A stretch of 64,000 nt of DNA from Ancylobacter mangrovi (GTDB lineage: Bacteria > Pseudomonadota > Alphaproteobacteria > Rhizobiales > Xanthobacteraceae). The notes beneath the pieces were generated by a model. The model worked only from the letters and a program-made list of their open reading frames with translations, did not search any database and was not told where the DNA came from. Positions 1 to 64,000 of the stretch are shown piece by piece. Location: NCBI RefSeq assembly GCF_024752355.1, contig NZ_JANTHZ010000001.1, positions 248,001-312,000 on the forward strand, in the 5' to 3' direction. How positions within the stretch are numbered: position 1 is the stretch's first letter; every line of letters starts with the position of its first letter. The position numbers were made by a program, and so were the translations under genes.

Positions 1-744
1 CTCCGGCTTCTCGCCGGCCATCAGCACCGCCGCCAGCGAGGCGGCCGCCGAGCCCGTGGCCGGGTCCTCGTCGATGCCCATATTGGCGGCGAACATGCGC
101 GCGCGCAGGTCGCCCTCCCCGTCCTCGTCGCGGCAGAACACATAGACCGAGTCCGCCTCGCCGCCGAAGGTGCCGATCAGCCGGCCGGCGCTGGGGCTGA
201 TGCGGGCCAGCGCCGAGCGCGAGGCGAGCGGGATGCACACGAAGGGCACCCCGGCCGAGGCGACGACCGGCTGATAGTCGTCGAAGCCGATGTCGTCGAG
301 GTCGAGGCCCAGCGCCTGGGCGCAGGCCTCACGGCTCATCGGCTCGACATCCACGATCTCCGGCACCCGCGGCACGGTGAAGGTGGCCGAGCCCGCGCGT
401 TCGCCGCGCACGTTCACATGGCAGGGAATGACCCCGACATTCTCCTCCAGCGCGAAATCGGTGCTGGTCTCCACCTCGTCGCGCAGCGCCAGCAGCACCG
501 AGGTGCCCACCGTGGGATGGCCGGCGAAGGGAAGCTCGTGATTGACGGTGAAGATGCGCAGCCGCGCGCGGCTCGCCTCCTCCTCGGGCTTCAGCACGAA
601 CACCGTCTCGGAGAGGTTGAACTCGCGGGCGATGGCCTGCATCTGGTTTCCGTCCAGCCCGTCCGCGTCGAGCACGACGGCGAGCGGGTTGCCCGAAAGG
701 ATCCGGTCCGTAAAGACGTCGAGAATGACGAAACGGCGTGCCAT
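1..744 (-). CDS. PhzF family isomerase/epimerase, 3' end outside window
   Basis: The first 248 codons of a PhzF-like (diaminopimelate-epimerase fold) protein are present, and the reading frame runs off the left edge. The N-terminus (MARRFVILDVFTD, then GNPLAVVLDA) and the late motif DEDPATGSAA are the two family signatures, with the conserved active-site Glu near FNLSETVFV. The ATG at 744 lies 5 bp after the pdxY stop, so the two genes form one leftward transcript. Most genomic PhzF homologues have no assigned substrate. No phenazine biosynthesis genes are seen here, so phenazine synthesis should not be assumed. Confidence 0.88.
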   Translation of the reverse strand, partial: MARRFVILDVFTDRILSGNPLAVVLDADGLDGNQMQAIAREFNLSETVFVLKPEEEASRARLRIFTVNHELPFAGHPTVGTSVLLALRDEVETSTDFALEENVGVIPCHVNVRGERAGSATFTVPRVPEIVDVEPMSREACAQALGLDLDDIGFDDYQPVVASAGVPFVCIPLASRSALARISPSAGRLIGTFGGEADSVYVFCRDEDGEGDLRARMFAANMGIDEDPATGSAAASLAAVLMAGEKPE

Positions 745-749
745 GGCGC

Positions 750-1598
750 TCAAAGCTTCTCCGGTGTGAAGACGCGCGAGGGCGTCACGAATTCGTCCTG
801 CGCCGCCACGGTCAGGATCTCCCGCGAACCGGCGGCCGCGGTGCGGGCAAGCAAGCCATAGGCCGAGGAGGCGGCCTTGGAGAGCGCCTCGGCGGTGGAA
901 TGGGTGCTCTTCCAGTGCACGAAGAACAGCGCGGCGATGGCGTCGCCCGCACCGTTGACCGAGATGTCAAGCTTGGGCGTGCGCACGCGGAAGGCCCCGT
1001 CCGGGCCGGACGCCATCAGGTCGATCGCGTCGGCCGGGGTATCCTCCGTGTGCAGGCTGGTCACCATGATGACGCGCGGCCCCGTGGCGTGCACCGCCGC
1101 GCAGGCGGCCCGCGCATCGGCCAGCGTGGTCGTCGTCTGGCCGGAGAGATAGTCGAGTTCGAACTGGTTCGGCGTGATCAGGTCCGCCGCCGGCACCGCC
1201 CGCTCGCGCATGAATTCGGGGATGCCGGGCCGCACGAAGATGCCGCGCCCGACGTCGCCGATCACCGGGTCGCAGCAGTAATGCGCGGCGGCGTTGGCCG
1301 CCTTCACCCGCCCGACCGTGTCGAGGATGGCGTCGCCGATATCGGCCGCGCCCATGTAGCCCGAGAGCACGCCGTCGCAGCGCGGCAGCACGTTCCGGTC
1401 CTCCATGCCGCCGACCAGCTCGCGGATCAGCTCGCCGCCGAACACCTCGCCGCGCCAGGCGCCGTAGCCGGGGTGGTTCGAGAACTGCACGGTGTGGATG
1501 CCCCACACCTCGTGGCCGAGCCGCTGCATGGGGAACATGGCGGAGGCGTTGCCGACATGACCATAGGCAACCCAGCTCTGTATCGACAGGATGTTCAT
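750..1598 (-). CDS. pdxY: Pyridoxal kinase PdxY
   Basis: The 282-aa product belongs to the ribokinase-like pyridoxal kinase family, which uses ATP to phosphorylate pyridoxal to pyridoxal 5'-phosphate in the cytoplasmic B6 salvage pathway. The N-terminus ([17 protein letters not shown]) is the substrate-binding strand of PdxY/Pdx[10 protein letters not shown] and the GAGD anion-hole/catalytic motif at about residue 216 follow at the usual spacing, and length is normal for the family. It is first in a two-gene leftward unit with the phzF-like gene. PdxK is the alternative name; the protein resembles the PdxY branch more. Confidence 0.93.
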
Positions 1599-1807
1599 AT
1601 GCGCGCGCCCCGACCGGTTGGAACGATCCGCGCTTATCGTGCGCGACGCAAGGGCTCAAACGAAAATCGGTGAGCAAACCCATAATGTTGACGCATGTGT
1701 CCCCGCTGCCCGCGCCGCATCCGGCCGGTTCGCCGCCAGCGCGCGCTCCTGCGCCCCTTGCCCGGCACCCCTTGCCCGGCGTCCCGGCCCATGCCACAGG
1801 CAGGGCC

Positions 1808-3076
1808 ATGACCGAGATGCTCTCCGCCGCCGCCCTCGCCCACGCCGTGCGCGCCGGGCGCCTCACCCCCGCCGACATCGCCGAACGCTGCGCCGAGACG
1901 ATCCGCGCGCAGGAGCCGCAGGTGCGCGCCTTCGCCACGCTCGACCTCGACGGCATGCTCGCCCGCTCGCGCGAGGCGGGGCTCGCCGAGCGCCCGCTCG
2001 CCGGCCTGCCAATCGGCATCAAGGATGTGCTCGACACGGCCGCGCTGCCGACCGAGCGGGGCTCGCCGCTCTATGCCGGCTACCTCCCGGCCACCGACGC
2101 GGCGGTCGTGCGCATGGCGCTGCGGGCCGGCGCGGTGATGGCGGGCAAGATGGCGACCACCGAATTCGCCTTCATGAAGCCGGCTGCCACGCGCAACCCG
2201 CGCCGCCACGCCCACACGCCGGGAGGCTCCTCGGCGGGATCGGCGGCGGCGGTCGCGGCGGGCATGCTGCCGCTCGCACTCGGCACGCAGACCGCCGGCT
2301 CGGTGATCCGCCCGGCCTCCTTCTGTGGGGTCACCGGCTACAAGCCGTCCTTCAAGCTGATCCCGGTGCTGGGCCTCAAGGTGTTTGCCTGGTCGCTCGA
2401 CACGATCGGCCTGTTCGGCGCCCATGTCGGCGACGTCGCCTTCGCGGCCGCGGCGATGACCGGGCGCGACCTGCAGCCGGACGAGGAGAGCGAGGCGCCC
2501 CATTTCGCGCTGGCGAAGACCGCGCGCGCCGACCAGGCCTCGCCCGACGCCCACGCCGCGCTGGAGGCCGCCGCCGAGGCGGCGCGCAAGGCGGGCGCGC
2601 GCGTCACCGAGATCGAGCTGCCGCCGGAGATCGAGGCGAGCGACGAGGCGCAGGGCGTGATCCAGTCCTACGAGGCCGCTCTGGCCTTCGCGGACGAATG
2701 GGACCGGCATCGCGAGCAGCTCTCGGACATGCTCGCCGCCTATCTCGCCGACGGGATGACCATCGCGCCGGAAACCTACGACGCCGCCCGCCGCACCGCC
2801 CGGCGCGGGCGCCACGCGCTGGCGGACCTGTTCGCCGGGTATGACGCGCTCCTCACCTTCTCCGCTCCGGGCGAAGCACCGGAAGGCCACGCCAGCACCG
2901 GCTCGCCGATGTTCAACAGGCTGTGGACGCTGAGCGGCGCTCCTTGCGTGAACGTCGCCGGCCTCACCGGGGCGAGCGGGCTGCCGATGGGCGTCCAGGT
3001 TGTAGGCCGCTTCGGTCGCGACAAGGCGACGCTTGGCGCCGCGCGGTTTCTGGAGCGGGCGATTGCCGCTGCGTGA
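1808..3076 (+). CDS. Amidase (amidase signature family)
   Basis: The 422-aa protein is of the amidase signature family, hydrolases of C-N amide bonds. The Ser-cisSer-Lys triad is readable: Lys72 in IKDVLDT, Ser141 in GGSSAGS (139-145) and nucleophile Ser165 in QTAGSVIRPA, with spacings matching characterised amidases. The ATG at 1808 is preferred because the upstream in-frame GTG at 1670 would add 46 Pro/Ala-rich residues unlike the family. No GatB or GatC lies beside it and the length is short for GatA, so a stand-alone amidase is more likely than a Glu-tRNA amidotransferase subunit. Substrate unknown. Confidence 0.85.
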   Translation: MTEMLSAAALAHAVRAGRLTPADIAERCAETIRAQEPQVRAFATLDLDGMLARSREAGLAERPLAGLPIGIKDVLDTAALPTERGSPLYAGYLPATDAAVVRMALRAGAVMAGKMATTEFAFMKPAATRNPRRHAHTPGGSSAGSAAAVAAGMLPLALGTQTAGSVIRPASFCGVTGYKPSFKLIPVLGLKVFAWSLDTIGLFGAHVGDVAFAAAAMTGRDLQPDEESEAPHFALAKTARADQASPDAHAALEAAAEAARKAGARVTEIELPPEIEASDEAQGVIQSYEAALAFADEWDRHREQLSDMLAAYLADGMTIAPETYDAARRTARRGRHALADLFAGYDALLTFSAPGEAPEGHASTGSPMFNRLWTLSGAPCVNVAGLTGASGLPMGVQVVGRFGRDKATLGAARFLERAIAAA

Positions 3077-3138
3077 CGCAGTAACGTTCCCAACGAATAC
3101 AGATAAAGACGTAAGGTAATACCAATTTCATCTCCTCC

Positions 3139-3209
3139 CTTGACTAGCGACAATTTACTAAGGATTGTCGTCGAATAGTTGGGCGTTTTCCTTTGGGGGA
3201 GAGAGCCAG
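3139..3209 (+). promoter_or_regulatory. Candidate promoter and RBS of the Omp25-like gene
   Basis: The 133-bp gap after the amidase is AT-richer than its surroundings and holds a perfect CTTGAC -35 hexamer at 3139-3144. The -10 about 17 bp on is not a clear match. A GGGAGAG SD sequence sits just before the ATG at 3210, which decides that start over an in-frame codon at 3165. Confidence 0.4.
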
Positions 3210-3986
3210 ATGAGCCTCAAGTCGCTTCTGCTAGGCAGCGTGGCCGGTGCTGCGCTTGCCGTTCCGGCCTTCGCGGCCGATATGTCCTACCCCGTCAAGG
3301 CTCCGCCGCCGATCGTGGCCGTTCCGGTGTTCACCTGGACCGGCTTCTATCTCGGCGCGAACGTCGGTTACGGGTGGGGTGACGGTTCCGCGCCCTGGGA
3401 CCGTTACTTCAATTATTACTACGGGGGCTGGGACGGTTACAGCTACACGGGTGGCGTCGATCCGGAAGGTTGGTTCGGCGGCTTCCAGCTCGGCTACAAC
3501 TACCAGTTCATCAACAACGTCGTGCTGGGCGTCGAGGCCGATTTCGATTTCGGCTCGCTCGACGACAAGCTGAACTATTACGCCTACGCCACCGCACCCG
3601 GCGTTCTCGCCGAGAGCTACGGGTCGGTCCGGACCAAGATCGAGGCCTTCGGCACCATCCGTGCCCGCCTCGGCTACGCGATGGACCGCTTCCTGCCCTA
3701 CGTCACCGGCGGTCTCGCCTGGGGCAACGTCAAAGCCTCCGGGGATGTGAGCAACTACATCAACGGCGTCTACCAGCCGGGTCTGTCGGGTTCCGCGTCC
3801 AGCAGCGACACGCTGTGGGGCTGGACGGTGGGTGCCGGCCTCGAATACGCCTTCACCGACAACTGGACGGCGAAGATCGAATATCTCTACGCCGACCTGG
3901 GCGACATCACCTGGGACGGCTCGTCCAGCACGGACATCGACGCCAAGCTGCAGACCATCAAGGTCGGCGTGAACTACAAGTTCTGA
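3210..3986 (+). CDS. Outer membrane beta-barrel protein, Omp25/Omp31 family
   Basis: The 258-aa protein opens with a classical signal peptide (MSLKSLLLGSVAGAALAVPA, cleavage after AFA) and then the hallmark FTWTGFYLGANVGYGWG of rhizobial Omp25/RopB-type barrels. Alternating aromatic/glycine strands run to a terminal Phe (VGVNYKF), as needed for BAM-dependent assembly. It is predicted to be an eight-stranded porin-like barrel; relatives are abundant surface proteins contributing to envelope stability. It stands alone between the amidase and the convergent LssY-C gene. Codon use is AT-richer than its neighbours in the Tyr/Asn-rich loops. Confidence 0.9.
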   Translation: MSLKSLLLGSVAGAALAVPAFAADMSYPVKAPPPIVAVPVFTWTGFYLGANVGYGWGDGSAPWDRYFNYYYGGWDGYSYTGGVDPEGWFGGFQLGYNYQFINNVVLGVEADFDFGSLDDKLNYYAYATAPGVLAESYGSVRTKIEAFGTIRARLGYAMDRFLPYVTGGLAWGNVKASGDVSNYINGVYQPGLSGSASSSDTLWGWTVGAGLEYAFTDNWTAKIEYLYADLGDITWDGSSSTDIDAKLQTIKVGVNYKF

Positions 3987-4016
3987 GCCGGCGCTGCGGC
4001 GTCACGCGAACGGGAG

Positions 4017-4055
4017 AGCGGGTGACGGCGGCTTCGCCGGCCCGCTCGTCCTTTC
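4017..4055 (+). terminator. Terminator-like hairpin after the porin gene
   Basis: GAGCGGG (4017-4023) pairs with CCCGCTC (4042-4048) around an inner CGGCG/CGCCG stem, followed by a short pyrimidine tract with three T. It lies 30 bp after the porin stop and just before the end of the convergent gene, so it may serve both. Confidence 0.45.
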
Positions 4056-4061
4056 GGCGTC

Positions 4062-4871
4062 TCACTCGACGCCGACAAGATCGGCGACCGCGCTCCATAT
4101 GGCGTCCTTCGCGCCCACGGAGGGCGGCGGCGCGATGATGGTCGCGGGCTTCGGGTTCTTCTCGCCATCGGGCATGAGGCGGGCGAACCAGATCTCGCCA
4201 TCGGTGTAATAGGGATCGCCGCCGCCATTGCGGCCGAACAGGGTCGGGCCGAGCCCGGTCACCTGATAGACGACGCGCACCACGCCGGCAGCCTTCAGGT
4301 CGTCGATCAGCAGGTCGCGCACGGCGTCGACATCCGGACCGATATGATGCGTAACCGCGCCGGTGTCGTGGCTGAGCCCGACGCCGCGATCATAGGTCGC
4401 CGAGCCGAGCCAGACCGGATCGCCCTCCTCGCCCCGCTCCAGCACCTTCCAGAACCGCACATGGTCGCGCCGGTCGGCGCTGCGGCCGACCTCCTTCTCG
4501 AAGGCGAGGTCCTGCTTGCGCCCGTCATAGAAGAGCGGGCTCACCGGCGCCTGCGGGTCCGGGCGGTCGAGCAGCACCGAGCCGACGATGTCAATGCTCG
4601 ACTTGAGCGTCACCGGATCGGCCGGGCGCCATCCGGCCGCGATCATGGCCTGGATCACGTCCTGCTGCCGGCCGACCAGGCCGACGTCGATCGGATCGCC
4701 CGGAATGCCCTGCTTGGTCTCGGTCACCATCGGCAGGTGACGGATGCCGGGCTGGTCCTCGTAATGCGTCCACAGCCGCGGCAGCATCACATAGGCCGCC
4801 GCCGCCCAGACCAGGAACGCGGCCAGGACCCAGTGCCAGATCCGCCGTCTCGTGCCGTGCCGGCTCGTCAC
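4062..4871 (-). CDS. LssY C-terminal domain protein, membrane anchored
   Basis: The 269-aa protein has one N-terminal membrane segment (about residues 12-30, IWHWVLAAFLVWAAAAYVML) and an extracytoplasmic region matching the LssY C-terminal domain. That domain has a conserved run of an RFW motif, WLGSATYDRGV, a THHIGPDVDAVRD block and a hydrophobic end. Biochemical function is unknown; LssY was named from a Legionella secretion locus. It starts at GTG 4871 behind GGGAG, 21 bp after metH stops, so it is probably transcribed from the methionine operon, although no functional link is known. Confidence 0.75.
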   Translation of the reverse strand: MTSRHGTRRRIWHWVLAAFLVWAAAAYVMLPRLWTHYEDQPGIRHLPMVTETKQGIPGDPIDVGLVGRQQDVIQAMIAAGWRPADPVTLKSSIDIVGSVLLDRPDPQAPVSPLFYDGRKQDLAFEKEVGRSADRRDHVRFWKVLERGEEGDPVWLGSATYDRGVGLSHDTGAVTHHIGPDVDAVRDLLIDDLKAAGVVRVVYQVTGLGPTLFGRNGGGDPYYTDGEIWFARLMPDGEKNPKPATIIAPPPSVGAKDAIWSAVADLVGVE

Positions 4872-4892
4872 CGCCCTGCTCCCCGCGCGGCG

Positions 4893-8636
<3,744 letters not shown>

Positions 8637-8652
8637 GACGGAGCACTTTCTT

Positions 8653-8689
8653 CTCCCTCCCCCGAGGGGGGAAGGGTTGGGGTGAGGGG
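8653..8689. repeat. Short G/C-rich palindromic intergenic repeat ([11 protein letters not shown] type)
   Basis: The metF-metH gap contains a pyrimidine run mirrored by a purine run, followed by a GGTTGGGGTGAGGGG tail. Read leftwards it would translate as [11 protein letters not shown], the signature of a dispersed repeat seen between genes in many high-GC Proteobacteria (recalled, not searched). It can form a stem in the metH leader. Only one copy was seen in this window. Confidence 0.55.
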
Positions 8690-8750
8690 CGCCTGCGCGC
8701 ATCGCGTCGGCGATGCTTAGCAGAACACCATCCGGTTTCGTCAGCAGGTT

Positions 8751-9671
8751 TTACGCCGCCGCCTGCCCGGCACCCGCCTCCCGCGGCGGGCGCAGGCCCA
8801 GCAGGTGGCAGATCGCGTAGACGAGGTCGGCGCGGTTGAGCGTATAGAAATGGAATTCGGTGACGCCCCGATCAAGCAGGTCGAACACCTGCTCGGCCGC
8901 CACCGCCGCGGCGATGAGCTTGCGGGTCTCGGGGTCGTTGTCGAGCCCCTCGAACCGCCCCGCCAGCCAGGACGGCATGTAGGTGCCGGTCTTGGTGGCG
9001 AAGTTCACCGCCTGCTTGAAGTTGGTCACCGGCAGGATGCCCGGCACGACCGGCACGTCGATGCCGCGTGCCTGCACCTTGTCGAGGAAGCTGAAGTACA
9101 AGTCGTTATCGAAGAAGCACTGGGTGATGGCGCGGGTGGCGCCGGCATCCACCTTGGCGGCGAGGATGTCGAGATCGGTCTCGAACGACGCGCTCTCGGG
9201 GTGCTTTTCCGGATAGGCCGACACCGAGACCTCGAAATTGGCGACGCGTCGCACGCCGGCGACGAGCTCGGCCGAGCTCGCATAGCCCTGCGGATGCGGC
9301 TCGTAGGCCTGGCCGACGCCGCCCGGCGGGTCGCCGCGCAGCGCCACGATGTGGCGCACGCCCGCCGCCCAGTAGCCGCGCACGACCTCGTCGACCTCGT
9401 CCCGCGAGGCGGAGACGCAGGTCAGATGCGCCGCCGGGGCGAGACGGGTCTCCTTGACGATGCGCTCCACCGTGGCGTGGGTGCGCTCGCGGGTGGAGCC
9501 GCCCGCGCCATAGGTGACGGAGACGAATTTCGGCGCCAGCGGCTCGAGGCGGGTGATGGAGTTCCACAGCGTGGCCTCCATCTCCGGCGTCTTGGGCGGG
9601 AAGAACTCGAACGAGACCGAAATCGGCCGTCCGCCGGCGCGGCGGCTGCGGCGCTCGATATCCGACGACAT
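8751..9671 (-). CDS. metF: 5,10-methylenetetrahydrofolate reductase MetF
   Basis: The 306-aa TIM-barrel flavoprotein reduces 5,10-methylene-THF to 5-methyl-THF, the substrate of MetH encoded next. Family landmarks are SFEFFPPKTPEMEATLW with its catalytic Glu, VSVTYGAGGSTRERT, HLTCVSASRDEV, ALRGDPPGG and the late FHFYTLNRADL block. Length is normal for bacterial MetF. Its ATG overlaps the TGA of the upstream regulator gene (ATGA), which implies translational coupling. metH follows after 114 bp. Confidence 0.96.
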   Translation of the reverse strand: MSSDIERRSRRAGGRPISVSFEFFPPKTPEMEATLWNSITRLEPLAPKFVSVTYGAGGSTRERTHATVERIVKETRLAPAAHLTCVSASRDEVDEVVRGYWAAGVRHIVALRGDPPGGVGQAYEPHPQGYASSAELVAGVRRVANFEVSVSAYPEKHPESASFETDLDILAAKVDAGATRAITQCFFDNDLYFSFLDKVQARGIDVPVVPGILPVTNFKQAVNFATKTGTYMPSWLAGRFEGLDNDPETRKLIAAAVAAEQVFDLLDRGVTEFHFYTLNRADLVYAICHLLGLRPPREAGAGQAAA

Positions 9672-10669
9672 CAGGCGACCTCCTTGTTCTGTTGGGCCTG
9701 CGCCGTGGCGACGCGCGGGTCGCGGGCAAGCCAGAGGGAAACGGTGAGCTTTCCGTCGGCCCGCGGGGCCAGCGAGCGGTGGGACTGCGGCACGAGGCCG
9801 GCCTGGGACAGCCAGCTGTCCATGATCTCGGGCGCGAAGCCGAGCCGGCGATGGGCGTGCTGCTCGCGCAGGAATTCGAGCTCGTGCGGGTCGAAATCGA
9901 CCACCAGCAGCCGGCCGCCGGGCCTCAGCACCCGGGCCGCCTCCTTGAGCGCGCGCGGCGCGTCCTCGAGGAAGTGGAGCACCTGGTGGATGATGACCAC
10001 GTCGAAGGCATCACGCGGCAGAGCGAGATTGTAGATGTCGCCCTGCCGGACGGTGGCGTTGCGCACGCCCGCGCGCTCCAGATTGGCGCGGGCGACGGCG
10101 AGCATGTCGGCGGACAGGTCTATGCCCACCCCGCGCCCGATGCGCGGCGCGAACAGTTCGAGGATGCGCCCCGTACCTGTCCCAAGGTCAAGAAGCGACG
10201 AAATGTCAGCTTCTTGCAGCGAATCCTTGATAGCCTGCTCCACCTCAACCTCGGGCGCGTGCAGGCGCCTGATGGCGTCCCATTCATGGGCATGGGCGCG
10301 GAAATAGTCCTGCGCATGGGCGGCGCGGGCGGCGCGTACCGCCTCCAGCCGCTCGTGGTCGCGCAGCAATATGTCGTCGTCCGGCGCCATCAGCGCCAGC
10401 AGCGCCTCGGCCAGCGGCGCGCCCGGCGCCTCGACGGCGCGGCGGTAGAACACCCAGCTCGCCTCGCGGAAACGCTCGACCAGCCCGGCCTCGGCAAGGA
10501 GCTTGAGATGGCGGGAAATGCGGGGCTGCGACTGGCCCAGGATCTCGGTAAGCTCGGACACGGTCAGTTCCCCCTCGCCGAGCAGGGCGAGCAGGCGCAG
10601 CCGCGTGTCCTCGCCGGCCGCCTTGAGGCCGTCGAGCAGACGCGCGAAACTGAGCGAGGAAACCGACAT
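9671..10669 (-). CDS. ArsR-family regulator fused to a SAM-dependent methyltransferase domain (SahR-like)
   Basis: The 332-aa two-domain protein has an N-terminal winged helix of ArsR type (about residues 1-95: DTRLRLLALLGEGELTVSEL then QPRISRHLKLLAEAGLVER) and a class I methyltransferase domain from about 150 (LLDLGTGTGRILELFAP, GVGIDLSADML, LEDAPRALKEAARVLRPGG). This architecture beside metF and metH matches SahR, an ArsR-type repressor proposed from comparative genomics to sense S-adenosylhomocysteine with the methyltransferase fold. It starts 19 bp from a perfect palindrome that covers its own -10 region, so autoregulation and control of the operon are inferred. Whether it methylates anything is unknown. 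Confidence 0.88.
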   Translation of the reverse strand: MSVSSLSFARLLDGLKAAGEDTRLRLLALLGEGELTVSELTEILGQSQPRISRHLKLLAEAGLVERFREASWVFYRRAVEAPGAPLAEALLALMAPDDDILLRDHERLEAVRAARAAHAQDYFRAHAHEWDAIRRLHAPEVEVEQAIKDSLQEADISSLLDLGTGTGRILELFAPRIGRGVGIDLSADMLAVARANLERAGVRNATVRQGDIYNLALPRDAFDVVIIHQVLHFLEDAPRALKEAARVLRPGGRLLVVDFDPHELEFLREQHAHRRLGFAPEIMDSWLSQAGLVPQSHRSLAPRADGKLTVSLWLARDPRVATAQAQQNKEVA

Positions 10670-10687
10670 TCCGCCTCCAGGAGAGAT

Positions 10688-10703
10688 ATAAAGATATCTT
10701 TAT
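10688..10703. promoter_or_regulatory. Perfect 16-bp palindrome, likely operator of the metF/metH regulator
   Basis: The palindrome ATAAAGATATCTTTAT is fully self-complementary and centred between 10695 and 10696. On the minus strand a possible sigma-70 promoter (TTGCGC at 10725-10720, 17-bp spacer, TAAAGA at 10702-10697) places it over the -10 element, a typical repressor position. It lies between the regulator gene and divergent trmO, so it could serve both directions. Confidence 0.75.
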
Positions 10704-10766
10704 GTCTATTCCGGACGCAGCGCAAGCCGGGCGGCGAAGATCGTGGCGCTGAAGATGAGGACGAAC

Positions 10767-11348
10767 ATGGAGCATGGCAGCGACGCGGCCGGCGGCAACC
10801 GCCCGGAAGGCGCGACGGACACGCCCTCGGCTGGCATAGGCGCATCCGAGTTCGGCGTGCGCCCCGGCGAGATCACCCGCGCCCTGCCCGAACGGCCGGA
10901 CGCCGGGCTTTACTTCATCGGCCGGCTGCGTACGCCCTGGACCGACCGCGCGAGCTGCCCCAAGAACGGGCGCGAGAGCGAGGAGGTCTGCACGGTCGAG
11001 CTCGACCCCGACCTCGTTCCCGCGCTCGACGGGCTCGAGGGCACGACGCATCTGTGGCTGCTCTACTGGATGGACCGCGCCCCGCGCGACCTGCTGGTGC
11101 AGGTGCCGCGCCAATATGGCCGCGGCCGTGGCACTTTCGCGCTACGCAGCCCCGCCCGTCCGAACCCGATCGCCATGAGCGCGGTGCGTCTCGTCGGCAT
11201 GGAAGGGAACCGACTGAGCGTCATCGGACTTGATTGCCTCGATGGGACGCCGCTTCTCGATATCAAGCCCTACTTCGCCTCGACGGATTGCCATCCGGAG
11301 GCCGTGGTGGGCTGGCATTGCGAACGGCGTGAATCTTTCGTTAAGTGA
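10767..11348 (+). CDS. trmO: TrmO (TsaA/YaeB family) tRNA N6-methyladenosine-37 methyltransferase
   Basis: The product belongs to the TsaA/VirR-like family; E. coli TrmO uses SAM to N6-methylate t6A37 in certain tRNAs. Conserved elements are GLYFIGRLRTPWTDR at the start of the fold, LWLLYWMD, the family signature RSPARPNPIAMSAV and LDGTPLLDIKPY. The ATG at 10767 has an AGGA SD six bases upstream; ATG 10755 and GTG 10743 are in frame and possible. About 30 residues before the domain are low complexity. It diverges from the methionine operon and consumes SAM, so shared control through the palindrome is plausible but unproven. Confidence 0.85.
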   Translation: MEHGSDAAGGNRPEGATDTPSAGIGASEFGVRPGEITRALPERPDAGLYFIGRLRTPWTDRASCPKNGRESEEVCTVELDPDLVPALDGLEGTTHLWLLYWMDRAPRDLLVQVPRQYGRGRGTFALRSPARPNPIAMSAVRLVGMEGNRLSVIGLDCLDGTPLLDIKPYFASTDCHPEAVVGWHCERRESFVK

Positions 11349-11505
11349 AGTGTGGCACTGATGCATCTCGACCGCTCGGAACGCAGATTCGCGGGGGCAT
11401 ATGCCCGATGAGGTCCAAGTCTGGTCTTGAACCTGCCTTGATCCTGCGTCATCTCCTCGCGGAAACGCACTCGCGCCAACCGTTCCTGCTTGAAGCTAAG
11501 GCAAG

Positions 11506-12600
11506 ATGATGGTCGTTCGCCTAAGTCTCGTTCCCGCCGTCGCGCTCACCGTCCTCGGTTCGGTCGGAGCCGCCAGCGCCCAGTATTATCCGGTGCAGCA
11601 GGAGCAGCCAGGATACGACGCGTCCGGCAATCCCGCGCCCGTCGAGGACGCGCAGGTGCCGGCCGCTTTCGATCCCTACGGCTCGTCCGGCAGCGCCCAG
11701 TCGCCGCAGCCGCTGCAGCAGGGGCAGGCCAATTACGCGCAGCCCGGCTATTCCCAGCCGCCGGCTGCCGGCGCCGCCCCCTCGGCCGCGCCCAGCACGG
11801 TCGCCAATGCGCCCTATGCCAATCCGTCGACGCAGCCGGCCGGCTATCCGCCGGGCGCCTATTCCGGCCAGCCGCCGGCGGGCATGGCCTCGCCCTATGG
11901 CGGGTCGCTCAGCGTGCGCACGGATTCGACCGCGCAGCAGCAGGCCGCCTACGGCCAGCCCGCCACCACCGGCTCGGTGCCGCCCGCGGATGTGAGCAAC
12001 AATTACGGCGCCAACGGTTCCAGCGTCGCCATGCTGCCGCCCGAGGACCAGCCCGAGGAAGGGCCGCCGAAGGCGCTGCCAGACTATCTGAAGCGCCAGG
12101 TGGTGGACTACGCGACCACGCAGGCGCCCGGCACCATCGTCATCGATACGCCGAACACCTACCTCTATTACGTGCTGCCCGGCGGCAAGGCCGAGCGCTA
12201 CGGCATCGGTGTCGGCCGCGAGGGCTTCACCTGGTCGGGCACGCAGAAGATCTCGGCCAAGAAGGAATGGGCCGACTGGCGTCCGCCGCCGGAGATGATC
12301 GAGCGCCAGCCCTACCTGCCGCGCTTTATGGCCGGCGGCCCGGGCAACCCGCTCGGCTCGCGCACCATGTATCTCGGCGCCACGGAATACCGCATCCACG
12401 GCACCAACCAGCCCTCGACCATCGGCAAGTTCATGTCCTCCGGCTGCATCCGCATGCTCAACGAGGATGTGCAGGACCTGTATGAGCGGGTGAAGGTCGG
12501 CACCAAGGTGGTCGTCCTGCCGGGCAACGCGCCGGCCAAGACCGCCGAGGCCCCGGCCGAGGCCACCACGGCCAGCGCGCAGGGCGTCGCCGTCCGCTGA
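11506..12600 (+). CDS. L,D-transpeptidase (YkuD/ErfK family)
   Basis: The 364-aa exported protein has a signal peptide ending GAASAQ, then about 180 residues of Pro/Gln/Ala/Tyr-rich linker, then a YkuD domain from about residue 210 (GTIVIDTPNTYLYYVLPGG). Catalytic residues are visible: His298 in YRIHGTNQP and nucleophile Cys314 in SSGCIRM. Such enzymes make 3-3 peptidoglycan cross-links or attach proteins to peptidoglycan in the periplasm. The long disordered linker probably spans the cell-wall layer. The 157-bp gap upstream shows nothing recognisable. It converges with the MOSC gene. Confidence 0.93.
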   Translation: MMVVRLSLVPAVALTVLGSVGAASAQYYPVQQEQPGYDASGNPAPVEDAQVPAAFDPYGSSGSAQSPQPLQQGQANYAQPGYSQPPAAGAAPSAAPSTVANAPYANPSTQPAGYPPGAYSGQPPAGMASPYGGSLSVRTDSTAQQQAAYGQPATTGSVPPADVSNNYGANGSSVAMLPPEDQPEEGPPKALPDYLKRQVVDYATTQAPGTIVIDTPNTYLYYVLPGGKAERYGIGVGREGFTWSGTQKISAKKEWADWRPPPEMIERQPYLPRFMAGGPGNPLGSRTMYLGATEYRIHGTNQPSTIGKFMSSGCIRMLNEDVQDLYERVKVGTKVVVLPGNAPAKTAEAPAEATTASAQGVAVR

Positions 12601-12614
12601 CCTCTGTAGAGCTT

Positions 12615-12639
12615 CGCTGAGGCGCCGCGCGCCTCAGCG
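12615..12639. terminator. Convergent hairpin between the transpeptidase and MOSC genes
   Basis: An 11-bp perfect stem (12615-12625 with 12629-12639) with a CGC loop starts 15 bp after the transpeptidase stop and overlaps the stop codon of the opposing MOSC gene. There is no T-tract, so it may act as an mRNA 3' stabiliser or weak bidirectional terminator. Confidence 0.45.
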
Positions 12640-13242
12640 CCTCCAGAGCCGCTGCGTGGGGACGCGCAGCTCGACATCGGTGCCGGCGGCGATCTCGCCG
12701 GCCCGCTCCACCCAGGCGACCAGCCCGCGCAGCCCGGCGGCCGCCTTGACGAAGGCCAGATCGAGCCCGGCCACGCCGGGACAGGCCCTCGCCACCGCCG
12801 CCCCCGCATGGCGGCACGGCGCATTCTCCCCCTCGACAGCCAGCGCCGCCCCGCCGGGGAAATGAAGCCGCGTGCCCGGCGGCAGCCATGTCAGGCGCCC
12901 CACTCCCTCCACCACCAGATTGGCGCCGATCCATTCCGGCCGGACCTCGGGAACCCCGAGGCGGCGCGCAATGGCGTCGAGCTCGTCCGGCGCCACCAGG
13001 GTGAGCTGGCGCGCATTGCGGATCGGGGTCCCGCGCGGGTACCAGGGAACGCGCGAATCAGCGGGCCGCGCATGGCCGGCATGGCGATCGCCCGGCACGC
13101 CCTCGAGCGTGAGCGGGAGGCGGGGCGCGTCGCGCGTCGCGAAGCCCTCGCCGTCGGCGATCAGCGTGCGCGCGAGCCGGGCCCGGAACCGTTGGGCGGG
13201 AAGGGTGTCCGGCTCGGCGAACAGGTCTGTGGAAGAGGACAT
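12634..13242 (-). CDS. MOSC domain-containing protein
   Basis: The 202-aa stand-alone MOSC (molybdenum cofactor sulfurase C-terminal) protein carries LEGVPGDRHAGHARPADSR near the start of the domain, RNARQLTLVAPDELDAIARRLG, an IGANLVVEG block and a conserved Cys in GENAPCRHAG, the residue expected to carry sulfur or bind the cofactor. MOSC proteins handle sulfur or nitrogen at Mo-pterin centres; YiiM and YcbX detoxify hydroxylated bases. The ATG at 13242 is chosen because upstream in-frame sequence (to 13416) has no conserved character and overlaps the hdeD promoter region. Substrate unknown. Confidence 0.83.
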   Translation of the reverse strand: MSSSTDLFAEPDTLPAQRFRARLARTLIADGEGFATRDAPRLPLTLEGVPGDRHAGHARPADSRVPWYPRGTPIRNARQLTLVAPDELDAIARRLGVPEVRPEWIGANLVVEGVGRLTWLPPGTRLHFPGGAALAVEGENAPCRHAGAAVARACPGVAGLDLAFVKAAAGLRGLVAWVERAGEIAAGTDVELRVPTQRLWRR

Positions 13243-13339
13243 GGCGGCGTTATCCCGGGTGAAGTTTTGCCCATAGGGCAATTGCGACTGTGCGGCGGCG
13301 GCGGTGGCGTTAAAGTACCTCGTCTCCATCGGCTCCACC

Positions 13340-13365
13340 GGAACCTGGACAAGGCAAAGAGCGTT
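13340..13365 (+). promoter_or_regulatory. EcfG/RpoE2-type general stress promoter of hdeD
   Basis: GGAAC at 13340-13344 and CGTT at 13362-13365 are separated by exactly 17 bp, the alphaproteobacterial general-stress sigma (EcfG) consensus. The expected start site is about 35-40 bp before the hdeD ATG. This links the downstream four-gene run to the PhyR-NepR-EcfG response. Confidence 0.72.
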
Positions 13366-13408
13366 GTGCTCGGCCGGCGTGGCGCCAGTCAGATTGAGGT
13401 CGACACCG

Positions 13409-13996
13409 ATGTCCACTCCCAGCGATTCCGTCCCCCAGACGCCGGCCGGCTCCTTCGCGAGTCATCTGAAGGAACTCCACGCCAAATGGGGGTGGTTCGT
13501 CGCCCTCGGCATCATCATGATCATTGCCGGTGTCATCGCGCTCGGCAGCTCCTACGGGCTCCTGCTCGGCACCCTCATCTCCGTCTACTATATCGGCGCG
13601 ATGATGGTGGTCGGCGGCGTCGCGCAGATCTTCCACGCCTTCTCGGTCAAGGGCTGGGGCGGCTTCCTGTTCTGGCTGCTCGACGGCATCCTCTATCTCG
13701 CCGCCGGCGCCCTCGCCTTCGCCCAGCCGGATCTCGCCGCCACCGTGCTCACCCTGCTGCTGGGCGTGGCGCTGATCGTAGGCGGCATCTTCCGCCTGAT
13801 CGCCGCGTTCCAGATGCGCCCGGCGCCCGGCTGGGGCTGGATCCTGTTCTCGGCGGTGATCGCCATCCTGCTCGGCATCGAGATCACCGTGCAGTGGCCG
13901 ATCAATTCCATGTGGATTCTGGGCCTGTTCCTCGGCGTCGATCTTCTTTTCAACGGATTTACGGTGCTGATGCTGGGGCTGGGCCTGAAGAGATGA
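13409..13996 (+). CDS. HdeD family acid-resistance membrane protein
   Basis: The 195-aa integral membrane protein has six predicted helices in three hairpins (WGWFVALGIIMIIAGVIAL, YIGAMMVVGGVAQIF, FLFWLLDGILYLAAGALA, and so on), the DUF308/HdeD pattern. E. coli HdeD supports high-density acid resistance by an unknown mechanism. The ATG at 13409 has GAGGT upstream; earlier in-frame codons lie inside the promoter. Ten bp separate its stop from the opgC start, making it first in an hdeD-opgC-SGNH-SGNH transcript. Confidence 0.85.
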   Translation: MSTPSDSVPQTPAGSFASHLKELHAKWGWFVALGIIMIIAGVIALGSSYGLLLGTLISVYYIGAMMVVGGVAQIFHAFSVKGWGGFLFWLLDGILYLAAGALAFAQPDLAATVLTLLLGVALIVGGIFRLIAAFQMRPAPGWGWILFSAVIAILLGIEITVQWPINSMWILGLFLGVDLLFNGFTVLMLGLGLKR

Positions 13997-14006
13997 GCGA
14001 GACATC

Positions 14007-15236
14007 GTGAGGCAGGGCGTCGTTCCCCGATCGATCCCTTTTGAAAAGCCGGCCGAACCCTCTCCGGGAGGGTTGCGGCCGGCGGCACCGTCGACTTTTG
14101 GCCGCTCGCCCTCCGGGGCGAGCGGTCGGGACCTGCGCCTCGACCTGTTCCGGGGGCTGGCGCTGTGGTTCATCTTCCTGAACCACATCCCGAACAACGT
14201 GGTGAACTGGATCACCAACCGGAATTTCGGCTTCTCCGACGCCACCGAGATCTTCGTCTTCATCTCCGGCTACACCGCCGCCATGGTGTATGGCCGTGAG
14301 CTGGAGCGCTCGGGCATGATCGTCACCTCGGCGCGTATCCTGCGGCGGGCCTGGCAGCTCTACGTCGCCTTCCTGCTGCTGTTCGTCATCTACCTCGCCG
14401 AGATTTCCTACGTCGTCGGCAGCTTCTCCAACCCGCTCTATGCGGAGGAGATGGGCGCGCTGCAGTTCCTAGCCGAGCCGAACGTGGCGCTGGTCGAGGC
14501 GCTGATGCTGAAGTTCCGCCCGGCCAACATGGACGTGCTGCCGCTCTACATCGTGCTGCTGGCCACCTTCCCCGCCGTGCTGTGGGCGCTGAAGCGCCGA
14601 CCCGACCTCACGCTCGGCGCCTCGTTCCTGCTCTGGCTGGCGGCGGGGCACTGGGGCATCAACCTGCCGGCCTATCCGGACGACCGGATGTGGTTCTTCA
14701 ATCCCTTCGCCTGGCAGTTCCTGTTCACCTTCGGCGGCTGGTGCGGGCTCGGCGGCAGCGACCGGCTCGCGGGGCTGGTGCATTCGCGCGTCGTGCTGGC
14801 GCTGGCGACGGTCTATCTGCTGGTTTCGCTGCTTGTGGTGGTGAGCTGGTGGTGGTCGCCGCTCGAAGGGCTGGTGCCGGAATCGGTCGGCGAAATCATC
14901 TATCCGATCAGCAAGACCGACCTCGCGCCGCTGCGCCTGCTGCATTTCCTCGCCCTCGCCGTGGTGGTGGTGAAGCTGGTGCCGGTCGACCTGCCGGCGC
15001 TGCGCTCGATCTGGCTGCGGCCGATGATCCTGTGCGGCCAGCACTCGCTGGAGATCTTCTGCTTCGGCGTGTTCCTGTCCTTCGCGGCGCATTTCGTGCT
15101 CAACGAGGTCACCGGGACGCTCGCCATGCAGTTCGCGCTCAGCGGAATCGGCATCGTTCTAATGATTTCTCTTTCCGCGATGCTGTCGTGGTATGGTCGC
15201 ATCGAGCGCGAGATTGCCGCGCGGAGACATCGCTGA
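14007..15236 (+). CDS. opgC: OpgC family membrane acyl/succinyltransferase
   Basis: The 409-aa polytopic protein (about ten helices) is of the OpgC family, which transfers succinyl groups to osmoregulated periplasmic glucans. The diagnostic start RDLRLDLFRGLALWFIFLNH begins at residue 41, followed by IPNNVVNWIT and GFSDATEIFVFISGYTAA. Before it lie 40 Pro/Ser-rich residues encoded by two strong palindromes; GTG 14007 is the first in-frame start and no good start exists close to the domain. Downstream SGNH genes suggest a relay in which OpgC moves acyl groups across the membrane. Substrate glycan not known; no opgG/H in the window. Confidence 0.87.
   Translation: MRQGVVPRSIPFEKPAEPSPGGLRPAAPSTFGRSPSGASGRDLRLDLFRGLALWFIFLNHIPNNVVNWITNRNFGFSDATEIFVFISGYTAAMVYGRELERSGMIVTSARILRRAWQLYVAFLLLFVIYLAEISYVVGSFSNPLYAEEMGALQFLAEPNVALVEALMLKFRPANMDVLPLYIVLLATFPAVLWALKRRPDLTLGASFLLWLAAGHWGINLPAYPDDRMWFFNPFAWQFLFTFGGWCGLGGSDRLAGLVHSRVVLALATVYLLVSLLVVVSWWWSPLEGLVPESVGEIIYPISKTDLAPLRLLHFLALAVVVVKLVPVDLPALRSIWLRPMILCGQHSLEIFCFGVFLSFAAHFVLNEVTGTLAMQFALSGIGIVLMISLSAMLSWYGRIEREIAARRHR
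14048..14125. repeat. Two tandem strong palindromes inside the 5' end of opgC
   Basis: The first hairpin pairs 14048-14062 with 14068-14083 (15 bp, one bulged G, 5-nt loop). The second pairs 14102-14110 with 14117-14125 (9 bp perfect, 6-nt loop). Both fall in the non-conserved leader codons of opgC. They look like an intergenic repeat element absorbed into the reading frame, or a translational attenuator. Confidence 0.6.
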
Positions 15237-15250
15237 ACGCGCGGTTCACT

Positions 15251-16174
15251 GTGAAACGCTGGAAGCTGGGTGGAGTTCTCGCGCTGAGCCTGACCCTGAC
15301 GGGCGGCTCGGTCGCGTATGCGGCCAAGGAGAAGGTCTGCGCGGCGCCCTCTGCGCTGACCCAGGCCGGGTTCGCCCTGCCGCGTCTCGCCAAGGCTCTC
15401 AGCGGCAAGCTGCCCGCCGGCGCCGACAAGACCGTGAGCGCGGACAAGTCGCTCGTCGCCGACAAGGCGTCCGCCGGCGCCTCCCTCGACGGCAAATCTC
15501 TCTCCGAAAAGCCGCTCGCCGAAAAGGCGCTGGCGGAAAAAGCGCTTGCCGAAGGTCCGCCGACCTCGATCCTGGTGCTCAACAGCGCCACCCCGAAGAA
15601 GAAGGCGTCCAAGCCGGGCGCCGAGAAGGACACGACGCCGCGCAGCTTCCCGAGCTTCATCGAGGAGCGGCTGCGCGAGCGCTATCCCGACCGCAACATC
15701 GTGCTCACCACGCAGAACCGGCCCCGCGCCACCGCGCAGGCGATCCTCGCCGGGCTGCCCAAGCTGCTCGAGCAGACGCGCCCCGCACTGATGATCTGGC
15801 AGACCGGCACCTATGACGCCATCCTCGGCGCCGACACCGCCGAATTCTCGACGGCGGTGGAGACCGGCATCGCGCTCGCCCACGCCGCGGGAGCGGACGT
15901 GCTGATCGTCAGCCCGCAATACTCGCCGCGCACCGCCTTCGCCTTCGACGTCGCGCCCTACAACAACGCCCTGCGCTGGGCGACGCGCACGGCCCGCGTG
16001 CCGTTCTTCGACCGCTACGACGTGATGCAGTTCTGGGACGAGGAAGGCATTTTCGACTTCGACCTGTCGCGCCCCTCGCCCTCGATGTTCGAGGACGTGC
16101 ATCGCTGCATCGGACGGCTTATGGTGGGCATGATCGTCGACGGCGTCGGCATGCGAACGCTCGGCGCCCGCTGA
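15251..16174 (+). CDS. Exported divergent SGNH-hydrolase-like protein
   Basis: The 307-aa protein starts at GTG 15251, 14 bp after opgC, with a signal peptide (MKRWKLGGVLALSLTLTGGS, cleavage near AYAA). Residues about 57-102 are a charged Ala/Lys/Asp/Leu/Ser linker containing near-repeats of ADKS and AEKAL. The rest aligns with the next gene's SGNH fold, but the catalytic blocks are altered. Block I reads LNSATP instead of a GDS-like motif, block III has IWQTGTYDA without the usual Asn, and block V reads FEDVH with Glu in place of Asp. It may be a degenerate esterase or a binding partner for OpgC. Confidence 0.7.
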   Translation: MKRWKLGGVLALSLTLTGGSVAYAAKEKVCAAPSALTQAGFALPRLAKALSGKLPAGADKTVSADKSLVADKASAGASLDGKSLSEKPLAEKALAEKALAEGPPTSILVLNSATPKKKASKPGAEKDTTPRSFPSFIEERLRERYPDRNIVLTTQNRPRATAQAILAGLPKLLEQTRPALMIWQTGTYDAILGADTAEFSTAVETGIALAHAAGADVLIVSPQYSPRTAFAFDVAPYNNALRWATRTARVPFFDRYDVMQFWDEEGIFDFDLSRPSPSMFEDVHRCIGRLMVGMIVDGVGMRTLGAR

Positions 16175-16204
16175 GCCCGACGGAAGGAGGCACGGACCGA
16201 CCAC

Positions 16205-17092
16205 ATGCGCCGCTCCCGCCTCCCCGCCCCCGCCCGACATCCCGCTCCCGTCATCCGCCTCGCCGCCGGCCTCGCGCTCGGCCTGGGGCTGCTGGGCACG
16301 CCGGCGCGCGCCGCCGGCCCGCTGCCGATCGCCTGCCCGGCGGTCGGCACCCACATGAAGCTCGCCTCCCCGCTCGCCCGCACCGCCGCCCGGCTGCGCG
16401 CCGGCGAGCCGGTGGTGATCGTCGCCTTCGGCTCCTCGTCCACCGCCGGCGCCGGGGCCACCTCGCCTGAGGCGAGCTATCCGAGCCGGCTGCAGGCGAC
16501 GCTGCGCGAGCGCTTCCCGCAGGCGCGCATCGCGGTCCTCAACCGCGGCGTCAACGGGCAGGACCTGCCGGAGATGCTGAAGCGCTTCGACCGCGACGTC
16601 GCGCCGCTCAAGCCGACGCTGGTGCTGTGGCAGGCCGGGGTCAACGCGCTGTTCCGCGCCAACGGCCTCGCCAATGCGGACGCCCAATGGCACGAGGCGA
16701 TCGCCCGGGTGCGGGCCATCGACGCCGACCTCGTGCTGATCGACCCACAATATGCCCCGCGCGTGCTCGGCGACGCCGATAGCGGGCCGATGGTGAAGCT
16801 GATCGACGACATCGCCCGCGAGGAAGGGGTGGACGTCTATCACCGCTTCGCGCTGATGCGCGGCTGGCACGAGAGCGCCGGCATGGCGTTCGACGCCTTC
16901 CTGTGGAAGGACAAGTTCCACATGAACGACTGGGGCTACAACTGCTTCGCCCAGGATCTCGGCGAGGCGATGGTCGCCAATATCGACGCCCAGCAGCGCT
17001 CGGCCGACGTTTCGCCGGGCGTGACCGTGCCCGTCACCCTGTCGCATCCCGCCACGACGAACGCGCTGCTCGGGGCCGACCCGCGGCCCTGA
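16205..17092 (+). CDS. Exported SGNH/GDSL hydrolase
   Basis: The 295-aa protein has a signal peptide (cleavage near ARA/AGP) and intact SGNH blocks: FGSSSTAGAG (nucleophile Ser near 78), RGVNGQDL, WQAGVNALF with Asn147, and the Asp/His pair in KDKFHMNDWGY. Such enzymes are esterases or O-acyltransferases acting on periplasmic glycans. A strong GGAAGGAGG SD precedes the ATG, 30 bp after the divergent SGNH gene. As last gene behind opgC it plausibly trims or transfers acyl groups on the same glycan. Confidence 0.82.
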   Translation: MRRSRLPAPARHPAPVIRLAAGLALGLGLLGTPARAAGPLPIACPAVGTHMKLASPLARTAARLRAGEPVVIVAFGSSSTAGAGATSPEASYPSRLQATLRERFPQARIAVLNRGVNGQDLPEMLKRFDRDVAPLKPTLVLWQAGVNALFRANGLANADAQWHEAIARVRAIDADLVLIDPQYAPRVLGDADSGPMVKLIDDIAREEGVDVYHRFALMRGWHESAGMAFDAFLWKDKFHMNDWGYNCFAQDLGEAMVANIDAQQRSADVSPGVTVPVTLSHPATTNALLGADPRP

Positions 17093-17111
17093 CACGTCAA
17101 GCCCTGATGCT

Positions 17112-17792
17112 TCAGGACGTCACCAGCGCCAGCGCGAAGCCGTCATAGCCCTTGACCCCCACGGTCTGCAGGGCGGTCGCGTCGACGCGCGGCTCGCCGG
17201 CGAGCCATTCGAAGGTCGCGCGCGCGCCCTTCACCCGCGGATCGTCATTGCCCGCCTCGATGACCGCGCCGTCGCGCACCACATTGTCGGCGACGATCAC
17301 CGTGCCCACCCGCGCGAGGCGCAGCGCCGCCTTGAGGTAGTTCACGTTGTTCGGCTTGTCGGCGTCGATGAAGACGAAGTCGAACGGCGCCACGCGCTCG
17401 GCCTGCAGCTCGGCGAGGCTGTCGAGCGCGGCCCCGACGCGCAGCTCGACCTGCCGGCCGAAACCCGCATCGTCGAGGTTCCTGCGCGCCACCTCGGCAT
17501 GGGCGCGGTCATATTCGAGCGTGACGAGACGCCCGTCCTTCGGCAGCGCGCGGGCCAGCCAGATGGTCGAGTAGCCGCCCAGCGTGCCGATCTCGAGGAT
17601 GCGCCGGGCGCCCATCATGCGCGCGAGCAGCATGAGCAGCTTGCCCTGATTGGGCGCGACGTTGATCGGCGGCAGGCCGGAGATCTCGCTCACCGCCAGC
17701 GCACCGTCGAGCGCGCGGTCGGCAGGCACGAGATGGCTGTCGATATAGGCGTCGACCGCCTGCCACAGGGCCGGATCGGAGGATGTCGCCAT
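17112..17792 (-). CDS. O-methyltransferase (class I SAM, COMT/YrrM-like)
   Basis: The 226-aa soluble methyltransferase carries the family signatures: NVAPNQGKLLMLLARMMGARRILEIGT gives the SAM-binding GxxxGYST loop (GTLGGYSTIW), followed by LEYDRAHAEVARRNL, FDFVFIDADKPNNVNYL (metal-binding Asp) and TVIVADNVVRDG. These enzymes methylate small catechol-like or hydroxylated substrates; the actual substrate is unknown. ATG 17792 has GGGG at good spacing; ATG 17807 is the alternative. It converges with the SGNH gene and is preceded by a small hypothetical gene on the same strand. Confidence 0.88.
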   Translation of the reverse strand: MATSSDPALWQAVDAYIDSHLVPADRALDGALAVSEISGLPPINVAPNQGKLLMLLARMMGARRILEIGTLGGYSTIWLARALPKDGRLVTLEYDRAHAEVARRNLDDAGFGRQVELRVGAALDSLAELQAERVAPFDFVFIDADKPNNVNYLKAALRLARVGTVIVADNVVRDGAVIEAGNDDPRVKGARATFEWLAGEPRVDATALQTVGVKGYDGFALALVTS

Positions 17793-17865
17793 GGCGCGAA
17801 GCCCCATTCTTCGGCGTGTCGTGCGGGTCGCCGACCCTCATCGGCCGGCGCTCACGCAGGCCGGT

Positions 17866-18150
17866 TCACGCGTCGCCCTTGCCGGAGAAGGCGCCGCCGA
17901 AGCGGCGGATCACCGCTTCGCGGGCGGCGATCACCCGGCGCTCGTAATCTTCCGCCATCGGCTCGGTGAGCACGCTCTCGAGCCCGGCGAGCAGCGCCCA
18001 GAGCGCGGGAATCTCCGCCTCGTCCTCGACGAAGTCGGCGAGCGTCTCGCCATCCGCGTCGTCGACGTTGCGCGAGAGAAACTCAAAAAGGACGACCGCC
18101 ACCGAACGGTCGATCACCAGAGTGACTTCGTCGTTTGCCGGCCCGGTCAT
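17866..18150 (-). CDS. Conserved-looking hypothetical protein, 94 aa
   Basis: This small acidic soluble protein is not recognised by family. It has a strand-like start (VTLVIDRSVAVVLFEFLSR), an acidic middle (DDADGETLADFVEDEAEIPALW) and a helical end (DYERRVIAAREAVIRRF). There is no signal peptide, membrane segment or metal motif. It reads with the same codon bias as real genes here and sits 73 bp upstream of the O-methyltransferase on the same strand, so the two may be co-transcribed. Confidence 0.65.
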   Translation of the reverse strand: MTGPANDEVTLVIDRSVAVVLFEFLSRNVDDADGETLADFVEDEAEIPALWALLAGLESVLTEPMAEDYERRVIAAREAVIRRFGGAFSGKGDA

Positions 18151-18307
18151 ATCCGCGTCCCCTTTATGCGCCGCTTTTCCATCCTATCGATCCATGTCGC
18201 CCTGAACACAAGCGCCCCGTGGGTGCGCCGTGAACAGGGGGAAGGATACGGGGTTGCAATCGCGCCGGAGGCATGCTGTCGCTCGGGCGTTCAGGGGGAG
18301 ATGCGAC

Positions 18308-19249
18308 ATGGCGGCAGCGGACGAACTGAAAACCGTGCGGGACTTCGTGCGCTACGCGGTCAGCCGCTTCAGCGCGGCGGACCTTGCCTTCGGCCACGGC
18401 ACGACCAACGCGCTCGACGAGGCCGCCTTCATGGTGCTGGAAGCGCTGCACCTGCCGGTGGACGACCTCACGCCATGGCTCGACGCGCGGCTGACGGGCG
18501 AGGAGCGCGCGAATATCGCCGGCCTCATCGAGCGCCGCTGCGAGAGCCGCGAGCCGGCGGCCTATCTGCTCGGCAAGACCTATATACGCGGCGTGCCGTT
18601 CAGGAGCGACCGGCGGGCCATCGTGCCGCGCTCCTTCATCGGCGAGCTGATGGCGAGCGAGCTGTTCGGCGGCGCGGGCTTCTCGCTGATCGAGGACCCG
18701 GATGCGATCGGCCGGGTGCTGGACCTGTGCACCGGCTCGGGCTGCCTCGCCATCCTGGCGGCAATGACCTTCCCCGACGCGCAGGTCGAGGCCGTTGACA
18801 TCTCGCCCGAAGCGCTCTCGCTCGCGGCGGAGAACGTCGCCATGCACGAGATGGGCGAGCGCGTCAGCCTGATCGAGGGCGACCTGTTCGCCCCGCTGAC
18901 CGGGCGGCTCTACGACCTCGTCATCACCAACCCGCCCTATGTGGACGCGCAGGCGATGGCCGAGCTGCCGGCCGAATACCGCCACGAGCCGAGCCTCGCC
19001 TTCGCCGGCGGGCCGGACGGGCTCGACATCGTGCGCCGCATCCTGAAGGAAGCGCCGGCCTATCTCTCCCCGCGCGGCGGGCTGATCTGCGAGATCGGTA
19101 CGGGCAAGGAAATCCTCGAGGCGGAATACCCGACGCTGCCCTTCCTGTGGCTCGACACCGAGGACAGCGAGGGCGAGGTGTTCTGGCTTTCCGCCCGCGA
19201 CCTCGGCGTCGGCAAGGATCTGAGGGTGATCAGCCGCATGCCGCGGTGA
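18308..19249 (+). CDS. prmB: PrmB, ribosomal protein L3 N5-glutamine methyltransferase
   Basis: The 313-aa protein uses SAM to methylate the side chain of a conserved Gln in ribosomal protein L3. The N-terminal helical substrate domain (residues 1-110) precedes a methyltransferase domain with VLDLCTGSGCLAILAA, VEAVDISPEALSLAAENV and the glutamine-binding NPPY at 208-211. The PrmB-type LGKTYIRGVPF/VPRSFIGEL segment separates it from PrmC, which acts on release factors. The ATG at 18308 has AGGGGGA before it. The 155 bp upstream contain no other gene. Confidence 0.92.
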   Translation: MAAADELKTVRDFVRYAVSRFSAADLAFGHGTTNALDEAAFMVLEALHLPVDDLTPWLDARLTGEERANIAGLIERRCESREPAAYLLGKTYIRGVPFRSDRRAIVPRSFIGELMASELFGGAGFSLIEDPDAIGRVLDLCTGSGCLAILAAMTFPDAQVEAVDISPEALSLAAENVAMHEMGERVSLIEGDLFAPLTGRLYDLVITNPPYVDAQAMAELPAEYRHEPSLAFAGGPDGLDIVRRILKEAPAYLSPRGGLICEIGTGKEILEAEYPTLPFLWLDTEDSEGEVFWLSARDLGVGKDLRVISRMPR

Positions 19250-19264
19250 CGCGCCGCTGCGCCC

Positions 19265-20482
19265 CTACCCCTTGCGCATGTGCTCCAGCACATCGGCATC
19301 CGGCCAGCAGTCCAGCTTGAGCCGGTTGGCCTTCTGGTAGGCGCCCAGCGCCGAGCGGGTCTTCATGCCCGCCTTGCCGTCGATCTTGTCGGTGTAGAGC
19401 CCCTTCCGGGCCAACACCTTCTGCATGTATTCGAGGTCGCGCGTCTTCACGAGGCTGATGTCCTGCCAGTCGCGCACGAACGGCTTGTCGTCCTCGATGC
19501 GGTCGGCGAGGTGGCCGACATAGAGCACGTAAAGGTCGGCGAAGTTGTAGCTCTTCAGCACGAAATAGTTGGCGGGCGTGAGGAACACCGGGCCGTAGGG
19601 CCCGGCCGGCATGATGATCGAAGCCTTGTCGCGCATCGCCGAGGACGGGACGCGGCGCCCGTCGATCACCTTCACCCCGCTCTTCAGCCAGTCGCCGATC
19701 GGCCGCGCCGCGTCGGGCTCGGCCAGCGTGCAGTCGAAGCCCGACGGGACGCTGACCTCGTAGGCCCAGCGCTTGCCGGCCTGCCAGCCCTCATGGCGCA
19801 GCAGGTTGGCGGTCGCGGCCAGCGCCTCGGGCACCGAGGTCCAGATATTGGCGGTGCCGTCGCCGTCGAGGTCGACGCCATAGGTCAGGTAGCCGGTGGG
19901 CATGAACTGGGTGAGGCCCATGGCGCCGGCCCAGGAGCTCTTCATCTGCGCCCGGCCGACATGGCCCTCGTCGAGGATCTTCAGCGCGGCGAGGAACTCG
20001 GCGAAGAACTCGTCCTTGCGCCGGCCGACATAGGCCTGCGTCGCCACCACCCGCAGCGCGTCATAGTTGAGCTTGGCCGCGCCGTAGGAGGTCTCGCGCG
20101 CCCAGATGGCGAGCATGATCTCGGGCGGCACGCCGAAGCGCTTCTCGATGGTCGCGAGCTGCCCGCGATACTGCGCGGCGAGCTTGCGCCCGCGCGCGGC
20201 ATAGCTGGCGATCGCCTTGTCGGAGAGGTAGTCCGCCGGTGTCTGCACGAACTCCGCCTGCTTGCCCGGCGGCTGCGGCTTGCCGGGAATGGCGAGGTCG
20301 GGCAGCGAATAATCGGGCTCCAGCCCCTTCGTCTCGCGCTCATAGGTGGCGCGCGAGATGCCCATGGCCTGCGCGGCCGGCCATTGCGCGGCCAGCCAGC
20401 GGTCGAAGCCGGCATCGGCGAAGGCGGGAGAACCGGCCATTAGGAGCAGGCCGAGACCGAAAAGGGTGCGCCGCATCTTCAT
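19265..20482 (-). CDS. Lytic murein transglycosylase, MltB-type (SLT_2) with peptidoglycan-binding domain
   Basis: The 405-aa exported enzyme cleaves glycan strands to 1,6-anhydromuramyl ends. It has a signal peptide ending SPAFA, an SLT_2 catalytic domain with Glu130 in IWARETSYG, the fold signature SSWAGAMGLTQFMPTGY, and a C-terminal PG_binding_1 domain from about residue 340 (LEYMQKVLARKGLY then DGKAGMKTRSALGAYQ). This is the MltB-like arrangement common in Alphaproteobacteria; no lipobox is seen, so it is likely periplasmic. It converges with prmB (15 bp between stops). Confidence 0.9.
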   Translation of the reverse strand: MKMRRTLFGLGLLLMAGSPAFADAGFDRWLAAQWPAAQAMGISRATYERETKGLEPDYSLPDLAIPGKPQPPGKQAEFVQTPADYLSDKAIASYAARGRKLAAQYRGQLATIEKRFGVPPEIMLAIWARETSYGAAKLNYDALRVVATQAYVGRRKDEFFAEFLAALKILDEGHVGRAQMKSSWAGAMGLTQFMPTGYLTYGVDLDGDGTANIWTSVPEALAATANLLRHEGWQAGKRWAYEVSVPSGFDCTLAEPDAARPIGDWLKSGVKVIDGRRVPSSAMRDKASIIMPAGPYGPVFLTPANYFVLKSYNFADLYVLYVGHLADRIEDDKPFVRDWQDISLVKTRDLEYMQKVLARKGLYTDKIDGKAGMKTRSALGAYQKANRLKLDCWPDADVLEHMRKG

Positions 20483-20668
20483 GCCTCCGGGATAGCGGAA
20501 TCGGTCCGCCCTGTGAACCGGAAGCCCGGCCGCCAGCCTCCGCGATAGCCGTTACGTGATGACGCAAAGGAAGACATCGGAGCCCGGAAAGCCGCCGACG
20601 GGTTGCCTCGGGGCGCCGGGGATGGCTCTATTCCGATACCTGTCAACGAGGTGGGGGGCCTCGCCGTC

Positions 20669-21751
20669 ATGCTCAAACGCCGTGATCTGCTCATTACCGG
20701 CGCCGCCGGTGCTTTGCTTCATCCGCTCGCTGCACGGGCGCAGACGGTGGGAGACGGCACGATGCCCGCTCCCGCGCCTGCGGCCGCGACCAGCGGCGAG
20801 GCATGGGACGACGGCCTCGCTCATCCCATTCCCTATACGCCGCCGCTCGGAACGGGAAAGGAGCGCGGCCTCGTGCTGGGCGGAGGCGGCGCCTATCTCG
20901 CCTCGTGGATGGTCGGCTATTTCCGCGCGCTGCACGACAAGGGCGTGGACCTTGCGCTGGCCGACATCGTGGTCGGCACCTCCGCGGGCTCGTTCCTCGG
21001 CGCGGTGCTAACGGGCGGGCATCTGTGGCGGTTCGGCGAGGAGCTGGAATTCTTCGGCAAGTTCCCGAAGGCGTTCGCCGAGCTGATCCCGACCATGGCG
21101 CCCAATGAAAGCCAGCTTCGCGCCCGCCATATCGCCAACACGGCGGTCGAGGCCGACCCGGCGACCATCCAGGCCATCGGTCGCGGCGCGATGGCGGCGC
21201 GCAATGCGGCGGGGCCGGACAGCTATTTCGACTCGGTGAAGCACCTGATCGGCGAGGAAGCCTGGCCCTCGCCCAAACTCCATACCACCGCGAATGACTG
21301 TTACACCGGCGAGCGGCTCATCGTCTCCCAGGATTCCGGGATCGAGGTGAACCACGCCTGCGCCGCGAGCTCCTCGCTGCCCGGCTCCATGGGGCCGACC
21401 TGGCTCAAGAACCGGCTGTGCATGGATGGCGGCATCTGCCAGACCAGCACCCATTGCGACGTGGTAACCGGCGTAAAGAAGGCGCTGGTGATCTCGCTGA
21501 CCGACGGCGACGCCTCGGCCTCGAAGGTGGGACTGCGCACCTCCAGCCTGCCCAACACGCTGCAGCAGGAGATCGCCGACCTCAAGGCCGGCGGCACGCA
21601 GGTGGTGCTGAAGGTGGCGGGGCTGCTGCCCGGCGTCACCCATGTCGACAGCATCATGGACCCGAAATGGATCTCGCCCTGCATCGCCAACGGCCATGAG
21701 CGCGGTCTCGCCGATGCCGCAGAGCTGAAGGATTTCTGGGGTACGGCCTGA
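20669..21751 (+). CDS. Tat-exported patatin-like phospholipase
   Basis: The 360-aa protein has a twin-arginine signal (MLKRRDLLITGAAGALLHPL, cleavage near ARA). The patatin catalytic elements are intact: oxyanion loop GGGGAY, nucleophile Ser105 in GTSAG and catalytic Asp253 in MDGGI. Predicted activity is acyl-ester hydrolysis of lipids in or beyond the periplasm. A Tat signal suggests it folds before export. The ATG at 20669 follows AGGTGGGG, deciding it over an in-frame codon at 20603. It is monocistronic between a divergent transglycosylase and a VOC protein. Confidence 0.87.
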   Translation: MLKRRDLLITGAAGALLHPLAARAQTVGDGTMPAPAPAAATSGEAWDDGLAHPIPYTPPLGTGKERGLVLGGGGAYLASWMVGYFRALHDKGVDLALADIVVGTSAGSFLGAVLTGGHLWRFGEELEFFGKFPKAFAELIPTMAPNESQLRARHIANTAVEADPATIQAIGRGAMAARNAAGPDSYFDSVKHLIGEEAWPSPKLHTTANDCYTGERLIVSQDSGIEVNHACAASSSLPGSMGPTWLKNRLCMDGGICQTSTHCDVVTGVKKALVISLTDGDASASKVGLRTSSLPNTLQQEIADLKAGGTQVVLKVAGLLPGVTHVDSIMDPKWISPCIANGHERGLADAAELKDFWGTA

Positions 21752-21913
21752 TCCTTAGCGGGACGCCTCCGGCTCCGAAACGCTGCCCCGAGATACGGGG
21801 CCCGGATACGCGGGTCCCGGCAAAATTCCTTCACGGTCCTGTCGGATCGGCGCCGCCGCGAACGTCCTCGGGAGGCGCCGGCATCGGGGCCGGCCGACAG
21901 CAGGAGGCCCGAC

Positions 21914-22390
21914 ATGGGATTGCAGCAGAAGATCACCCCCTATCTGTGGTTCGACGGCACGGCCAAGGAGGCGGCCGATTTCTACGTCTCGATCTTCCCC
22001 AATTCGCGCATCATCACCGTCGGTCACCACACCGAGGACACGCCCGGGCAGACCGGCAGCGTGCTGGTGGTGTTGTTCGAGCTCGACGGGGTACAGTTCG
22101 GCGCCATCAATGGCGGGCCGATGTTCAAGCTGAGCGAGGCGTCGTCCTACCTGATTGACTGCGCCACGCAGGAGGAGATCGACTTCTACTGGGACAGGCT
22201 CGGCGCCGGCGGCCAGTACCAGGCCTGCGGCTGGTTGAAGGACCGCTTCGGCCTTTCCTGGCAGGTCAACAGCAGCGAACTGGTCGAGAAGGCGCATTCG
22301 GACCCCGCCGCCGGCGCCCGGGTGATGAAGGCCATGATGGACATGGTGAAGATCGACCTCGCCGCGCTGCAGCAGGCGATGGAGGGGTGA
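21914..22390 (+). CDS. VOC-superfamily protein (PhnB-like, 3-dmu-9_3-mt domain)
   Basis: The 158-aa protein matches the PhnB/3-demethylubiquinone-like domain of the VOC fold. It shows KITPYLWFDGTAKEAADFYVSIFPNSRI at the start, a central VLFELDGVQFGAINGGP strand, and CGWLKDRFGLSWQV near the end. Despite the Pfam name there is no SAM-binding site; members are metal-dependent or binding proteins of largely unknown substrate. An AGGAGG SD precedes the ATG. It converges with tam, 6 bp between stops. Confidence 0.85.
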   Translation: MGLQQKITPYLWFDGTAKEAADFYVSIFPNSRIITVGHHTEDTPGQTGSVLVVLFELDGVQFGAINGGPMFKLSEASSYLIDCATQEEIDFYWDRLGAGGQYQACGWLKDRFGLSWQVNSSELVEKAHSDPAAGARVMKAMMDMVKIDLAALQQAMEG

Positions 22391-22396
22391 GCCCCC

Positions 22397-23173
22397 TCAC
22401 CGCACGGCGAGGATGAACAGGCGGGGGAAGCGCAGCAGCACCTTGCCGTCGACCCGCGCCGGATAGGCCTCGGCGAGGCGCTCGACATAGGCGGCGAGGA
22501 AGGCGGCCCGTTCCTCCTCGTCGAGCGGGGAGAGGAAGGGGCGCAGCGCCGTCGAGCGGAACCATTCGGCGATGGCGGGCGCGCCGTCCATCGCGTGGTT
22601 GTAGTCGGTGTGCCAGATCTCGACCTGCCGCGCGGCGGGCTTGAGCAGGTCATAATACTCGCCGACCAAGGGCAGCACGTCGCGCGCCGCGCCGGCGAGC
22701 TTTTCCGCCCACGGGCCGTGCGCGGCGGTCTCGGCCATCAGGCGGTGCGAGGGCTCGTTCACATTGTCCGGCATCTGCACGGCGAGCACGCCGCCCTCGG
22801 GCAGCGCGTCCAGAAGGCGGCGCAGCACGGCCGGGTGGTCCGGCACCCACTGGAACACGGCGTTGCCGAAGATGAGGTCCGTGCCCAGCTCCGGCGTCCA
22901 GCTCGCGACGTCCGCGACCTCGAAGCGGGCGACCGGCAGGCGCTCGGCGGCCTGCTCCACCATGGCGGGCGAGGTGTCGATGCCGAGCACGTCCGCATCC
23001 GGCCAGCGGCCGGCAAGCAGCTCGGTGGAATTGCCCGGACCGCAGCCGATATCGACAACGTTGCGCGGGGTCTCGAGGGGAACCTGGGCGAGGAGATCGC
23101 GCGAGGGGCGGGTTCGCTCGTCGGCGAATTTGAGATAGAGGTTCGGGTTCCAGTCTTCGGTGGTGCGGCGCAT
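22397..23173 (-). CDS. tam: Trans-aconitate 2-methyltransferase Tam
   Basis: The 258-aa SAM-dependent enzyme methylates trans-aconitate, a spontaneous by-product of cis-aconitate that inhibits aconitase. Signatures are [53 protein letters not shown], the [10 protein letters not shown] motif and [10 protein letters not shown]. The ATG at 23173 has GGAGGGA just upstream, which decides it over a 40-residue upstream extension with no homology. Confidence 0.92.
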
Positions 23174-23294
23174 TAGGTCCCTCCCCGGATCGGGCGCGAC
23201 CATGGGCCAAGACGGCCCCGCTGCCAAGCGACCTGCCAAAGGGGAGCGCGACGCGGCGGGCGAGGCGGGCGCCGGGTGGTGGCTCCCCGGCACG

Positions 23295-23327
23295 AAAAGG
23301 CCGGCGCGGATCGCTCCGGCCGGCCTT
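23295..23327 (-). terminator. Intrinsic terminator of ettA
   Basis: AAGGCCGG (23297-23304) pairs with CCGGCCTT (23320-23327). On the minus strand the stem is followed by a TTTT run. It sits 40 bp after the ettA stop and also insulates tam. Confidence 0.6.
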
Positions 23328-23366
23328 GCCTTGGCATACCCCGCCGGAGCGGGATGTCCCCTGCCC

Positions 23367-25022
23367 TCAGCGCGTGAACTTCTTGTACTTCAGGCGGTGC
23401 GGGATGATCGAATCCGTGCCGAGGCGGCGCTTCTTGTCCTCCTCGTAATCGGCGAAGTTGCCCTCGAACCATTCCACATGGCTCTCGCCCTCGAAGGCGA
23501 GGATGTGGGTGGCGATGCGGTCGAGGAAGAAGCGGTCATGCGAGATGATGACCGCGCAGCCGGCGAAATCCTCCAGCGCCTCTTCCAGCGCGCGCAGCGT
23601 CTCGACGTCGAGGTCGTTGGTCGGCTCGTCGAGCAGCAGCACGTTGGCGCCCTGCTGCAGGATACGGGCGAGGTGCACGCGGTTGCGCTCGCCGCCCGAG
23701 AGCATGCCGACCTTCTTCTGCTGGTCGCCGCCCTTGAAGTTGAAGGCCGAGCAGTAGGCGCGCGAATTGATCTCGCGCTTGCCCAGATACAGGATGTCGT
23801 TGCCGCCCGAGACTTCCTCCCAGACGGTCTTCTTGTCGTCGAGCGCGTCGCGGCTCTGGTCGACATAGCCGAGCTGCACGCTGTCGCCGACCGTGATGGA
23901 ACCGGCATCGGGCTTCTCGGCGCCGGTGATCATGCGGAACAGCGTGGTCTTGCCCGCGCCGTTGGGCCCGATCACGCCGACGATGCCGCCGGGCGGCAGC
24001 TTGAAGGTGAGGTCGTCGATCAGCAGCCGGTCGCCGAAGGCCTTGGACAGGTCCTGGAAGTCGATGACGTTGTTGCCGAGCCGCTCGGCCACCGGGATGA
24101 CGATCTGCGCGGTGGTGGGCGCCTTCTCGGACGCCTTGCGCACGAGATCCTCGTAGCGCTGGATGCGGGCCTTGTTCTTGGCCTGGCGCGCCTTGGGCGA
24201 GGCGGAGATCCATTCCTGCTCGGAGGCCAGCGCCCGCTGGCGCGCTTCCTCCTCGCGACCCTCCTGCTGCATGCGCTTCTGCTTCTGCGACAGCCAGGAC
24301 GAGTAGTTGCCCTCGTAGGGAATGCCGCGGCCGCGGTCGAGCTCGAGGATCCAGCCGGTCACGTTGTCGAGGAAGTAGCGGTCATGGGTGACGATCAGGA
24401 TCGCCCCCGGATAGGTGCGCAGGTGCCCTTCCAGCCAGTTCACCGTCTCGGCGTCGAGATGGTTGGTGGGCTCGTCGAGCAGCAGCAGCTCGGGCTGCTC
24501 CAGCAGCAGGCGGCACAGCGCGACGCGGCGACGCTCGCCGCCCGAGAGCTTCGACACGTCGGCGTCGTCGGACGGGCAGTTGAGCGCGTCCATCGCCTGG
24601 TCGACCTTGCTGTCGAGGTCCCACAGGCCCTGCGCCTCGATCTCGTCCTGGAGGCTGGTCATCTCGTCCGCCGTCTCGTCCGAGTAGTTCATGGCGAGCT
24701 CGTTGTAGCGGTCGAGGATCGCCTTCTGCTTGGCGACGCCTTCCATGACGTTCTCGCGCACCGACTTGGAGGCGTCGAGCTGCGGCTCCTGCGGCAGGTA
24801 GCCGACGCGCGCGCCTTCCGCGACCCAGGCCTCGCCGCTGAAGTCCTTGTCCATGCCGGCCATGATCTTCAGCAGCGTCGACTTGCCCGAGCCGTTGGGG
24901 CCGAGCACGCCGATCTTGGCGTCCGGGTAGAAGGAGAGGTGGATGTTCTCCAGCACCTTCTTGCCGCCGGGATAGGCCTTGGTCATGCCGTGCATGTGAT
25001 AGACGTACTGATAGGAAGCCAT
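23367..25022 (-). CDS. ettA: EttA, energy-dependent translational throttle (ABC-F ATPase)
   Basis: The 551-aa ABC-F protein has two ATP-binding cassettes and no membrane domain. Cassette 1 has GPNGSGKST and [16 protein letters not shown]; cassette 2 has GPNGAGKTT and [15 protein letters not shown]. They are joined by the P-site tRNA-interaction motif linker ([18 protein letters not shown]). The start [24 protein letters not shown] is characteristic of EttA rather than other ABC-F types. EttA binds the ribosomal E site and gates the first elongation steps according to energy charge. It is monocistronic. Confidence 0.95.
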
Positions 25023-25409
25023 ATCCAGTTCCTGCGCGTTCGGGCGATGCCGAGAACGGGCCGCCATCCGAGGCCGCGATCGGGAAAAAACCGACCTGGG
25101 CTGCTCCGCTTGGGGCCGTCAAGTCCGGCCTTGATTGCCGATGAGAGGTCGGGCGCTATGTAGACCGCCCTCCCGGCAGCGGCAAGGCCGGAGCGCGCGA
25201 AGCCTCCCCATGGACACCCGCGCTACGCCCGTCGCGCCGGCCGGCTCGGAATTGGAGCGATCGCGATTGAGCCGCACGCGACTTTCCTCATGTCGGCTTG
25301 CCCTATGTCAACGTGGCGGGCGGGGTGCGTCTTTATACCTCCGCCGAATGCGGAGCGCGCACGGGGTCCGCACGATCGGATCCACCAGAGGACATGACTG
25401 CCCGCTCCG
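25023..25409. other. 387-bp divergent intergenic region, ettA / PAS-GGDEF
   Basis: This region holds the divergent promoters of ettA and the diguanylate cyclase gene. A TTGACG hexamer on the minus strand (in the CTTGAC at about 25121-25126) could be an ettA -35, but no convincing -10 follows. No small gene with an SD sequence, no tRNA and no repeat was recognised. Confidence 0.4.
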
Positions 25410-26387
25410 ATGCCGTCGATCACGCCCGAGGACCTGCTGCACATCTGCCTGAACTTCCCCATCGCCGCCTGCCTCGTCGGCAGGGACGGACGCCTCCTCG
25501 CGGCCAATTATCGCTGCGCCGAGCTGGTCGACGTGCCGCATGAGAACATGGCGGGGCGGCGTGTGGCGGATCTGCTCGGGCCGGCCGTCCACGCGAAGAT
25601 CATGCAGGACTTCTGCGCCTTCGACGCCGGCGAGCCGGTGCGCGATCACGAGACGCTGATGAGGGGGCGGACCTATCTCGTCGCGGTGCAGCCGATCCGC
25701 CCCTCCCGCGGGATCCCCCGGCGCGCTTCGGCGCTCTGCGCCGCCTTCGCCGACATCACCGACCAGAAGACGCTCGAGGCGCGGCTGGAGCTCGCCAACC
25801 ACCAGCTCAGCAACGTCAACGCGAAGCTCCGGGAGACGGCAAGCACCGATGCGCTCACCGGCCTGCTGAACCGGCACGCGCTGGAGGAACTGCTGCCGCG
25901 CGAGATCGCCCGCAGCCGGCGCGAGGGCACGCCGCTCTCGGTGCTGATGATCGATGTCGACTATTTCAAGCGATACAATGACCGCTACGGCCATCTCGCC
26001 GGCGACGAGGTACTGGGCGCGGTGGCCCGGGCCATGGCGCGGGCGCTCCACCGGCCGAGCGACTTCGTCGCGCGCTTCGGCGGCGAGGAATTCGTCGCCA
26101 TCCTTCCCGCCACCGGCCCGTCCGAGGCGATCACCGTCGCCATGCGGATGCAGCAGGCGATCTCGGCGCTGGAGATCGAGCACGCCAACTCGCCGGCGGG
26201 CCGGCTGACGGCCAGCATCGGCGGGGCGAGCCGGTCGAGCATTCCGGTCGGGCTGTCGACCGCCGAGGTCCGCACCGATCTCATCGAGCGCGCGGACCGG
26301 GCGCTCTACGCCGCCAAGACGCAGGGCTTCGGCGGCATCAACCTTTCCGCGCAGCCCGGCGCCGGGCCCCAGTCGGCGGCGATCTGA
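25410..26387 (+). CDS. PAS-GGDEF diguanylate cyclase
   Basis: The 325-aa cytoplasmic protein has an N-terminal PAS-like sensor (about 1-120: FPIAACLVGRDGRLLAANYR to AFADITDQKTLEAR), a short coiled linker and a C-terminal GGDEF domain (STDALTGLLNRHALEE onward). The active site reads GGEEF and an intact RPSD inhibitory site lies five residues before it, so a functional, feedback-inhibited cyclic-di-GMP synthase is predicted. There is no membrane segment, so the PAS ligand must be cytoplasmic. It lies 140-180 bp before otsB on the same strand. Confidence 0.9.
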   Translation: MPSITPEDLLHICLNFPIAACLVGRDGRLLAANYRCAELVDVPHENMAGRRVADLLGPAVHAKIMQDFCAFDAGEPVRDHETLMRGRTYLVAVQPIRPSRGIPRRASALCAAFADITDQKTLEARLELANHQLSNVNAKLRETASTDALTGLLNRHALEELLPREIARSRREGTPLSVLMIDVDYFKRYNDRYGHLAGDEVLGAVARAMARALHRPSDFVARFGGEEFVAILPATGPSEAITVAMRMQQAISALEIEHANSPAGRLTASIGGASRSSIPVGLSTAEVRTDLIERADRALYAAKTQGFGGINLSAQPGAGPQSAAI

Positions 26388-26436
26388 GCGCCCTCCCCGC
26401 GGGACGCCGGGCCTCAAGGAAAGCGACAGCGGTAGC

Positions 26437-26461
26437 GGAACGCCCGCCGCCTAGCCGCATT
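26437..26461 (+). promoter_or_regulatory. Possible EcfG-type promoter before otsB (imperfect), plus CTATAT at 26487-26492
   Basis: GGAAC at 26437-26441 is followed after 16 bp by CATT, so the -35 and the terminal TT of the -10 match, but the consensus G is A. A separate CTATAT, the rhizobial sigma-70 -10 consensus, lies at 26487-26492 without a clear -35. Either or both may drive the trehalose operon. Confidence 0.4.
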
Positions 26462-26563
26462 ATCATCAGCAAGACGGTACAAGCTACTATATTACCTCAG
26501 CGGTTCGAGAGAACGCCTTTAAGTCTTTCAATGGCGAGAGCAAGGACAGCACCAGGAACAGGC

Positions 26564-27310
26564 ATGCAACCTCTCCCCAGAGCTGATTGGGCACTATTTC
26601 TCGACATTGACGGCACCCTGATCGAACACGCCGATCATCCCGAAGGGGTCGAAATCCCCGAATACCTCCCGGACCTGCTCACCGTGCTGCAGACGTCGCT
26701 CGGCGGCGCGGTGGCGCTGGTGTCCGGCCGCAGCATCGACTGGATGGACCACCGGCTCGCGCCGGCCCGCCTCCCCGCCGCCGGCCAGCACGGCGCAGAG
26801 ATACGGCTCGCGCCGGACGCGCCCTCGGTGCCGATCCCGACGCCGAAATGGCGCAAGCCGCTCGAACAGACGCTCGAGCGCGAGATGGCGGCCTGGCCGG
26901 GCGTCTATATCGAGCACAAGCCGCTGTCGCTGGCCGTGCACTACCGCGCCGTGCCGGAATCCGGCGACGAGATCATGGCCAAGGTGGTGGAGGCGAGCGC
27001 GCGCATCGGCGGCGAGGTGGAATTCCTCAAGGGCCGCTTCGTGGTCGAGCTGCGCCAGAGCGGCCACGACAAGGGCACCGCCGTCGATACGCTGATGGGC
27101 AGCGCGATCTTCACCGGCCGCAAGCCGGTTTTCCTGGGCGACGACGTCACCGACGAAGACGGGTTCCGCGCCGCTCGTGCGGTGGGCGGCCTCGCCATCG
27201 CGGTGGGACCGCGCCCGACCACGCAAGCCGATTTCCGCCTCGCCACTCCAGAGGACGTGCGCAAATGGCTCGGCGACATCCCTCAAGCCCTGGAGCGTGT
27301 GCCCTCGTGA
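26564..27310 (+). CDS. otsB: Trehalose-6-phosphate phosphatase OtsB
   Basis: The 248-aa HAD-superfamily phosphatase converts trehalose-6-phosphate to trehalose. The nucleophile motif FLDIDGTL begins at Asp14. ALVSGRSIDWMDH, PAAGQHGAEIRL, FVVELRQSGHDKGTA and the Mg-binding GDDVTDEDGF follow in family order. ATG 26564 has AGGA six bases upstream; ATG 26531 would add 11 residues. Its TGA overlaps the GTG of the GH15 gene, so the two are translationally coupled. Confidence 0.93.
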   Translation: MQPLPRADWALFLDIDGTLIEHADHPEGVEIPEYLPDLLTVLQTSLGGAVALVSGRSIDWMDHRLAPARLPAAGQHGAEIRLAPDAPSVPIPTPKWRKPLEQTLEREMAAWPGVYIEHKPLSLAVHYRAVPESGDEIMAKVVEASARIGGEVEFLKGRFVVELRQSGHDKGTAVDTLMGSAIFTGRKPVFLGDDVTDEDGFRAARAVGGLAIAVGPRPTTQADFRLATPEDVRKWLGDIPQALERVPS

Positions 27311-29103
27311 GCCAGAACCTCAATCTCGCCGCCATCGGCAACGGGACCATCGCAGCGCTGATCGACACAAAGGGGCGCCTGAGCTGGTGCTGCTGGCCCC
27401 GGATCGACGGCGACCCGATCTTCTCTGCCCTGCTCGGCGGGGAGGAGCCGGAGGCCGGCTTCTTCGACGTGCTGCTCGACGGGCAGGTCGCGAGCTCGCG
27501 CAGCTATCGGCGCAACACCGCGATCATCGAGACCATTCTCGAGAACGCGGATGGGGCGAAGCTGCGCATCATCGACTTCGCGCCGCGCTTCAAGCTCTAT
27601 GACCGCATCTACCGGCCGGCCACGCTGGTGCGTCGGATCCAGCCGATCTCCGGCACCTGCCGCATCACGATCCGCCTGCGGCCGCACTTCCACTGGGGCG
27701 AGCAGCGGCCGAAGGCGGTGCGCGGCTCCAACCACATGCGCTTCGCCGGCGACGACTTCACCCTGCGCGCCACCACCGACCTTCCGATCGTCTATGTGAT
27801 GGAGGAGCGCCCCTTCGTCCTCAGCCAGACGGCGACGATCGTGCTGGGGCCGGACGAGCCGTTCGCCTCCAGCCTGACCGACACCGCGCACAATTTCGAG
27901 GAACGCACCTGCGACTACTGGTGGGAATGGGTGCGCTACCTCTCGATCCCGTTCGAATGGCAGGACGCGGTGGTGCGCGCCGCCATCTCGCTCAAGCTGT
28001 GCGCCTTCGAGGAGACCGGCGGCATCGTCGCCGCGCTCACCACCTCGATCCCCGAGGCGCCGAACACGGTGCGCAACTGGGACTACCGGCACTGCTGGCT
28101 GCGCGATTCCTACTTCACCGTGCGCGCGCTCAACCAGCTCGGCGCCACGCGCACCATGGAAGACTACATTCGCTACCTCACCACGGTGATCGCCTCCGAG
28201 CCCACGGGGCGGCTCGCGCCGGTCTATTCCATCGTGCCCGGCACGCATCTGGAGGAGCGCTTCGCCCCTGCCCTGCCCGGCTTCCGCGGCATGGGGCCGG
28301 TGCGGGTCGGCAATCAGGCGGCCGAGCAGGTGCAGAACGACGGATACGGCCATGTCGTGCTGGCGGCGGCGCAGATGTTCTTCGACGACCGGCTGCCCAA
28401 GCGCGGCGACAAGGCGCTGTTCAACCTGCTGGAAGGGGTCGGCGCGCGCGCGGCGGAATTCGCCTTCGAGCCCGATGCCGGCCTGTGGGAGCTGCGCGGA
28501 CGGCGGCGCGTCCACACCTTCTCGGCGGTGATGGGCTGGGCCGCCTGCGACCGGCTGGCGCGCATCGCCCGCGTGCTCGACCTGCCCGACCGGGTCACCT
28601 ACTGGTCCGACCACGCCAACGAGATCCGCAAGCGCACGCTCGCCTTTGCCTGGAACGAGGAGAAGGGCAGCTTCGTCGACGCCGATGTCGACGGCCAGCT
28701 CGACGCCTCCCTGCTGCTGCTCGCCGAGCTCGGCTTCGTGCGGCCGGACGACCCGCGCTACGTCGCCACGGTCGAGGCCATCGGCCGCGACCTGAAGCGC
28801 AACGGCTATCTGATGCGCTATGCCAACGAGGACGATTTCGGCCTGCCGGAGAGCTCGTTCACCATCTGCTCGTTCTGGTACGCCTGCGCGCTCGACCTGA
28901 TCGGCCATCGCGACGAGGCGCGCGAGATGTTCACCAGCCTGCTTGCCCGGCGCAACGAGGCTGGTCTGCTGTCGGAAGACATCGACAACCAGTCGCTGGA
29001 GCTGTGGGGCAACATCCCCCAGACCTACTCCATGGTCGGCCTGATCGACACGGCGATGCGGCTGTCGAAGACGTGGGAGGAAGCGTTCTGGCGAGGCTCG
29101 TAG
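27307..29103 (+). CDS. Glycoside hydrolase family 15 protein (glucoamylase/trehalase-like)
   Basis: The 598-aa cytoplasmic protein of GH15 has an N-terminal beta-sandwich (IGNGTIAALIDTKGRLSWCCWPRIDGDP) and an (alpha/alpha)6 barrel from about residue 220. Landmarks are RNWDYRHCWLRDSYF, a first catalytic Glu in AGLWELRG and a second near LPESSFTICSFWYACALD. GH15 includes glucoamylases and bacterial trehalases; position between otsB and otsA favours an alpha-glucan or trehalose substrate, but specificity cannot be read from sequence. It starts at GTG 27307 overlapping the otsB stop. There is no signal peptide, so it acts inside the cell. Confidence 0.9.
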   Translation: MSQNLNLAAIGNGTIAALIDTKGRLSWCCWPRIDGDPIFSALLGGEEPEAGFFDVLLDGQVASSRSYRRNTAIIETILENADGAKLRIIDFAPRFKLYDRIYRPATLVRRIQPISGTCRITIRLRPHFHWGEQRPKAVRGSNHMRFAGDDFTLRATTDLPIVYVMEERPFVLSQTATIVLGPDEPFASSLTDTAHNFEERTCDYWWEWVRYLSIPFEWQDAVVRAAISLKLCAFEETGGIVAALTTSIPEAPNTVRNWDYRHCWLRDSYFTVRALNQLGATRTMEDYIRYLTTVIASEPTGRLAPVYSIVPGTHLEERFAPALPGFRGMGPVRVGNQAAEQVQNDGYGHVVLAAAQMFFDDRLPKRGDKALFNLLEGVGARAAEFAFEPDAGLWELRGRRRVHTFSAVMGWAACDRLARIARVLDLPDRVTYWSDHANEIRKRTLAFAWNEEKGSFVDADVDGQLDASLLLLAELGFVRPDDPRYVATVEAIGRDLKRNGYLMRYANEDDFGLPESSFTICSFWYACALDLIGHRDEAREMFTSLLARRNEAGLLSEDIDNQSLELWGNIPQTYSMVGLIDTAMRLSKTWEEAFWRGS

Positions 29104-30506
29104 TCGTTTCAAACCGGGTCGCATCACCCAAGGAGCGGGCCGCCAAGGCCGGCGGGCTGGCGGTCGCGCTGCGCGAAGCGCTCAGCAAGCGCGGCGGCCT
29201 GTGGTTCGGCTGGAGCGGGGAGACCGAGGTCGGCGCCCCGCCCGAGCCGAAGATCTTCCGCTCCGGGCGCATCACCTACGGCCTGCTCACCCTCGATCCG
29301 GAGGATCAGCGCGCGCACTATGCCGGCTATGCCAACGGCACGCTCTGGCCGCTCTGTCACTACCGGCTGGGCCTGCTGGCCTTCCGCCGCGCCGACTGGG
29401 AGGGCTACCGGCGGGTCAACGAGCATTTCGCCCGCGCGCTGCTGCCGCTGCTGAAGCCGGACGACATCATCTGGGTCCACGACTACCACTTCATTCCGCT
29501 GGCGGCGGAACTGCGCAAGCTCGGCTTCGAGGGGCGCGTGGGCTATTTCCACCACATACCGTGGCCGGCGACGGCGGTGTTCCTCTCCCTGCCCTCGCAC
29601 GCCGCGCTGGTGCGCGACCTGTCGCATTACGACCTCGTCGGGCTGCAGACCGAGAACGACGTGCGCGCGCTGCTCACCTACATCTCGTCGGAATCGCGCG
29701 GCTGGCTGGCGCCGGGAGGCGTGGTCAATCTGCGCGAACGCACCTTCCGGGTCGCCGCCTACCCGATCGGCATCGACGCCGAGGCCTTCGTGCAGGACGC
29801 CAAGGACGCGGTCGGCAGCGACGAGATGAAGCGCCTGCGCGCCAGCCTCGCCGGCAAGGCGCTGGCGGTCGGCGTCGACCGGCTCGACTATTCCAAGGGC
29901 CTGCCGAACAAGTTCGCCGCCTTCGGTGAACTGTTGAAGAACTGGCCCGAGCACCGCTCCAAGGTCACCATGATGCAGATTGCCCCGCTGAGCCGGGGCG
30001 AGGTGGCCGAATATCGCGCGTTGCGCCGTGAGCTGGAGGAGCTGGCGGGCTCGATCAACGGCGAATATGCCGAGTTCGACTGGGTGCCGCTGCGCTATCT
30101 CAACCGCCCGTTCCAGCGCGCCACCCTCGCCGCCATCTACCGCACCGCGCGGATCGGCGTGGTGACGCCGCTGCGCGACGGGATGAACCTCGTCGCCAAG
30201 GAATATGTCGCCGCGCAGAATCCGCGGGACCCGGGCGTCCTGATGCTCTCGCGCTTCGCCGGCGCCGTCGACGAGATGACCGGCGCGCTGATCGTCAATC
30301 CCTACGACGTCGAGGGCATGGGCGAGGCGCTGCACACCGCGCTGGTCATGCCGCTGGAGGAGCGCCGCGAACGCTGGCGCACCAACATGAAAAACGTCGA
30401 GACCAACACCATCCACCACTGGTGCGAGCGCTTCATTGCCGAGCTATCCTCGTCCCAGGAGGCGCTGCCCGACCCGCTCACTGCCGAGCACCAGGCGCAT
30501 CGCTGA
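29088..30506 (+). CDS. otsA: Trehalose-6-phosphate synthase OtsA, probable CTG start
   Basis: The 472-aa GT20 enzyme makes trehalose-6-phosphate from UDP-glucose and glucose-6-phosphate. Visible landmarks are RLVVVSNRV at the N-terminus, GLWFGWSGE, WVHDYHFIPLAAELR, GYFHHIPWP, VDRLDYSKGLPNKF and TPLRDGMNLVAKEYVA. No ATG, GTG or TTG lies at the family start. A GGGAGGA SD at 29075-29081 is correctly spaced for CTG 29088 (MARLVVVSNRV); the only other choice is GTG 29073, which overlaps that SD. The gene overlaps the end of the GH15 gene by 16 bp. Confidence 0.93.
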   Translation: MARLVVVSNRVASPKERAAKAGGLAVALREALSKRGGLWFGWSGETEVGAPPEPKIFRSGRITYGLLTLDPEDQRAHYAGYANGTLWPLCHYRLGLLAFRRADWEGYRRVNEHFARALLPLLKPDDIIWVHDYHFIPLAAELRKLGFEGRVGYFHHIPWPATAVFLSLPSHAALVRDLSHYDLVGLQTENDVRALLTYISSESRGWLAPGGVVNLRERTFRVAAYPIGIDAEAFVQDAKDAVGSDEMKRLRASLAGKALAVGVDRLDYSKGLPNKFAAFGELLKNWPEHRSKVTMMQIAPLSRGEVAEYRALRRELEELAGSINGEYAEFDWVPLRYLNRPFQRATLAAIYRTARIGVVTPLRDGMNLVAKEYVAAQNPRDPGVLMLSRFAGAVDEMTGALIVNPYDVEGMGEALHTALVMPLEERRERWRTNMKNVETNTIHHWCERFIAELSSSQEALPDPLTAEHQAHR

Positions 30507-30535
30507 AGCCCTGCATCCTCGCGACCGGAAGCACC

Positions 30536-31582
30536 ATGTGGCAGATTCCGATACATCCGGCCAACGAGGCCTCCCGGCTTCAGGCACTTACGGCGTGCGA
30601 CATCATGGACACGCCGCGCGAGGCGGCGTTCGACCGGCTCACCTGGCTGGCGCAGAGCTTCTATGATGCCGACGTCGCCTTCATGGGTTTCATCGACGAC
30701 GCCTACCAGTGGATGAAGTCGGTCACCTCGAGCGCCATCGGCAACTCGATCACACGCAACCGCTCGGTGTGCCAGGTCATGGTCGCGACCGGCGAGCCGC
30801 TCGTCGTCGGCGACCTGCGCACCGACCCGCGCTTCGCCGGCCATCCGGTGGCGCCCCAGCTTCCGCTGCGCTTCTATGCCGGCGTGCCGCTGCGCGTGCC
30901 GCCCGACCTCGTCATCGGCTCCCTATGCATCATGCGCCGGCGCGAGGGGCTGGAGCCGGACTTCGACGTCGCCCCGCTGGAGGCGCTGGCGGCGATCGCC
31001 GTCGACGAGCTGGAGCTGCGCCGCCTCAACCGCGAGCTGACGCGGCTGAACCGCGTCGACGCGCTGACCGGCCTCGCCAACCGGCGCGCCTTCGACGAGG
31101 AGCTGGTACGCGCGGGCCTGCGCTGCCAGCGCACCGGCGAGACGCTGTCGGTGATGCTGATGGACATCGACCACTTCAAGTCGCTCAACGACAGCAGCGG
31201 CCACAGCGCCGGCGACGACGCGCTGCGCCGGATCGGGGCCGCGCTGGGCACCACCGCCCTGCGGCAGGAGGACACGATGGCGCGCTATGGCGGCGAGGAG
31301 TTCGCCGCCATCCTGGTCGGCAGCGGCACGACCGGGGCCCGCCTCGTCGCCGACCGCGTCCGCGCGGCGGTGAGCGAAGCCTCCATCCTCCACCCGCTGA
31401 CCGGCGTCCTGACGCTGAGCATCGGCATCGCCACCCGCTCCGCCGACGGGCTGCACCCGTCCGGCGCCGGTCTCGACGAACTCGCCCTGCGCATGCTGGT
31501 CAACGAGGCCGACACCGCGCTCTACGCCGCCAAGCGTGGCGGCCGCAACACCGTCGTCAGCCACGGCGGGCCGGCGGAGTAG
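30536..31582 (+). CDS. GAF-GGDEF diguanylate cyclase
   Basis: The 348-aa soluble protein has an N-terminal GAF domain (about 10-165: EASRLQALTACDIMDTPRE, CQVMVATGEPLVVGDLRTDPRF, FYAGVPLRVPPDLVIGSLCI) and a GGDEF domain with GGEEF and an RQED inhibitory site five residues earlier. It is predicted to make cyclic-di-GMP in response to a GAF ligand. The ATG at 30536 has GGAAG before it and lies 30 bp after otsA, so it is probably the last gene of the trehalose transcript. Confidence 0.9.
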   Translation: MWQIPIHPANEASRLQALTACDIMDTPREAAFDRLTWLAQSFYDADVAFMGFIDDAYQWMKSVTSSAIGNSITRNRSVCQVMVATGEPLVVGDLRTDPRFAGHPVAPQLPLRFYAGVPLRVPPDLVIGSLCIMRRREGLEPDFDVAPLEALAAIAVDELELRRLNRELTRLNRVDALTGLANRRAFDEELVRAGLRCQRTGETLSVMLMDIDHFKSLNDSSGHSAGDDALRRIGAALGTTALRQEDTMARYGGEEFAAILVGSGTTGARLVADRVRAAVSEASILHPLTGVLTLSIGIATRSADGLHPSGAGLDELALRMLVNEADTALYAAKRGGRNTVVSHGGPAE

Positions 31583-31611
31583 AACCCTGCCGCCGTGCCG
31601 CCGGCGGGCGC

Positions 31612-32499
31612 CTACCGGCCGGAATCCGACAGCCAGCGCACCGACATGGCGAAGCTCTTCGAGCCGCCCGGCGGGATGAGCGAGATCCCGGGCTTCTGCG
31701 TGAACTCGGTCGGCCCCTCCTGCGGGCTCGCATAGCCTGACCACGGCTCGATGCACAGGAACGGCGCGCCGGGCTTCGACCAGACGCCGAGCTGCGGCAT
31801 GCCGGGAAAGGCGATCTCCAGCCCGGGCTCGCCCGGCACGCCGTAGCGCACATGGTGCGAGCGCACATGCAGGAAAATGAGCGCGTCGCGCTCGAACATG
31901 GCGTCGGTCAGCTCCATGGCCGCCTCCACCGCCGGGTTCGGCTCGGTGGCGGTCGAGAGCAGCCCGCCGACGGGCCGGTGGATCGGCTCGACCTCGGCCT
32001 TCTCGAAGACGAGGTGGTGCTCGGCACGGGTGCCCATATAGGGCAACGGCCAGCGGAACGCGGGATGGAAGCCGAAGCTCGCCGGCAGCGGCTCGGCACC
32101 GGGATTGGCGACCTCGGCCTCGATGGTGAGGGTGGCCTCCTCCAGCGTGTAGGTGACGGTGAGCAGGAACTCGAACGGGTACTGTCTGCGGGTCTCCTCG
32201 TCCGGCTCCAGCACGAAGCGCGCCGAATGGTCGGTCCGGCTAGCCACCACGAACGGGCGGCGGCGGGCGAAGCCATGCTGCGACATCGGATAGGCGACGC
32301 CCTTGTGCACGAGTTGGTCGCCGGGCAGCCGGCCAACGATGGGAAACAGCAGCGGCGCATGCCCGGTCCAGAAGGCGGGATCGCCGTTCCAGAGCAGATC
32401 GAGCCCCTCCGCGTCGGTGAGCCTCACCAGCTCGGCGCCGAGCGGCGCGATCTCCGCACTGAACATGCTCGATTTCAGTTTGACTGGCCCGTCACTCAT
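31612..32499 (-). CDS. Aldose 1-epimerase family protein (galactose-mutarotase-like)
   Basis: The 295-aa beta-sandwich protein of the aldose-epimerase superfamily has AEIAPLGAELVRLTDAEG, FWTGHAPLLFPIVGRLPGDQ, MSQHGFARRRPF with the catalytic-type His, a second His in FGFHPAFRWPLP and a C-terminal EPWSGYASP. The pattern is closest to LacX/YeaD-type stand-alone members, which interconvert sugar anomers (YeaD: glucose-6-phosphate). ATG 32499 is chosen; GTG 32544 would add 15 unconserved residues. Confidence 0.83.
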   Translation of the reverse strand: MSDGPVKLKSSMFSAEIAPLGAELVRLTDAEGLDLLWNGDPAFWTGHAPLLFPIVGRLPGDQLVHKGVAYPMSQHGFARRRPFVVASRTDHSARFVLEPDEETRRQYPFEFLLTVTYTLEEATLTIEAEVANPGAEPLPASFGFHPAFRWPLPYMGTRAEHHLVFEKAEVEPIHRPVGGLLSTATEPNPAVEAAMELTDAMFERDALIFLHVRSHHVRYGVPGEPGLEIAFPGMPQLGVWSKPGAPFLCIEPWSGYASPQEGPTEFTQKPGISLIPPGGSKSFAMSVRWLSDSGR

Positions 32500-32619
32500 T
32501 AGCTTCCCCGTCTCGACATCGCCGGTTTTCAGGGCTACCGACACAGCGCGGGTGCATGCATCCGCTGAGCCGCATCCACCTCACCCGTCGCGCATCCTCG
32601 CGCCCCGTCCGGTTCCATC

Positions 32620-33972
32620 ATGGCCCAGACTCTCGGCCCTGTCGCCGCGCTCCTGCTCGGCGTGTTCTTCCTTGTCACCGGCAGCGGCCTGCAGAACACA
32701 CTGCTTCCGCTGCGCGGCGCGTTCGAGGGCTTCAGTGCCATCGATCTCGGCATATTGGGGTCGAGCTACTATCTGGGCTTCGTGCTGGGCTGCCTGCTGG
32801 TGCCGCATCTGGTGCGGCGCTCGGGCCATATCCGCGCCTTCGCCGCGCTCACCTCCGGGGTGGTGGCGACGATGCTGGCGCACCCTCTGCTGGTCGACCC
32901 CTATGTCTGGTTCGGCCTACGCGCCGTCACCGGATTCTGCTTCGCCGGGCTCTATCTCGTGATCGAGAGCTGGCTCAACGACCGCGCCACCAACCAGACG
33001 CGCGGCTTCGTCATGGGCTCCTACGTCATGGTCGACTATGCGGCGCTGACCGCCGGCCAGATGATGATCACGCTGTTCCCGGTCAGCGGCTTCCAGCTCT
33101 TCGCCATCGCCACCATCCTGTTCGCGCTGGCGACGCTGCCGGTGGTGATGACCACTAGCAAGCAGCCCGCGCCGATCGAGACCGCGCGGATCCGCATCCT
33201 GCACCTGTTCCGCGCCGCACCGGTGGCGCTGGTGGGCTGCTTCATCATCGGTCTCACCAACGGCTCGCTGTGGAGCCTCGGGCCGATCTTCGCCATCGGA
33301 CGCGGTCTGACCGCGGACGGGGCGGCGACCTTCATGAGCGCGGTCGTCGTCGCCGGCGCCATCGCGCAGTGGCCGGTCGGCTACCTGTCCGACCGCATGG
33401 ACCGCCGGCGCATCCTCGCCGCGCTCATGGTCGGCGCGATGCTGGCCGGGCTCGCGCTCGGCGCCCTGCATTTCACCCTCTCCGGCCTCAGCGTGCTCGG
33501 CCTCATCTTCGGCGCGCTGGCGCTGCCGGCCTATTCGCTGGCGGCCGCGCACGCCTATGACCGCACCTCGCCCTCGGAATCCGTTGAGACGGCGGCCGGG
33601 CTCCTGCTCATTTACGGCATCGGCTCGGTGCTGGGCCCGTCCGTCGCCTCCTTCGGCATGGCGCATTACGGGCCCGGCGCGCTGTTCTACTTCACCGCCG
33701 CGGCGCACACGCTGCTGCTGCTGTTCGTCGTGTGGCGGCTGAGCCACCGGCCGGCGGCGGAGCGCTTCGTCAGCGACACCATCGCCTCGGCGCCGACCGG
33801 CACCGTTCCGATGCCGGATGCCGAGCCGGACCCGACCGCCGGCATGGACGACCCGGAACCGGCCGCCCCCGCGCCGGGCGCCGACCCGCAGCCGGGCGCG
33901 GCTTCCGCCGCCGGCGCTCCCGGCGAGGAGCCCTTCCCCCAGTCCCAGGAGGGCCGCTCGGACGGCGCCTGA
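32620..33972 (+). CDS. MFS transporter, YcaD-like
   Basis: The 450-aa permease has about 12 transmembrane helices in two six-helix halves, split by a loop at about residues 180-195 (TTSKQPAPIETARIRI). The motif-A-like loops are HLVRRSGHIRAF after helix 2 and GYLSDRMDRRRIL after helix 8. The last 70 residues are a disordered Pro/Ala/Asp/Glu-rich cytoplasmic tail. Similarity is to the YcaD/YfkF branch, whose substrates are unknown. It diverges from the mutarotase gene. Confidence 0.85.
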   Translation: MAQTLGPVAALLLGVFFLVTGSGLQNTLLPLRGAFEGFSAIDLGILGSSYYLGFVLGCLLVPHLVRRSGHIRAFAALTSGVVATMLAHPLLVDPYVWFGLRAVTGFCFAGLYLVIESWLNDRATNQTRGFVMGSYVMVDYAALTAGQMMITLFPVSGFQLFAIATILFALATLPVVMTTSKQPAPIETARIRILHLFRAAPVALVGCFIIGLTNGSLWSLGPIFAIGRGLTADGAATFMSAVVVAGAIAQWPVGYLSDRMDRRRILAALMVGAMLAGLALGALHFTLSGLSVLGLIFGALALPAYSLAAAHAYDRTSPSESVETAAGLLLIYGIGSVLGPSVASFGMAHYGPGALFYFTAAAHTLLLLFVVWRLSHRPAAERFVSDTIASAPTGTVPMPDAEPDPTAGMDDPEPAAPAPGADPQPGAASAAGAPGEEPFPQSQEGRSDGA

Positions 33973-34002
33973 GCCTTCCCGCCCCGGGCGGCGCAAAGGC
34001 CG

Positions 34003-34027
34003 GGAACCGGAACGCGCCTGTGCCGTT
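34003..34027 (+). promoter_or_regulatory. EcfG-type general stress promoter of the DUF1328 gene
   Basis: GGAAC (34003-34007), 16-bp spacer, CGTT (34024-34027): a full match to the EcfG consensus, 26 bp before the ATG of the small membrane protein gene. A second GGAAC at 34009 has no partner at correct spacing. Confidence 0.72.
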
Positions 34028-34053
34028 GACGGCGCAACACTGCGGGGTTGGCC

Positions 34054-34233
34054 ATGTTAAAATACGCCGTCATCTTCCTCGTCATCTCGCTCGTCGCCGG
34101 CGCCATCGGCTTCACCGGCATCTCCGCTGCGGCGCGGCGCATCTCGATGATCCTGTTCGGGCTGTTCTTCCTCGGCTTCCTGCTGCTGGTCGGCCTCGCC
34201 ATGCTGGTGGACCAGGCGATGACGACGCCCTGA
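34054..34233 (+). CDS. DUF1328 (UPF0391/YtjA-like) small membrane protein
   Basis: The 59-aa protein (MLKYAVIFLVISLVAGAIGF start) has two hydrophobic helices and the GxTGISAAARRISMILFGLFF core of the DUF1328 family. Function is unknown. The ATG at 34054 follows CGGGG; an upstream in-frame TTG at 34048 adds two residues. The perfect EcfG promoter just upstream suggests it belongs to the general stress regulon. Confidence 0.85.
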   Translation: MLKYAVIFLVISLVAGAIGFTGISAAARRISMILFGLFFLGFLLLVGLAMLVDQAMTTP

Positions 34234-34311
34234 GCGCCGCGCGGGGCTTGACCTATCGCAAGGTAAGAAGGTGCCGGCAGGCCTAGGCTTCGTCCATCAA
34301 TGGAGGAAGCC

Positions 34312-34443
34312 ATGCCCACCGAAACCCTTTATTTCCTGATCTTTACGCTGATCGCCTTCGGCGGCTTCGCGGTGACGCTCGCCTATGTGGACGCCTCCAC
34401 CAAGCGGACGCGCCGGCACAATCACCCGCTGCCGGGCGAATGA
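34312..34443 (+). CDS. Small single-span membrane protein, 43 aa
   Basis: A short ORF with a strong GGAGG SD five bases before its ATG encodes a protein starting MPTETLYFLIFTLIAFGGFA. One transmembrane helix (about residues 6-26) is followed by a basic/His-rich tail (KRTRRHNHPLPGE). Family not recognised. Near-ideal ribosome binding site, membrane-protein composition and position between two genuine genes support it. Topology by positive-inside rule puts the tail in the cytoplasm. Confidence 0.65.
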   Translation: MPTETLYFLIFTLIAFGGFAVTLAYVDASTKRTRRHNHPLPGE

Positions 34444-34471
34444 TCGCCGGTCGAGCGGACGCCAGTTGAGG

Positions 34472-35449
34472 CTAGGTGCCGCCGATCAGAATGCCGGTGG
34501 CCAGCACCAGCAGGCCGCCGATCACCACCTGCACCGCCGCGCGCAGGAACGGCGTTTCCATGTAGCGGTTCTGGATCCAGGTGATCGCCCACAATTCGGC
34601 GAAGACGACGACGATGGCGATGCCCGTCGCCGTCCAGAAGTCCGGGATCAGATAGGGCAGCGCATGGCCGAGGCCGCCGACGGCCGTCATGATCCCCGAG
34701 GCGAGGCCGCGCTTGACCGGCGAGCCACGGCCCGAGATCACCCCGTCATCATGCGCGGCTTCGGTGAAGCCCATCGAGATGCCCGCGCCGAGCGCCGCCG
34801 CGAGGCCGACCTGCAGCGTCGTCCATGAATTCTGCGTGGCGAAGGCGGTGGCGAAGATCGGCGCCAGCGTCGACACCGACCCGTCCATCAGCCCGGCGAG
34901 GCCCGGCTGCACCCAGGTGAGCACGAACTGGCGCCGCGCGCGGTCGTCCTCCTCCTGCCGCGCGTCGCTCGTCCGATGCGCCGCCTCCATGTGCTCGGCG
35001 AGGTCGTAGTGCTTGCGCTCCTCCATGGCGAGGTCGCCGAGCAGCTTGCGGGTCGCGGGATCGGTGCTCGCCTGAGCCGCCCGGGTGTAGAAGGCGGCGG
35101 CATCGTCCTCCATCCGCGCGGCCTCCTCGCGGATGCGATCGATGCCGAGATTCTCCACCAGCCAGACCGGCCGGCGCGAATAATAGCCGGCGACGTGCTC
35201 CCGGCGGATGAGCGGGATCACCCGGCCGAAACTCCGCTGGAACTGGTCGACGAGGCGGGCGCGATGGCCGTCCTCCTCCTTCGCCATTTCGTCGAAGGTG
35301 GCGGCGGTATCGGGAAAATCATGGCGCAGCTTCTCGGCATAGGTGGCGTAGATGCGCCCGTCATCCTCTTCCGAGGAGATGGCGAGCGCGAGCACCTCCG
35401 CCTCCGACAGGTCGGAGAAGCGACGACGATTGGCGAAGCTGGCGAACAT
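34472..35449 (-). CDS. mbfA: MbfA: rubrerythrin-VIT1 fusion, iron exporter
   Basis: The 325-aa protein joins an N-terminal ferritin-like/rubrerythrin domain (about 1-165) to a C-terminal VIT1/CCC1 membrane domain of about four to five helices. Di-iron ligands include ISSEEDDGRIYATYAE, DEMAKEEDGHRAR and AMEERKHYDLAEH. The VIT domain starts near FVLTWVQPGLAGLMDGSVSTLAP. This is the arrangement of MbfA of Bradyrhizobium and Agrobacterium, which exports iron and protects against iron and H2O2 stress. An iron-control element lies on the promoter, consistent with known Irr repression. Confidence 0.94.
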   Translation of the reverse strand: MFASFANRRRFSDLSEAEVLALAISSEEDDGRIYATYAEKLRHDFPDTAATFDEMAKEEDGHRARLVDQFQRSFGRVIPLIRREHVAGYYSRRPVWLVENLGIDRIREEAARMEDDAAAFYTRAAQASTDPATRKLLGDLAMEERKHYDLAEHMEAAHRTSDARQEEDDRARRQFVLTWVQPGLAGLMDGSVSTLAPIFATAFATQNSWTTLQVGLAAALGAGISMGFTEAAHDDGVISGRGSPVKRGLASGIMTAVGGLGHALPYLIPDFWTATGIAIVVVFAELWAITWIQNRYMETPFLRAAVQVVIGGLLVLATGILIGGT

Positions 35450-35459
35450 GGGTCACCTT

Positions 35460-35480
35460 ATTAGAACAATTCTAATATAG
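35460..35480 (-). promoter_or_regulatory. Iron-control element (Irr box) over the mbfA promoter
   Basis: ATTAGAA-N3-TTCTAAT at 35460-35476 is an interrupted palindrome matching the TTAGAA-N3-TTCTAA core of rhizobial iron-control elements. A CTATAT -10 hexamer on the minus strand (35480-35475) overlaps its end, and the box ends 11 bp before the mbfA ATG. Irr bound here would block polymerase under iron limitation. Confidence 0.75.
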
Positions 35481-35565
35481 TGACTTATGCCGCACCGCGG
35501 GAGGGAGGGCAATGGGGCAGCCGGCCTCCCCTCGCCAGTCCTGTCGTATAGGCATGGCAAAATAA

Positions 35566-35581
35566 TTAGGTATTGACCTAA
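35566..35581. promoter_or_regulatory. Inverted repeat TTAGGT-N4-ACCTAA before the arsR/SRPBCC pair
   Basis: A perfect 6-bp-arm palindrome lies in an AT-rich patch 26 bp before the arsR ATG. Position and symmetry suit an operator for the dimeric ArsR protein encoded next. Confidence 0.5.
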
Positions 35582-35607
35582 CTATTGGTGTGCCGTAGCG
35601 TCATGTC

Positions 35608-35952
35608 ATGAGCTTGAATCCCGCCCCTCTCGACGACGCGTTCCGCGCCCTTGCCGATCCCACCCGGCGGGCCGTGGTGGAAGCGCTGGCGCGCGGGCCG
35701 GCGACGGTGAGCGAGCTCGCCCGACCTTTCGACATGGCCATGCCGAGCTTCCTTCAGCATCTCAAGGTGTTGGAGGAAGGCGGGCTGGTGGCGACCAGCA
35801 AGAAGGGGCGCGTGCGCACCTGCGCGCTGCGTCCGGAACCGCTCGCCGCGGTCGGCGGCTGGCTCGACGCGCAGCGCGCGCTCTGGACCCAGCGGCTCGA
35901 CCAGCTCGACCGCCTGCTTCTCTCCCTTAAGAACGATGAGGAACGCCGATGA
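35608..35952 (+). CDS. ArsR/SmtB-family regulator (SRPBCC-linked type)
   Basis: The 114-aa winged-helix repressor has the core LDDAFRALADPTRRAVVEALARGPATVSEL, a recognition helix in MPSFLQHLKVLEEGGLV and the beta-wing KKGRVRTCAL. The metal-binding ELCVCDL motif of true ArsR is absent, so it belongs to the branch that controls a linked SRPBCC/AHSA1 gene. Its stop overlaps the next start (ATGA), indicating coupling. Confidence 0.88.
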   Translation: MSLNPAPLDDAFRALADPTRRAVVEALARGPATVSELARPFDMAMPSFLQHLKVLEEGGLVATSKKGRVRTCALRPEPLAAVGGWLDAQRALWTQRLDQLDRLLLSLKNDEERR

Positions 35953-36431
35953 CCGCCAAGCCGCATGTCCTGTTCGATCCCGCGCTCGATCTCGAATTGA
36001 GGCGGGAGGTCGACGTCTCCCCGCAGCTCGTCTGGCGCGCCTGGACGGAGCCCGAGCTGCTGATGAAGTGGTTCACGCCCGCTCCCTGGCGCACCACGGC
36101 CTGCGAGCTCGACCTGCGGCCGGGCGGCAGGTTCCGCACCCGCATGGAGGGACCGGAAGGCGAGGTGCACGACAGCACCGGCTGCGTGCTCGCGCTGGTG
36201 CCGGGAAGCTACCTGCTTTTCACCGACGCGCTCGGCCCCGGCTTCCGGCCGCTCGGCTCGGGCTTCATGACCGCCTCGGTCGAGATCACGCCCACGGACG
36301 GCGGCACGCTTTACGTGGCTCGCGCCGTCCACAAGGATGCCGAGGACAAGGCCAGGCACGAGGCCATGGGCTTCCATCAGGGCTGGAGCACCGCGTTCGA
36401 CCAGCTCGTGGCGATGGTGCGCAGCCTCTGA
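35949..36431 (+). CDS. SRPBCC/AHSA1-family protein
   Basis: The 160-aa START-like protein of the activator-of-Hsp90 homologue 1 type has ELRREVDVSPQLVWRAWTEPELLMKWFTP at the start, LRPGGRFRTRMEGPEGE in the middle and a terminal helix GFHQGWSTAFDQLVAMV. These form a hydrophobic cavity. ArsR-linked members are widespread, with ligand mostly unknown. It is translationally coupled to the ArsR gene and presumably controlled by it. Confidence 0.87.
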   Translation: MTAKPHVLFDPALDLELRREVDVSPQLVWRAWTEPELLMKWFTPAPWRTTACELDLRPGGRFRTRMEGPEGEVHDSTGCVLALVPGSYLLFTDALGPGFRPLGSGFMTASVEITPTDGGTLYVARAVHKDAEDKARHEAMGFHQGWSTAFDQLVAMVRSL

Positions 36432-36446
36432 GCCGCGTGATCGAGC

Positions 36447-36893
36447 TTAGTTCGAGGCGTCCGGCCGGCCGTCATCGTCCATATCCGCATGGAAGACGTG
36501 CAGCACATGGTGGACGATCGGCGACAGGACGACGCCGGTGGCGAGCACGATGACGAGGCCGGAGAAGATGGCGTAGGAGCCGGCGAAGATCTTGCCGGCT
36601 TCGCTGTGCAGTTCGCCCACCGGACCCATGCCGGAGAGGATCATCGCCGCGTTGAGATAGGCATCGGTGAGGTCCATGCCCTCGAAGCCGGCATAGCCGG
36701 CGATGCCGATGCCGAGCCCGAACAGCATGATGGCGAACCAGATGGCGACCGCCGTGCCGAGGCGGCCGAAGAAGACGCGGCGGGTGGTGTAGGGCCGCCC
36801 CACCCGGCTCCAGAACGACAAGGGCGGCGCCACCGGTGCTTTCCGGGGGGACGCCGCCCTCTTGGTCGTCTTGTTCGCCGTTCCGCGCACCAT
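36447..36893 (-). CDS. Two-helix membrane protein resembling a K+ channel pore, altered filter
   Basis: The 148-aa protein has a basic N-terminus (1-40), helix 1 (about 45-68), a re-entrant-like segment (about 78-95), helix 2 (about 101-128) and a His/Asp-rich tail. The middle reads NAAMILSGMGPVGELHSEAGK, laid out like a two-TM K+ channel pore in which TVGYGD should precede a T-x-x-G-K-I-F helix; here GMGPVG (88-93) replaces the filter. It could be a channel relative with different selectivity or a non-conducting membrane protein. The similarity is my pattern match, unconfirmed. It lies 27 bp after rpoD. Confidence 0.6.
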   Translation of the reverse strand: MVRGTANKTTKRAASPRKAPVAPPLSFWSRVGRPYTTRRVFFGRLGTAVAIWFAIMLFGLGIGIAGYAGFEGMDLTDAYLNAAMILSGMGPVGELHSEAGKIFAGSYAIFSGLVIVLATGVVLSPIVHHVLHVFHADMDDDGRPDASN

Positions 36894-36920
36894 GGCGCCC
36901 GACCTTTGCGGCCGGCTCCC

Positions 36921-38921
<2,001 letters not shown>

Positions 38922-39093
38922 GCGTGTGCTCCTCAAGCGCCGAGCGGCGTCCCGCTCCGGCGACCACGGACGCCGCTCCCCGGCGCCCGCCCCTCGACAT
39001 ATTCTCCGCCCCGCCCGCAACACGCGAACCGCGACGCAAATAGGGCCTTCCGCTCCGCGACGCCCTAGGCGTGCGGACGGGCGACCCGGATTC

Positions 39094-41025
39094 CTACATC
39101 GACCGCATCGGTCGTCCCGACGCGGCGCCGAACCCCTCTACCAAAGCTTCGGTGCCGTCAAGTGCCGCCAGCTGTCTTTGTACATCGAGAAACCGTGCCC
39201 AGTTCATTTCGGTGGGCTCCTCCGCGAGGCGTTTCTCGGCTTCCTTCAGGTCTCTAGATAGGGCGTGGCTTCGGCGGTGCAAGCCCAGCCGCTGATGCCA
39301 CCACAACTCGACGTCGCTGCGCGCGGCGTCCGCATAGGCGGGCCAGTCGTGCCGCGGCACCGCGAGCTGGGCGAGGCGCGCGACGAGCGGGGCGAGACCC
39401 GCCGCCTCCAGCCGGGCGGCGACGTGCGCGGCGTCCTCCGCCTCGCCCTCCATATGGGCGTCGAGCAGGGCGTGGCGCAGTTCCCCCATCTCCTTGTTGA
39501 GGAACGCCATGGCGGCGAGCTCCTCGGCGAACTGGTCCAGCAGCCAGGGATGGTTCATCGCCGCGAACAGCAGCAGCGCCTCGTTGCGCGGGATCTGCAC
39601 CGCCGCGCCGCGCAGCAGGGCGGAGCGGCGCATCGCCTCGCCCGCCACCGCGGCAGGCGGCCGCCGGCCGGGGAAATTGCCCCGTCCCGCCCCGCGCCCC
39701 GCACCCCGCCCGCCCGGCGCGGCGTCGCGCCGGCCGCTCCCGCCCTGCACCACCACGGGCTGGAACAGGCGGCGGAAGCGCTCCATCAGGTCGCTGCGAT
39801 AATGCTTGCGCACGGTCTCGTCGGCGATCACCCGCACGATCTCGCCGATGCGCGCCTCGAGCGCGGCGCGCCGCTCGGGCGTGTCGACGCTGGCGCTCTC
39901 CATCTCGCGCGTCCACAGCACCTCGGCGAGCGGCTGGGCCGAGCCGAGCACGGCGTCGACCGCCTCGCGCCCGCCGGCACGCACCAGATCGTCCGGGTCC
40001 TGCCCGTCGGGCAGCGTGCCGAAGGTGAGGCTCATGCCGGGCTTGAGATGCGGCAGGGCGAGGTCGAGCGCGCGATAGGCCGCGCGCCGTCCCGCCTTGT
40101 CGCCGTCGAACAGCAGCACCGGCTCGGGCGCCATCTTCCACAGCAGGGCGAGCTGTTCCTCGGTGAGCGCGGTGCCGAGCGGGGCGACCGCGCCGGCGAA
40201 GCCCGCCTCGACGAGGGCGATCACGTCGACATAGCCTTCCACCGCGATCACCGGCGCGCCCTTGTGGGCGGCGGCGCGGGCGTTGAAGCCGTTGTAGAGC
40301 AGCGAGCCCTTGTGAAAGAGCGAGGTCTCGGGCGAGTTCAGGTACTTGGCCGGGACATCCTTCTCCAGCGCCCGCCCGCCGAAGGCGACCACGCGCCCGC
40401 GGAGGTCCGTGATGGGGAACATCACCCGGTCGCGGAAGCGGTCATAGGGAACGGGCACGTCCTCGGCGGCGATCAGCAGGCCGGCCTCGACCATGTCCTC
40501 CACCGGCACGCCGCGCGCGCCGAGCGCCTCCTTCAGCGCAAACCGCTCGGGCAGCGCGTAGCCGAGGCGAAAGCGCGCCTGCGTCGCCGGGCCGAGCCCG
40601 CGATCGGCGAGATAGCCGCGCCCTTTCGCGCCGGCGCGGCCCTGAAGCGTCGCCTCGAAATAGCGGGCAGCGAGGTCCATCACCTCATGCAGCGTCTTGC
40701 GGCGGCTCTCGCGGACCTCCTCCTCGCGCGACTGCACCGGCATGGGCAGGCCGGCCATGGAGGCGAGGCGCTCCACCGCCTCCGGGAAGGGCAGTCCCTC
40801 CACCTCCATCAGGAAGTCGAACTGGTCGCCATGCTTGCCGGAGGAGAAGCAGTGATAGAAGCCCTTCTGGTCGTTGACGTAGAAGGACGGCGTCTTCTCG
40901 GGATTGAAGGGCGAGAGGCCGCGCCACTCGCGGCCCTGCTTCTTCAGCTGGACACGCTTTCCCACCACCTCCGACACCGGGAGGCGGGCACGGATCTCGT
41001 CGAGGAACGAGGGCGGGAAGCGCAT
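39094..41025 (-). CDS. dnaG: DNA primase DnaG with a reduced zinc-binding motif
   Basis: The 643-aa primase synthesises RNA primers at the replication fork. It contains the N-terminal CHC2-type domain (1-100), the TOPRIM catalytic core ([15 protein letters not shown] with the Glu, then [13 protein letters not shown] with DxD-like acids) and a C-terminal DnaB-interacting domain after a Gly/Arg-rich linker. Unusually, only one of the four zinc ligands of E. coli DnaG is kept: Ser38 and Asn41 replace Cys and His, Cys59 is present, and Ser62 replaces the last Cys. This may be a lineage trait. It precedes rpoD on the same strand. Confidence 0.96.
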
Positions 41026-41186
41026 GGCGGCAGCGGGTCTTTCGTCGGGCAGCCCGAATCAGCAGGCAAAAGCCGGGCCGCATCGGCCCATTAGGCATCC
41101 ATGGTGGCGCTTAAGTGGCGCCCGCGCCGAGCGCCATCTGTCCGCTATCCCCGGAATTCACCGGGCCGACGCGCGCACAAGCGCCC

Positions 41187-41957
41187 TCAGGCGGCGGGCG
41201 CGACCGTCAGCCGTCCCTGGACGCCGCGCCGGTCGATCAGTTCCTCGACCAGCCCGCTGCGCTTGGCCGCCTCGACGAAATGGCTGATCGTCTCGAGCGC
41301 GGCGTGCTTCGCGCGCGGCGTGCCGATGGCCTGGCGCACCGCCGTGTAGCCGCCCGGCAGCACCCGCGAGCCGGTGATATCGGCGGCATCGCCCAGCAGG
41401 CCCGGCCGCAGCCCGGCCAGCGCATCGAGCTTCTCGCCGACGAAGGCGGCCAGCGTCTCCTTGCCGGATTCGAACTGCACCAGTATGGCGCGCGAGATGT
41501 TGCGCTCCAGCCAGAGGCCGTAGGCGGTGCGCCGGGTGACGGCGATCCGCACGCCCGCCGCATCCACCTCGTCGACGGAGGAAAAGGGCGAGCCGTCGGG
41601 GACGAGATAGGTCGCCTCGATCTCGCAATAGGCGGGCGCGAAGCTGATAAACTCGGCACGCTGCGGCTCGGCGCCGATCAGCGCGATATCCCACTCGTCG
41701 CTCCCGGCCGCGTCGGCGATCAGGCCGGGCGAGGAATAGGGCACCAGGGCGAGCCCGACGCCGAGATAGTCGGCGAAGGCGCGCGCCATGTCGGGCGACA
41801 CGCCCACCGGATCGCCGTCGGGCGTGCGGTCGGTGACGAGCAGGAAGTTCGAGAGGTTTATCCCGGCGCGCATCACGCCGCCCGGCGCCAGCAGGTCGCG
41901 GATGTCGGGCGATGGAGGGGCGAGGCCGAGGCGCGAGGACGACGCTGACGGATTCAT
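41187..41957 (-). CDS. Substrate-binding-protein fold (SBP_bac_3) without signal peptide
   Basis: The 256-aa protein has the family 3 solute-binding fold: VMRAGINLSNFLLVTD, GVSPDMARAFADYLGVGLALVPY, EWDIALIGAEPQRAEFISFAPAY, VRIAVTRRTAYGLWLERN. The GGAGGG before ATG 41957 fixes the start, leaving a hydrophilic N-terminus (MNPSASSSRLGLAPPSP) with no export signal. No ABC permease or ATPase is nearby. It may be a cytoplasmic ligand sensor or enzyme-like relative rather than a transporter subunit. Confidence 0.78.
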   Translation of the reverse strand: MNPSASSSRLGLAPPSPDIRDLLAPGGVMRAGINLSNFLLVTDRTPDGDPVGVSPDMARAFADYLGVGLALVPYSSPGLIADAAGSDEWDIALIGAEPQRAEFISFAPAYCEIEATYLVPDGSPFSSVDEVDAAGVRIAVTRRTAYGLWLERNISRAILVQFESGKETLAAFVGEKLDALAGLRPGLLGDAADITGSRVLPGGYTAVRQAIGTPRAKHAALETISHFVEAAKRSGLVEELIDRRGVQGRLTVAPAA

Positions 41958-42090
41958 GTTCCCTCCATGCCCTCTCGGCACAAGATGCCCTATCGGCACA
42001 AACCTTCGGCGCCGCCGGCGCCCTGCCCCGCCCGCCGACGCGCCGTCCGCGAGCGGGACGGCGCCGGCTAGCGGGGATCACCCTGCCCGT

Positions 42091-42546
42091 TCAGGCCGTC
42101 AGCAGCGCCTTCACCGTGCCGCTCGCCTTGCCGAAGTCCATCACGCCGGTATAGCGCTCCTTCAGCGCCGCCATGGTGCGGCCCATGTCCTTCAGCCCGT
42201 GGGCGCCGATCTCCTGGATCACCGCGGCGATGGCGGCCTGCGATTCGGCCTCGGTCATCTGCTTGGGCAGGAAGGTCTGGATGACCGCCGTCTCGTCCCG
42301 CTCCTGGGTGGCGAGGTCGACGCGGCCCGCCTCTTCATAGACCTTCGCCGATTCCTCGCGCTGCTTGATCATCTTGGTCAGCAGCGCCATCACCTCGTCG
42401 TCGGCGAGCGGATCGCGGCCATGGCCGCGCGCCTCGATGTCGCGGTCCTTGATGGCCGCGTTCACCAGCCGCAGCGTCCCAAGGCGCGTCTTGTCCCCGG
42501 CCTTCATGGCCTCTTTCAGGGAACTGTTGATTTCATCCCGCAGCAC
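42091..42546 (-). CDS. GatB/YqeY domain-containing protein
   Basis: The 151-aa helical YqeY-type protein begins MLRDEINSSLKEAMKAGDKTR and has LRLVNAAIKDRDIEARG, the conserved IKQREESAKVYEEAGR, and the tail domain shared with GatB (LPKQMTEAESQAAIAAVIQEIGA, MGRTMAALKERYTG). The tail resembles the tRNA-binding end of GatB; cellular role is unsettled. It diverges from carA across a 241-bp gap in which no further gene, repeat or clear promoter was recognised. Confidence 0.92.
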   Translation of the reverse strand: MLRDEINSSLKEAMKAGDKTRLGTLRLVNAAIKDRDIEARGHGRDPLADDEVMALLTKMIKQREESAKVYEEAGRVDLATQERDETAVIQTFLPKQMTEAESQAAIAAVIQEIGAHGLKDMGRTMAALKERYTGVMDFGKASGTVKALLTA

Positions 42547-42787
42547 TTCTCAGCCTCTTCAAATGCGCGGGCCGGTCGTGCGGTGCTGTTCCGCGCCCTA
42601 CCGTCATCCGCGTTCATATTGTTGATACGCCCCGACGCCCCATGCACCGTCGACCGCTGTCACCGTCCGCAGCGGATGGCATTCCCGCAGCCATCCGCCC
42701 GCCGAAGGACAGATGCGCAACCACAAGGCTGGCGTCCGGCGCGGCGACCGACTAATTAGGACACACGACGACAGGGAACAAGACACG

Positions 42788-44008
42788 ATGAACGGAAGCG
42801 CTGGACAGCCCTCCGACGACGAAGTGTGGGTCGAGGACGCCTGGGCCGAGCCGGTGCCGACGGCACTGCTGGTGCTGGCGGACGGCACGGTGCTCGAAGG
42901 CTTCGGCCTCGGCGCCACGGGCCACGCGGTCGGCGAGGTATGTTTCAATACCGCCATGACCGGCTACCAGGAGGTGCTCACCGACCCCTCCTATGCCGGG
43001 CAGATCATCACCTTCACCTTCCCGCATATCGGGAATGTCGGCACCAATGAGGAGGACATCGAGACCATCTCGATGGCCGGCGCCTCGGGCGTGCGTGGCG
43101 TGGTGCTGCACTCGGCGATCACCGACCCTTCGAACTACCGGGCGACGCGCCATTTCGACCAGTGGCTGAAGGCGCGCAACATCATCGCCATCTCCGGGGT
43201 CGACACCCGCGCGCTGACCGCGCTGATCCGCGACGGCGGCATGCCCAATGCGGTGATCGCCCACGCGCCGGACGGGGTGTTCGACGTCGAGGCGCTGAAG
43301 AAGGAGGCGGCCGAATGGCCGGGCCTCGTCGGCATGGACCTCGTGCCGATGGTCACCTCCGCCCAGCGCTTCACCTGGGACGAGACGCCCTGGACCTGGC
43401 CCGAGGGCTACGGCCACCAGAGCGCGCCCGCGCACCATGTCGTAGCCGTCGACTACGGCATCAAGCGCAACATCCTGCGCCTGCTGGCCCGCGCCGGCTG
43501 CAAGGTGACCGTGGTGCCCGCCACCACCACGACCGACGAGATCATGGCGCTGAAGCCGGACGGGGTGTTCCTCTCCAACGGCCCGGGCGACCCGGCCGCG
43601 ACCGGGGAATATGCCGTGCCGGTGATCCGCGACATCATTGCCGCGGGCGTGCCGACCTTCGGCATCTGCCTCGGCCACCAGATGATCGGCCTCGCGGTCG
43701 GCGGGCGCACGATGAAGATGCATCAGGGCCACCACGGCGCGAACCATCCGGTGAAGGACAGGACCACCGGCAAGGTCGAGATCACCTCGATGAATCACGG
43801 CTTCGCGGTCGACCGCGACAGCCTGCCGGCGAGCGCCGAGGAGACCCATGTCTCGCTGTTCGACGGCTCGAATGCGGGCATCCAGCTCACCGACAGGCCG
43901 GTGTTCTCGGTCCAGTACCACCCCGAGGCCAGCCCGGGGCCGCAGGACAGCCACTACCTGTTCGACCGCTTCGTCGAGATGATCGCGAAAAACAAGAAGG
44001 CGGCCTGA
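42788..44008 (+). CDS. carA: Carbamoyl-phosphate synthase small subunit CarA
   Basis: The 406-aa subunit hydrolyses glutamine and passes ammonia to CarB, feeding arginine and pyrimidine synthesis. The N-terminal CPSase domain (TALLVLADGTVLEGFGLGA, GEVCFNTAMTGYQEVLTDPSY) is followed by a class I glutaminase with nucleophile Cys294 in FGICLGHQMIG and His/Glu in YHPEASPGP. ATG 42788 follows GGGAAC; about 20 acidic N-terminal residues precede the domain. A hairpin overlaps the stop codon. Confidence 0.97.
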   Translation: MNGSAGQPSDDEVWVEDAWAEPVPTALLVLADGTVLEGFGLGATGHAVGEVCFNTAMTGYQEVLTDPSYAGQIITFTFPHIGNVGTNEEDIETISMAGASGVRGVVLHSAITDPSNYRATRHFDQWLKARNIIAISGVDTRALTALIRDGGMPNAVIAHAPDGVFDVEALKKEAAEWPGLVGMDLVPMVTSAQRFTWDETPWTWPEGYGHQSAPAHHVVAVDYGIKRNILRLLARAGCKVTVVPATTTTDEIMALKPDGVFLSNGPGDPAATGEYAVPVIRDIIAAGVPTFGICLGHQMIGLAVGGRTMKMHQGHHGANHPVKDRTTGKVEITSMNHGFAVDRDSLPASAEETHVSLFDGSNAGIQLTDRPVFSVQYHPEASPGPQDSHYLFDRFVEMIAKNKKAA

Positions 44009-44017
44009 AGCCGCCTT
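43997..44017 (+). terminator. Hairpin overlapping the carA stop codon
   Basis: AAGGCGGC (43997-44004) and GCCGCCTT (44010-44017) form a perfect 8-bp stem with a 5-nt loop containing the TGA. No T-run follows, so it is probably an mRNA-stability or weak pause structure. Confidence 0.4.
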
Positions 44018-44141
44018 CCGCGTCGGGCGCGCATGACGCGCCCGCGCCGCCTGCCCTTCCCCCCCGCCAGAATCTGGTTTAAGGGAAGCGCCCAATCCGC
44101 GGGGGAATGCCTCGCCAAGAAAGTCCGATCCGGGTTCGGCC

Positions 44142-44170
44142 AAGGACGCGTTGCCCGACGCGTCCTTTTT
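44142..44170 (+). terminator. Intrinsic terminator between carA and carB
   Basis: A perfect 10-bp stem (44142-44151 with 44158-44167), 6-nt loop TGCCCG, runs directly into five T (44166-44170). It lies 134 bp after carA and 39 bp before the carB ATG. It must either end carA transcription, with carB having its own promoter in the gap, or act as an attenuator for carB. Confidence 0.75.
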
Positions 44171-44208
44171 CGTGTGCCCGGACAAATGCGCGAGCCGCAC
44201 GGGATCCG

Positions 44209-47544
<3,336 letters not shown>

Positions 47545-47658
47545 CATCGCTCGCGGCGATGCTGGATGGCCGCGACAGACTTACATGACCGGCCGTCGCG
47601 GATGCGCCTTCAGCCCAAGGGGGTCGAAGGTCGCCGCGCAGGGCTGCATTTGCATTTT

Positions 47659-47678
47659 GGGAGGTCAAGAAAAGACCT
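47659..47678 (+). promoter_or_regulatory. SD-sequestering mini-hairpin before greA
   Basis: The only SD (GGGAGG, 47659-47664) is 14 bases from the greA ATG, which is long. AGGTC (47662-47666) can pair with GACCT (47674-47678) immediately before the ATG. Folding would hide part of the SD, or shorten the gap if the ribosome accommodates it. Confidence 0.4.
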
Positions 47679-48152
47679 ATGGAAAAGATTCCGATGACCG
47701 CCGGCGGCCACGCCGCCCTCGAGAGCGAGCTCAAGCAGCGCCAGCAGGTCGATCGCCAGCGTATCATCGCGGCGATCTCCGAAGCCCGCGCCCATGGTGA
47801 CCTGTCCGAGAACGCCGAGTACCACGCGGCCAAGGAACAGCAGGCGCTGAACGAGGGCCGCATCGCCGACCTCGAGGACAAGCTGTCGCGCGCCGAGATC
47901 ATCGATGTCGCCAAGCTGTCCGGCGACACGGTGAAGTTCGGCGCCACGGTCACGCTCATCGACGAGGACACCGAAGAGGAGAAGAGCTGGCAGATCGTCG
48001 GCGACATGGAAGCCGACGCCAAGGCTGGCCGCATCTCCATCTCCTCGCCCATGGCCCGCGCGCTGATCGGCAAGAAGCTCGGCACCTCGGTGGAGGTCGT
48101 CACCCCGAAGGGCGCGCGCTCCTACGAGATCGCCGACGTCCGCTTCGCCTGA
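47679..48152 (+). CDS. greA: Transcription elongation factor GreA
   Basis: The 157-aa factor rescues backtracked RNA polymerase by stimulating transcript cleavage. It has the N-terminal coiled-coil ([18 protein letters not shown], then [24 protein letters not shown] with the acidic tip residues D and E) and the C-terminal FKBP-like domain ([18 protein letters not shown] to [14 protein letters not shown]). Length is standard. It lies 134 bp downstream of carB, with the lpcC-like gene 15 bp behind it. Confidence 0.97.
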
Positions 48153-48167
48153 CGTCCTCCCCGCGAC

Positions 48168-49283
48168 ATGCCGGCCCTCTCCATGCCCCGTGAGGAGACG
48201 CCCGCGGCGACGAGCCCCGCGGCCGTCGACGTCGCACGGCTGGAGGTGGTGGCGCCGAACTTCAAGCGCCGCCTCTCCGGCGTCACGGCGACGCTGGAGC
48301 GGGTGCTGCCGTTCCAGGCACGCGAGGTCCACATCGCCGCGCTCGGCCCCGGCCTCGCGCAGGAGGTGCCGCATATCGGCTATGCCGACCTGCTGCGCTT
48401 CTGGCGCGCGCCGGCGCGGCGACGCGCGCGCATCTGGCACGCCCGGCGCAATGTCGAGATGCTGGCTGGCGTGCTGCTGCGCGACGTGCTGCGGATGCGG
48501 CTTCTGCTGGTGTTCACCTCGGCCTCGCAGCGCTGGCACACGCGCTGGACCCGGTTCCTGATCGGGCGCATGGACGGCGTCATCTCCACCTCGGAGAAGA
48601 CGGCGTCCTATCTCGAACGCCCCTCGAGCGTGATCCATCACGGTATCGACATCGCCCAGTTCGTCCCGCCCGCCGACAAGGCAGCGGTGCGGGCGGGGCT
48701 CGGCCTGCCGGCGCTGAAGCTGGTCGGGTGCTTCGGGCGCATCCGCGCGCAGAAGGGCACCGACGTGTTCGTCGACGCGCTGATCCGCACCCTGCCCGAC
48801 CATCCCGGCTGGGGCGGCGTGGTGCTCGGCCGGGCGACGGCCGCGCACAAGGACTTCTTCGCCGAGCAGAAGGCGAAGGTCGAGAAGGCCGGCCTTGCCG
48901 ACCGCATCCTGTTCCCCGGCGAGGTCGCGACCTCGCAGACACCCGCCTGGTACGGCGCGCTCGACCTCTATGTCGCCCCCCAGCGCTGGGAGGGCTTCGG
49001 CGTGACGCCGCTGGAGGCGATGGCCTGCGGCGTGCCGGTGGTGGCGACCACGGTCGGCGCCTTCGACGAGCTGGTGATCGAGGGCGAGACTGGCAATCTC
49101 GTGCCGCCCGGCGACGTCGACGCCATGGCACAGGCCGTCGGCGCCTTCATGGCGCTCGACGAGGCGGACCGCGCGGCCAAGGCGGAAACCGCGCGGCGCC
49201 ATATCGAGATGACGCATTCGATCGAGATCGAGGCGCAGAAGATCAACGCGGTCTACGAGGCGGTCTGGGCCGCGAAGGGCTGA
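48168..49283 (+). CDS. lpcC: LPS core mannosyltransferase, LpcC-like (GT4)
   Basis: The 371-aa GT-B glycosyltransferase resembles rhizobial LpcC, which adds mannose to the Kdo of the LPS core using GDP-mannose. The N-terminal landmark is VVAPNFKRRLSGVTATLERVLP. The donor domain holds IHHGIDIAQF, VGCFGRIRAQKGTDVFVDAL, and the E-x7-E region in WEGFGVTPLEAMACGVPVV. No membrane span, so it acts at the inner face of the inner membrane. ATG 48183 is an alternative start. It converges with the ELM1-like glycan gene. Confidence 0.85.
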   Translation: MPALSMPREETPAATSPAAVDVARLEVVAPNFKRRLSGVTATLERVLPFQAREVHIAALGPGLAQEVPHIGYADLLRFWRAPARRRARIWHARRNVEMLAGVLLRDVLRMRLLLVFTSASQRWHTRWTRFLIGRMDGVISTSEKTASYLERPSSVIHHGIDIAQFVPPADKAAVRAGLGLPALKLVGCFGRIRAQKGTDVFVDALIRTLPDHPGWGGVVLGRATAAHKDFFAEQKAKVEKAGLADRILFPGEVATSQTPAWYGALDLYVAPQRWEGFGVTPLEAMACGVPVVATTVGAFDELVIEGETGNLVPPGDVDAMAQAVGAFMALDEADRAAKAETARRHIEMTHSIEIEAQKINAVYEAVWAAKG

Positions 49284-49301
49284 GCGGCCTTTCCGCGCCC
49301 T

Positions 49302-50336
49302 CTACCGGCCGTCGAGGCCGAGCACCGGCGCGATCAGCTTCGACAGCTCCGCCCGCTGGTCCTGCTGCGGCGGCTCCAGCCGCGTCAGCGTCGCCGCAAA
49401 CTGCTCGCCGGTGACGGTGCCCAGCGGCAATATGGCGAGGCTCTGTCCGGCGACGCCCCAGCGCGCGGTGCACCAGGAGGCGATGGCCTCGCTCGCATAG
49501 CCGTCATGGACCTTGGCCGAGCGCAGGCCGATGACCGGGCGCTTGGCTGTGATCCCCTCGGCCAGCATGCTCATGGAATCCTCGGTGACGACCACCGCGT
49601 CGGCGCCGAACAGCGCCCTCACCGAGCCCGGCCCGGCGCTGCGATAGTCGACGAACTCGGCCAGCACGCCCTCGGCGGCGAGCGCGGCGAACATGGCACC
49701 GACCTCGTCCGGCGTGCGGCGCGAGGTGGAGACGCGCCAGCGCACGCCATAGTCGCGGGCCGTCTCGCGCACCAGACGGATCAGCGCCTCCCACTCGTTC
49801 TGCGGCCATTCCTTGCGGTAGGCGGTGCCGCCGACCAGCAAGGCTAGCTCGGCGCCGCGGAGGTCGGCCGGCGCGGCGAGGCGGCGCGGGGGCGCATAGG
49901 CGTCGGGATCGATGGTCGAGGGGATCAGCGCCCAGGCGCAGCGCGGATTGCCGGCCGCGCGCGGCGAGGCGACGACCATGAGGCTCACCTCGCGCGTGTC
50001 GTAGCCGCCGATGCCGCCCGAATAGAGGAAGGGCAGCCCGCCGAAGGCGCGGCTGAGAAGGATGCCGGCGGCGATGGTCGGCCGCCCCGAGCCGATGATG
50101 ACGTCCGGCCGCTCCAGCGCGTCCGCCTCGATATGGTACATGCGGCGCAGCCAGGCGCGCGCATCGCGTCCGTAGCGGCGCATGATGAGCTTGCGCACGT
50201 CGTCATGGGCGAACCAGGAGGGGCGGACGTCGATCCGCGCGACCTCGGTCTCGCCGAGCCGGCCCACCGCCAGCGCGACGCCTTCCGCCTGGTTGAAATG
50301 GCCGGGCTTCTTGTCGCGCAGGACCAGCAGCTTCAC
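49302..50336 (-). CDS. ELM1/GtrOC1-family protein (DUF1022)
   Basis: The 344-aa protein of the ELM1 (DUF1022) family has a predicted GT-B-like fold. It begins VKLLVLRDKKPGHFNQAEGV, a family hallmark, and has PDVIIGSGRPTIAAGILLSR, LALLVGGTAYRKEW and VTEDSMSMLAEGITAKRPVIGL, a sugar-nucleotide-binding-like region. Bacterial function is unknown; the plant homologue affects mitochondrial fission. GTG 50336 overlaps the TGA of the upstream methyltransferase (GTGA). It is last in the Lrp-GT8-methyltransferase operon, suggesting a role in surface glycans. Confidence 0.85.
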   Translation of the reverse strand: MKLLVLRDKKPGHFNQAEGVALAVGRLGETEVARIDVRPSWFAHDDVRKLIMRRYGRDARAWLRRMYHIEADALERPDVIIGSGRPTIAAGILLSRAFGGLPFLYSGGIGGYDTREVSLMVVASPRAAGNPRCAWALIPSTIDPDAYAPPRRLAAPADLRGAELALLVGGTAYRKEWPQNEWEALIRLVRETARDYGVRWRVSTSRRTPDEVGAMFAALAAEGVLAEFVDYRSAGPGSVRALFGADAVVVTEDSMSMLAEGITAKRPVIGLRSAKVHDGYASEAIASWCTARWGVAGQSLAILPLGTVTGEQFAATLTRLEPPQQDQRAELSKLIAPVLGLDGR

Positions 50337-50971
50337 CGCGAGGCCCCGCGATTGCCGGCGCCGAACAGCTTGCGATGCGCCGAGCGGGCGAGCTTCTGCG
50401 TGCGGTAGATCGCCCTCTCCCGCGCCCTCACGCCGAGCCCGACGAGGCCGCCGACCTCTCCATCCCAGGTTTTGAAGGCGACGCGGTTGCGGCGGCGGAT
50501 CGGCATTTCCCGGATCGCGGGAAAGTGCGGCTTCAGCCGCGCCAGCCACCACATCGCGTCGTGCTGGGAGACATGGGCGTTGCGCCCGTCGGAGAGCAGG
50601 ATCTTGGCCGGGCCGGTGTCGATGACGAACAGCGCATGGGTCGCCACCGCCGCGATGCTGGCGAGCACGGCGTCGATCTCCTCGTCGGGAATGTGCTCCA
50701 TCACGTCGACATTCACGGCGAGCTCGACCCGCCCGGACGGCAGGACGGAAAGCTCGGGAATCGCGGGATCGTAGCGGTGGAACGTGCCGATGCCCGCCTT
50801 GGCGGCGATCAGCATGGCGAGATTGCTCTGCCCGCAGCCGAAATCGATCAGCGAGGCGGGCTTCAGCGCGAGGATATGGGGCAGCATGTCGGCCAGCGCG
50901 TGCCGGGCCGTGGCCCCGTAGCGATGGCGCGAATGGAGCTTCGCATACTCGTCGACGAGGCTGTACTCCAT
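50333..50971 (-). CDS. Class I SAM-dependent methyltransferase
   Basis: The 212-aa protein has a SAM-binding motif I in SLIDFGCGQSNLAMLIA, an acidic motif in VELAVNVDVMEHIPDEEIDAVLASI and a short C-terminal basic extension (RERAIYRTQKLARSAHRKLF) that may contact membrane or nucleic acid. Substrate not recognisable. Position between GT8 and ELM1 genes, with a 4-bp gap upstream and a 4-bp overlap downstream, suggests methylation of a glycan or glycolipid. Confidence 0.78.
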   Translation of the reverse strand: MEYSLVDEYAKLHSRHRYGATARHALADMLPHILALKPASLIDFGCGQSNLAMLIAAKAGIGTFHRYDPAIPELSVLPSGRVELAVNVDVMEHIPDEEIDAVLASIAAVATHALFVIDTGPAKILLSDGRNAHVSQHDAMWWLARLKPHFPAIREMPIRRRNRVAFKTWDGEVGGLVGLGVRARERAIYRTQKLARSAHRKLFGAGNRGASR

Positions 50972-50975
50972 GGCG

Positions 50976-51866
50976 CTAGCTCCCGAACGCCCGTCTGACC
51001 CGGCCGAAGAGACGTTTCAGCCGGCGCACCCGCTTCTCAACCTTCCGGCCCAGCTTGGTCTTCACCGGGGCGTTGGCAAAGGGCGTGCGGGCGCGATGCT
51101 CGAAATAGAGCGTGCGGGCCGGGTGGCCGCAATCGGAATAATTCGGCTTGATCTGGCCGATGAAGTGGATGATCCGCGCGTCCTGCCAAATCGACGGGTC
51201 GTCGACATAGCGGCCCTTCTTCAGGCGGCGGTGCATGTTCCAGCGCTCGTCGAGCGCCAGCCAGTCGCCGCGCAGCGTGCCGTTCAGCGCGTCCTGGTCC
51301 ATCATCGGCAGCTCGGGATGGGCGTCGACGAACTCGATGACGCGCTCGGACACGCGCTGGCGGCGCCATTCCTCGAGGTCGATCAGCAGCACGCCGCTGT
51401 TGAAATAGCGCATGTCCGCCGGCATGCCGATGTCGAGGTTGCGCTTGGCGTGGCGCTCGGGAACCTGGATCGCGATGTCGTCGACCGCCGCCAGCGCGTG
51501 GCCCTGCATGTCGATCTCGGCCAGCGGGGCGAGCGAGCCGTTCACCAGCGTGTCGCAGTCGATATAGAGCAGCCGGCCGGTGACGTCGGCCAGTGTCAGC
51601 GGCATCAGGATCCGCGCATAGGCGGTGCGCGAGAGGTGGTGGTTGACCGGCCGGGCGGAGAAGGCGCCCATCGCGTCGGTGAGGTCGATGAATGCGAGGC
51701 CCTCTCGGCCATAGCTGAGCCGCAGCCGCTCCTTGTTGGCGGGGCTGACACCGTCGCAGAACACGTAGACCGCATCGATGCCCGGCCCGGCCTGTTCGGC
51801 CAGGGAGGCAAGCAGCACGGCGGTCAGTTCCACATAGGCGGTATCGGTCGCGGTAGCGACGATCAA
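50976..51866 (-). CDS. Glycosyltransferase family 8 protein, TTG start
   Basis: The 296-aa GT-A enzyme has the GT8 nucleotide-sugar and metal site LLYIDCDTLVNG (Asp103, Asp105), RYFNSGVLLIDLEEWRR, PMMDQDALNGTL and HFIGQIKPN, all classic for LPS galactosyl/glucosyltransferases. It starts at TTG 51866, overlapping the lrp TGA (TTGA) with GGAGGGGGAG before it, so it is translated by coupling. The C-terminus is strongly basic (KVEKRVRRLKRLFGRVRR), typical of membrane-surface association. Confidence 0.88.
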   Translation of the reverse strand: MIVATATDTAYVELTAVLLASLAEQAGPGIDAVYVFCDGVSPANKERLRLSYGREGLAFIDLTDAMGAFSARPVNHHLSRTAYARILMPLTLADVTGRLLYIDCDTLVNGSLAPLAEIDMQGHALAAVDDIAIQVPERHAKRNLDIGMPADMRYFNSGVLLIDLEEWRRQRVSERVIEFVDAHPELPMMDQDALNGTLRGDWLALDERWNMHRRLKKGRYVDDPSIWQDARIIHFIGQIKPNYSDCGHPARTLYFEHRARTPFANAPVKTKLGRKVEKRVRRLKRLFGRVRRAFGS

Positions 51867-52339
51867 GGAAGCTCCCCCTCCATCGGCACCACCGCGGCAT
51901 CCTTGGTCTGCTTGAGCGTGAGGGCGGTCTTGACGTTGCGCACGTTGGGCGCGCCGGTCAGCTCCAGCACGAAGCTCTGGAACGTCCGCAGGTCCGGGGC
52001 GACGCAGAGCAGGATGAAGTCGGTCTCGCCCGAGAGCATCCAGCAGGCGCGCACCAGCGGCCAGCGCTCGACCTGCCCGGCGAAGGCGTTGAGGTCGGCC
52101 TCGGCCTGGCTGACGAGATGCACCATGGCGAAGGCCATGAGCTCGAAGCCGAGCTGCTTCTCGTCGAGCAGGGCGCGGTAGCCCTTGATGATGCCCTCCT
52201 CCTCCAGCGCGCGCACGCGCCTGAGGCAGGGCGGAGCGGAGATGCCGACGCGCTGCGACAGCTCCACATTGGTGATGCGGCCGTCGCCCTGGAGCTCGCG
52301 CAGGATGCTCAGGTCGATCGCGTCGATACGGCGTGGCAA
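51863..52339 (-). CDS. Lrp/AsnC family transcriptional regulator
   Basis: The 158-aa protein has an N-terminal HTH (DAIDLSILRELQGDGRITNVELSQRVGIS, PPCLRRVRALEEEGII) and a C-terminal RAM ligand domain (FAMVHLVSQAEADLNAF, VRACWMLSGETDFILLCVAPD). TTG 52339 with AGGAG nine bases upstream gives the family N-terminus. It is divergent from trxB and first in an operon with GT8, methyltransferase and ELM1 genes. An inverted repeat with 8-bp arms covers its probable -35, suggesting autoregulation. Confidence 0.9.
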   Translation of the reverse strand: MPRRIDAIDLSILRELQGDGRITNVELSQRVGISAPPCLRRVRALEEEGIIKGYRALLDEKQLGFELMAFAMVHLVSQAEADLNAFAGQVERWPLVRACWMLSGETDFILLCVAPDLRTFQSFVLELTGAPNVRNVKTALTLKQTKDAAVVPMEGELP

Positions 52340-52410
52340 GCCGGCAGCTCCTGTCGGGTCGGCGGAAATCGCAATTCCGGCCGCGACCATAGAGCAGCGG
52401 CCCGCCAGAG

Positions 52411-52476
52411 CAATTATCTTTCGCGGCGCCCGCGCGCAATCTTCCCTCTGGAAAACTAAAGGCCAATCATTGCGCG
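52411..52476 (-). promoter_or_regulatory. Candidate lrp promoter with wide inverted repeat
   Basis: On the minus strand TTGCGC (52439-52434) and TAATTG (52416-52411) are 17 bp apart. CGCGCAAT (52433-52440) and ATTGCGCG (52469-52476) form perfect 8-bp arms around a 28-bp centre, one arm lying on the -35. Widely spaced half-sites suit an octameric Lrp-type regulator. The remainder of the 292-bp gap to trxB shows nothing else recognisable. Confidence 0.45.
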
Positions 52477-52631
52477 ACTTGCAGAGCGGCGGGCCAGCTC
52501 TTACATTTTCGCATGGCTGACCTCTGCGGCACTTGCGGACCGCGCATGAGTCGCCCAATTGGCCGGGGTCGTGTCCCGTGGGCCTGCCGCCCGCCGGGTA
52601 TGATCCCTCTGGTCCGCAACAGGTGAATCGA

Positions 52632-53618
52632 ATGTCGCCGGCCCTGATTTCGAGTGCGTCGCCCCACCACGTCAAGGTGGTGATCATCGGCTCCGGCCCG
52701 GCGGGCTACACCGCGGCCGTCTATGCGGCGCGCGCCATGCTCGAGCCGGTGCTGATCCAGGGCATCCAGCCCGGCGGGCAGCTCACCATCACCACCGACG
52801 TCGAGAACTATCCGGGCTTCGCCGACCCGATCCAGGGCCCGTGGCTGATGGAGCAGATGCAGGTCCAGGCCGAGAAGATGGGCACCCGCATCGTCAACGA
52901 CATCGTCACCAAGGCCGACTTCTCCTCCCGCCCGTTCCGGCTGGAGACCGATTCCGGGCAGGTCTGGATCGCCGAGACGGTGATCCTCGCCACCGGCGCG
53001 CAGGCGCGCTGGCTCGAGCTGCCCTCCGAGCAGGCCTATCGCGGCTTCGGCGTCTCCGCCTGCGCGACCTGCGACGGCTTCTTCTACCGCGGCAAGGAAG
53101 TGTTCGTGATCGGCGGCGGCAACACCGCGGTGGAAGAGGCGCTGTTCCTCACCAACTTCGCCTCCAAGGTCACGGTCGTGCACCGGCGCGACGGCTTCCG
53201 CGCCGAGCGCATCCTGCAGGAGCGCCTGTTCGCCCACCCCAAGGTCGAGGTGATCTGGAACGCGGTGGTGGACGAGGTGAAGGGCGAGGAAGGCCCGACC
53301 AAGGTCACCGGCATCGTGCTGAAGAACGTCGATACCGGCGCCCTCACCGAATACCGGACCGACGGCGTGTTCGTCGCCATCGGCCATGCGCCGGCGACCG
53401 ATCTCGTCGCGGGGCAGCTCAAGCTCAAGCCCTCGGGCTATGTCTGGACCGATTCCCATTCCACCCAGACCTCGGTGGAAGGCGTGTTCGCCGCCGGCGA
53501 CGTGGCCGACGATGTCTTCCGCCAGGCCGTGACCGCGGCCGGCATGGGCTGCATGGCAGCGCTGGAGGCCGAGCGCTTCCTCGCCGCCCACGAGCCCCTC
53601 GCCGAAGCCGCCGAGTGA
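52632..53618 (+). CDS. trxB: Thioredoxin reductase TrxB
   Basis: The 328-aa FAD/NADPH enzyme reduces thioredoxin. It has the FAD-binding KVVIIGSGPAGYTAAVYAAR, the redox-active pair Cys144-Cys147 in ACATCDGFF, the NADPH-binding VFVIGGGNTAVEEALFL with VVHRRDGFRA, and VFAAGDVADDVFRQAVTAAG at the end. ATG 52632 follows AGGTGA. The lsrB-like gene begins 11 bp after its stop, forming a redox operon. Confidence 0.97.
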   Translation: MSPALISSASPHHVKVVIIGSGPAGYTAAVYAARAMLEPVLIQGIQPGGQLTITTDVENYPGFADPIQGPWLMEQMQVQAEKMGTRIVNDIVTKADFSSRPFRLETDSGQVWIAETVILATGAQARWLELPSEQAYRGFGVSACATCDGFFYRGKEVFVIGGGNTAVEEALFLTNFASKVTVVHRRDGFRAERILQERLFAHPKVEVIWNAVVDEVKGEEGPTKVTGIVLKNVDTGALTEYRTDGVFVAIGHAPATDLVAGQLKLKPSGYVWTDSHSTQTSVEGVFAAGDVADDVFRQAVTAAGMGCMAALEAERFLAAHEPLAEAAE

Positions 53619-53629
53619 GCAGCTGAGCC

Positions 53630-54553
53630 ATGGAAAACAAGGCCAACCGTGCCCGCGACATGGACTGGGACAAGCTGAAGGTCTTCCACGTCGCCGCGGA
53701 GGCCGGCTCCTTCACCCATGCCGGCGAGGCGCTTGGCCTCTCCCAGTCGGCGGTCAGCCGGCAGGTCTCGGCGCTGGAGCAGGAACTCAACATCCCCCTG
53801 TTCCACCGCCATGCGCGCGGCCTGATCCTGACCGAACAGGGCGACCTGCTCTACCGCACCGCGCACGAAGTGTTCATGAAGCTGGAGGCGGCCCGCGCCA
53901 AGCTGACCGACTCGCGCGAGAAGCCGAACGGCGAGCTGCGCGTGACCACCACCATGGGCCTCGGCACCCACTGGCTGACGGCGCGCATCGGCGAGTTCCT
54001 CGAGCTCTATCCCGACATCCGCATCACGCTGATCCTGACCGACGACGAGCTCGACCTCGCCATGCGCGAGGCGGACGTCGCCATCCGCCTGCGCCAGCCG
54101 GTGCAGCCGGACCTGATCCAGCGCAAGCTGTTCACCGTGCACTTCCACGCCTTTGCCTCGGCCGAGTACCTCAAGCGAAACGGCCACCCGCGCACACTCG
54201 ACGAGCTGGAGAAGCACCGCATCATCCTGCTCGGCGGCCCGATCCCGAGCTATTTCCAGGGCCTGAACTGGCTGGAGCGGGCCGGGCTCGACGAGGAGGA
54301 GCCGGGACGGGTCCCCTCGCTCTCGGTCAACAACGTGCTCGGCCTCAAGCGGGCGGTGGAGCGGGGCGTGGGCATCGGCATCGTGCCGGACTACCTGCTC
54401 GAGGATTCCGCCACGCTGGTGCAGCTCTTCCAGGAACGGCCGACGCCGACCCTGGAAGCCTATTTCGTCTACCCGCAGGAAATGCGGTCGGTGGCGCGCA
54501 TCCAGGTGTTCCGCGACTTCCTCGTCGCCAAGGCGCAGCGCTGGAACTTCTGA
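53630..54553 (+). CDS. lsrB: LysR-type regulator, LsrB-like, without cysteines
   Basis: The 307-aa LysR-type regulator has an N-terminal HTH (MDWDKLKVFHVAAEAGSFTH then LSQSAVSRQVSALEQELNIPLF) and a LysR substrate-binding domain. Sequence and location directly behind trxB, near lrp, match LsrB of Sinorhizobium, a regulator of oxidative-stress, glutathione and LPS genes. LsrB has been described as redox-responsive through cysteines, yet no cysteine occurs anywhere in this protein, so any sensing must differ. ATG 53630 is used; Met11 is a possible start. Confidence 0.87.
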   Translation: MENKANRARDMDWDKLKVFHVAAEAGSFTHAGEALGLSQSAVSRQVSALEQELNIPLFHRHARGLILTEQGDLLYRTAHEVFMKLEAARAKLTDSREKPNGELRVTTTMGLGTHWLTARIGEFLELYPDIRITLILTDDELDLAMREADVAIRLRQPVQPDLIQRKLFTVHFHAFASAEYLKRNGHPRTLDELEKHRIILLGGPIPSYFQGLNWLERAGLDEEEPGRVPSLSVNNVLGLKRAVERGVGIGIVPDYLLEDSATLVQLFQERPTPTLEAYFVYPQEMRSVARIQVFRDFLVAKAQRWNF

Positions 54554-54554
54554 G

Positions 54555-55079
54555 CTATTTCGCCTCGCCGGCGAAGCTGTCGGCGACCTCGCGCGCGACA
54601 TAGGCGCCGGCATGGCGCCAGCCCTCGTCATTGTCGCTGCGGAAGCTGAGCAGGCGCTCCAGCACGAGCTTGCCGCTCGACGTGTCGAGCACGGCGAAGC
54701 GCATCGACATCACCAGCGTGCTCATCTTGTGCACCTTCCCTACCAGCAGGAACTCGGCGCCTTCGGCCCGGGCGCGCTGGCGCAGCTTCTCCACGCCCTC
54801 GGCGTCGAGCGGGCACGGCTCGGTGCAGGCGAGCGGCAGGCTCGCCAGATCCGCCTCGGCGCCGAGTTCGGTGACCAGACCCTTCGTCAGCGCCTGACGC
54901 CGGGCATCGTGCTCGGCCTGTTGGTTGCGCGCCTCGCCGGACGAATCGCTGAAGCCGATCTCGGGAATGGCGATGACGGACCGCGCGGCCTCCACGGAGG
55001 GCGCGGCCTTCAGGGCGGGGATGGCGAGAGACAGCGCGGCGGCGGCGAGCAGCGGCACGGCGAACGGGCGAAGCAGCAT
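54555..55079 (-). CDS. DUF2380-like exported protein
   Basis: The 174-aa protein has a signal peptide (MLLRPFAVPLLAAAALSLAI, cleavage near LKA) and a soluble alpha/beta region typical of DUF2380: VIAIPEIGFSDSSGEARN at the start, two cysteines in LACTEPCPLDAE likely forming a disulphide, AEFLLVGKVHKMSTLVMSM and VLDTSSGKLVLERLLSFRSDNDEGW. Function unknown; the fold resembles periplasmic proteins that report envelope lipoprotein-like values. An AGGAGG SD precedes ATG 55079. It converges with lsrB, stops adjacent. Confidence 0.75.
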   Translation of the reverse strand: MLLRPFAVPLLAAAALSLAIPALKAAPSVEAARSVIAIPEIGFSDSSGEARNQQAEHDARRQALTKGLVTELGAEADLASLPLACTEPCPLDAEGVEKLRQRARAEGAEFLLVGKVHKMSTLVMSMRFAVLDTSSGKLVLERLLSFRSDNDEGWRHAGAYVAREVADSFAGEAK

Positions 55080-55165
55080 GGCGATCCTCCTGAAACGGGC
55101 ATTCTCACGGCCCTTGGGCGCTATTCTAGCGCGGGAGGGGGCAGGACTCACCTACCGTCAAAACG

Positions 55166-55194
55166 CTTAAACAAGGGGCAAAATCAAACTATCG
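55166..55194 (+). promoter_or_regulatory. Candidate sigma-70 promoter of the small RNA
   Basis: CTTAAA (55166-55171), a 17-bp spacer and CTATCG (55189-55194) agree at 4/6 positions each with the rhizobial consensus CTTGAC / CTATAT. A start at about 55201 is expected. Confidence 0.45.
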
Positions 55195-55200
55195 GGCGGT

Positions 55201-55366
55201 CAATGCAATAACGCATGCCTGCCATGCGGGCATTTTTCATTGAAAGATGCCCTCTCGTTGATCATATGGGTCGTGACGCCGAGGCGATGCTTCGGCTGTT
55301 CCCCTCTGGAAGGTTCGCCGCCTCGGCGGCGAGACTTAGCCGGGCTCGCAAGAGCCCGGCTTTTTT
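55201..55366 (+). ncRNA. Candidate structured small RNA, about 165 nt
   Basis: The 379-bp gap between two leftward genes contains five consecutive hairpins on the plus strand: 55229-55253 (11 bp, 3-nt loop), 55278-55296 (8 bp, loop GAT), 55299-55311 (TTCC/GGAA with CCTCT loop, anti-SD-like), 55317-55330 (GC-rich) and a final terminator at 55339-55360 (9-bp stem, GCAA tetraloop) followed by six T. A promoter-like pair lies at 55166-55194. Short ORFs across it lack SD sequences and family resemblance. The size would suit 6S RNA, but I cannot identify the central bubble with confidence, so no family is assigned. Confidence 0.72.
55339..55366 (+). terminator. Strong intrinsic terminator of the small RNA
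   Basis: GCCGGGCTC (55339-55347), GCAA tetraloop, GAGCCCGGC (55352-55360), then TTTTTT. No protein gene on the plus strand ends here, so it must serve a non-coding transcript. Confidence 0.85.
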
Positions 55367-55458
55367 CTTGTCCGGTGGGATGCCGGGGGAAGGCCCGTCG
55401 GCGCAAGGGTTCCGAGCGGCCGATGGGCGGGCGTCAGGCGGCCCGCCCGGCGCGCCGG

Positions 55459-56490
55459 TCACATGAACAGATTCTCGCCCTTGATCCCGGCATAGAGGCC
55501 GGCGACCTGCTCGCCATAGCCGTTGTAGATCTCGGTCGGGCGTCGCTCGCCGGTGCCGATGTCGCGCTCGCTCGCCTGGCTCCAGCGCGGATGCGGGACG
55601 GCGGGGTTCACATTGGCCCAGAAGCCGTATTCGCGGCCCTGGATCTGCTCCCAGAGCCCCACAGGGCGCTCCTCCACGAAGGAGATGCGCACGATCGACT
55701 TCACCGACTTGAAGCCGTACTTCCACGGCACGGCGAGGCGCAGCGGCGCGCCGAACTGGTTGGGCGCCGGCTTGCCATAGATGCCGGTGACGAAGAAGGC
55801 GAGGTCGTTGGTCGCCTCGGCCATGGTCAGGCCGTCGACATAGGGCCACGGATAGGTGAAGCGCCGCTGGCCGGCCGCCACGTCCGGGTTGAGGAAGGTT
55901 TCCATGCGCATGTATTTCGCGCTGGAGAGCGGGCGCGCCCAGGAGACGAAGTCCTTCACCGGGAAGCCGGTCCACGGCACCGCCATCGACCACGCCTCGA
56001 CGCAGCGGTGGCGGTAGAGCCGCTCCTCCAGCGCCATGGCGCGGATCAGGTCGTCGATGCCGACCTCGCGCTCCTTCTCGACCAGCCCGTCGATCTTCAC
56101 CGTCCAGGGCCGGCGCGGCATCTGCGCGCAGACGTCCGCCACCTGGTAGTAGGAGCGGTCGGAGCCGAACTCGTAGAAATTGTTGTAGTTGGCCGAGATG
56201 TCCTCGGGCGTGACCGGCCGGTCGAGGGTGAAGGCGTCATTGTGCCGGGCCGGATAGAGGTCCTTGGTCGGGTCGTTGGCGGGATCGCCGGGCGCGGGGC
56301 CCTTCGGCGCCTTGTCGCCGCCCGACAGGCCGAGACTGTCCAGGAACCCCGCCTGCGCCCCGCCCGGCAGGCCGAGCGCCCCGATGAGGCCGGCGCCCCC
56401 GCCCAGCAGCGTGCGGCGAGAGAGATAGACGGATTCCGGCGTCGCCGCGCTTTCGGGCAGCTCCCAGGATGGCCGATGGCGGATATGCAT
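55459..56490 (-). CDS. msrP: MsrP (YedY), periplasmic methionine-sulfoxide reductase catalytic subunit
   Basis: The 343-aa Tat-exported molybdoenzyme has a twin-arginine motif YLSRRTLLGGGAGLIGALG. The sulfite-oxidase fold has the Mo-ligand Cys163 in YRHRCVEAWSMAVPW, NNFYEFGSDRSYY and GAPLRLAVPWKYGFKSVKSI. MsrP repairs oxidised methionines in periplasmic proteins using electrons from the haem membrane protein MsrQ. No msrQ lies next to it, unlike the usual msrPQ operon, so MsrQ must be elsewhere or the donor differs. The 147-bp upstream gap contains the DUF992 terminator. Confidence 0.94.
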   Translation of the reverse strand: MHIRHRPSWELPESAATPESVYLSRRTLLGGGAGLIGALGLPGGAQAGFLDSLGLSGGDKAPKGPAPGDPANDPTKDLYPARHNDAFTLDRPVTPEDISANYNNFYEFGSDRSYYQVADVCAQMPRRPWTVKIDGLVEKEREVGIDDLIRAMALEERLYRHRCVEAWSMAVPWTGFPVKDFVSWARPLSSAKYMRMETFLNPDVAAGQRRFTYPWPYVDGLTMAEATNDLAFFVTGIYGKPAPNQFGAPLRLAVPWKYGFKSVKSIVRISFVEERPVGLWEQIQGREYGFWANVNPAVPHPRWSQASERDIGTGERRPTEIYNGYGEQVAGLYAGIKGENLFM

Positions 56491-56576
56491 GACGTTCTCC
56501 TCGAGGATGACGAAGAGAATACGCCGCGACGGGGCCGACTATTTCAGGCCGGACTTCAACTAAGCGTGCAATTCGC

Positions 56577-56620
56577 AAAAAAAGCGGCCGGTGGCGCGCG
56601 AACCCGTCGCCGCCGGCCGC
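56577..56620 (-). terminator. Strong intrinsic terminator of the DUF992 gene
   Basis: A 13-bp stem (56584-56596 with 56608-56620, one G-T pair) is followed on the minus strand by seven T (56583-56577). It ends 18 bp after the DUF992 stop and separates it from msrP. Confidence 0.85.
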
Positions 56621-56637
56621 CTTCGATCAGATCAGGC

Positions 56638-57129
56638 TCACTTCGAGGTCAGGCGCAGATTGCCGACGCCGACCGCGACGTTGACGCCGGTCTGGGCCTC
56701 GACGCTGAAGGGCTGCAGGGCGATCGTGTCGCGCGAGCCGCCGACCAGCACGTTGCCGCCGACGCCGACGCCGAGCGCCACGCTGCCGGACACGCCGGCA
56801 TAGTCGCCGTCGAGATCGCCCGAGTGCACGCCCCGCGAGGGCGCCAGCACCGTCCACAGCAGCGTGTTGCGGCCGGTCACGCCGACATCGAGGCCCCAGC
56901 GGCGGATCGTGCCCTCATAGCGGTAGGAGGTGCCGCGGCGGCTCTTGAAGGTGCAGTCGAGGGTACGCTTGGAGCCGATGATGAAGCTCACGGACTTGCT
57001 GCCCTGGCAGGCCAGCGTGCCGACCTCGACGCGCTTGGTCTGGGCCGAGGCCGGAGCTGCGACGAGCACGCCGGCACCAACGACGAGCGCGGCGGCCAGA
57101 AGCCCGCGCGAGGCAACGTAACGGATCAT
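56638..57129 (-). CDS. DUF992 exported protein
   Basis: The 163-aa protein has a signal peptide (cleavage after APASA, giving QTKRVEVGTLACQGSKSV) and the DUF992 pattern: two cysteines (LACQG and LDCTF), YEGTIRRWGLDVGVTGRNTLLWTVLAP and a glycine-rich VGVGGNVLVGGS beta region. The family is nearly confined to Alphaproteobacteria and has no known function. It is monocistronic, with its own terminator. Confidence 0.88.
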   Translation of the reverse strand: MIRYVASRGLLAAALVVGAGVLVAAPASAQTKRVEVGTLACQGSKSVSFIIGSKRTLDCTFKSRRGTSYRYEGTIRRWGLDVGVTGRNTLLWTVLAPSRGVHSGDLDGDYAGVSGSVALGVGVGGNVLVGGSRDTIALQPFSVEAQTGVNVAVGVGNLRLTSK

Positions 57130-57194
57130 GGATAACACTCCCTGGGGAACGCGCGGCCGGTTCGGGCGAACCGGCGATGGAGGCGCGCAACGAT

Positions 57195-57223
57195 GTCCGG
57201 CCGGGGTGGATTCCCGGCCGGAC
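57195..57223 (-). terminator. Perfect hairpin between the aminotransferase and DUF992 genes
   Basis: An 11-bp perfect stem (57195-57205 with 57213-57223) with a 7-nt loop lies 16 bp after the aminotransferase stop. No T-run follows, so Rho-independent function is uncertain. Confidence 0.45.
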
Positions 57224-57238
57224 GTCCAGGATATTACC

Positions 57239-58474
<1,236 letters not shown>

Positions 58475-58586
58475 CTAGTCGAGCCCTTGCGTGCCCGCAA
58501 GCGATTCCCCACCTGCTCCCGGACCGGACGATGCGTTACTCTGACGCCCTGGCCGGATTTCGTTCGGGGATGACGGGACGTCGCGC

Positions 58587-59228
58587 GTGCTCAAGCTCCA
58601 TTCCATGCAGAATTCCGGCAACTGCTACAAGGTGCGGCTGCTGCTGGCGAAGCTCGGCGTGCCCTTCACGCTGGTGGACGTCGACATCCTCCGGGGCGAG
58701 AATCGCACGCCCGAATTCCTGATGCGCAACCCGGAAGGGCGCGTGCCGCTGCTGGAGCTGCCCGGCGGGCATTTCCTCGCCGAGTCCAACGCGATCCTGT
58801 TCTATCTCGCCAGCGGCACCCGCTTCCTCGCCGACGGGCCGCTGGCGCGGGCCGAGGTGCTGCGCTGGATGTTCTTCGAGCAGCACAGCCACGAGCCCGC
58901 CATCGCCGCCGCCCGGTTCTGGCTCAAGCTGGTGCGCGGCGGGCGGGACCTGCGCACCCACGACATCGACCGCTGGCTCGAGGAAGGCTACGCGGCGCTG
59001 GGGGTGATGGAGCGCCATCTCGGCCGCCGCGCCTTCTTCGCCGACGACACCTTCTCCATAGCCGACATCGCGCTCTACGCGCACACGCATGTCGCGGGCG
59101 AAGGCGAGTTCGACCTCGAGCCCTTCCCCGCGGTCCGGCGCTGGCTGCAGCGGGTCGCCGCCGACCCCGGCCATGTCGCCATGGAGTGGCGGCCGGAGAC
59201 GGTACCCGAGAAGGTAAACAGCATTTAA
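58587..59228 (+). CDS. Glutathione S-transferase family protein
   Basis: The 213-aa protein has an N-terminal thioredoxin-like domain (LHSMQNSGNCYKVRLLLAKLG, EGRVPLLELPGGHFLAESNAIL with the cis-Pro and glutathione-binding E-S) and a C-terminal helical domain ending DDTFSIADIALYAHTHVAGEGEFDLEP... in family order. The N-terminal Asn/Ser/Cys region is of the beta/zeta-like bacterial type. It starts at GTG 58587. Substrate unknown. It diverges from the aminotransferase gene. Confidence 0.9.
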   Translation: MLKLHSMQNSGNCYKVRLLLAKLGVPFTLVDVDILRGENRTPEFLMRNPEGRVPLLELPGGHFLAESNAILFYLASGTRFLADGPLARAEVLRWMFFEQHSHEPAIAAARFWLKLVRGGRDLRTHDIDRWLEEGYAALGVMERHLGRRAFFADDTFSIADIALYAHTHVAGEGEFDLEPFPAVRRWLQRVAADPGHVAMEWRPETVPEKVNSI

Positions 59229-59355
59229 CCAATTGCCGCGAAAACGCCCCGAAATGGCGCCGCCTCGCGCAAAGTGGCGCCGAAGCCGGGCCGGGATCGG
59301 CTGCGAACCTGCCTTCCGTCAGACAGACGAACCGCCCCACGGAAGGGATTTCGCC

Positions 59356-59661
59356 ATGCCGCGTCACCACGTCGGACCTGCCGAGCCGAGCCGCACCGCC
59401 GGCCGCCGCTTTCGCCGCGCGCTGCTGGAAGCCGGCGTCGTGCTCTCGCTGACCCTCGCCATCGTCGCCGTGCTCTGCATGTTCAGCCTGCAGCGCGCGG
59501 TCGCGCTCGAAATCCACCCCGCCATGGCAAGCGACGGGCGCATCGCCATGGGCGCGGTGCTGCTCACCGGCTTCATCGGCCTGTGCGGCCTTTCCAGCTT
59601 CATGCTGCGCAACACGCTGCAGCCGGCGCGCTCGTCCTCCTCCGGCCGGCGCGAGGGCTGA
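59356..59661 (+). CDS. Two-span hypothetical membrane protein, 101 aa
   Basis: The protein has a basic N-terminus (TAGRRFRRALLEAG), helix 1 (VVLSLTLAIVAVLCMFSL), a short loop and helix 2 (GAVLLTGFIGLCGLSSFML), then a Ser/Arg tail. Family not recognised. ATG 59356 has AAGGGA at good spacing. It stands between the GST and sugar dehydrogenase genes on the same strand. A single-copy hypothetical inner-membrane protein is the safest call. Confidence 0.62.
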   Translation: MPRHHVGPAEPSRTAGRRFRRALLEAGVVLSLTLAIVAVLCMFSLQRAVALEIHPAMASDGRIAMGAVLLTGFIGLCGLSSFMLRNTLQPARSSSSGRREG

Positions 59662-59776
59662 GGACCCGCGCTTCCCCCTCCCCGGCCGCTTCACGGGCTT
59701 GTCAGGCCCTGCGCATTGGCGTTTGCCCGCACCGTGATCTAACCATGCGCGTCCCGACCTTCTGCGGAGCGCTGCC

Positions 59777-60934
59777 TTGAGGACGATCACCGGGCTTTCC
59801 CTCCTCGCCGGCATCCTCGCCCTGTTCGCCAGCGCCGCGCCGCTATCGGCGCAGGAAAGCGTGACCGTCGACAGCTCCGCCGGCCGGATGACGGTCGAGA
59901 CCGTGGCCGGCGGCCTCGATCATCCCTGGTCCCTCGCCTTCCTGCCGGACGGGCGGATGCTGGTGACCGAGCGCGCCGGCCGGCTGCGGATCGTCAGCCG
60001 CAGCGGCACCGTCTCCGAACCCGTCGCCGGCCTGCCGCCGGTCTATGCGCGCGGCCAGGGCGGGCTGCTCGACGTCGTGCTCGCGCCAGACTTCGACTCG
60101 AGCCGGATGGTCTACTTCTCCTATGCGGAGCCGCGCGAGGGCGCCTCCGGCACCAGCGTGGCGCGCGGCAAGCTGGTGGAGGACGCGGGCGGCGCGCGGC
60201 TCGACAATGTCGAGGTGATCTTCCGCCAGCAGCCCTCCGTCGGCGGCAGCTCGCATTACGGCTCGCGCCTCGTCTTCGCCCGCGACGGCACGCTGTTCGT
60301 CACGCTGGGCGAGCGCTATTCGGAACGCGACCAGGCGCAGCGGCTCTCGAGCCATCTCGGCAAGATCGTGCGCATCCGCCCCGACGGGCAGGCGCCGGAC
60401 GACAACCCGTTCGTCAAGCTGCAGGGCGCGCGGCCAGAAATCTGGAGCTTCGGGCATCGCAACGTGCAGGGCGCCGCGCTCGATCCGCAGACCGGGCGGC
60501 TGTGGACGGTCGAGCACGGCGCGCGCGGCGGCGACGAGCTCAACCATCCCGAGGCCGGCAAGAACTATGGCTGGCCGGTCATCACCTATGGGCGCGACTA
60601 CAACGGAGCGACCATCGGCGAAGGCACGCGCAAGGACGGGATGGAGCAGCCGGTCAAGTACTGGGACCCGTCCATCGCCCCTTCCGGCCTCACCTTCTAT
60701 ACCGGCGACCTGATCGCGGCGTGGAAGGGCGACCTGTTCACCGGCGCCCTCGCCGGCATGAAGCTGGTGCGGCTGCGGCTCGACCCGGACCGCCAGCGCG
60801 TGGTCGAGGAGGAGGACCTGCTCACGGATTTCGGCGCCCGCATCCGCGACGTGCGACAGGGCCCGGACGGAGCGCTGTGGCTGCTCACCGACGAGGACCC
60901 GGGCCGCCTGCTGCGCCTCGCGCCCGCCGACTGA
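59777..60934 (+). CDS. Exported PQQ-dependent sugar dehydrogenase (aldose/sorbosone type)
   Basis: The 385-aa six-bladed propeller enzyme has a signal peptide ending PLSAQ. Family motifs are [77 protein letters not shown] and [21 protein letters not shown]. Relatives such as YliI oxidise aldoses in the periplasm using PQQ. No pqq genes are in this window, so cofactor supply is unknown. The start is TTG 59777 with GGAG upstream. Confidence 0.9.
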
Positions 60935-60938
60935 CGCC

Positions 60939-61301
60939 TCACCAGCGGTGGAAGATGAAATAGGCGCCGGCGGCGATGAAGGCGAAGCCGACCAGGTGGT
61001 TCCAGTGCAGCGGCTCCTTCAGCCACAGCACCGAGAAGCCGGCGAACACGATGAGGGTGATGACCTCCTGCATCGTCTTGAGCTGCGCCGTCGAATAGAC
61101 TGCCGAGCCGTAGCGGTTGGCCGGCACGGCGAGGCAGTACTCGAACAGCGCGATGCTCCAGCTCGCCAGTATGGCGATCAGCAGCGGCGTGGACTTGTGC
61201 TTGAGGTGCCCGTACCAGGCGAAGGTCATGAAGACGTTGGAGGCGAAGAGCAGCACGATCGGCAGCAGGGCGGGCGGCAGCAGCGAGGTCAAAGGGGGCA
61301 T
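60939..61301 (-). CDS. DUF486 family (DMT-like) membrane protein
   Basis: The 120-aa protein has four predicted helices and the DUF486 pattern: LLFASNVFMTFAWYGHLK near the start, SWSIALFEYCLAVPANRYG, LKTMQEVITLIVFAGFSVLWL and a final GFAFIAAGAYFIF. It looks like half of a drug/metabolite transporter and may dimerise. Transported substrate unknown. It converges with the sugar dehydrogenase gene, 4 bp between stops. Confidence 0.88.
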   Translation of the reverse strand: MPPLTSLLPPALLPIVLLFASNVFMTFAWYGHLKHKSTPLLIAILASWSIALFEYCLAVPANRYGSAVYSTAQLKTMQEVITLIVFAGFSVLWLKEPLHWNHLVGFAFIAAGAYFIFHRW

Positions 61302-61360
61302 GATGGCGGTCCAGCGGGAGGCGGACGAAGCTCCACCGCCGGCAGGCCCGCGTCAATGCC

Positions 61361-62044
61361 TCACAGCTCGGCCCAGTGCCGCACGAGGTTGTGGTAGACA
61401 TTGGCCAGCGACAGCACGGCGGGATCGTCGTCCGGCAGCCGGGCGCGCGTCGCCATGATCGCCATGTCGAGGTCGTACAGCATCGCCCGCCGGCCATTGT
61501 CGCGGATCATCGACTGCGACCAGAAGAACGAGCCCCAGCGCGAGCCGCGGGTGATCTCGTTGACCGAATGCAGGCTGGTGGCCGGATAGACCACGGCGTG
61601 GCCCGCCGGCAGCTTCACCTCCTGAAGCCCGTAGGCGTCCTCGATCACCAGCTCGCCGCCGTCATATTCCGACGGGTCGGTGAGGAAGATGGTGGTGGAG
61701 ACGTCCGCGCGCATGCGCTGCGCGGTGCCGGGAATGGAGCGGATCGAGCCGTCCACATGGGCGCCGAACTTCATGCCGACATCGTAGCGGTTGAACATGG
61801 GCGGCAACACCCTGAGCGGCATCGCCGCGGAATTGAAGATCGGGTTCCGGCCGAGCGCCCGCAGCACGATGTCGCCGAGTTCCTGCGCCTCGCGCGATTC
61901 CACCGGGATCTGCAGGTTGAGCTTTGAGCGCGCCGCCTGCTGGCCGGCGGTGACGCGTCCATCGACCCAGGGCGAGGCCTCGAGCACGCGCCGGCAATGC
62001 GCCACCTCGTCGGGCGTGAGGATGTCGGGGATCTGGATCAGCAT
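61361..62044 (-). CDS. piuC: PiuC/YbiX, Fe(II)/2-oxoglutarate PKHD-type hydroxylase
   Basis: The 227-aa dioxygenase starts MLIQIPDILTPDEVAHCRRVLEAS. It has the HxD half of the iron site in KFGAHVDGSIRS, the distal His in YPATSLHSVNEITRGSRW and the 2-oxoglutarate Arg just after it. PiuC genes typically sit beside TonB-dependent siderophore receptors (piuA/fiu), as here, and are iron-regulated; the enzyme may process siderophores. ATG 62044 is chosen over an in-frame upstream codon at 62152, which runs through a hairpin. Confidence 0.92.
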   Translation of the reverse strand: MLIQIPDILTPDEVAHCRRVLEASPWVDGRVTAGQQAARSKLNLQIPVESREAQELGDIVLRALGRNPIFNSAAMPLRVLPPMFNRYDVGMKFGAHVDGSIRSIPGTAQRMRADVSTTIFLTDPSEYDGGELVIEDAYGLQEVKLPAGHAVVYPATSLHSVNEITRGSRWGSFFWSQSMIRDNGRRAMLYDLDMAIMATRARLPDDDPAVLSLANVYHNLVRHWAEL

Positions 62045-62062
62045 CGAGCACTTCCCAAACGA

Positions 62063-62099
62063 AAAAGTGGGGAAAGCAGGCGTTGCACCTGCCTTCCCC
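62063..62099 (-). terminator. Terminator/attenuator hairpin between the TonB receptor and piuC
   Basis: 62069-62080 pairs with 62088-62099 (11 of 12 positions), and a TTTTT run follows on the minus strand after three bases. It lies between the receptor stop and the piuC ATG, so it may partly uncouple piuC expression from the receptor. Confidence 0.6.
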
Positions 62100-62138
62100 C
62101 AAATTGAGACGGTCGATCGGAAACGGCAGGCCGCTCGA

Positions 62139-64000
62139 TCAGAAAGTCGCACCCACCGTGAGCGTGAAGGTGCGGCCCGAAGCGGGAATGGCGCGATTGC
62201 CCCAGCCCGCCGCGTAGTTCAACTCGTCGGTCAGGTTGTAGGCGTTGAGCGCGACCCGGTAATTGTCCTTCTGGTAGGAGATGAGCGCGTCCAGCGAGAA
62301 GGTCTCTGGGATGATCGCGCTGTTGGCCGTGTTCGTATAGTAATCATCGGCATAGGTGATGCCGGCGCCGACCAGAAGATCACCCGGAATCTGGTGCCAG
62401 GTCTTGCTGAGATTGTAGGTCGTCCAGAGCGTGAAGTTGTTCGGCGAGACGAAGGGCACCTCGTTGCCGACATACTCGTTCGTCGTCGAGGTCATGATCT
62501 CGCTGTCGTAATAGGCGTAGGAGGCCTGGATCGACCACGCTTCGGTGATGTTGCCCGTCAGCCCGAGCTCGACGCCCTGCACGCGCTGGTTCTCGCCGGT
62601 CTCCACCGTGTCGCCGGTCACCGGGTCGGTGTAGAAGGCATTGCTCTTGTCGGTGCGGAAGATCGCGCCCGTCACGCCGAGCTTTCCTTCCAGGAACGAC
62701 ACCTTTAAGCCTGCTTCCCAGGTTTCGTTGTCTTCCGGCTCGAGATCCTGCTGGTCCGCATTGACGACGGTGATGTCGTTGGTCGGGAACGCGCCCTGCG
62801 GGGTGAAGGACTTGGCCCAGCTCACATAATAGGTCTGCTCCTTCGTCGGCTCCCAGATCAGGCTGATCTTGGGGCTCCAGAAGGTCGTGTGCGTGTCGGC
62901 CTGAATCCATCCGCCACCATCTGAGGTGCTCCAGTAGGAGTAGTCGGAAGAGTAGCTGTCGTACCGCGCGCCGGCGAGGAGCGAGATGGCATCCGTGAAC
63001 CAGATGCGGTCACTGACGAAGACGCCGAAATCGTTGGCCGTCGAATCCCGCTGGCCGTTGTTTCCGTAAGGGTTCGAATAGAGATAGTAGCCGGTCGTGT
63101 TATCGAATACCGGGTCCCAGATCGTCGACGTGCCCTTGTCGCCCGCGACCGAGACCAGCGTGCGCTCGCTGCTGACCGTGTTGACGTCCACGCCCGCAAC
63201 CACTTCGTGACGCAGCGCGCCGGTGTGGAAGTTCGCGATCATCGTCGTGATGTTCTGGGCGCTGTAGCTCTCCTGGTAATATCCGGGATTGCCGCCGCCA
63301 AAGCTGATGTCCGGGTTGCCGCCGGCAAAGAACTGGCCGGTGCAGCTCGCATAATACTGAGCCGGCGTCGGCGTGCTTCCCCGGCTGCCGCCAGTGGAAC
63401 AGCCCGGCACCGTCGTCGCGAAATCGCGCGTGTAGTAGCCGAACCGGGTGTCGTTGGTGACCGTCAGCCAGTCATTGACCTCCTTGCGGAAGTTGACCGT
63501 CAGCATGTTGACGTCGGTGACATCCTGATCGGTCACCTTGCCGTAGAAGGTGTCGCGCGGGATGCCGAACTCCGTCACCGGCTGGCCCATGGCACCGAAG
63601 CGCGCGACGTCGCCGAACATCGGCGTGACGACGGGCACGCCGTAGTCGGGCGTGCGCTCACCGTGCTGGTAGAGGTAGTTGACGTGCAGCGTCTGGTCGG
63701 TGCCGAGGCCGAAGCCGACATCGGCCATGACGCCGTAGCGGTTCGATTCGACATTGTTGCGGTCGGCGACGTCCTGCTCGTTCACCATGCCGACGATGCG
63801 GATGGCGCTCGTCCCGTCGAACTGCTTGTTGATGTCGAACACACCGCGATAGAGCGGGCCGGTGCCGAACTGCCCCTCGATGTCATACTTGTCGCCGAGA
63901 TGAGCGGCCTTGAGCGTGGAGTTGATCGCGCCGCCCGTGGTGCCGACGCCGAAGCTCTCCGAGGTCGAGCCCTTGAACACCTCGACATTCTCATAGGCGA
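62139..64000 (-). CDS. TonB-dependent siderophore receptor, 5' end outside window
   Basis: About 620 C-terminal residues of an outer-membrane receptor are present; the frame continues past the right edge. The window enters at the end of the plug domain (YENVEVFKGSTSESFGVGTTGG), followed by a 22-strand barrel ending LTDELNYAAGWGNRAI and a terminal Phe (TLTVGATF). The barrel-strand composition and neighbouring piuC fit a catecholate-type receptor such as Fiu/PiuA. Local GC content is lower and Tyr/Asn/Thr richer than surroundings. The ligand cannot be assigned. Confidence 0.92.
   Translation of the reverse strand, partial: AYENVEVFKGSTSESFGVGTTGGAINSTLKAAHLGDKYDIEGQFGTGPLYRGVFDINKQFDGTSAIRIVGMVNEQDVADRNNVESNRYGVMADVGFGLGTDQTLHVNYLYQHGERTPDYGVPVVTPMFGDVARFGAMGQPVTEFGIPRDTFYGKVTDQDVTDVNMLTVNFRKEVNDWLTVTNDTRFGYYTRDFATTVPGCSTGGSRGSTPTPAQYYASCTGQFFAGGNPDISFGGGNPGYYQESYSAQNITTMIANFHTGALRHEVVAGVDVNTVSSERTLVSVAGDKGTSTIWDPVFDNTTGYYLYSNPYGNNGQRDSTANDFGVFVSDRIWFTDAISLLAGARYDSYSSDYSYWSTSDGGGWIQADTHTTFWSPKISLIWEPTKEQTYYVSWAKSFTPQGAFPTNDITVVNADQQDLEPEDNETWEAGLKVSFLEGKLGVTGAIFRTDKSNAFYTDPVTGDTVETGENQRVQGVELGLTGNITEAWSIQASYAYYDSEIMTSTTNEYVGNEVPFVSPNNFTLWTTYNLSKTWHQIPGDLLVGAGITYADDYYTNTANSAIIPETFSLDALISYQKDNYRVALNAYNLTDELNYAAGWGNRAIPASGRTFTLTVGATF

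Follow-up and report, generated by a model that had tools for sequence, protein, structure and literature searches.

Two SGNH genes behind opgC and a likely stress promoter: a candidate envelope acyl-modification module in Ancylobacter mangrovi

We read a 64,000-nucleotide stretch of Ancylobacter mangrovi DNA (64 kb; here, the window) for open reading frames and Pfam domains. Four close-packed genes were found downstream of a perfect GGAAC-N17-CGTT motif. The features of this run, numbered within the window, are as follows.

13340..13365, + strand: putative EcfG-type promoter GGAAC-N17-CGTT, starting 69 nt upstream of the start codon of hdeD
13409..13996, + strand: hdeD-like gene, first in the run, for a DUF308 membrane protein (PF03729, 1.7e-22)
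14007..15236, + strand: opgC, for a membrane acyltransferase of the TmAT superfamily (PF10129, 1.1e-135; PF01757, 4.8e-9); the listed GTG start is putative
14424..14447, + strand: OpgC codons 140-147, loop F-S-N-P-L-Y-A-E, predicted between TM3 and TM4 (topology from hydropathy only)
15251..16174, + strand: sgnh1, for an exported SGNH-fold protein without the catalytic Ser, Asn, Asp and His (PF25182 NonGDSL, 7.2e-69)
15500..15553, + strand: 15-bp tandem repeat, 3.6 copies, in the sgnh1 N-terminal linker
16205..17092, + strand: sgnh2, for an exported SGNH-fold protein with the catalytic set intact (PF25182 NonGDSL, 8.3e-44)
16436..16438, + strand: codon of the SGNH2 catalytic Ser78, from residue comparison and alignment
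16910..16921, + strand: codons of SGNH2 Asp236-His239 (DxxH, block V), from residue comparison and alignment

The open reading frame coordinates and the motif position agreed with a preliminary description of this DNA, which had given gaps of 10, 14 and 30 bp and the same promoter-like site. The HdeD-like protein scored 49 bits, against the 189 bits required by NCBIfam for HdeD. OpgC matched its profile PF10129 with 452.7 bits (cut-off, 21.4) over positions 1-356 of 358, and no solved structure matching it by sequence was found. The residues published for the TmAT superfamily are a DxxR at TM1 and a conserved TM1 His; the OpgC residues D46, R49 and H60 were kept in all 93 SGNH-linked proteins from the main clade and in all 7 linked to opgG/H. 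An Rfam search of the 64-kb window gave no match.

Conservation of gene order was read from 80 named loci, a chosen set comprising the best 80 of 564 matches. In this set opgC was followed by at least one SGNH gene in 79 loci and by two in 74, and a neighbourhood check proposed in the preliminary description, on whether opgC-SGNH-SGNH is conserved, was thus answered positively. The hdeD gene adjoined opgC in 18 of the same 80, which ruled out hdeD as a core member of the module. The full four-gene order, also put forward for checking, was present in 17/17 Ancylobacter-clade loci (the window locus and L007-L022) and 2/2 Azorhizobium loci, and did not extend to the wider set, which gives a mixed answer to the refuting condition set in that description. 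The opgC-SGNH-SGNH order is the older, wider unit, and the rarity of hdeD beside it marks the stress link as a clade-specific addition. Outside Ancylobacter the flanks were housekeeping genes, named by eye, with argD, argF and hslO upstream and metZ and dcd downstream in 43-52 of 62 loci, a count that ignores many spurious antisense frames; no glycan genes were found flanking the module in these loci.

The bare motif, with a spacer of 16-18, occurred twice in the 64-kb window against 0.84 expected and is not rare; the genome total for spacers of 16-17 was 91, against 24 for the backwards pattern. In 17/17 clade loci the motif lay 53-69 nt upstream of hdeD, with a spacer of 16 nt in 11 and 17 nt in 6. 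Because the site was kept in every one of these loci despite 14 distinct spacers, it is likely a stress-sigma-type promoter, and a chance match was ruled out. Together with the same-genome controls, this conservation upholds, as sequence, the stress-sigma promoter of the preliminary description. The site fits the EcfG consensus GGAAC-N16/17-CGTT as given in PMC7083833, and the likeness to the EcfG/PhyR/NepR regulon extends to a full PhyR-NepR-EcfG locus in the same genome. That locus carries three GGAAC-type sites within 3.1 kb, against 0.05 expected: one directly before phyR, one approximately 45 bp before a DUF1328 gene and one inside phyR on the opposite strand. The motif was present in 0/2 Azorhizobium loci and, outside the clade, upstream of opgC in 1/64 loci against 0.53 expected, which ruled out EcfG control of the module everywhere. 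Judged from this distribution, the motif belongs to hdeD and to the Ancylobacter clade. Among the papers listed in our literature search, none tied OpgC to EcfG or, other contexts aside, to a general stress response.

The two SGNH proteins, which the preliminary description had treated as alike, differ at the catalytic positions. SGNH1 has A-N-Y-P-S where SGNH2 has S-G-N-D-H, with Ala at the Ser position and without the catalytic Asn, Asp and His. The SGNH2 residues of blocks I, II, III and V (S78, G115, N147, D236 and H239) were invariant in 71 aligned sequences; the alignments A1 and A2 omit 3/79 and 4/74 named copies, which are near duplicates and one cut copy. Among SGNH pairs beside OpgC, with one genome entering two times because L012 and L094 cover the same DNA, the complete catalytic set was present in 0/82 proximal and 81/83 distal copies. 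Of the two incomplete distal copies, one is cut by a contig end and the other is the proximal copy of a tandem locus. The set was complete in 19/19 unlinked copies and in 5/16 single OpgC-adjacent copies. In proximal copies the Ser position held Gly, Ala, Arg or another residue in 73/82, Asn was kept in 1/82 and His in 0/82. A prediction of this division of labour, fixed in advance, held in 17/18 further genomes. A degenerate adjacent copy was accompanied by a complete copy within the same genome in 14/14 genomes of the order sample and 11/12 of the class sample. A lone degenerate copy was seen in G252, and also in the drafts G341 and G342, whose contigs end right behind the copy. On the SGNH tree 4 changes were needed, 3 of them forced by well-supported branches, and by this reconstruction catalytic loss in OpgC-adjacent SGNH arose several times. 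That decay recurred where a second copy stayed intact suggests that the dead enzyme works as an adaptor. We propose, on the residue evidence, that SGNH1 is an exported pseudoenzyme acting as an adaptor and that SGNH2 is an active acyl-handling enzyme.

The AlphaFold2 model of SGNH1 (pLDDT 84.7) has a TesA-type fold, with a TesA match at 9e-7 and a TM-score of 0.70 by target. Of the 50 solved structures listed for the SGNH2 model (pLDDT 86.4), the closest in fold were esterases, e.g., CEX, acetylxylan esterases and Ape1. Among the 43 sequence-profile matches, none is named as PatB or OatA. In the transferases PatB and OatA the block II Gly is replaced by Ser or Asn, according to PMC12148441; SGNH2 lacks such a replacement, with Gly kept in 82/83 copies.

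The TM3-TM4 loop of OpgC varied with the state of the neighbouring SGNH. Asn-Pro was found in 102/106 OpgC beside a degenerate SGNH, 1/9 beside a complete one and 3/78 beside none (n = 193), the motif having been found in the same data as most of these proteins. Only the class-sample part came later, and there the counts were 8/12 versus 0/4. A tree-based test with 5 independent pairs gave a median p of 0.25, which is not significant and reflects too few events. We propose residues 140-147, a predicted periplasmic loop, as the docking site of the degenerate SGNH. Loop position 145 was Tyr in 83/86 proteins and Phe in 3 before further genomes were added. In OatA, a Tyr in the membrane part passes the acyl group on to the Ser of the SGNH part; a like role for Tyr145 was dropped, as the further loops mostly have Phe there.

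At the genome level, strong OpgC_C matches were present in 30/30 genomes with PF25182 over the cut-off versus 39/120 others in the order sample, and in 20/21 versus 19/171 in the class sample. These counts support the functional link between OpgC and SGNH that had been suggested for the run, and as far as genome content tells, the PF25182 SGNH requires OpgC. OpgG was present in 27/30 PF25182 genomes and 53/120 of the rest in the order sample, with kinship ignored, and was absent from 3/30; the genome lists behind the order-sample counts were compiled by hand. Among OpgC genomes it was present in 18/19 with adjacent SGNH versus 37/50 (p = 0.09, not significant; the Fisher values ignore kinship). 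The co-occurrence of OpgG with PF25182 is suggestive of the substrate, while adjacency is not significant. The A. mangrovi genome itself encodes OpgG and OpgH, with the single OpgG on another contig. Neither opgG nor opgH lies beside the module, and the locus itself provides no genetic link to the OPG synthesis genes. Seven other OpgC loci of the order adjoin opgG/opgH, and none of these has an SGNH gene.

Our favoured reading, which we regard as evenly poised between true and false, is that the run may be an envelope acyl-modification module that acts in trans and has come under the general stress response in the Ancylobacter clade, with OpgC assisted by a pseudo-SGNH as adaptor and by a second, active SGNH. 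Under stress, PhyR would free EcfG from NepR, and EcfG would transcribe hdeD-opgC-sgnh1-sgnh2 from the promoter for which the sequence evidence is strong. OpgC is probably the protein that moves acyl groups through the inner membrane; by family resemblance it would take the group, succinyl if family precedent holds, from cytoplasmic acyl-CoA and present it at the periplasmic side. SGNH1, given its residue loss and the co-occurring loop, may dock on the TM3-TM4 Asn-Pro loop as an adaptor or glycan holder. SGNH2 would form an acyl-serine and most likely pass the acyl group to the acceptor, less likely trim it. The acceptor would most likely be an osmoregulated periplasmic glucan made by the OpgG/OpgH encoded elsewhere, although this step is weakly inferred. 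Counted against the module were the SGNH2 block II Gly with the esterase-like nearest folds among those 50; the description of OpgC/MdoC as stand-alone and the opgG/opgH-linked OpgC without SGNH; the lack of flanking glycan genes, the weak OpgG enrichment and the non-significant loop association; and the lone degenerate copies (G252, G341 and G342) and conserved polar residues of the proximal protein. A more specific form, which we hold tentatively and at less than even confidence, is a TmAT-SGNH system that works in trans and has a pseudoenzyme dedicated to it. In that case the degenerate SGNH would dock at the OpgC Asn-Pro loop and hand the acyl group or glycan on to an active SGNH transferase that is a separate protein; the arrangement would have arisen on several occasions, through decay of the copy next to OpgC after a second SGNH was in place, and become stress-switched in Ancylobacter.

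Other explanations bear on the division of labour. OpgC may acylate alone, with SGNH2 an O-acyl esterase trimming or turning over acyl groups and SGNH1 its regulatory or glycan-binding partner, an arrangement like PatA-PatB-Ape1 minus PatB. The retained block II Gly, the carbohydrate esterases (Ape1 included) that the modelled SGNH2 resembles among the 50 listed folds, the stand-alone functions published for OpgC and the 78/193 OpgC without adjacent SGNH all favour it. We nevertheless consider it rather unlikely, as it leaves the different OpgC loop beside a degenerate SGNH unexplained and would make the OpgC-adjacent degenerate copy needless. A relay from OpgC to SGNH1 to SGNH2 to glycan, as in AlgI-AlgJ-AlgX, with both SGNH proteins enzymes and the SGNH1 active site rearranged, is the relay of the preliminary description, which is not supported in the form given there, one SGNH having lost its catalytic residues. 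Alginate acetylation likewise combines one membrane acyltransferase with a pair of SGNH proteins (PMC4148444), and in the proximal SGNH the residues His284, Ser225, Asp189 and Arg227 vary little or not at all; the conserved polar residues, His284 and Ser225 among them, would permit a rearranged site. The lack of a catalytic set in every proximal copy, the recurrence of the loss across several lineages and the Asp-His-Ser triads that AlgJ and AlgX both keep make such a relay highly improbable.

Two further alternatives concern the acceptor and the promoter. That the acceptor is another envelope glycan or lipid (lipopolysaccharide, exopolysaccharide, hopanoid or other) is a real possibility, though one we would not bet on: the module has no neighbouring glycan gene, opgC adjoining opgG/opgH comes without SGNH, and OpgG is missing from a few PF25182 genomes, yet those genomes are richer in OpgG when kinship is ignored. 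To our knowledge, all characterised OpgC act on periplasmic glucans, which also counts against another acceptor. The promoter might instead serve hdeD alone, with opgC and the SGNH genes expressed from elsewhere and no stress link. Genes of the hdeD type are plausible stress genes by themselves, and outside the clade opgC occurs without hdeD and without the motif. However, hdeD and opgC lie at most 10 bp apart or overlap in 17/17 clade loci (with mechanically assigned starts), and sigma-70-like sites and terminators, the types covered by the scan, were not above chance in the region; we judge this alternative unlikely.

The module shares parts with several known systems. The OPG succinyltransferases OpgC/MdoC of Rhodobacter sphaeroides, E. 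coli and Dickeya have the same PF10129/TmAT membrane acyltransferase. PMC9558356 presents both as stand-alone proteins, and R. sphaeroides opgC sits in an opgGIH-opgC operon, whereas in Ancylobacter opgC precedes two SGNH genes and opgG/opgH lie elsewhere in the genome. The AT3-SGNH fusions OatA and OafB likewise combine a TmAT-fold membrane part with an SGNH part, but Ancylobacter encodes the two parts in separate genes, has a membrane part from the OpgC branch and adds a second SGNH, which is degenerate. Gram-negative peptidoglycan O-acetylation by PatA-PatB-Ape1 also relies on a membrane acyltransferase and on two SGNH proteins from genes of their own; PatA, however, is an unrelated MBOAT, PatB has Ser/Asn at block II where SGNH2 has Gly, and enzymatic activity is found in PatB as well as in Ape1. 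AlgI-AlgJ-AlgX-AlgF (alginate) and WssHIFG (cellulose) use one membrane protein with two periplasmic SGNH-fold proteins. AlgI is an MBOAT, and AlgJ and AlgX are circularly permuted and each keep a catalytic triad, whereas the Ancylobacter pair has the usual block order and includes one degenerate SGNH.

The module hints at how stand-alone membrane acyltransferases cooperate with separate partners, and a gene set of many Alphaproteobacteria now names candidate partners of OpgC and makes the question testable. If true, a trans TmAT-SGNH system with a pseudoenzyme would be the missing partner sought in print for stand-alone AT3-type acyltransferases. In PMC13231049, opgC, of unspecified type, was present in a drying-resistant soybean Bradyrhizobium and absent from a sensitive strain; this comparison of only two strains points the same way as a tie between stress and acylation. 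In Ancylobacter, the stress promoter would make the acylation of envelope glycans part of the general stress response.

Re-derivation of the genes in the window confirmed the tightly packed four-gene run proposed in the preliminary description, with gaps of 10, 14 and 30 bp separating hdeD, opgC and the two SGNH genes; opgC spans window positions 14007 to 15236. Both SGNH proteins, the proximal SGNH1 and the distal SGNH2, are members of Pfam family PF25182 (NonGDSL), and their N-termini appear signal-peptide-like by eye. The N-terminal linker of SGNH1 contains a LAEKA-like repeat arising from a 15-bp repeat at window positions 15500 to 15553.

Scanning of genome contigs for OpgC yielded 564 relatives, and among the best 80 of these 564, at least one SGNH gene lies behind opgC in 79 loci and two in 74. 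At four of the six loci lacking the second gene (L051, L061, L071 and L082) the contig ends at that point; in L068 and L072 it is missing without a contig end. The hdeD gene precedes opgC in only 18 of the 80 loci, 16 from the Ancylobacter clade and two from Azorhizobium. Thus, the opgC-SGNH-SGNH part of the proposed four-gene order is widely conserved, but hdeD is confined to these two groups. Outside the clade, the EcfG motif was found within 500 bp at 1 of 64 loci versus 0.53 expected, none beyond chance. These counts indicate that the core unit is opgC-SGNH-SGNH and that the stress promoter arrived with hdeD. In most of the loci L023 to L086, L037 and L045 excepted, the module occupies a fixed site among housekeeping genes, flanked (by eye) by argD-argF-hslO upstream and metZ-dcd downstream; the Ancylobacter module lies elsewhere.

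The standard EcfG target is given as GGAAC-N16/17-CGTT in PMC7083833. The window holds two such sites versus 0.84 expected, which taken alone hints only weakly at a promoter. The evidence for the promoter is instead comparative, since the motif is kept 53 to 69 nt 5' of hdeD in all 17 Ancylobacter-clade loci despite 14 different spacers and variable flanks. In the 4.91-Mb genome (22 contigs) the motif occurs 91 times versus 24 for the reversed pattern, PhyR, NepR and an EcfG-type sigma factor are encoded by adjoining genes, and the motif also stands 5' of phyR and of a DUF1328 gene. Sites outside the module include the following.

C16:182688-185789 (L005, the genome's own stress locus): complete PhyR-NepR-EcfG locus plus DUF1328 gene, with three GGAAC-N16/17-CGTT sites
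34003-34027, + strand: the window's other perfect EcfG-type site, directly 5' of a 61-aa ORF
34048-34233, + strand: the 61-aa ORF, similar by eye to the DUF1328 protein encoded at L005

On sequence grounds, the 61-aa ORF is likely a further stress gene and the module promoter is a candidate EcfG promoter.

We scored an SGNH catalytic set as complete when Ser, block II Gly, block III Asn, Asp and His were all present. Among pairs, the set was complete in 0 of 82 proximal versus 81 of 83 distal copies; the two incomplete distal copies are L055, cut by a contig end, and L086, where the copy is proximal to a second opgC. The latter locus (305-5198) is a tandem of two opgC genes, each followed by a degenerate SGNH gene, with one complete SGNH gene last. 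The set was complete in 19/19 copies unlinked to opgC and in 5 of 16 single copies adjoining it. Where the single adjacent copy was degenerate, a complete copy was present elsewhere in all six order-sample genomes (G145, G120, G017, G092, G076 and G106), as in the genomes of L068, L072 and L082; at L061 and L071 the contig stops immediately after the proximal gene, and no complete copy scored over the cut-off in either genome.

This expectation was fixed before retrieval of a test set of 20 stretches from 18 further genomes. The proximal copy was degenerate and the distal complete in 6/6 pairs; where SGNH genes flank opgC on both sides, the downstream copy was degenerate and the upstream complete (3/3). 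Both genomes in which one copy adjoins opgC and another lies at a distance followed the rule, and single copies were complete in six of seven. Overall, 17 of 18 genomes agreed, the exception being G252 (L206; a draft of 350 contigs), with a lone degenerate SGNH gene by opgC and no complete copy over the cut-off. In the SGNH tree, catalytic loss requires four changes, of which well-supported branches force three, and we infer that the direction was loss rather than gain. The distal complete SGNH proteins of L159, L161 and L162 (family f25) fall inside the SGNH2 group of the window's family, unlike their OpgC and proximal SGNH proteins, which fall outside the corresponding groups; horizontal transfer of the distal gene is possible from these placements.

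In the order sample (150 genomes), OpgC_C was detected in 75 genomes (69 strongly), OpgG in 80 and PF25182 over the cut-off in 30. Strong OpgC was present in 30/30 PF25182 genomes versus 39/120 others, and in 19 of the 30 an opgC is immediately followed by an SGNH gene (counted by eye). In the class sample (192 genomes), the figures were 20 of 21, with G201 the sole exception, versus 19 of 171. Seven order-sample OpgC loci have opgG and/or opgH nearby, none with an SGNH gene, and in an OpgC tree made by a quick method, with some long branches, SGNH-linked proteins are found at two positions, away from most of those linked to opgG/H. Three genomes of one family (G032, G103 and G130; 6.9 to 8.0 Mb) each carry four to five OpgC paralogues, one with SGNH neighbours.

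OpgC of the pair lineage carries F-x-N-P-L-Y-x-E at residues 140 to 147 (N, P and E in 86/86, Y in 83/86); among 12 close paralogues that lack SGNH, N is present in two, Y in three and E in one. Hydropathy, together with the published N-in topology of AT3 proteins, would place this loop in the periplasm. Across 193 OpgC proteins, 102 of the 106 that adjoin a degenerate SGNH carry Asn-Pro, compared with 1 of 9 adjoining a complete SGNH and 3 of 78 with no SGNH neighbour; of these last three, L051 is truncated at a contig end. Within the class sample the counts were 8/12 versus 0/4, and the misses (L200, L201, L204 and L205) partly keep the loop. A tree-aware test gave five independent pairs, of which 2.7 agreed with the expectation and 0.0 went against it (median p 0.25). 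The tie between the Asn-Pro loop and a degenerate SGNH neighbour is thus suggestive, not proven.

The passages on OpgC in PMC12423673, PMC9558356, PMC9833829 and PMC2824669 describe no separately encoded SGNH partner, and we found no related paper on OpgC with EcfG or HdeD in the open-licence literature. PMC13231049 reports that a Bradyrhizobium strain resistant to drying has opgC and that a sensitive one does not.

PMC12148441 describes AT3 proteins as binding acyl-CoA on the inner side and exposing its acyl group on the outer side; in OatA the group then passes via Tyr to Ser of the SGNH part. The proposed acyl path is alike here but, in the simplest model, runs in trans: OpgC would present the acyl group, SGNH2 would act as the Ser enzyme and SGNH1 would serve as adaptor. 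Alternatively, SGNH2 may be an esterase. By the criterion given in PMC12148441, its block II Gly, present in 82 of 83 copies, speaks against a transferase, as do the esterase-like nearest folds of its modelled structure. Rivals concerning the acceptor or the promoter are compatible with either reading. Because the Gly and the folds oppose a transferase, we give only about an even chance to a module in which SGNH2 transfers the acyl group and SGNH1 is the adaptor, and regard an esterase as the distinctly less probable role for SGNH2.
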